A stretch of 25,887 bases of DNA from a virus. Positions within the stretch are counted from its first letter, which is position 1, and each line of letters starts with the position of its first letter. The stretch is from IMG/VR virus record IMGVR_UViG_3300047560_000060, positions 1 to 25,887 of that record, one strand, 5' to 3'. The position numbers and the translations under genes were made by a program. The notes under the pieces were generated by a model. It was not told the DNA's origin. It saw only the letters and a list, made by a program, of their open reading frames with translations, and did no database searches. Shown piece after piece: positions 1 to 25,887 of the stretch.

Positions 1-306
1 CAATAATCTGCACAACCGACCACTTCCAATAGAAACTACGTAAACATTTGACAACTAATTAAGGCATATTTTTCCCAAGCTTTGCTTCAGCCATTTCTGG
101 CGAACCCACCCCCTTCCTTTTCCAATTCAACATGGCCGGGGGGTATATATTTTTTCGTGGGGTTTTTGATGCAGCGCAGCATCACGGGGGAATAATTCGG
201 ACTTGGCGTTGCAAGAATCAAGTTAGCGTTGCAGGAATCAAAATTCGGACTTGTGCCCTTTTTAATACGTGGTATATTCGGCACACCGACAGTTACAGGC
301 ACCAAA
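1..306. other. Non-coding leader upstream of the terminase genes
   Basis: I see no convincing gene here. Open frames on both strands are short and unlike known proteins. A TTGACA hexamer sits at 48-53, but no -10 box lies 16-18 bases downstream. A small bulged hairpin (arms 86-93 and 98-104) is followed by a C-rich tract rather than a T tract, so it is not a convincing terminator. The clearest structure is the pair of direct repeats between 194 and 253, listed separately. Confidence 0.6.
194..253. repeat. Nested direct repeats just upstream of the small terminase gene
   Basis: A 12-base sequence, AATTCGGACTTG, occurs at 194-205 and again at 242-253. Between them a 16-base sequence, GCGTTGCARGAATCAA, occurs twice with one mismatch at a 20-base period (206-221 and 226-241). 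Phage small terminase subunits often bind repeated sites in or near their own gene, so this could be a pac or cos recognition site. That is inference from position and repetition only. Confidence 0.45.
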
Positions 307-888
307 ATGCCAATTGTTGCAACGCCCGAATCTGGTATACCACTGCCGTTTGATACTACGCCGGAAGAGCTAAACGACTTCCGTGCCAAGGCCCATGCTC
401 TCTTTGAGACGCTAAAGGCTATCGACACCCCCATCGAAATTACGGACTCCGACCGGTTGGAATCCCACCGGATAATGGCGGCACAGGAGCTTCCCAGTTC
501 CAATCGGAACATTACCTCGGGCACGATTGCCAATCTGGAAGCGCTCCTCACGGAGTGGGATTACGAAGTTCTGGATGTCCACCGCAGGCTGCGAAATTAC
601 GTCACAAACCGGCTGATCGTCGAAACCAACGACGAGGATCCAAAGATCCGCCTAAAGGCGCTGGAACTGCTGGGCAAGACGACGGGCGTTAATTCCTTCT
701 CCGACCGGGTCGATATCAGCGTCACCCACCGCAGCGTCTCGGACATCGAGGCCGAGCTTAAGAAGACTCTTGAGCTTTATACGGACTATGCAGTCGTAGG
801 TGAGGAAGACGTGGCCCCTGCCAAGGGTGGTGCAACCATTGCATCGCTAGATGTGGATATGGCGCTCGGGATAGACGATGGATCTTAA
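307..888 (+). CDS. Putative terminase small subunit
   Basis: Probable 193-residue small terminase, the DNA-recognition subunit of the packaging motor. Its position directly before the large subunit, with an 11-base overlap, is the main evidence. The C-terminal half has the helical pattern I associate with this family, including the stretch DPKIRLKALELLGKTTGV near residue 140, followed by a segment rich in Glu and Lys. I chose the ATG at 307, preceded by a weak CAGG. The frame stays open upstream to a TTG at 229, which would add 26 residues encoded by the direct repeats, and I consider that less likely. No clear helix-turn-helix can be assigned by eye. Confidence 0.65.
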   Translation: MPIVATPESGIPLPFDTTPEELNDFRAKAHALFETLKAIDTPIEITDSDRLESHRIMAAQELPSSNRNITSGTIANLEALLTEWDYEVLDVHRRLRNYVTNRLIVETNDEDPKIRLKALELLGKTTGVNSFSDRVDISVTHRSVSDIEAELKKTLELYTDYAVVGEEDVAPAKGGATIASLDVDMALGIDDGS

Positions 889-2395
889 CGTCCTGCTGGA
901 AGCCGAAAAGCGCCTGCATACTATGCCCCCTGCCGTGCAGCAGAAGGTGGGGCAACTAATCGCCGAAGCCCGCAGGGTAACCACCAGAAATCTGGCTCAG
1001 AACGATTTCATGGCCTACGTAAAATACGTTTGGCCGAACTTTATCCACGGCAGGCACCACGAGAAGATGGCGCGGGCGTTTGAGCGGGTGGCTTGTGGCG
1101 AGGTCAAGCGACTCATTATTAATATGCCTCCCCGACACACTAAGTCGGAGTTTGCGTCCTACCTGCTCCCGAGTTGGTTCCTAGGCAAGTACCCGCAGAA
1201 GAAGATTATCCAGACCTCGCATACCGCAGAGCTTGCGGTCGGGTTTGGTCGTAAGGTCCGTAACTTGGTGGACTCGGACCGCTACAAGGACATTTTTCCG
1301 GACACCGAGCTTCAGTCGGACTCCAAGGCGGCGGGACGTTGGAATACCAACAGCGCGGGTGAGTACTTCGCTATCGGTGTCGGTGGTGCCGTGACCGGTA
1401 AGGGCGCTGACCTCCTTATTATTGACGACCCGCACTCCGAGCAGGAGGCCACGCTCGCGGAAGTTAATCCCGAGGTCTACGACAAGACTTACGAGTGGTA
1501 CACATCCGGTCCTCGGCAGCGTCTGCAGCCGGGCGGAGCCATCGTCATAGTCATGACGCGCTGGTCCAAGAAGGACTTGACTGGTCAGGTTCTTAAGTCC
1601 GCCGTCCAGAGGTCCGGGGAAGAGTGGGAAGTTATTGAATTTCCAGCAATTTTGCCGTCTGGCAAGTCGCTATGGCCCGAGTTTTGGGACATTAAGGAGC
1701 TAGAAACCCTTAAAAATGAGCTTCCCAACTCTAAATGGCAGGCGCAGTACCAGCAGCAGCCCACTTCGGACGTGTCTGCCATCATTAAACGTGACTGGTG
1801 GCAGGTCTGGGACAGTGATACGCCGCCGTTTTGCGAGTTTTTGATCCAATCTTGGGATACGGCGTTCCTAAAATCAGAACGAGCGGACTATTCCGCCTGT
1901 ACGACGTGGGGTGTCTTCCAATATCCCGACGATACGGGCAAAAATCAGACAAATATCATCCTCCTGAACGCCTTCAAGGACCGCATGGAGTTCCCCGAGC
2001 TTAAAATGCGGGCGTTCGAGGAATATAAAGAGTGGAATCCAGACGCCCTGATCGTGGAAGCCAAGGCAGCGGGTAGCCCCCTTATTTTTGAGCTTCGTGC
2101 TATGGGTATTCCAGTGCAGGAATTTACCCCCTCTAGGGGTAATGATAAAATCGCGCGCTTAAACTCCGTAGCTGATATCTTTGCGTCGGGGCGTGTGTGG
2201 GTTCCCAATACCAACTGGGCCGAAGAGTTGGTTGAAGAGGTGGCTAGCTTTCCGTCTGGCGAACATGACGACCTAGTTGACTCGATGACCCAAGCCCTTA
2301 TGCGATATCGGCGTGGTGGGTTTATTCGCCTTGAGTCCGACGAACCAGATGAAATAAAGCAATTTAAGTCCAAGCGAGCGGTGGGGTACTACTAA
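878..2395 (+). CDS. terL: Terminase large subunit (ATPase and nuclease)
   Basis: This is the packaging motor that pumps DNA into the prohead and cuts the concatemer. The 505 residues match the usual family length. The N-terminal ATPase has a Walker A-type loop MPPRHTKS (residues 83-90), a Walker B strand LLIIDDPH (179-186) with acidic D183/D184, and a TRWS coupling motif (227-230). The C-terminal RNase H-like nuclease shows three acidic clusters: SWDTAF (D327), LIVEAK (E394) and HDDLVD (D464, D465, D468). Both halves look intact. The gene overlaps the small subunit by 11 bases and shares one base with the portal start (TAATG). Confidence 0.97.
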   Translation: MDLNVLLEAEKRLHTMPPAVQQKVGQLIAEARRVTTRNLAQNDFMAYVKYVWPNFIHGRHHEKMARAFERVACGEVKRLIINMPPRHTKSEFASYLLPSWFLGKYPQKKIIQTSHTAELAVGFGRKVRNLVDSDRYKDIFPDTELQSDSKAAGRWNTNSAGEYFAIGVGGAVTGKGADLLIIDDPHSEQEATLAEVNPEVYDKTYEWYTSGPRQRLQPGGAIVIVMTRWSKKDLTGQVLKSAVQRSGEEWEVIEFPAILPSGKSLWPEFWDIKELETLKNELPNSKWQAQYQQQPTSDVSAIIKRDWWQVWDSDTPPFCEFLIQSWDTAFLKSERADYSACTTWGVFQYPDDTGKNQTNIILLNAFKDRMEFPELKMRAFEEYKEWNPDALIVEAKAAGSPLIFELRAMGIPVQEFTPSRGNDKIARLNSVADIFASGRVWVPNTNWAEELVEEVASFPSGEHDDLVDSMTQALMRYRRGGFIRLESDEPDEIKQFKSKRAVGYY

Positions 2396-5013
2396 TGTCA
2401 GCTAATATGGATAAAGGTCTTTACGCTGCCCCGCAGGGGATGGAGAGCCTCGCTCAGGACGAGGAGCCGATCAGCATCGAGATCGTTGATCCGGAAGAAG
2501 TCAATATCTCCGGCCCCGGCTTTGAAATGCACATGGAGAAGGACGGCAACAGCGAGGAGTTCGACAAGAACCTTGCTGAAGAAATCGACGAGCGTGAGCT
2601 TGCTTCGCTGGCTGCAGATCTGCTTGGCGATTATGACTCGGATATTGGCTCGCGTAAGGACTGGCTGGTTGCATACGTCGATGGCCTGAAACTCCTTGGT
2701 CTTAAGTACGAGGAGCGCACCGAGCCGTGGCCGGGTGCCTGTGGTGTGAACCATCCGCTGCTGATGGAGAGCGCGGTCAAGTTCCAGTCCGAGACGATCA
2801 TGGAGACGTTCCCGGCGGCAGGTCCGGTCAAGGCCAAGATCATCGGCAAGGAAACGACCGAGAAGAAGGACGCGGCTGTGCGCGTCACGGACGATATGAA
2901 CTTCCAGCTTACCGAGGTGATGCGTGAGTATCGCCCGGAGCATGAGCGCATGCTCATCAGCCTGTGCCTGTCAGGTAATGCGTTTAAGAAGGTCTACTTT
3001 GACCCGGCGCTCAACCGCCAGACGGCTGTGTTTATTCCGGCAGAAGACCTCGTGGTGCCGTACGGTGCCCAGAGCCTTGAGTCCGCCGAGCGTGTTACGC
3101 ACCGCATGCGTAAGACCAAGAACGAGCTGCGCCGCCTGCAGGTGGCTGGCTTCTATCGGGACATTGATCTTGGCGAACCGGTGCGGGTGCTTGATGAAGT
3201 TGAGAAGCAAAAGGCTACGGAACAGGGCTTCTCGGCGGCGGTGGATGATCGCTATCAAGTCCTAGAAATGCATGTAAACCTCGACCTGCCGGGCTACGAG
3301 GATGAGGACGATAAGGGCCACCCGACGCGCATTGCACTGCCGTACGTGGTTACGATTGAGAAGGGCACCCAGACGATCCTTGCGATCCGTCGCAACTGGC
3401 TGGAGGATGATCGGCTTAAGCTGCGTCGCCAGCACTTTGTACATTACGGGTACATCCCCGGCTTTGGTTTCTACTACTTTGGCCTGATTCATCTTATCGG
3501 TGGGCATTCCAAGACGGCTACTTCGCTGCTTCGCCAGCTTGTGGACGCCGGTACCCTTGCCAACCTTCCGGGCGGCTTGAAGTCTCGCGGGCTTCGCATC
3601 AAGGGAGACGACACCCCGATTGCTCCGGGCGAATTCCGCGATGTTGACTTGCCCAGTGGCGCGATCCGCGACAACATCCTGCCGCTTCCGTACAAGGAGC
3701 CGAGCCAGACGCTGGCCGCTCTTATGGATAAGGTGGTCGAGGAAGGCCGCAGGTTCGCCGCCGTGTCGGACCTTAACGTGTCGGATATGTCGGCGCAGGC
3801 ACCGGTCGGCACGACACTTGCGATCCTTGAGCGCGTGCTTAAGGTGATGTCGGCTGTTCAGGCCCGCATCCACTTTGCGATGAAGCAGGAGTTCAAGCTC
3901 CTTGCGGCCATTATTCGGGATAACACTCCAGAAGAATATTCGTACGAGCCGGAAATTGGCACCAAATCTGCCAAGCGTTCGGACTACGATCAAGTAGACG
4001 TGCTGCCGGTTTCGGATCCCAACGCCGCCACCATGTCGCAACGGGTCGTTCTGTATCAGGCGGTTCTGCAGCTTTCCCAAACTGCTCCCCAGATCTACGA
4101 CCTGCCTTTCCTCCACCGGCAGATGATCGAGACTCTCGGTGTCAAAAACGCCGCCAAGATCATTCCGATGCAGGACGATTTGAAGCCGGTCGATCCGGTC
4201 TCCGAGAACATGGCACTCATGATGGGTAAGCCCGTGAAGGCGTTCCTTTCGCAGGACCACGACGCCCATATTGCCGTGCATATGATGATGCTGCAGGATC
4301 CGAAGATCGCAGCTACTTTGGGACAAAACCCACAGGCGCAGGCGCTTATCGCAGCTACCCATGCCCACATCATGGAGCATACGGCGTTCCAGTTCCGTGC
4401 CGGCATCGAGAAGATGTTGGGTGCGGCGCTCCCCCCGCCGCCGGATTCGCAGAAGGACGAGAACTACCTTCCGCCGGATATCGAGGTCCAGTTGTCCCAG
4501 CTTGCCGCTCAGGCTGCCGCAAAGCTCCTCCAGAAGGACCAAGCCGAGGCCCAGATGCAGCAGGCTCAGCAGCAGATGCAGGATCCCGTCGTCCAGATGC
4601 AGATGCAGGACTTGCAGATCAAGCAGGCCGAAGTGCAGCGCAAGCAGCAGAAGGATCAGGCCGATATCCAGCTTCGCCAGCAGGACTTGCAGCTTAAGGC
4701 CCAGAAGACAATGCTCGATGCGGCTGCAAAGGACGACCAGACCGAACTTCGCATCCGGGAACTCGATGCCCATCAGAAGTCCGAGGGCATGCGGATGGGT
4801 ACGGAAATCCGTAAACACCAAGCCCAACTTGCTGCTCAGCAGCAGTCTGAAGGACTCCGAATCGGAGTCGATATCGCCAAGCACAAGGCTGACTTGGCGC
4901 ACGAAAATCATGGTCGCCGTATCGACGTTGCCAAGCACAACTCAAAAATGTCACACGATACGTTCCGCCATATGAATCCGCCCGATACGGGTGTTTCTAA
5001 GACCGAGGAGTAA
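2395..5013 (+). CDS. Portal protein with long Gln-rich coiled-coil C-terminus
   Basis: The portal forms the dodecameric ring at one capsid vertex through which DNA enters and leaves. Identification rests on its place after the large terminase, its large size (872 residues) and the conserved segment PWPGACGVNHPLL (from residue 111) followed by a Lys/Phe-rich helix, which I recognise from portals of short-tailed phages. Residues from about 700 to 862 are extremely rich in Gln, Lys and Glu, read as coiled coil, and contain imperfect repeats (EGMRMGTEIRKH, then EGLRIGVDIAKH, then GRRIDVAKHNSK). This may be an extended barrel-like helix inside the head, as in P22 gp1. The start overlaps the previous stop by one base. 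A second ATG lies at 2407. Confidence 0.88.
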   Translation: MSANMDKGLYAAPQGMESLAQDEEPISIEIVDPEEVNISGPGFEMHMEKDGNSEEFDKNLAEEIDERELASLAADLLGDYDSDIGSRKDWLVAYVDGLKLLGLKYEERTEPWPGACGVNHPLLMESAVKFQSETIMETFPAAGPVKAKIIGKETTEKKDAAVRVTDDMNFQLTEVMREYRPEHERMLISLCLSGNAFKKVYFDPALNRQTAVFIPAEDLVVPYGAQSLESAERVTHRMRKTKNELRRLQVAGFYRDIDLGEPVRVLDEVEKQKATEQGFSAAVDDRYQVLEMHVNLDLPGYEDEDDKGHPTRIALPYVVTIEKGTQTILAIRRNWLEDDRLKLRRQHFVHYGYIPGFGFYYFGLIHLIGGHSKTATSLLRQLVDAGTLANLPGGLKSRGLRIKGDDTPIAPGEFRDVDLPSGAIRDNILPLPYKEPSQTLAALMDKVVEEGRRFAAVSDLNVSDMSAQAPVGTTLAILERVLKVMSAVQARIHFAMKQEFKLLAAIIRDNTPEEYSYEPEIGTKSAKRSDYDQVDVLPVSDPNAATMSQRVVLYQAVLQLSQTAPQIYDLPFLHRQMIETLGVKNAAKIIPMQDDLKPVDPVSENMALMMGKPVKAFLSQDHDAHIAVHMMMLQDPKIAATLGQNPQAQALIAATHAHIMEHTAFQFRAGIEKMLGAALPPPPDSQKDENYLPPDIEVQLSQLAAQAAAKLLQKDQAEAQMQQAQQQMQDPVVQMQMQDLQIKQAEVQRKQQKDQADIQLRQQDLQLKAQKTMLDAAAKDDQTELRIRELDAHQKSEGMRMGTEIRKHQAQLAAQQQSEGLRIGVDIAKHKADLAHENHGRRIDVAKHNSKMSHDTFRHMNPPDTGVSKTEE

Positions 5014-5211
5014 ATGCAAAATCAAACTGCGCTCGAATACCTGTCGCAAAAGGTAGAAGAGCAGCGCGCCGTGGTAGTGAACAGTATTCTGGGCGGAAAC
5101 ATTTCCGATTACGAATACCGCAGATTGGTTGGAGTCATTCAGGGTCTTGACTTCGGCACACAGCTTATTAATGACCTTGCCAAACGACTGGAGACAGACG
5201 CAGATGAGTGA
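5014..5211 (+). CDS. Small conserved-looking phage protein of unknown function
   Basis: The 65-residue protein is mildly acidic and probably helical, with no membrane segment or metal-binding motif. GAGGAG at 5005-5010 serves as ribosome binding site and the gene starts on the base after the portal stop. It ends inside the next gene with an 8-base overlap, so it is almost certainly co-translated with portal and the GroES-like protein. Similar small proteins occur between portal and scaffold genes in related phages, but I know of no function. Confidence 0.7.
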   Translation: MQNQTALEYLSQKVEEQRAVVVNSILGGNISDYEYRRLVGVIQGLDFGTQLINDLAKRLETDADE

Positions 5212-5578
5212 TATTGACATCCTCGCTACCAAGGCTGAAAAGAAGGCCAAGCAACTTCCGGAGCCGAAGGGCTACCGCCTGCTGTGCATGGTGCCGAAGA
5301 TCGAAGAAGAGTATGCCAGCGGCCTTATTAAGGCCGACGAGACCAAGAAGGTCGAAGAGCAAACTACGGTCATCCTCTTTGTCGCCAAGATGGGCGACAT
5401 GGCCTATAGCGATAAAGATCGTTTCCCAACTGGTCCGTGGTGCAAGGAAGGGGATTTTGTCCTCGTCCGTCCGTACTCGGGTACTCGCCTGAAACTGTAT
5501 GGCACCGAATGGCGTGTCATTAATGACGACATGGTCGAGGCAGTTGTGGAAGATCCCCGTGGCTTGAGCCGCGCATAA
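5204..5578 (+). CDS. GroES-like co-chaperonin
   Basis: A 124-residue protein with a GroES-type fold. The order matches GroES: an N-terminal strand (GYRLLCMVPKIEEE), a flexible loop around ASGLIKADETKKVEEQ that corresponds to the GroEL-binding mobile loop with a hydrophobic Leu-Ile pair, then strands VILFVAKMG, DFVLVRPYSG and LYGTEWRVINDDMVEAVVE. E. coli GroES has 97 residues; the extra length here is mainly at the N-terminus and in the centre. T4 encodes a functional analogue, gp31, needed to fold its capsid protein with host GroEL. The place of this gene, four genes before the capsid protein, suggests a similar role. The ATG at 5204 is chosen because GGAG lies at 5191-5194; the frame is open further upstream without support. 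Confidence 0.85.
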   Translation: MSDIDILATKAEKKAKQLPEPKGYRLLCMVPKIEEEYASGLIKADETKKVEEQTTVILFVAKMGDMAYSDKDRFPTGPWCKEGDFVLVRPYSGTRLKLYGTEWRVINDDMVEAVVEDPRGLSRA

Positions 5579-5588
5579 GGAGCAAATA

Positions 5589-6530
5589 ATGGCTGATCAA
5601 GAAGAATTTAAGTTTCCCGACGAGACCCCGGAGGCCGCGCCGGAAGACAAGCTGGAGATTGAAGTCGTTGACGATACGCCGGAACAGGATCGTGGCCGTG
5701 CCCCGATGCCAAAGGAAATCGTCAAGGAGCTTGAGGAAGACGACCTAGACGAGTATTCCGAAAAGGTCAAGAAGCGCCTCGGGCAGATGAAGAAGGTATG
5801 GCATGACGAGCGGCGCGAGAAAGAGCGAGAGGCCCGTGAAAAGGCCGAAGCCCTTCGGTATGCCCAGCAGGTTGCCGAGGAAAACAAGCAGCTTAAGCAA
5901 AGGCTCGGGCAGGGCCATAAGGTTCTGCTTAACGAGGTTACCAAGGCCGCAACTAATGAATATGCGGTTGCCAAAGAGAAGCTTAAGCAGGCTTATGAAT
6001 CTGGCAGCGCCGATCAGATTGCGGATGCTCAGGAAGCCTTAACGGATGCAAAAATCCGGATTAAGGAGTACGAACGCTATAAACCCTCTTTACAGGAGGA
6101 AGATTATAGTGTACAACCGCCAAAACTGGCCGAGCCGCCCAAATCGGTATCCGACCCCAAGGCAGAAGCTTGGAGGGAAAAGAATACTTGGTTTGGTGCT
6201 AATAAGGGCATGACTGCCTTTGCGCTTGGCCTGCACGAAGAACTTGTCGAGTCTGGGTTTGACCCGCGATCCGATGAGTATTATGCACGGGTTAATTCGA
6301 CTATGAGGAAGCGATTCCCCGATTATTTCGAGGATGACCAACCTCAAACCACGGAGAAGGAAGAGAAGCCGGCTCCGCGCACAAAAGCAGCTAACGTGGT
6401 AGCTCCCGTTACCCGGTCAACGGCACCCCGACAGGTGCGGCTGACATCAACGCAGGTGGCCCTTGCCAAGCGTCTTGGCATTACACCGGAAGCGTATGCA
6501 AAAGAACTTATGAAACAGGAGAATCGCTAA
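5589..6530 (+). CDS. Capsid scaffold protein
   Basis: The 313-residue, highly charged protein lies between portal and capsid genes. An acidic N-terminus (1-55) is followed by long Lys/Glu-rich coiled-coil helices (about 55-165). The segment from W201 to F247 (starting WFGANKGMTAFALGLHEELV) is the part I recognise from scaffold proteins of short-tailed phages. The basic C-terminus (after about 260) would contact the coat protein, as in P22 gp8. Scaffolds direct shell assembly and then leave or are degraded. The start has AAGGAG at 5577-5582. The stop overlaps the next start by one base. Confidence 0.8.
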   Translation: MADQEEFKFPDETPEAAPEDKLEIEVVDDTPEQDRGRAPMPKEIVKELEEDDLDEYSEKVKKRLGQMKKVWHDERREKEREAREKAEALRYAQQVAEENKQLKQRLGQGHKVLLNEVTKAATNEYAVAKEKLKQAYESGSADQIADAQEALTDAKIRIKEYERYKPSLQEEDYSVQPPKLAEPPKSVSDPKAEAWREKNTWFGANKGMTAFALGLHEELVESGFDPRSDEYYARVNSTMRKRFPDYFEDDQPQTTEKEEKPAPRTKAANVVAPVTRSTAPRQVRLTSTQVALAKRLGITPEAYAKELMKQENR

Positions 6531-6985
6531 TGGCTGAAAATAATCGTCTTGCCCGTGAATTGGAAAATCGGGAAACCGCAAAGCGCGTCCAGACTTGGAA
6601 GCAGCCCGAAACTCTGCCGGCCCCTACGCCGCAGCCGGGTTGGGTCTTCCGTTGGATTAGAACGAGCATGGTCGGCCAACAGGATCCGACTAATGTTTCC
6701 GCAAAGTTCCGCGAGGGTTGGGCACCGGTAAAGGCCGAGGACCATCCCGAGCTTATGTATATGGCTGATCCCAATACTCGCTTTAAGGGCAATGTTGAGA
6801 TTGGCGGACTGTTGCTCTGCAAGGCTCCGGAAGAGATTATGAAGCAGCGCGAGGAGTATTACTCCAAGCAAGCTAAGAGTCAGATCGAGTCTGTGGACAA
6901 CAATTTCTTGCGTCAGAATGATGCGCGTATGCCGCTCTTTAGTGAGAAGCGCAGCACGTCTTCGTTCGGTCGCGGTACCAAATAA
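6530..6985 (+). CDS. Conserved phage protein between scaffold and capsid genes
   Basis: The 151-residue protein has a Pro-rich segment (about 24-37) followed by the striking stretch GWVFRWIRTSMVGQQDPTN, then FREGWAPVKAEDHPEL. I have seen this combination in uncultured aquatic phages at the same position. The C-terminal half is charged and helical and ends SSFGRGTK. I cannot assign a function; a minor head protein or assembly factor is plausible from position. AGGAG at 6517-6521 gives a good start. Confidence 0.72.
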   Translation: MAENNRLARELENRETAKRVQTWKQPETLPAPTPQPGWVFRWIRTSMVGQQDPTNVSAKFREGWAPVKAEDHPELMYMADPNTRFKGNVEIGGLLLCKAPEEIMKQREEYYSKQAKSQIESVDNNFLRQNDARMPLFSEKRSTSSFGRGTK

Positions 6986-7001
6986 CTTTTAGGAGACTTT
7001 A

Positions 7002-7676
7002 ATGTCTAATGTCGCTACGCCTTATGGGCTGCGTCCGATCAACCTGATCGGTGGTCAGCCTTTCGCGGGCCAGTTCCGCGAGTACAAGGTGGCGTCGAAC
7101 AACTCGGCTGCCATCTTCAATGGTGACGTTATCGCTCTGACGAGCGCTGGCGTTCCGTATGCTCTTACCTCGACCCCGACTGCCACGGCGATCACGGCTG
7201 CAACGCCGACCGCTACGCTGGTTAGCCCGGCTGGTATCGTTGGTATTTGCGTTGGTGTTCGTTATGTCAGCCCTGCTACCAAGCAGCCGCTGTACGGCCA
7301 GTTCCTCCCGGCGAATGCTGTGACGGCTGGTTACACGGACATCTACGTGCGTGTTGTTGATGATCCGGATGCGCTGTTCCAGATTCAGGGTTCGGCTGCG
7401 CTCGGCACGTTCAACAGCGGCACGGCTGGTTCGGGTTGGCCGGGTGCGGTTGGCAAGAACGCCGCTCTGGGCAATTTCTCGGCTGGTAGCACGACCTCGG
7501 GCAACTCGGCTGTCAATCTCGTGATTGGCGCTAACGGTGGCTCGCTGGCTACGACTGCTACGCTTGCGATGCGTATTGTGGATATCGTGGAAGGCACCGA
7601 GGGTGACTCCTATCCGGAGTTCATCGTCAAGTTCAACCACGGCGTTCACTCGTACTACGTCCCGCAGGGCGTTTAA
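7002..7676 (+). CDS. Probable capsid accessory or decoration protein
   Basis: The 224-residue protein is rich in Ala, Thr, Gly and Val, with alternating hydrophobic residues typical of beta structure, and has no signal peptide. The N-terminus SNVATPYGLRPINLIGGQPF resembles a phage protein family regularly found next to capsid genes. It lies 16 bases before the capsid gene behind a strong AGGAG (6991-6995). High expression with the capsid would fit a decoration or cement protein. Function is inferred from position and composition. Confidence 0.6.
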   Translation: MSNVATPYGLRPINLIGGQPFAGQFREYKVASNNSAAIFNGDVIALTSAGVPYALTSTPTATAITAATPTATLVSPAGIVGICVGVRYVSPATKQPLYGQFLPANAVTAGYTDIYVRVVDDPDALFQIQGSAALGTFNSGTAGSGWPGAVGKNAALGNFSAGSTTSGNSAVNLVIGANGGSLATTATLAMRIVDIVEGTEGDSYPEFIVKFNHGVHSYYVPQGV

Positions 7677-7692
7677 TAGGGGAGTAATGTAA

Positions 7693-8604
7693 ATGGCTAT
7701 TTCTCGTTCGCAACTTCTGAAGGAGCTGCTCCCCGGTCTGAACGCGCTGTTCGGCATGGAGTACGCCCGTTATGGTGAAGAGCACAAGGAAATCTACGAG
7801 ACTGAGAGTTCCGAGCGTTCTTTTGAAGAGGAGACCAAGCTGTCGGGCTTTGCTGCCGCCCCCGTGAAGAACGAAGGCGCTGCTATTGCTTATGACAACG
7901 CGCAGGAAGCTTGGACTGCTCGCTACAACCACGAGACGATTGCTCTCGGCTTCTCCATCACGGAAGAGGCTGTTGAGGACAATCTGTATGACTCGCTCTC
8001 GTCGCGCTACACGAAGGCTCTGGCCCGCGCTATGGCGTACACGAAGCAGGTCAAGGCTGCCTCGATCCTGAACAACGGCTTTAACGCTGCCTATACGGGC
8101 GGTGACAACCAGCCGCTGTACAGCACGTCGCATCCGCTGGTCTCGGGTGGCACCAACAGCAACACGTTCTCGACTCAGGCCGACCTGAACGAAACCTCGC
8201 TTGAAGCGGCGGTTATTCAGATTGCTGCTTGGACCGACGAGCGTGGTCTGCTGATTGCTGCCAAGCCGCGTAAGCTCATCGTCCCGCCGAGCCTGATGTT
8301 CGTTGCTAAGCGTCTGCTGGACACGGAACTGCGTGTTGGCACGACGGACAACGACATCAACGCTCTGAAGGCGATGGGTTCGATTCCGGAAGGCTATTCG
8401 GTTAATCACTTCCTCACGGACAACAACGCGTGGTTCCTGATGACCGATGTGCCGAATGGTCTGAAGCACTTCGTGCGTACGCCGCTGGCGCAGTCAATGG
8501 ACGGTGATTTCGATACCGGAAACGTGCGTTATAAGGCCCGCGAGCGTTATTCGTTCGGCTGGTCGGATCCGCTCGGTACTTTCGGTTCGTCCGGTTCGAC
8601 CTAA
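7693..8604 (+). CDS. Major capsid protein (HK97-type fold expected)
   Basis: The 303-residue protein should form the head lattice. Its central segment, with EETKLSGFAAAPVKNEGAAI and then NHETIALGFSITEEAVEDN (from residue 79), matches the pattern of Mu gpT-like and related HK97-fold capsid proteins, in which the E-loop and spine helix follow. Later segments include LIVPPSLMFVAKRLL and RYSFGWSDPLGTFGS at the C-terminus. GGGGAG at 7679-7684 is the ribosome binding site. A strong terminator follows directly, as expected for the last and most abundant product of the head transcript. Confidence 0.88.
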   Translation: MAISRSQLLKELLPGLNALFGMEYARYGEEHKEIYETESSERSFEEETKLSGFAAAPVKNEGAAIAYDNAQEAWTARYNHETIALGFSITEEAVEDNLYDSLSSRYTKALARAMAYTKQVKAASILNNGFNAAYTGGDNQPLYSTSHPLVSGGTNSNTFSTQADLNETSLEAAVIQIAAWTDERGLLIAAKPRKLIVPPSLMFVAKRLLDTELRVGTTDNDINALKAMGSIPEGYSVNHFLTDNNAWFLMTDVPNGLKHFVRTPLAQSMDGDFDTGNVRYKARERYSFGWSDPLGTFGSSGST

Positions 8605-8630
8605 TAAATCAGGCACTTAGCTGATTTGGG

Positions 8631-8657
8631 AAGGGGGCTTCGGCCCCCTTTCTTTTT
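8631..8657 (+). terminator. Strong intrinsic terminator after the capsid gene
   Basis: A perfect 8-base-pair stem AAGGGGGC / GCCCCCTT (8631-8638 and 8643-8650) closes an extra-stable TTCG tetraloop (8639-8642), followed by a T-rich tract through 8657. A second inverted repeat (AAATCAG at 8606-8612 and CTGATTT at 8621-8627) lies just before it, and a third (ATTATT 8665-8670, AATAAT 8676-8681) just after. The terminator should end most head-module transcripts and isolate the downstream promoter. Confidence 0.92.
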
Positions 8658-8715
8658 GTCTTGTATTATTTGTTGAATAATGGGCCGTTACCTGTATCTA
8701 AGTCCAAAAGGCTCG

Positions 8716-8744
8716 TTGACACCCAGTATTAAGGGGTGTATATA
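8716..8744 (+). promoter_or_regulatory. Sigma-70-type promoter for the downstream structural genes
   Basis: A consensus -35 box TTGACA (8716-8721) is separated by exactly 17 bases from a -10 box TATATA (8739-8744). Transcription should start near 8751, leaving a leader of about 80 bases before the ATG at 8832. This is the only near-consensus promoter I found in the two real intergenic regions, and it directly follows a terminator, which supports its function. Confidence 0.85.
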
Positions 8745-8750
8745 GGTTAT

Positions 8751-8831
8751 AGCTAGGAAAATACCAGCCGTACCAGCTACCTAGAGACGACGCACCGATG
8801 GTACGGCGACTTGTGCGTTAAGGAGATTATT
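8751..8831 (+). promoter_or_regulatory. Structured 5' leader with a candidate pseudoknot at the ribosome binding site
   Basis: Three helices can form in the predicted leader. P1 pairs GCCGTACCA (8767-8775) with TGGTACGGC (8799-8807), nine perfect pairs. P2 pairs ACGCAC in the P1 loop (8790-8795) with GTGCGT downstream (8813-8818), giving an H-type pseudoknot. P2 ends one base before AAGGAG (8820-8825), the ribosome binding site of the ATG at 8832. A weaker P0 pairs CTAGG at the predicted 5' end (8753-8757) with CCTAG in the P1 loop (8780-8784) and also crosses P1. TACCAGC is repeated at 8762-8768 and 8771-8777. Translational control or transcript stabilisation is inferred. The 5-base linker across nine-pair P1 is tight, so P1 may shorten. 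Confidence 0.55.
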
Positions 8832-9257
8832 ATGGGTGTTGCATCTCATCTTGGCCCTTGGCTGCTGGGCACTGTCAAGAATACGACGGGTACCACGGCG
8901 GGTCTGGTTCGTAATATGGGCGCTACGGTTGTCACGCAGTCGGTCGCGGTTGTCCCGAGTTCGGCTGTTACCGTGATGATTCCGGCGGGTTCGCTGATTC
9001 AGAGCGTTGCCACTTACATGACTACGGGCGCTGCGGGCACCCCGAACGTGACGGTCGGCGGCACCATTATTGGTACCCTTTCTACGGCTGCGGGCCTGAA
9101 CTCGCTGTCGGTCACGGCTGCTAACGTCGGCACCATGCTGAATGTCGGCTCGACCGATGCCCAGCTTAGCTACACGGCGACGGCTGCTTCGGCTGGTACT
9201 CTGGTTGTTACTTATGTTGTCCGTAACTCGGACGGCACGACGGCTGGCAACCCGTAA
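8832..9257 (+). CDS. Small Ala/Gly/Thr-rich virion structural protein
   Basis: The 141-residue protein is rich in Thr, Val, Ala and Gly with a beta-strand pattern, and has the N-terminus GVASHLGPWLLGTVKNTTGT. It is the first gene behind the promoter and structured leader, with AAGGAG at 8820-8825, so high and controlled expression is expected. I chose the ATG at 8832; the frame is open to a TTG at 8811, but that start would lie inside the leader structure. A decoration or head-surface protein is the most likely role from composition and position, without a recognised domain. Confidence 0.65.
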   Translation: MGVASHLGPWLLGTVKNTTGTTAGLVRNMGATVVTQSVAVVPSSAVTVMIPAGSLIQSVATYMTTGAAGTPNVTVGGTIIGTLSTAAGLNSLSVTAANVGTMLNVGSTDAQLSYTATAASAGTLVVTYVVRNSDGTTAGNP

Positions 9258-9277
9258 TTAAATAAGGGACCGCCATA

Positions 9278-9550
9278 ATGCAAACAGATGTTAAATCCGT
9301 AACCGTATCCGGTACGGGCGCATTGGGCGTTGGCGGTACCCGTACTCGTTTGAAGGGTGTTTACTACGCTACTACTACTGGCGGCACTGTTGCGGTCGCA
9401 GAAGGTAATGGCGGTACCACGCTCCTTACGTTTACGGTGCCGGTTGGCGCTAATTATTTTCTTATCCCCGGCGAAGGCATCCTGTACCGCAGTGATCCGT
9501 ATGTGACTTTCACTACGACTGTCGGTTCGGTGACGTTTTTCTATGGCTAA
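9278..9550 (+). CDS. Small beta-rich structural protein
   Basis: The 90-residue protein is Gly/Thr/Val-rich. The pattern RLKGVYYATTTGGTVAV, then FTVPVGANYFLIPGEGILY, then a final strand SVTFFYG suggests a compact beta sandwich. AAGGGA at 9264-9269 precedes the start, and the stop lies inside the next gene (8-base overlap). Short proteins of this kind occur among head and tail accessory genes of related phages; no specific function is known to me. Confidence 0.65.
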   Translation: MQTDVKSVTVSGTGALGVGGTRTRLKGVYYATTTGGTVAVAEGNGGTTLLTFTVPVGANYFLIPGEGILYRSDPYVTFTTTVGSVTFFYG

Positions 9551-9797
9551 GTCTCCTGCGTGGCAGCGTAAGGAGGGGAAGAACCCGGCTGGCGGCTTGA
9601 ATGCCAAGGGTCGGGCTTCCTACAACAAGGCTAACCCCGGCAAGCCCGGACTCAAACGTCCCCAACCTGAAGGGGGCGCTCGCCGTGACTCATTCTGTGC
9701 CCGAATGAAGGGTATGAAGAAGAAACTCACTAGCGAGAAGACGGCTAAGGATCCTAATAGCCGTATCAACAAGTCCCTACGGGCGTGGAACTGCTGA
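9543..9797 (+). CDS. Small basic phage protein (possibly DUF6321-like)
   Basis: The 84-residue, strongly basic protein begins AKSPAWQRKEGKNPAGGLNA and continues KGRASYNKANPGKPGLKRP, then RRDSFCARMKGMKKKL. I recognise this arrangement from many phage genomes and believe it corresponds to the DUF6321 family, though I could not check. No catalytic motif is visible. The charge would suit nucleic-acid binding or packaging with the genome, which is speculation. It overlaps the previous gene by 8 bases and the next by one. Confidence 0.72.
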   Translation: MAKSPAWQRKEGKNPAGGLNAKGRASYNKANPGKPGLKRPQPEGGARRDSFCARMKGMKKKLTSEKTAKDPNSRINKSLRAWNC

Positions 9798-9997
9798 TGA
9801 AAGACGACCACGCCCAAGCAGTCAAAGCTGCCGCTGACGCGGTCTCTGCCGCATTTACCATTGGTGCCCTGCTTGATCTTCTCCCGGCTATTGCTGCTGG
9901 GCTGTCGATCATTTGGTACTGCATGCGTATTTGGGAGCACGTAGCCCGTAAAATTAAACTCTGGCGAGAGCGTGAAAAAGGTGGCGGAGAATCGTGA
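9797..9997 (+). CDS. Small membrane protein, putative T7-type (class II) holin
   Basis: The 66-residue protein has a hydrophobic region from about residue 19 to 46 (AAFTIGALLDLLPAIAAGLS, then IIWYCMRIW) and a positively charged tail (KIKLWREREK). Length and layout are like the T7 gp17.5 holin, which sits in the inner membrane and triggers lysis. The lysozyme is 13 kb away and a second holin candidate lies beside it, so the role is uncertain. The ATG at 9797 overlaps the previous stop (TGATG); a GTG at 9785 in frame is less likely. Confidence 0.5.
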   Translation: MKDDHAQAVKAAADAVSAAFTIGALLDLLPAIAAGLSIIWYCMRIWEHVARKIKLWREREKGGGES

Positions 9998-10406
9998 ACG
10001 CCGTAAAGCATATTGTCGAGAGTATTATCGAAAAAATCGCGCTGCTATGGATGCGCGTATGGAGCGGTGGAGGAGCGAGAAAAGGTTAGAGTTTATCGCC
10101 CAGTTGGGAGGTAAATGCGTTCATTGCGGTGAAAAGAACCCGATAGTCCTAGACTTCGATCATATTCACAACGATGGCGCAGAGCACAGGCGGAACACCG
10201 GGGGTGTTGCAATAGTTCGCTACCTTTCAAAACATGGCGTAAACCCGGAACAATTCCAACTCCTCTGTAAGAACTGCAACTGGATTAAAGAATACAAGAG
10301 ACGCAAAGATGCCCTCCCAAAGCAAGAAACAACACAACCTGATGGCAATGGTGGCACACGATCCAAGCGCCGCAAAGCGGCTGGGGATTCCCCAGTCTGT
10401 CGGTAA
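9972..10406 (+). CDS. HNH endonuclease
   Basis: The 144-residue protein has a basic N-terminus (ENRERRKAYCREYYRKNR), then a zinc-ribbon HNH domain: CVHC (C49, C52), the catalytic-type DFDHIHNDG (D63, H64), and QLLCKNCNWIKEYKRR (C99, C102). The last His of the classical motif is replaced by Asn103, a variant I have seen in phage HNH proteins. The recognisable domain ends near residue 113, exactly where the next gene starts. The final 30 residues are read out of frame through that gene, a 98-base overlap. The gene starts with GTG inside the membrane-protein gene (26-base overlap). It looks like a mobile (homing-type) insertion rather than a late-module core gene. Confidence 0.82.
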   Translation: MKKVAENRERRKAYCREYYRKNRAAMDARMERWRSEKRLEFIAQLGGKCVHCGEKNPIVLDFDHIHNDGAEHRRNTGGVAIVRYLSKHGVNPEQFQLLCKNCNWIKEYKRRKDALPKQETTQPDGNGGTRSKRRKAAGDSPVCR

Positions 10407-10737
10407 GGACTACGTGGCTGCAGATAAGGGTCGTAAATTTAATAAAGGTGGTAACGTGAAGAAAGAGATGAAGGCGGCTGGCATTTTTGCCAAGGCCGGT
10501 GAGAAGAAGCTGGCCGCGCACGAGCGCCGTGAAGCTGCGGGTAAGGAGAAGGACACTCCGGCGATTGCCAAGAAGGAGATGTCGGTCTTGCGTAAGGCCA
10601 AGGCTCCCAAGGATGTGATGGACTATGAGCGCAAGGAACATGCCGAGATGGGCATGAAGAAGGGCGGCAAGGTCAAGAAGTACGCTCGCGGTGGTGGCAT
10701 CGAGTCGCGTGGCAAGACCCGTGGGAGGAGGTGCTAA
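10309..10737 (+). CDS. Basic phage protein with C-terminal GGGIESRGKT motif
   Basis: The 142-residue protein has a large excess of Lys and Arg. Its N-terminus PSQSKKQHNLMAMVAHDPSA followed by AKRLGIPQSVGKDYVAADKG is a segment I recognise from aquatic phages, so the ATG at 10309 is probably right although it lies inside the HNH gene. The middle is helical and rich in Lys, Ala and Glu. The C-terminus KKGGKVKKYARGGGIESRGK recurs in the next gene. Function is unknown; DNA binding, or packaging into the head through the shared tail, is speculative. Confidence 0.75.
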   Translation: MPSQSKKQHNLMAMVAHDPSAAKRLGIPQSVGKDYVAADKGRKFNKGGNVKKEMKAAGIFAKAGEKKLAAHERREAAGKEKDTPAIAKKEMSVLRKAKAPKDVMDYERKEHAEMGMKKGGKVKKYARGGGIESRGKTRGRRC

Positions 10738-11362
10738 TGGTCAAGAAGCGAAAGTTTGCTGAGGGTGGCAGCCCGGACATGGAAATGGCCGATGATCTTG
10801 CCAATGAGTCGTTTAGCGCCGCGTTTAAGCGCAACCGCGAAGGTGGTAATAAGACGTTTGAATGGCGTGGAAAGAAGTACACGACTGATGTAGCGAAGCC
10901 GAAGGCCAAGGGTTCTTATAGCGAGGACTATGCTAAGGCCAAGGAAGCTAGCGATAAGCGAAAGGCGCAGAAGTCGGCGGATGTCGCAGCCGCCAAGACC
11001 AAGGCTGATGCATATAGCGCACAACTTGCCCGCGAATCCGCTGCCCGCTCAAATCCGTATGGCTACGCCAGTATGTACAAGAAGGGCGGCAAGGTTAAGA
11101 AGTACGCCGAAGGCGGTAATGTGAATTACAGCGAGAACGAGACCACTCGCATGCGGACGGCTACCCCGGACAACCTGAAGCGCCTGCAGGATCGTGCCCG
11201 CAGAATGGGTGCTAGCGAGGCTTCGATTGACCGAGCCACTAGGGGCGTGGTGCCTAAGTTTGCTCGTGGCGGCGGTATCGAGTCGCGTGGCAAGACCCGT
11301 GGTACTACGGTCAAAATGGCTCGCGGTGGCGGCATCGAGTCGCGTGGCAAGACCAAGGGACG
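10684..11362 (+). repeat. Dispersed coding repeat for the peptide ARGGGIESRGKT
   Basis: Three copies of a roughly 40-base coding repeat begin at 10684, 11262 and 11319 and share the exact core ATCGAGTCGCGTGGCAAGAC. The last two are in tandem with a 57-base (19-codon) period. A second repeated block encoding KKGGKVKKYA occurs near 10658 and again near 11079. Copies lie at the ends of one gene and inside and at the end of the next, so the motif was duplicated between and within genes. Confidence 0.9.
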
Positions 11363-11372
11363 CTTCGTGTGA
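10737..11372 (+). CDS. Basic repeat-tailed phage protein
   Basis: The 211-residue protein follows the previous gene with a one-base overlap (TAATG) and a strong GGGAGGAGG site (10724-10731). It is Lys/Ala/Gly-rich. The central part (about 60-110) is probably helical. KKGGKVKKYAEGG near residue 115 and two copies of ARGGGIESRGKT at the C-terminus (ending KGRFV) are shared with the upstream neighbour. This suggests descent from a common ancestor or a shared targeting tail. I do not recognise a fold or catalytic motif. Confidence 0.75.
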   Translation: MVKKRKFAEGGSPDMEMADDLANESFSAAFKRNREGGNKTFEWRGKKYTTDVAKPKAKGSYSEDYAKAKEASDKRKAQKSADVAAAKTKADAYSAQLARESAARSNPYGYASMYKKGGKVKKYAEGGNVNYSENETTRMRTATPDNLKRLQDRARRMGASEASIDRATRGVVPKFARGGGIESRGKTRGTTVKMARGGGIESRGKTKGRFV

Positions 11373-11623
11373 GAGCCTCTCGCGGAATGGGCGCTATTAG
11401 CCCCAGGAAAGTACCCCGTGCGATCCGGCGCGGGGACAACAAGCCTGTGATTGGTACGGGAAAGCCTATTCGTACGTTTGCGAAGGGTGGGCTTTACGAG
11501 AATATCAATAAGAAGCGGGCGCGTATTGCTGCAGGTTCTGGCGAGAAGATGAGGAAGCCGGGTACTGCTGGTGCCCCTACTGCAAAGGCTTTTAAACAAT
11601 CCGCAAAGACTGCGAGAAGGTAA
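11369..11623 (+). CDS. Small basic phage protein with GSGEKMRKPG motif
   Basis: The 84-residue, very basic protein has a C-terminal half (GGLYENINKKRARIAAGSGE, KMRKPGTAGAPTAKAFKQSA) that I recognise as a recurrent short module in phages of aquatic bacteria. Function is unknown. The GTG at 11369 overlaps the previous stop by four bases (GTGTGA); the ATG at 11387 is an alternative and would shorten it by six residues. Neither has a strong ribosome binding site. Confidence 0.72.
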   Translation: MRASRGMGAISPRKVPRAIRRGDNKPVIGTGKPIRTFAKGGLYENINKKRARIAAGSGEKMRKPGTAGAPTAKAFKQSAKTARR

Positions 11624-12343
11624 ATGGCCTACAAGACCACAGATACTACGGCGTTCAACCTAAACCTTAACGATATTGTCGAAGAGGCGTTCGAGAGGTG
11701 CGGCGCGGAACTGCGGTCCGGATATGACTTGCGTACTGCGCGGCGGTCCCTAAACTTATTGTTGCTTGATTGGGCGAATCGTGGCGTTAATATGTGGACC
11801 ATCGAGCAGGGCAGCCAAGTCCTGACCGCCGGCACCGCTACGTACGAATTGCCCGACGATACAGTCGATTTGCTTGATCATGTCATCCGCACGGGTACTG
11901 GTCAGAACCAGATTGACATTAACATTAGCCGTATTTCAGTGAGTACTTATGCCCAAATCCCAAACAAAACGGCCACGGGGCGCCCCATCCAAGTCTGGAT
12001 CGAAAGGCGTACGGGCGCAACCTCGTCCGCAGGTGTCTCGCAAAACCCCCGTTTCACCGTCTGGCCGGTCCCGGACAGTAGCACCACCTACACTTTCGTC
12101 TACTGGCGACTGCGCCGAATGCAAGACGCAGGTAACGGCGTCAACGGACAGGACATACCGTTCCGCCTTCTCCCAGCTTTGGTCGCTGGTCTTGCGTATC
12201 TTCTCGCGCTAAAGCTCCCAAATGCTGCTGAACGCGTAGCTGTTCTGAAAGCCCAGTACGATGAGGCATGGGAGCTTGCGTCTACGGAGGATCGGGAAAA
12301 GGCTCCAGTCCGGTTTGTCCCAAGGCAATCTTTTATTAGGTAA
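11624..12343 (+). CDS. Head-tail adaptor, P22 gp4-like
   Basis: The 239-residue protein starts with a helical segment (DIVEEAFERCGAELRSGYDL, then ARRSLNLLLLDWANRGVN) typical of gp4-type adaptor proteins, which bind under the portal ring and seal the packaged head. A middle beta-rich part (RFTVWPVPDSSTTYTFVYW) and a C-terminal helical part (LLPALVAGLAYLLALKL) complete the pattern. It starts directly after the previous stop with AGAAGG at 11615-11620. Assignment to the P22 gp4-like group is from memory of the sequence pattern. Confidence 0.7.
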   Translation: MAYKTTDTTAFNLNLNDIVEEAFERCGAELRSGYDLRTARRSLNLLLLDWANRGVNMWTIEQGSQVLTAGTATYELPDDTVDLLDHVIRTGTGQNQIDINISRISVSTYAQIPNKTATGRPIQVWIERRTGATSSAGVSQNPRFTVWPVPDSSTTYTFVYWRLRRMQDAGNGVNGQDIPFRLLPALVAGLAYLLALKLPNAAERVAVLKAQYDEAWELASTEDREKAPVRFVPRQSFIR

Positions 12344-12345
12344 CC

Positions 12346-12723
12346 ATGCCTAGTCAATTTTCATCCGGCAAACACGCTATTGCGGAATGCGACCGCTGCG
12401 GGTTCCGGTACAAGTTAAGAGACCTTAAACAGCTTGTCATTAAGACTAAGAATGTAAATATCTTGGTGTGCCAGACTTGCTGGGAGCCGGATCAACCGCA
12501 GTTGTCGCTTGGTTTATATCCGGTTAATGATCCGCAGGCAGTACGCAACCCCCGCCCGGATACTAGCTATTATAGCGGTACGAGCGTGGGAGGGGACGGC
12601 GGTAGCCGCCAGATCTACTGGGGCTGGAATCCAGTCGGGTTTGATCTGGGGACGTTTCCGGGGCCGGTTAATACGTTGACTGGTCTGGCTGAGGTTGGTG
12701 TTATAACTATTGTTATTACTTAG
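12346..12723 (+). CDS. Phage protein with Cys4 zinc-ribbon-like N-terminus
   Basis: The 125-residue protein has two CxxC pairs (C15/C18 in ECDRCGFRYKL and C42/C45 in LVCQTCWEPDQPQ) that could bind one zinc ion. A linker containing NPRPDTSYY follows, then a Gly-rich part and a hydrophobic end (LTGLAEVGVITIVIT). I recall the same N-terminus among head-tail genes of other aquatic phages. It lies between two adaptor-like genes, so a connector or minor virion role is plausible. It starts three bases after the previous stop. Confidence 0.68.
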   Translation: MPSQFSSGKHAIAECDRCGFRYKLRDLKQLVIKTKNVNILVCQTCWEPDQPQLSLGLYPVNDPQAVRNPRPDTSYYSGTSVGGDGGSRQIYWGWNPVGFDLGTFPGPVNTLTGLAEVGVITIVIT

Positions 12724-12733
12724 GAGTCGAGAG

Positions 12734-12859
12734 ATGAAGAAGGCTTGCAAGGGTATGAAGGCGGGTGGTCCCACCTCGCTGGATATGAAGAAGATGGGCC
12801 GTAATCTGGCTCGCGTTGCTAATCAAAAGAAGCCTACGAAGGCGGGCCGGGGTAAGTAA
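12734..12859 (+). CDS. Very small basic phage protein (41 residues)
   Basis: A short open frame preceded by AGGAG at 12722-12726 with ideal spacing. The peptide begins MKKACKGMKAGGPTSLDMKK and continues MGRNLARVANQKKP. I recognise the GGPTSxDxKKxGRN pattern from other phage genomes, which supports it as a real gene. It is Lys/Arg-rich with one Cys. Function is unknown. It is followed after one base by the next small basic gene. Confidence 0.72.
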   Translation: MKKACKGMKAGGPTSLDMKKMGRNLARVANQKKPTKAGRGK

Positions 12860-12860
12860 A

Positions 12861-13052
12861 ATGGGCAAGACGTATCGTCAGCCGAAAGTGGTTGAGGGTC
12901 CGAAGGGCGCGGGGTATCCGATCAAGGATATCGATAAGGACAACATCATGGTCAAGGGGCGCTGGCCGTCCGATACCAAGATGAAGACCCGCAAAGCCTT
13001 CCGGGGTAAGGGTGCTGCTACTCGTGGGTACATGTACTACGACGAGGATTAA
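12861..13052 (+). CDS. Small basic phage protein (63 residues)
   Basis: The protein begins MGKTYRQPKVVEGPKGAGYP and ends KAFRGKGAATRGYMYYDED. The RGxGAATRG segment resembles a recurrent C-terminal motif of small phage proteins. I chose the ATG at 12861, one base after the preceding 41-residue gene. The frame is open further upstream to 12816, but that extension would overlap the preceding gene. No function is known; the charge distribution is like its neighbours from 9543 onward. Confidence 0.7.
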   Translation: MGKTYRQPKVVEGPKGAGYPIKDIDKDNIMVKGRWPSDTKMKTRKAFRGKGAATRGYMYYDED

Positions 13053-13055
13053 CCT

Positions 13056-13712
13056 GTGAATTACGCTGCACTACAGCAGGCGATTCAGGATTACTGTCAG
13101 AATACAGAGTCCACGTTCGTCGCTAATATCCCGACGTTTGTTCAGCAGGCGGAACAGCGGATCTATAATCAGGTCCAGTTCCCGTCCCTGCGTAAGAACG
13201 TCACGGGTAGTGCGACGGCAAATAATAAGTACCTGTCCTGCCCGTCCGACTTTCTGTCGGTGTTCTCGATTGCTGTTATCGAGGCGGACGGATCTTATAA
13301 ATACCTGCTGAATAAGGACGTGAACTTCATCCGGGAATCCTACCCGACACCGTCCAGCACGGGGACTCCGGAGTATTACTCCTTGTTCGGTCCGCAGACT
13401 GCAGATCCGAATGAACTGGCCTTTATTCTAGGGCCGACCCCGGATGCAGCGTATCAGGTTGAGTTGCACTACTTCTATTATCCGACCTCAATTGTAACGG
13501 CGGGTACGTCGTGGCTTGGCGATAATTTTGACTCCGTACTTCTGTACGGGTCGTTGGTCGAAGCTTATACTTTCATGAAGGGCGAGATGGAACTGCTTGC
13601 TATGTACGACGGAAAGTACAAGGAAGCTCTCTCGCTTGCTAAACGTCTTGGCGACGGTCTGGAGCGTCAGGATGCATATCGTAGTGGTCAAGTAAGGATT
13701 CCGGTCACATGA
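13056..13712 (+). CDS. Head-tail adaptor (SU10 adaptor-like)
   Basis: The 218-residue protein matches the pattern of phage adaptor proteins of the SU10 type: AIQDYCQNTESTFVANIPTF and VQQAEQRIYNQVQFPSLRKN at the N-terminus, a central PSDFLSVFSIAVI strand region, and the C-terminal helical part with SWLGDNFDSVLLYGSLVEA. Adaptors extend the portal and connect it to the tail nozzle. It starts with GTG at 13056, with GAGG at 13044-13047 at normal spacing, and ends with a four-base overlap (ATGA) into the next gene. Confidence 0.78.
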   Translation: MNYAALQQAIQDYCQNTESTFVANIPTFVQQAEQRIYNQVQFPSLRKNVTGSATANNKYLSCPSDFLSVFSIAVIEADGSYKYLLNKDVNFIRESYPTPSSTGTPEYYSLFGPQTADPNELAFILGPTPDAAYQVELHYFYYPTSIVTAGTSWLGDNFDSVLLYGSLVEAYTFMKGEMELLAMYDGKYKEALSLAKRLGDGLERQDAYRSGQVRIPVT

Positions 13713-13942
13713 TCGAAGCATCTGTTGGGAATGTAAACGTATTCGTAGCTAATAACCGGACCCATACTCCTGAAGAGTGGGCGCAAATGGCTACGGACCA
13801 GATTATCTATATTGGTGGGAATAGCCACCCGGTAATCGTTGATCAGGCTCGTGCGTTCCGCGAGCAAATTTATAACACGCTTGTGTATTATTTTAATCAG
13901 GTTCAGAACGCTGAACGAGCCGACATTACTAGGAGAAGCTAA
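13709..13942 (+). CDS. Conserved small phage protein of unknown function
   Basis: The 77-residue protein contains HTPEEWAQMATDQII and VIVDQARAFREQIYNTLVYY. I recognise the pattern as a family that follows adaptor genes in related phages, but no function is known to me. It is predicted mostly helical, soluble and without metal-binding motifs. The start overlaps the adaptor stop (ATGA) and AAGGA lies just upstream. Confidence 0.72.
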   Translation: MIEASVGNVNVFVANNRTHTPEEWAQMATDQIIYIGGNSHPVIVDQARAFREQIYNTLVYYFNQVQNAERADITRRS

Positions 13943-14410
13943 ATGGCTGTTGGATCTACCGCAATGTGCACGTCGTTCAAGGTCGATATCCTTAGCGGCG
14001 GCATGAATTTCAATACGACGAACCGTGCCCTGACTTCCAATACTCAGGATACGTTCAAAATCGCCCTGTACACCTCGGCGGCTACCATCGACTCGACCAC
14101 CACGGCTTATACGGCTACGGGTGAGGTTGCTTCGGGTGCTGGCTATACGACGGGTGGTAACACGCTGACGATTTCGCAGGTTCCGACTAGCTCGGGTACG
14201 CCGAGCACGACTGCGTATATCAACTTCAGCAACTCGTCGTGGTCTTCGGCTTCGTTCTCGGCTGATGGTGCGCTGATCTATAACAGCAGCAACTCCAACA
14301 AGTCGGTTGCGGTGCTAAACTTCGGTGGTACCAAGACGGTTTCGTCTGGCACGTTCACGATTCAGTTCCCGACGGCGGGTACGGGTTCGTCGATCATCCA
14401 GATCGCCTGA
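13943..14410 (+). CDS. Ser/Thr-rich virion structural protein
   Basis: The 155-residue protein is dominated by Ser, Thr, Gly and Ala and alternates in a beta pattern (TFKIALYTSAATIDSTTTAY; SWSSASFSADGALIYNSS; SVAVLNFGGTKTVSSGTFTI). Similar sequences are common next to fibre genes in related phages. It may be a fibre-attachment or baseplate-surface protein. AGGAGA at 13931-13936 gives a strong start. It opens the long fibre region. Confidence 0.65.
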   Translation: MAVGSTAMCTSFKVDILSGGMNFNTTNRALTSNTQDTFKIALYTSAATIDSTTTAYTATGEVASGAGYTTGGNTLTISQVPTSSGTPSTTAYINFSNSSWSSASFSADGALIYNSSNSNKSVAVLNFGGTKTVSSGTFTIQFPTAGTGSSIIQIA

Positions 14411-14430
14411 TTTAAATACGGGGTGATTAG

Positions 14431-14931
14431 ATGGCACTCGTTGTTGCCGACCGAGTAAACGAGACCACTACCACTGCCGGTACTGGAACCGTAACCCTTG
14501 CTGGAGCCGTTAGCGGCTATCAGTCCTTTGCGGCTATCGGTAACGGAAATACGACCTACTACACGATTGCCCATCAAACGGCGGCGGAGTGGGAAGTTGG
14601 TATTGGAACCTATACGTCTTCGGGCACGACGCTGTCCCGAGATACTGTGCTGGCTTCTAGCGCAGGCGGGGCCAAGGTCACGTTCAGCGCCGGTACCAAG
14701 AACGTATTCTGCGATTACCCGGCAGGTAAGTCGGTCTACAGAGACGCCAACGGTAATGTTGTCCTGACGGGCAACCTTACGACCGGTAACGGTATCGTCG
14801 CTAACTCTACGACAATTAGTACTAACTACACTGTTGCAACCGGTACTAATGGGTTCTCGGTCGGGCCGGTTACGGTTTCTTCTGGCGTGTCTGTAACGGT
14901 GTCTTCCGGACAGCGATGGGTGGTGATCTAA
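14431..14931 (+). CDS. Tail fibre-like protein (short)
   Basis: The 166-residue protein has an N-terminal segment (ETTTTAGTGTVTLAGAVSGY, then QSFAAIGNGNTTYYTIA, then WEVGIGTYTSSGTTLSRDTV) that I recognise as a repeated building block of phage tail fibres. Its C-terminus (TNYTVATGTNGFSVGPVTVS, ending QRWVVI) is likewise a common fibre end. The probable role is a virion-bound fibre segment or fibre-base protein. The ribosome binding site is a weak GGGGTGA before 14431, and the next fibre gene starts one base after the stop. Confidence 0.72.
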   Translation: MALVVADRVNETTTTAGTGTVTLAGAVSGYQSFAAIGNGNTTYYTIAHQTAAEWEVGIGTYTSSGTTLSRDTVLASSAGGAKVTFSAGTKNVFCDYPAGKSVYRDANGNVVLTGNLTTGNGIVANSTTISTNYTVATGTNGFSVGPVTVSSGVSVTVSSGQRWVVI

Positions 14932-14932
14932 C

Positions 14933-16552
14933 ATGAGCACGATTGCGGCAGGAACTACTTCGACCACTGCCCTCGTCAGCACCGCTGACACGACGGGCAA
15001 TTTGGTTCTTCAGACTAATGGAACCACGACGGCACTGACGCTTAATACCGCACAGGCGATTGGCGTCGGCTCTTCACCCAGCTACGGTACTTCTGGTCAG
15101 GTTCTGACTTCTGCTGGAGCAGGCGCTGCTCCGACGTGGAATACGGTAACTCCTGCGGGGGTTTCACCTGATCCTAGAACCGTTCTCACTACCAAAACCG
15201 TAAATTTTGGTGGCACAGTTTCATCTGTTGTTGGTAGCGTTTATATAAATTCCACTACACAGATGATTGTCACTAATGTTTCTGCCGCCGGATATTACGG
15301 AACAATTTACGATTCCACGACAGATACGATGGGGTCTCCAGTTCTTATCGTATCTGGAACAGTTCCACCGGGAAATTTCAAATTTTATTTAATTTCAAGC
15401 ACTTCAATAATTTTGTCGGGCGGCGGTGGTGTAAAGATCCTTAGCATTAGCGGGACCACCATAACCGTTAATACAAATTATTCTAGCGGTTTGAGCGGTG
15501 GAAATTCTGAGATTGTTCCGTTCGGTTCGTCATATGTAATTTACGGATACACCGGAAGTGCTATTCCATCCCTTGTAGCATTTACTGTTAGCGGTACAGT
15601 TGTATCTTTTGGTTCTGTTGTAACAATAGGCGCAAGCAGTGCTGGAACCTATCCTGTTGCCGCAATTTATTCATTTAGCGCAACAGCAGGATTGGTTTGT
15701 TACACCATTGCAGGAACATCCGTTAGTGTCGCAGGATTTACTATTTCTGGCACTGCTATTACTGTTGGAACTGCTTCTTCAACTTTAGCGTCTAATGATA
15801 CATCTGGGTTTTTCAAAGGGTTTTTCCCAACTTCCGGCGGTCGAGTTTTAACCCTTTTGGCTGATGGGTCAGGTGGTAACTATAACGCTAGAGCAGTTGT
15901 TTCTTCTATTTCTGGAACAACGCTCACTAATAGTATAGTTGCTTCGACAAACCCTTATTTCGGCAGTTCAATTGTTGGACCATGTTTTGTCCAAAATGGA
16001 AATGCCGTTCTTGTGGTTGGGAAAAACCAGAGCGGTAGCAGTTGGTCCAGCATTGTTCTTTACGACAATGCTGGAACGGCAACGGCTAGTACAGAAACTG
16101 TAGCGGCAACTGGTACATCTATTGGCGCTGCAATTCTTACCAGTGCAACGACCATTGGTATTGCTCCTCTGTCTGGAAATGGAAACTGGACCAACATTTC
16201 GATTGTTGCTAACGCGCCGTCATTTACTGTTACCTCTGGTCAGCTTTATACAATCGCGCCTTCTGGAATTGGTTATTTGATTGCAGATTCTTCTGTTTCT
16301 AAATATGCTGTTTCAAACGGTTCTAACTTTTATAATGTTTGCACTGGGTCTTCAGGTTATAAGTATCTGTATACAACTAGCGCAACAAGCACTTGGGGAT
16401 CTGCTGTAAAACCCACAGGCGTTACTTCTGTATTTCTTTCCAACTATTACGGGACTGGGTTTAACGATCCTACCGACGCAGCAAAATGCTGGCTGTATAA
16501 CGTAAACGGATCAACTACGTCTGCCACGTTCTACAGGGTGCAATTCGCATGA
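14933..16552 (+). CDS. Large tail fibre / receptor-binding protein with mosaic composition
   Basis: Of 539 residues, about the first 72 form a module (LVLQTNGTTTALTLNTAQAI, then SPSYGTSGQVLTSAGAGAAP) that recurs in the fibre starting at 17830. The rest is Ser/Thr/Gly-rich with irregular repeats of the type xxSGTxxxxGx, suggesting a beta-propeller or stacked beta structure. Base composition changes inside the gene: 37 of 60 bases are G or C at 14941-15000 but 19 of 60 at 15361-15420. The distal part was therefore probably acquired separately and may bind the host receptor. It overlaps the next gene by four bases. Confidence 0.72.
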   Translation: MSTIAAGTTSTTALVSTADTTGNLVLQTNGTTTALTLNTAQAIGVGSSPSYGTSGQVLTSAGAGAAPTWNTVTPAGVSPDPRTVLTTKTVNFGGTVSSVVGSVYINSTTQMIVTNVSAAGYYGTIYDSTTDTMGSPVLIVSGTVPPGNFKFYLISSTSIILSGGGGVKILSISGTTITVNTNYSSGLSGGNSEIVPFGSSYVIYGYTGSAIPSLVAFTVSGTVVSFGSVVTIGASSAGTYPVAAIYSFSATAGLVCYTIAGTSVSVAGFTISGTAITVGTASSTLASNDTSGFFKGFFPTSGGRVLTLLADGSGGNYNARAVVSSISGTTLTNSIVASTNPYFGSSIVGPCFVQNGNAVLVVGKNQSGSSWSSIVLYDNAGTATASTETVAATGTSIGAAILTSATTIGIAPLSGNGNWTNISIVANAPSFTVTSGQLYTIAPSGIGYLIADSSVSKYAVSNGSNFYNVCTGSSGYKYLYTTSATSTWGSAVKPTGVTSVFLSNYYGTGFNDPTDAAKCWLYNVNGSTTSATFYRVQFA

Positions 16553-16803
16553 AAAAGCTCACGTCCTCTGCCACTTGGTACGGCCCGTTCAGCGAGATCG
16601 TCACGACTGACGATGCGTATGTGGGCGACGGCGTGGTGTTTCCGTTCACGGTTGTTGGAACGGGTTGCGTCATCTCAGACTATGACCCTGCTGTAGACGT
16701 TCATCCCGTACAGGATGTTGCACCTCCTCCCGCCGCCCCGACCAAAGAAGAGCTTCTGGCAGAGCTAGCTGCCCTGACCGCCAAGATTCAGGCGTTGGAG
16801 TAA
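16549..16803 (+). CDS. Small fibre-associated protein, possible assembly helper
   Basis: The 84-residue protein begins KKLTSSATWYGPFSEIVTTD and ends in a short coiled-coil (PTKEELLAELAALTAKIQAL) of the kind seen at the end of phage tail-assembly proteins. It overlaps the large fibre gene by four bases (ATGA), so the two are probably translated together, which fits a chaperone for that fibre. CAGGGTG at 16534-16540 is a weak ribosome binding site. The function is inferred. Confidence 0.6.
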   Translation: MKKLTSSATWYGPFSEIVTTDDAYVGDGVVFPFTVVGTGCVISDYDPAVDVHPVQDVAPPPAAPTKEELLAELAALTAKIQALE

Positions 16804-16806
16804 AAG

Positions 16807-17826
16807 ATGACTGCTGTAATCGACGGATCCAACGGATTTACTTTTCCTAGCTGGACTACGGCTACTCGCCCTGCTTCGCCTGTAAACGGTCAGACTGGTT
16901 TAAATACCACGACCAACAACATTGAGTATTACAGCACTTTTAGTTCTTCTTGGACTCCGATCTCTCAGCCTCCCGCTTATTCAGTAAGTTATCTTGTTGT
17001 AGCTGGCGGCGGCGGTGGCGGTGGAAATTCTACTGGTTCTCCCGGCGGCGGTGGTGGTGGAGCAGGAGGAGTTCTGTCTGGAACGACTTCTGTAAATTTA
17101 GGTAACTCATATGTAGTAACCGTTGGCGCTGGTGGTGCTGGTGGTGCGGCTGCAAACGGAACTACGGCACAGGGTACTAATGGCGGATTATCGTCATTAG
17201 CTTACGGAGTAACTATTGTTGCATCTGCTACTGGTGGTGGTGGCGGCGGTGGCGCTCTTAGTGGGACTACAGGCGCGGTGGGATCTTCTGGCGGATCTGG
17301 CGGTGGTAGTGGCCCGGTAAATGCATCAGGTGGCGCTGGAACGTCTGGTCAAGGTAATGCTGGTGGTGGCGCGTCTGCTTCTTCCGGTATATATGCGGCT
17401 GGTGGTGGCGGTGGCGCTGGAGCGGTAGGTTCTGCTGGATCAGGTACAACTCCCGGCAACGGCGGCAACGGTACTGCAAGTTCTATTACCGGAACTAGCG
17501 TTACTTATGCTGGCGGTGGTGGCGGTGGTGGATATACCACTACGCTTTTCGGTTCAGGAGGCACGGGTGGTGGCGGTAGATCAGGCTCTATAAGCCCGAC
17601 TACTCAGGCCACAGCGGGTACTGCAAATACTGGCGGTGGCGGTGGTGGTGGTGCGTCTGCTTCCGCAGTATCTATGGCTGGCGCAGCAGGTGGCTCCGGT
17701 GTCGTGATTATTAGCTATGCCAACCCGACGCAGCTTGGATCAGGCGGCACGGTTACCAGCTACACTTCTGGTTCGACCACTTACTGGGTGCATACCTTTA
17801 CTAGTTCTGGAACTTACACGGGATAA
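16807..17826 (+). CDS. Glycine-rich tail fibre or adhesin
   Basis: The 339-residue protein has an N-terminal attachment-like segment (PASPVNGQTGLNTTTNNIEY), then a glycine-rich body (about 63-310) with runs of seven or eight Gly such as VAGGGGGGG. It ends in TSYTSGSTTYWVHTFTSSGT. Glycine-rich adhesins such as those of T-even-like phages (gp38 of S16) form packed polyglycine-II helices carrying variable receptor-binding loops, and a similar structure is plausible. TTGGAG at 16795-16800 gives a good start. A related Gly-rich block ends the protein starting at 20811. Confidence 0.72.
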   Translation: MTAVIDGSNGFTFPSWTTATRPASPVNGQTGLNTTTNNIEYYSTFSSSWTPISQPPAYSVSYLVVAGGGGGGGNSTGSPGGGGGGAGGVLSGTTSVNLGNSYVVTVGAGGAGGAAANGTTAQGTNGGLSSLAYGVTIVASATGGGGGGGALSGTTGAVGSSGGSGGGSGPVNASGGAGTSGQGNAGGGASASSGIYAAGGGGGAGAVGSAGSGTTPGNGGNGTASSITGTSVTYAGGGGGGGYTTTLFGSGGTGGGGRSGSISPTTQATAGTANTGGGGGGGASASAVSMAGAAGGSGVVIISYANPTQLGSGGTVTSYTSGSTTYWVHTFTSSGTYTG

Positions 17827-17829
17827 TAT

Positions 17830-18576
17830 ATGGCCTCCACTCTTAATGCGGATAACGGCGTAATTTCCGGCAGCGCGGGCCTCAAGAGCACGGCGGATTC
17901 GTCTGGCGTTCTGGCCCTGCAAACCAATGGCACGACCGGGCTTACGCTTAATACAACGCAGGCTTTGGGCGTAGGTACGTCGCCTTCTTATGGTACTAGC
18001 GGGCAGGTTCTGACCTCTGCTGGGTCTGGCGCTGCGCCGACTTGGACTACGCCTAGCGTGGGTGCGATGACACTTATCAGCACGCTTACCGCCAGCAGCA
18101 GCGCCAGTTTTGAATGGACTGGATTAAGCGGTTATGACAAGTATTTTGTTATTTTTGATGGTATTACGGGTACCAATTCAGTAACCATGCAAATGCAGGT
18201 TGGTACTGGATCAGGGCCAACTTATTTAACAAGTAATTATTCGTGTTCATATTTTGCAATAGATTCAACTGGAGCCACTTCAGCAATTAGTAGCGTTCTT
18301 GGTTCTGTACCTTTGTCTCAATTTACAATAATTAACTCGGGTACTAGCGGAAGATTTAACGGATTCCTTGAAATCGGCGGCATGATAAATGGAGCGGATG
18401 CTTCTGCGTGGTGGCATACATTATTCGTAAATAATACATCCGGAAACACTGGGTCTTGTAACGGAAGGACGTTTTTCCCAATTTCTAATACAACCGTAAA
18501 AACCGCTATTAAAATTTATATGTCATCGGGAAACATTACTTCCGGTAAAGCAACACTTTACGGCTTGAGTCAGTAA
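17830..18576 (+). CDS. Tail fibre-like protein sharing an N-terminal module
   Basis: The 248-residue protein has a first 80 residues that match the start of the fibre at 14933 at the protein level (GVGTSPSYGTSGQVLTSAGS versus GVGSSPSYGTSGQVLTSAGA), with different codons. The C-terminal part has a separate fold of beta type (FEWTGLSGYDKYFVIFDGIT; then FPISNTTVKTAIKIYMSSGN). G+C falls from 39 of 60 bases at 17881-17940 to 23 of 60 at 18181-18240, again at the module boundary. The probable role is an interchangeable fibre with a distinct receptor domain. Confidence 0.7.
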   Translation: MASTLNADNGVISGSAGLKSTADSSGVLALQTNGTTGLTLNTTQALGVGTSPSYGTSGQVLTSAGSGAAPTWTTPSVGAMTLISTLTASSSASFEWTGLSGYDKYFVIFDGITGTNSVTMQMQVGTGSGPTYLTSNYSCSYFAIDSTGATSAISSVLGSVPLSQFTIINSGTSGRFNGFLEIGGMINGADASAWWHTLFVNNTSGNTGSCNGRTFFPISNTTVKTAIKIYMSSGNITSGKATLYGLSQ

Positions 18577-18589
18577 AAAGAGAAAAACA

Positions 18590-18916
18590 ATGTTTCTTGA
18601 CGAAAAAATTAAAGCATATCTGGCGCAAAACAATATTTCTTTTGGCGTTGGAGACTATCAAACAGGCCAACCGCAAGGTCAGAACGATCAGATTTTGGAT
18701 TGGGACGAATCCAAGCTCGGTCCTATTCCTACTCAGGAACAGCTAGATGCTGCATGGGCTGCCAAGGAAGCTGCTGACGTTGCTGTGGCGTATAAAGCTC
18801 TCCGGGCTTCTGAGTATCCGAGCTTTGCCGATCAATTCGATCTGCTGTATCACGGCGGATTCGATGCGTGGAAGGCCGCTATTCAGTCGGTCAAAGATAA
18901 GTATCCGAAGGGATAA
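18590..18916 (+). CDS. Putative tail fibre assembly / accessory protein
   Basis: The 108-residue protein is acidic at the N-terminus (QTGQPQGQNDQILDWDESKL) and ends AYKALRASEYPSFADQFDLL, then YHGGFDAWKAAIQSVKDKYP. The YPSxxDQxDxLYHxG block is frequent in proteins encoded directly after phage tail fibres and used as fibre assembly factors, so I assign that role tentatively. It starts 13 bases after the fibre stop with AAAGAG upstream. Confidence 0.62.
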   Translation: MFLDEKIKAYLAQNNISFGVGDYQTGQPQGQNDQILDWDESKLGPIPTQEQLDAAWAAKEAADVAVAYKALRASEYPSFADQFDLLYHGGFDAWKAAIQSVKDKYPKG

Positions 18917-18926
18917 ATAATACCCA

Positions 18927-19892
18927 ATGTTCGGTTTTACCGCATTTTCAGCCGCGCCATTTTCGGATTTAGGGTCTGTCTCTATTTCCGTGAGCGTTGC
19001 TGTTACCGGCGTTACCGGTACTGGCTCGGTAGGTGCGGTTACTACTCGGTCTGATACTACTTTTGCCGTTACCGGAGTTACTGGTACGGGGTCAGTCGGC
19101 ACGGTTACTACCCGATCTGATACTACTTTTGCTGTTACCGGCGTTACGGGTACTGGCTCGGCGGGTACGGTCACCGCGTTTGGCGGACAGGTAATTTCTG
19201 CTACCGGAGTCACGGGTACTGGCTCGGTCGGAACAGCCACAATCGCCCTGTCTCCTGCGGTCTCGGTCACGGGAGTCACGGGTACTGGCTCGGTTGGCGC
19301 GGTCACAATCGCCCTGTCTCCTGCGGTCTCGGTTACGGGAGTCACAGGTACTGGCTCGGTCGGGACGGTCTCGGTTGCGTTGTCTCCCACGGTCTCGGTC
19401 ACGGGAGTTACGGGTACTGGCTCAGTCGGGACAGCCACGGTCAATGTTTCGGTTACCGTACTTACTACCGGCGTTACCGGGACTGGGTCGGTCGGGACGG
19501 TGTCCCTCTCGATTTCTTCGACGGCGCTTGTCTCAGGCGTTACCGGCACGGGTTCGGTCGGGACGGTTTCGTTCATTATTTCCCCGATTGTGTCCGTTAC
19601 CGGTGTTACCGGGACTGGATCGGTCGGCACAGTCGTGGTCGGAATATCTCCGGTCGTTGCCGTTTCGGGCGTCACCGGCACGGGTTCGGTCGGGACGGTT
19701 ATCGGATCGATTAGTTGTACCTTCAATGCGGTCGGCGTTACCGGTTATGGTATAGTCACAGGGCCTAGCGTCTGGGGTCAGATAGACGATAATCAGACGC
19801 CTAATTGGACACAAATAGCTACCGGACAAACTCCCAACTGGACTTCGATTAATGACAGTCAGAATCCAAACTGGACTCCGATTGCCGCGTGA
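18927..19892 (+). CDS. 22-residue tandem-repeat surface protein
   Basis: Of 321 residues, 28-269 consist of eleven consecutive 22-residue units, each beginning GVTGTGSVG(T/A), then ten to twelve variable, mainly hydrophobic and Ser/Thr residues. A degenerate twelfth unit follows. The C-terminus (283-321) has three 11-residue units of the form WxxIxxxQxPN and a final WTPIAA. Such regular Gly/Thr/Val repeats suggest a beta-solenoid or fibrous shaft. It lies between fibre genes and is probably virion-associated. I know of no characterised homologue. The ribosome binding site is weak (GAAGGGA about 13 bases upstream). Confidence 0.72.
   Translation: MFGFTAFSAAPFSDLGSVSISVSVAVTGVTGTGSVGAVTTRSDTTFAVTGVTGTGSVGTVTTRSDTTFAVTGVTGTGSAGTVTAFGGQVISATGVTGTGSVGTATIALSPAVSVTGVTGTGSVGAVTIALSPAVSVTGVTGTGSVGTVSVALSPTVSVTGVTGTGSVGTATVNVSVTVLTTGVTGTGSVGTVSLSISSTALVSGVTGTGSVGTVSFIISPIVSVTGVTGTGSVGTVVVGISPVVAVSGVTGTGSVGTVIGSISCTFNAVGVTGYGIVTGPSVWGQIDDNQTPNWTQIATGQTPNWTSINDSQNPNWTPIAA
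19008..19733 (+). repeat. 66-base coding tandem repeat, eleven units
   Basis: Eleven in-frame units of exactly 66 bases encode GVTGTGSVG plus a variable half. The conserved half varies mostly at third codon positions (GGC GTT ACC GGT against GGA GTC ACG GGT), whereas the variable half changes amino acids, so the protein pattern is kept by selection rather than by recent copying alone. Units 4 and 5 are nearly identical and may be a recent duplication. The regular unit also keeps a long frame open on the opposite strand. Confidence 0.95.
19773..19871 (+). repeat. 33-base coding repeat, three units (WxxIxxxQxPN)
   Basis: Three consecutive 11-residue units begin with Trp: WGQIDDNQTPN, WTQIATGQTPN, WTSINDSQNPN, and a partial WTPIAA ends the protein. 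The unit is exactly half of the 22-residue unit upstream. Trp/Ile/Gln positions are invariant and would stack in a repeated turn structure. Similar short Gln-Trp repeats occur at the ends of some phage structural proteins, from memory. Confidence 0.9.
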
Positions 19893-19902
19893 GGATTAGG
19901 TA

Positions 19903-20811
19903 ATGGCAACAATTTCATCGAACCTGCGTCTCACTCTTATCGGTACTGGTGAACAGGCCGGTACGTGGGGCACCACAACCAATACCAATCTGGGTACCCT
20001 GCTAGAACAGGCAATTTGTGGCTACACAACGCAGGTAATTTCGGACGTTGGGGACACGACCATCACGATCCCTGACGGCGCTTCGGGTACTGGGCGCTAC
20101 ATGTATATCGAACTTACGGGTGCCTTGACTGGTGCGCGTGACCTGATCGTCCCGGCCTATACCAAGCTGTATTATATTTACAACAACACGACTGGCGGCT
20201 ACGCAGTCACGGTCAAAGTGTCGGGCCTTACGGGTGTCTCGGTTCCGAACGGCGCTAAGACGCTACTGGTCTGCAATGGCACGGATATCGTCAACGCTCA
20301 GTCCTACCTGTCTACGCTTACGCTGGGTTCAGCTCTTACGGTTGCTAATGGCGGTACGGGCGCTACGTCGATCACGGGGCTTGCCAAGGGTAATGGCACG
20401 GCTGCCTTCACTGCCGCTGTAGCGGGCACGGACTACGTGGCTCCGGGCGGTGCGCTTGGCACCCCCTCTAGTGGAACGCTGACCAACTGCACGGCTGATG
20501 GCACGAACCCGGTTGGCTTTAGGAATATCCCAGCCTCCGCTAACACGACGCTGGCTGTCGGTGATGTGGGTAAGTGCATTACGGCTACCGGGACGATTAC
20601 CATCCCGAACTCGACGTTTAGCGCGGGCGACGCAGTATCGATCTTCAATAACTCGTCGGGCAGCATTACGCTCTCGTCGAGCCTTACCACGACCTATCTT
20701 GCTGGCACCTCTACGACTGGATCGACTCGTACGCTGGCAACGCGTGGGTTGGCTACGGTTTATTTCATCAGTCCGACGGTTGCCGTTATCAGCGGTGCAG
20801 GGCTGAGCTAA
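19903..20811 (+). CDS. Tail fibre protein
   Basis: The 302-residue protein has the N-terminus LRLTLIGTGEQAGTWGTTTN followed by TNLGTLLEQAICGY, the common start of a widespread phage fibre family. The centre contains LTVANGGTGATSITGLAKGN and GALGTPSSGTLTNC, repeat pieces found in many fibres, and the C-terminus TRGLATVYFISPTVAVISGA ends in a conserved strand. It is probably trimeric and part of host attachment. GAGGATTAGG precedes the ATG. The stop overlaps the next start by one base. Confidence 0.8.
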   Translation: MATISSNLRLTLIGTGEQAGTWGTTTNTNLGTLLEQAICGYTTQVISDVGDTTITIPDGASGTGRYMYIELTGALTGARDLIVPAYTKLYYIYNNTTGGYAVTVKVSGLTGVSVPNGAKTLLVCNGTDIVNAQSYLSTLTLGSALTVANGGTGATSITGLAKGNGTAAFTAAVAGTDYVAPGGALGTPSSGTLTNCTADGTNPVGFRNIPASANTTLAVGDVGKCITATGTITIPNSTFSAGDAVSIFNNSSGSITLSSSLTTTYLAGTSTTGSTRTLATRGLATVYFISPTVAVISGAGLS

Positions 20812-22775
20812 TGTCGATTATCCAAGCGTTCTTTATGGCGACGGGGAATGCTCCGTCCGGGCTTAGTTATGCAAGTCCGCAGACGTTCACTCAGAACACT
20901 GCCATTAGTCCGCTTAGCCCGACGGTGACCGGCACGGTTACAAGCTATAGTGTCTCGCCGTCTCTGCCGTCTGGTTTGTCAATCAGTTCCAGTACTGGTG
21001 TTATCAGTGGCACTCCGACGGTCACGTCCTCGGCTACGACCTACACGGTCACTGCGTCCAATCCGTACGGGTCCACGACGTTCCCGCTGAGTATTACGGT
21101 TGCTTCGGCAGTCTCGCCGCCGTCTGGTCTTAGCTATCCGAGTCCGCAGACGTTTACGCAGAACACGGCTATTAGCCCGCTCAGCCCGACGGTTACCGGC
21201 ACGGTTACTAACTATAGCGTGTCTCCTTCGCTGCCGACTGGGCTGTCGATCAACTCTTCGACCGGTGTCATCAGTGGCACCCCGACGGTTACATCTTCTG
21301 CTACGGGCTACGTTATCACGGCGAGCAACAGCGGTGGCAGCACGAACTTTACGCTCACGATTACGGTCACGGCGACACTCTCGCCTCCGTCGAACTTGAG
21401 TTATGCAAGCCCGCAGACGTTCACGCAGAATACGGCGATCAGCCCCTTGAGTCCGTCTGTTACTGGCACGGTCACAAGTTACAGCGTGGCGACCTCGTTG
21501 CCTTCCGGCTTGTCGCTTAATACTTCGACGGGTGTTATTAGCGGCACCCCGACCGTCTCGGCGGCTTCTGCCGGGTACCAGATTACGGCTAGCAACAGTG
21601 CGGGTAGCACGAACTTCACGATCTACATCACAGTGCAGATCGCAGCCCCGAGTAACTTGAGCTACCCCAGTCCGCAGACGTTTACGCAGAATACAGCGAT
21701 CACGGCGCTCAACCCGACGGTTACTGGTTCGGTCAGCAGCTACAGCGTGTCACCCTCGTTGCCTGCTGGGCTTAATCTCAATACATCGACCGGTACGATT
21801 AGCGGTACCCCGACTGCTACGTCTTCGGCGACTGGGTATGTCATCACTGCCAGCAACACTACGGGCAGCACGAACTTCACGCTCACGATCACGGTCTCTC
21901 TGGCTGCTCCGAGCAACCTGAGTTATCCCAGCCCGCAGACGTATACGCAGAACTCCGCTATCGCTGTGCTTAATCCCACAGTCACCGGTACGGTCACGAG
22001 CTACAGCGTGTCTCCGGCATTACCGAGCGGCTTGTCGCTTAATACTTCGACCGGTGCGATCAGTGGTACGCCGACGGCAATTTCGTCAGCTACGGGCTAT
22101 GTCATCACGGCTAGCAATAGTTCGGGTAGCACGAACTTCACGTTGACCATTACGGTGAACTCGGCCTTCAGCCCTGTGACGCATACCTACACTTCCGGTT
22201 CGGGTACGGAGACGGTGCCGACTGGTGCTACCTCGGTCACGATCTCGGCATGGGGTGGTGGCGGTTCGGGCGGCGCTACAGATGTCCTTTCAACCAATAT
22301 CGCCGGTGGTGGCGGTGGTGGTGGCTATGCATCCAAGACTGTGTCTGTTACGGGAGGCCAGACATTCAGCTACTCCATTGGTAATGGTGGTACCGGAGTG
22401 GTTCCGACCTTTACGGCTGTAAATGGTAATGCGGGTGCTGCTACCACAGTCTCGGGTGGTTCTGTAAGTATCTCGGCAGGTGGTGGTAGCGCTGGCGGTG
22501 TTGCTGGTGGTGCTGGTGGCACTGCTTCTGGTGGTTCCACGAATACTTCCGGCACGAATGGTGGCGGAGTTGGTTCGGCTTCTCAGGCTTCTACCGGATC
22601 GACTTCCTACGGTGGCGGCTCGCCGAATGGTGGCAATAACGCTATCTACAGTTCTTCGTCTGGCACCGGTACGGGCGGCAACGCTCCGGGCGGCGGAAGT
22701 TCAGGTATCAGCGGTAATTATGACGTCTATTCTGATGCTGGTGCCGCAGGTCAGGTTACCTTCTACTACACCTAA
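20811..22775 (+). CDS. Large surface protein: five Ig-like repeats and Gly-rich end
   Basis: The 654-residue protein has five putative-Ig (He_PIG-like) domains of 87-89 residues (about 15-455). Each starts near PSxLSYxSPQTFTQNTAIxP and contains SYSVSPSLPSGLSxxxSTGV, then ISGTPTxxSSATxYxITASN. A Gly-rich region follows (about 480-640; GGGGSGGATD, AGGGGGGGYASK) and the end is DAGAAGQVTFYYT. The Ig-like domains probably act as a stalk or bind cell-surface sugars weakly, and the Gly-rich end resembles that of the adhesin at 16807. It starts inside the previous stop (TAATG). Confidence 0.78.
   Translation: MSIIQAFFMATGNAPSGLSYASPQTFTQNTAISPLSPTVTGTVTSYSVSPSLPSGLSISSSTGVISGTPTVTSSATTYTVTASNPYGSTTFPLSITVASAVSPPSGLSYPSPQTFTQNTAISPLSPTVTGTVTNYSVSPSLPTGLSINSSTGVISGTPTVTSSATGYVITASNSGGSTNFTLTITVTATLSPPSNLSYASPQTFTQNTAISPLSPSVTGTVTSYSVATSLPSGLSLNTSTGVISGTPTVSAASAGYQITASNSAGSTNFTIYITVQIAAPSNLSYPSPQTFTQNTAITALNPTVTGSVSSYSVSPSLPAGLNLNTSTGTISGTPTATSSATGYVITASNTTGSTNFTLTITVSLAAPSNLSYPSPQTYTQNSAIAVLNPTVTGTVTSYSVSPALPSGLSLNTSTGAISGTPTAISSATGYVITASNSSGSTNFTLTITVNSAFSPVTHTYTSGSGTETVPTGATSVTISAWGGGGSGGATDVLSTNIAGGGGGGGYASKTVSVTGGQTFSYSIGNGGTGVVPTFTAVNGNAGAATTVSGGSVSISAGGGSAGGVAGGAGGTASGGSTNTSGTNGGGVGSASQASTGSTSYGGGSPNGGNNAIYSSSSGTGTGGNAPGGGSSGISGNYDVYSDAGAAGQVTFYYT
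20853..22160 (+). repeat. Five tandem Ig-like domain repeats
   Basis: The PQTFTQNT landmark recurs at nucleotide 20874, 21141, 21408, 21669 and 21930, giving periods of 267, 267, 261 and 261 bases. Units differ at both third positions and amino acids but keep long identical DNA stretches, so unequal recombination could change copy number. Confidence 0.92.
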
Positions 22776-22781
22776 AGCAGT

Positions 22782-23042
22782 ATGAACCTCAACGAAATCG
22801 TCAAGATGCTAATCCCGATCCTGATCGCCGCGATTGCGTGGCTGCTCGGGCAGGTATCCTCGTTTCAGACTCGGCTCATTAACATCGAGTCCAAGATGCC
22901 TGCACTGATTACTGCAGAAGGTGTCCCGACCGATAGTCCAGTATCCGCCGAGCGAAGGCACAAGATGAAGGAAGATATCTACGTCGATATCCACGACCTG
23001 CAGGTCCGGGTAAAGCTGATTGAGGAGAGAAACAAGAAATGA
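22782..23042 (+). CDS. Small membrane-anchored protein of the lysis cassette
   Basis: The 86-residue protein has an N-terminal membrane segment (MLIPILIAAIAWLLGQVSSF, about residues 9-28), then a soluble helical part with IESKMPALITAEGVPTDSPV and a C-terminal coiled-coil (VRVKLIEERNKK). This layout fits an inner-membrane spanin-like or holin-accessory protein. It overlaps the next gene by four bases (ATGA). No Rz1-type lipoprotein partner is visible. The function is inferred from position before the holin-like and lysozyme genes. Confidence 0.55.
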   Translation: MNLNEIVKMLIPILIAAIAWLLGQVSSFQTRLINIESKMPALITAEGVPTDSPVSAERRHKMKEDIYVDIHDLQVRVKLIEERNKK

Positions 23043-23524
23043 TGACCCTACTCTCCACGTTGATTTCGTTCCTTGCCGGGGGTATGCCAAAACTGCTGGG
23101 GTTCTTCCAGTCCCGTGCTGATGCCGCGCACGAATACGAAATGGCGAAGCTCCAAAATGAACGAGAACTTGCTCTGGCCGCTCAAGGCTATATTGCTCAG
23201 CAGCGCGTCGAAGAGATCAAGACCGATCAGGTCGCTATGCAGACTCAGGCTCAGGAGCGCGTTGCCCTTTACCAGCACGATATGAAGATCGGTGAAGGTG
23301 CTTCCCAGTGGATTATTAATCTTCGCGCCTCGGTTCGTCCGGTCATCACGTATATCTTTGTTCTTGAGTTGGTTTTTGTAAATGCTGCCGGGTTCTGGTA
23401 CGCATGGCAGACCAACGTGCCGTTTAACGAAATGCTGACCAAGATCTTCTCGGATGACGAGATGCAGATCCTTTCGTCTATCGTGGCGTTCTGGTTTGGA
23501 ACTCAAGCTTTCCAGAAAAAATGA
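23039..23524 (+). CDS. Three-membrane-segment holin-like protein
   Basis: The 161-residue protein has three hydrophobic segments: about 4-23 (STLISFLAGGMPKLLGFF), 100-123 (VITYIFVLELVFVNAAGFW) and 142-159 (ILSSIVAFWFGTQAF), with a long charged helical part between the first and second. The segment INLRASVRPVITY and the end AFWFGTQAFQKK resemble the 3TM holin family (GTA_holin_3TM), as far as I recall. It directly precedes the lysozyme with a four-base overlap, so it is the best holin candidate in the window. The second ATG at 23042 is an alternative start. Confidence 0.65.
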   Translation: MMTLLSTLISFLAGGMPKLLGFFQSRADAAHEYEMAKLQNERELALAAQGYIAQQRVEEIKTDQVAMQTQAQERVALYQHDMKIGEGASQWIINLRASVRPVITYIFVLELVFVNAAGFWYAWQTNVPFNEMLTKIFSDDEMQILSSIVAFWFGTQAFQKK

Positions 23525-24006
23525 AAGTCAGCGACCGCTGCAAGTTCATGATCAAGCATCATGAGGGGGTCAGACTACGACCCTATCGCTGCCCTGCGGG
23601 ACTCTGGACTATTGGTGTAGGTCATGTCATGTATCCGGGGCAAGCGCGGATGAGTATCGAGGAGCGTAGGGCTTTCCCGATCCGACCAGAAGATGCCTAC
23701 CCGCACACGATGGACGAAGTCGATGCTTTACTTACTTCGGATCTTAGTCGGTTTGAGCAAGGTGTGGCCCGACTGTGCCCTGCTTCTGTTAATAATCAAA
23801 ACCAATTCGACGCCCTTGTTAGCTTTGCATTTAATACTGGGCTAGGCACCCTACAGCGGTCAGTCCTCCGGCTTAAATACAACCGGGGCGATGTCGAGGG
23901 TGCTGCCGAGGAGTTCCTAAAATACGTCCGTGGCGGAGGTAAAATCCTGCCCGGATTGGTAAAGCGAAGGGAAGACGAACGGGTACTATTTTTGTCAAAG
24001 GTGTAG
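23521..24006 (+). CDS. Phage lysozyme (T4-type, glycoside hydrolase 24) endolysin
   Basis: A 161-residue muramidase that cuts the glycan strands of peptidoglycan once the holin opens the membrane. The catalytic block reads HHEGVRLRPYRCPAGLWTIG then VGH, with E15, C24 and T30 in the Glu-8-Asp/Cys-5-Thr spacing of the family; Cys replaces the Asp of T4 lysozyme (E11, D20, T26). Further landmarks are QFDALVSFAFNTGLGTLQRS and a C-terminal LPGLVKRREDERVLF. There is no signal peptide or SAR anchor, so it depends on a holin. Confidence 0.93.
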   Translation: MKVSDRCKFMIKHHEGVRLRPYRCPAGLWTIGVGHVMYPGQARMSIEERRAFPIRPEDAYPHTMDEVDALLTSDLSRFEQGVARLCPASVNNQNQFDALVSFAFNTGLGTLQRSVLRLKYNRGDVEGAAEEFLKYVRGGGKILPGLVKRREDERVLFLSKV

Positions 24007-24008
24007 CT

Positions 24009-24293
24009 ATGCGCCGAATACCCAAGTCCTTCCAGTTGATGGGCCATACCATTACTGTGCAGGTTATTGACAAAAAAGACTGGAAATACGAAGATGACCT
24101 AGCTTATTGGGATCCGGATAAGAACCAGATCTTTATAATGCGCCAGTCTCGCACCCAACTCCGCCACACCTTCTGGCACGAGACTATGCATGCCGTGCTT
24201 GATGCCATGTCGCACAAGCTGGCTAGAGATGAGCAATTTGTGGATCAGGTCGGGGGCCTTCTGGCCCAGATCATGGATACGGCGGAGTTCTGA
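24009..24293 (+). CDS. Small HExxH metallopeptidase-like protein
   Basis: The 94-residue protein has a clear HExxH motif (FWHETMHAVLDAM; H57, E58, H61) and a possible third ligand E75 in ARDEQFVDQ. It begins RRIPKSFQLMGHTITVQVID, a start I recognise from phage proteins annotated as metallopeptidase-like. The fold is probably SprT/ImmA-like, but it is very short and its substrate is unknown. It lies two bases after the lysozyme stop and overlaps the next gene by one base (TGATG). Scaffold or capsid processing, or host-protein cleavage, are guesses. Confidence 0.68.
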   Translation: MRRIPKSFQLMGHTITVQVIDKKDWKYEDDLAYWDPDKNQIFIMRQSRTQLRHTFWHETMHAVLDAMSHKLARDEQFVDQVGGLLAQIMDTAEF

Positions 24294-25887
24294 TGCCTTT
24301 ACAGAAGATCGTATTTAAGCCGGGAATTGACAAGGAGACCACCTCGTATATGAACGAGGGCGGGTTCTATTCCTGCGACAAAATCCGCTTCCGTTCTGGC
24401 TCTGCCGAAAAGCTTGGTGGTTGGGCTAATCAGGCCCCGAACTATACGTTCTACGGCGTGCCTCGGGACATGTTCAACTGGGTGACCTACGACTCCCAGA
24501 ATCTGCTGGGTGTTGGCACAAGCCAGAAATACTACATCCAGAACGCGGCGGGTTCCCAGTATCACGACATTACGCCCGTTGCCAGCACGGCGACTCTCGG
24601 CACCAATCCGTTCTCGACTACGCTCAACAGTAAGCTGGTTACGGTCACCGCGACGGCTCATGGGCAGACGGTCAACTCGTTTGTAACATATACCAATAGC
24701 GGTACGGTTACGGTTGGTGGCGTCACGGTGGCTTCGGTCGCTGGCGTTGAATACGAGATTATTAATATCGTCGATGCCAACACCTACCAGATTATCGCCT
24801 CGTCTGCAGCTACTTCTACTGCTGTGGGCGGCACGGGCATAACGGCAACTTACCAGCTTAATGCAGGCGCTCCTACTTATACGACGGGTAGTGGCTGGGG
24901 CGGAAGCACTTGGAGTAGCGGCGGCTGGGGCGGTGCCAGCACTATTACCACGAACCAACAGCTTCGTTTGTGGTCAGCAGATAAGTATGAACAGGATTTG
25001 GTATTTAATCCGCGCGGCGGCACCCTCTATTATTGGGCGTATGTTGATGCTTCTACATTCAATAGGGCTGTTACCCTAGCGGCTAAGGCAAACTCAACTA
25101 CTAAGTATTCTTCTCGTCTGGTTACCGGCACGAGCGGCACGAACCTGCTCACCATCTCAGCCCCGGACAGCTCAGACTTTATTGATATCGGCGCTGTAGT
25201 TACAGATGGCACGAGCGTTCCTGCTAATACTCTAGTCACGGCAGTTGCTGGTAACGTAATCACCCTCTCCAATAACCTGACCGGTAACGTTACCTCCGGC
25301 ACGCTGGTTAACTTTAGCTACGCTGGCAAGTTCGTGCCTAACACGACGAACTTCGTGATCTCTTCCAATGCTCAGCACTTCACGATCTGCTTCGGCGCGA
25401 ACCCGTACGATCCTACCAATGCGACTACGACGTTTGACCCGATGCTTGTGCGGTGGTCCGATCAGGACAACCCGTGGGACTTCGTGCCCACCACGTTCAA
25501 CCAGTCTGGCGAGCAGCACCTAGCGAACGGCTCCTACCTGATTTGCGCCAAGAACACCCGTCAGGAAGTTCTGGTCTTCTCGGATTCTGCGCTCTTCTCC
25601 ATGCAGTACCTCGGACCTCCGTATGTCTGGGGCTTTAACCTGCTGATGGACAACATCTCTATTGCAGGCCCCGATGCCGTTGTGACGGTCAATAACATGA
25701 CCTTCTGGATGGGCATGGATAAGTTCTTTATCTATAACGGTACGGTAAGCACCTTGCCCTGCACCCTGCGTCGATGGGTCTTTAATAACATTAATAAGGA
25801 TCAGCTTTATCAGGTGGTCTGCGGGTCAAATGAAGGCTTCAATGAAGTCTGGTGGCATTACCCGTCCGAGAATAGTCAGGTCAATGA
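24293..25887 (+). CDS. Tail hub/nozzle protein, P22 gp10-like (partial, runs off window)
   Basis: The frame is open for 531 codons to the window end without a stop, so the C-terminus is missing. The N-terminus PLQKIVFKPGIDKETTSYMN and the following KIRFRSGSAEKLGGW match the start of phage proteins called packaged-DNA stabilisation or tail hub proteins (P22 gp10 type). The later parts (DPMLVRWSDQDNPWDF, NNMTFWMGMDKFFIYNG, and NEVWWHYPS near the end) fit that family. Such proteins form the tail nozzle below the adaptors, consistent with the two adaptor genes upstream. Two Gly/Ser-rich stretches (about 180-220 and 265-340) look like linkers or repeats. Confidence 0.75.
   Translation, partial: MPLQKIVFKPGIDKETTSYMNEGGFYSCDKIRFRSGSAEKLGGWANQAPNYTFYGVPRDMFNWVTYDSQNLLGVGTSQKYYIQNAAGSQYHDITPVASTATLGTNPFSTTLNSKLVTVTATAHGQTVNSFVTYTNSGTVTVGGVTVASVAGVEYEIINIVDANTYQIIASSAATSTAVGGTGITATYQLNAGAPTYTTGSGWGGSTWSSGGWGGASTITTNQQLRLWSADKYEQDLVFNPRGGTLYYWAYVDASTFNRAVTLAAKANSTTKYSSRLVTGTSGTNLLTISAPDSSDFIDIGAVVTDGTSVPANTLVTAVAGNVITLSNNLTGNVTSGTLVNFSYAGKFVPNTTNFVISSNAQHFTICFGANPYDPTNATTTFDPMLVRWSDQDNPWDFVPTTFNQSGEQHLANGSYLICAKNTRQEVLVFSDSALFSMQYLGPPYVWGFNLLMDNISIAGPDAVVTVNNMTFWMGMDKFFIYNGTVSTLPCTLRRWVFNNINKDQLYQVVCGSNEGFNEVWWHYPSENSQVN

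Follow-up and report, generated by a model that had tools for sequence, protein, structure and literature searches.

The window, a stretch of viral DNA of 25,887 nucleotides, contains a gene whose product is built largely of 22-residue units and is a real, conserved and hypervariable component of the attachment cassette, very likely a structural one. We lean, with some reserve, towards the view that this repeat protein serves as an arm or connector of the tail-fibre (host-attachment) cassette in short-tailed phages. It belongs to a large family that has no name and is encoded in the host-recognition cassette of short-tailed phages from aquatic habitats, most of them uncultured but also a few cultured marine ones, Pelagibacter phages among them. 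The features discussed below are listed in Table 1.

Table 1. Positions of the repeat gene, its segments and neighbouring genes in the window.
Feature	Position	Strand	Evidence
Repeat protein gene, 321 aa	18927..19892	+	ORF and repeat analysis, relatives
N-terminal segment with MFGFTAFSAAPFSDL motif ('PF' class), proposed docking motif	18927..19007	+	
Eleven 22-residue units, 66 bases each	19008..19733	+	Repeat analysis
Twelfth unit, degenerate (GVTGYGIVTGPSV)	19734..19772	+	Repeat analysis
C-terminal 11-residue Trp repeats (WxxIxxxQxPN), proposed fibre-docking tail	19773..19889	+	
SU10-type head-tail adaptor protein, synteny anchor	13056..13712	+	PF24175, E 1.4e-26
g155 (phrog_644), followed directly in relatives by the repeat gene or by a tail-fibre gene	13943..14410	+	
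g166, tail-fibre N-terminal-type domain	14431..14931	+	51% identity to N terminus of CRP-603 'putative tail fiber protein'
g302, tail-fibre N-terminal-type protein, directly downstream of the repeat gene	19903..20811	+	

Repeat architecture and codon variation

The conserved core GVTGTGSVG starts at residues 28, 50, 72 and so on up to 248, always with a spacing of exactly 22 residues, and the corresponding 66-base period was detected by TRF. At residue 270 the degenerate unit reads GVTGYGIVT. A preliminary description of this DNA had proposed eleven exact repeats of 22 residues. The units are in phase, and their number and period are as described there, but the word exact does not apply to the content of the units, since the core of unit 3 contains SAG, a single V to A change, and residues 10-22 vary between units. 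The same description had pointed to silent third-base variation in the core, and this is indeed what we found: when all pairs of the eleven cores were compared, 272 codon differences were synonymous versus 10 non-synonymous, and 282 of the 292 base differences were at third positions. For the variable half, the pairwise comparison of the eleven units gave 162 synonymous versus 456 non-synonymous codon differences. The C-terminal tail contains the three 11-residue units noted earlier (WGQIDDNQTPN, WTQIATGQTPN and WTSINDSQNPN) and in addition a truncated fourth (WTPIAA).

Adjacent units were more similar to each other than distant ones (mean DNA identity 0.674 versus about 0.56; permutation p 0.002), which argues that units arise by local tandem duplication. 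Judged from the codon pattern, selection on the protein would then preserve the core after duplication. Across the family, the repeat has a palindromic layout centred on residue 5 (mean profile correlation 0.79, p 2e-4, with four positions biased by the search pattern); this is compatible with an arch or hairpin, and we draw no proof from it.

An antisense ORF of 327 codons (18743-19726, minus strand) extends across the repeat. It is probably a by-product of codon usage, since the open antisense stretch in relatives covers anything between 0.15 and 1.0 of gene length.

A repeat family in the tail-fibre cassette

Scanning viral contigs yielded 146 matches to the repeat protein, 80 of which were kept for analysis. 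These relatives share a common plan consisting of a short N-terminal module, a variable count of 22-residue units and a VWGQIDDNQTPNW-type tail at the C-terminus; a repeat spacing of 22 is the commonest, with 19 and 25 as alternates. Divergent members are present in two cultured phages, HTVC027P of Pelagibacter (gp68) and CRP-345 of Roseobacter (gp55), and a further relative in the cultured/complete group is WJZ48131.1 of DSL-LC04; all three are annotated as 'hypothetical protein'. Absence of the protein from related phages, which according to the preliminary description would have counted against its proposal, was thus not observed: relatives occur in viral contigs as well as in HTVC027P and CRP-345. 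The closest BFVD models are uncharacterised proteins from uncultured Caudovirales phages.

No match to a Pfam or PHROGs family was obtained for the window protein, its relatives gave only scattered weak matches to Pfam, PHROGs and NCBIfam, none above the curated cut-off, and no named family in these three databases describes the protein. Our literature searches gave no description of such a repeat pattern, in line with the earlier remark that no described protein of this exact pattern was known. A tblastn search of phages with the full-length protein was also empty, probably due to BLAST masking of low-complexity repeats, and queries with the C-terminus, g155 or the adaptors were more productive. 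No relative was found in a scan of genome contigs, in which bacterial genomes were only lightly covered, and PDB sequence searches with the protein and with the family alignment gave nothing meaningful.

Variable copy number across related phages, put forward earlier as a check, was seen as differences of whole units. Three loci (L010, L011 and L012) differ by 66 and 132 aa, which corresponds to exactly 3 and 6 units, and are 98-99.5% identical over the 1.5 kb upstream; two others (L042 and L053) are 4 units apart at 86% identity. Over the flanks, identity for length differences of 66 or 132 aa was 96-99.5%. These numbers derive from metagenome contigs, in which assembly could collapse units. 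Some members contain additional segments. In L041:6138-8771 the N-terminal part contains further 22-residue repeats that differ in sequence (LYTNxNTFYxQTVT, no Pfam match), indicating that repeat types can be fused, and a Gly-rich domain is fused N-terminally of the repeats in L006:7038-9152. The ORF right after the g155 match in L112 (also in L108, L123 and L149) has an N-terminal domain of ∼115 residues ending YYYCTNHSGMGGQ, which resembles the type-1 copper (cupredoxin) motif and has no Pfam match.

The gene order adaptor1-g125-adaptor2-g77-g155-repeat gene-g302, in which both adaptors match the SU10 adaptor Pfam family, is kept in most of the 80 relatives. Immediately 5′ of the repeat gene lies g155 (57/77) and immediately 3′ lies g302 (47/70), so that across relatives the repeat gene lies between the genes for head-tail adaptors and those for tail fibres. 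To avoid selection by the repeat gene itself, 80 loci were fetched by g155 alone, 68 of them with enough downstream sequence. In these 68 loci the slot after g155 contained a repeat-family protein in 45 cases by rule (about 52 when those assigned by eye are included) and a tail-fibre N-domain protein in 13. In the 11-residue tail, the new members obtained in this way mostly have Tyr where the window protein has Trp; the Tyr version is found in marine relatives. Cultured phages have the slot filled by annotated tail fibres or by divergent repeat members. At several loci (for instance L091 and L104) the arrangement is that of the window, with a g166-type fibre gene in the first slot and the repeat gene further down before g302. 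The product of g302 is 34% identical to the N terminus of the CRP-901 tail fibre gp50 (E 4e-15) and also has PHROG tail-fibre matches. In the window, an XkdW-like protein (PF09636) is encoded immediately upstream of the repeat gene (18590-18916). The next-but-one gene (20811-22775) specifies five tandem He_PIG Ig-like domains (267-base repeat) with a fused Gly-rich domain, and its product is likely a fibre or adhesin.

Proposed role and predicted fold

According to the arm or connector reading, the repeat protein would be docked by its short N-terminal motif, either to the tail or to a different fibre protein. Its 22-residue repeats would form a beta-solenoid rod or spacer, with unit number determining how long the rod is, and its C-terminal Trp units would bind the fibre encoded by the neighbouring gene g302, the product of which is presumed to be trimeric. 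We infer presence in the virion, docking at either end and the spacer role. The N-terminal PF class was found at 8/8 loci where a g166-type fibre gene lies upstream versus 2/39 where none does (p 1.4e-7, a value that ignores phylogeny and includes three class assignments made by eye). This suggests an N-terminal docking motif that is matched to its partner. At the other end, the aromatic tail precedes a fibre-type gene in the gene order. In SU10, the nozzle has a fibre-dock loop with three Trp, each packed on one chain of a trimeric fibre (PMC9509320), and with this precedent the Trp tail may dock the fibre encoded next. The C-terminal Trp count varies, however, with 2, 3, 4 and 6 being common, and this does not fit a fixed trimer socket.

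Alternatively, the repeat protein might itself be a receptor-binding or surface-display protein, the variable side of the solenoid contacting the host and repeat turnover providing diversity. Hypervariability of the family with gain and loss of units, variable outward positions and the location of the gene in the fibre cassette agree with this; the repeats, though, are poor in charge and aromatics and very uniform within one protein, and genes downstream encode other fibre-like proteins, which have Ig-like and Gly-rich domains. We consider this role rather unlikely.

With 42 sequences, AlphaFold2 (AF2) predicted the window protein to be an all-beta solenoid in which each unit contributes two strands (pLDDT 74.5, pTM 0.69); the tail was unresolved in the model, the C-terminal Trp region having low pLDDT. 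A divergent member with imperfect repeats was modelled more confidently as a solenoid, with block-mean pLDDT of 81-94 over residues 21-190. AF2 is biased towards solenoids for repeats, giving confident but unrealistic models, and such artefacts show stacked buried charge (PMC11795689). That bias, the moderate pLDDT of the window protein and the fact that Foldseek with the AF2 models gave no PDB match at E<=0.001 (best for the window protein, E 0.09) would agree with repeats that are disordered or loosely beta in isolation and act as a flexible spacer, the solenoid being an artefact. We regard this as improbable, given the model of the divergent member, a FoldIndex of +0.44 and the composition of the units: among family members, hydrophobic residues make up 86-94% at positions 11, 13, 19 and 21, which are of the buried type, and charged ones no more than 3%. 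Charged residues occur mainly at positions 3, 7, 12, 14, 16, 18 and 20, a distribution that a genuine beta rod would need. The repeats thus have coil length and alternating buried hydrophobic positions, as in beta-solenoid proteins, and the strictness of this hydrophobic/polar alternation supports a beta fold independently of AF2. Together with the two models and their structural neighbours it favours the beta-solenoid shaft suggested in the preliminary description, subject to the over-prediction of solenoids by AF2, and the repeats probably form a rigid rod of this kind. The accompanying idea that the variable half faces outward does not hold as stated, since positions 11, 13, 17, 19 and 21 of that half are hydrophobic in most members; variability and charge are located at alternating positions and at the turn.

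Carried further, the arm reading leads to the tentative proposal that these proteins form a class of attachment arm not described before and widespread among short-tailed phages of aquatic habitats. Such an arm would have a beta-solenoid rod of tunable length, N-terminal docking motifs that can be interchanged, and an aromatic C-terminal repeat tail by which it is coupled to a trimeric fibre. If repeat number sets the reach or coupling of the fibre, phages could tune adsorption by gaining or losing units. Cultured members such as HTVC027P gp68 make the arm role directly testable.

Comparison with known systems

The closest counterparts in cultured or complete phages are HTVC027P gp68 (QGZ17849.1), CRP-345 gp55 (UAW59141.1) and DSL-LC04 WJZ48131.1. 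Like the window protein they have repeats of the 22-residue type, and their genes are sited directly after a g155 homologue; for HTVC027P and DSL-LC04 the resemblance extends to both ends, with a Gly-Trp N-terminus and a C-terminal tail that is aromatic. The repeats of gp68 and gp55 are far less perfect than those of the window protein.

Among solved structures, parallel beta-helix adhesin/secretion domains of HMW1 (2odl), FHA (1rwr) and HxuA (4i84) align to the AF2 models with Z 14-20 and rmsd of about 3; VIA re-alignment of the Foldseek candidates gave Z 19.6 and rmsd 3.1 for HMW1, and Z 15.5 and rmsd 2.9 for FHA. These are bacterial two-partner secretion domains without sequence relation to the repeat protein, and that the nearest structures by VIA are not virion connectors counts against the arm or connector reading. 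The best VIA match was CsgA (8c50; Z 22.3 but rmsd 8.8 over 293), which likewise has two-strand repeats of about 22 residues, and curli have been reported for some pelagiphages, with operons in related HTVC023P-type phages (PMC9599517). Nevertheless, a secreted curli-like amyloid fibre (T8SS cargo) is most improbable and we rejected this identity, as CsgG was found in 0/21 records (three complete phage genomes and several fragments among them; control genomes were positive), none of 42 members matched a curlin Pfam family, and the gene lies in a virion cassette and does not adjoin csgG/csgF.

With the long tail fibre and fibre dock of SU10 the window shares the PF24175-type adaptor upstream, and Trp docking is a functional analogy. 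In SU10 the Trp residues sit in the nozzle protein, unlike those in the tail of the window protein, and the part of that study considered here describes no solenoid repeat arm (PMC9509320).
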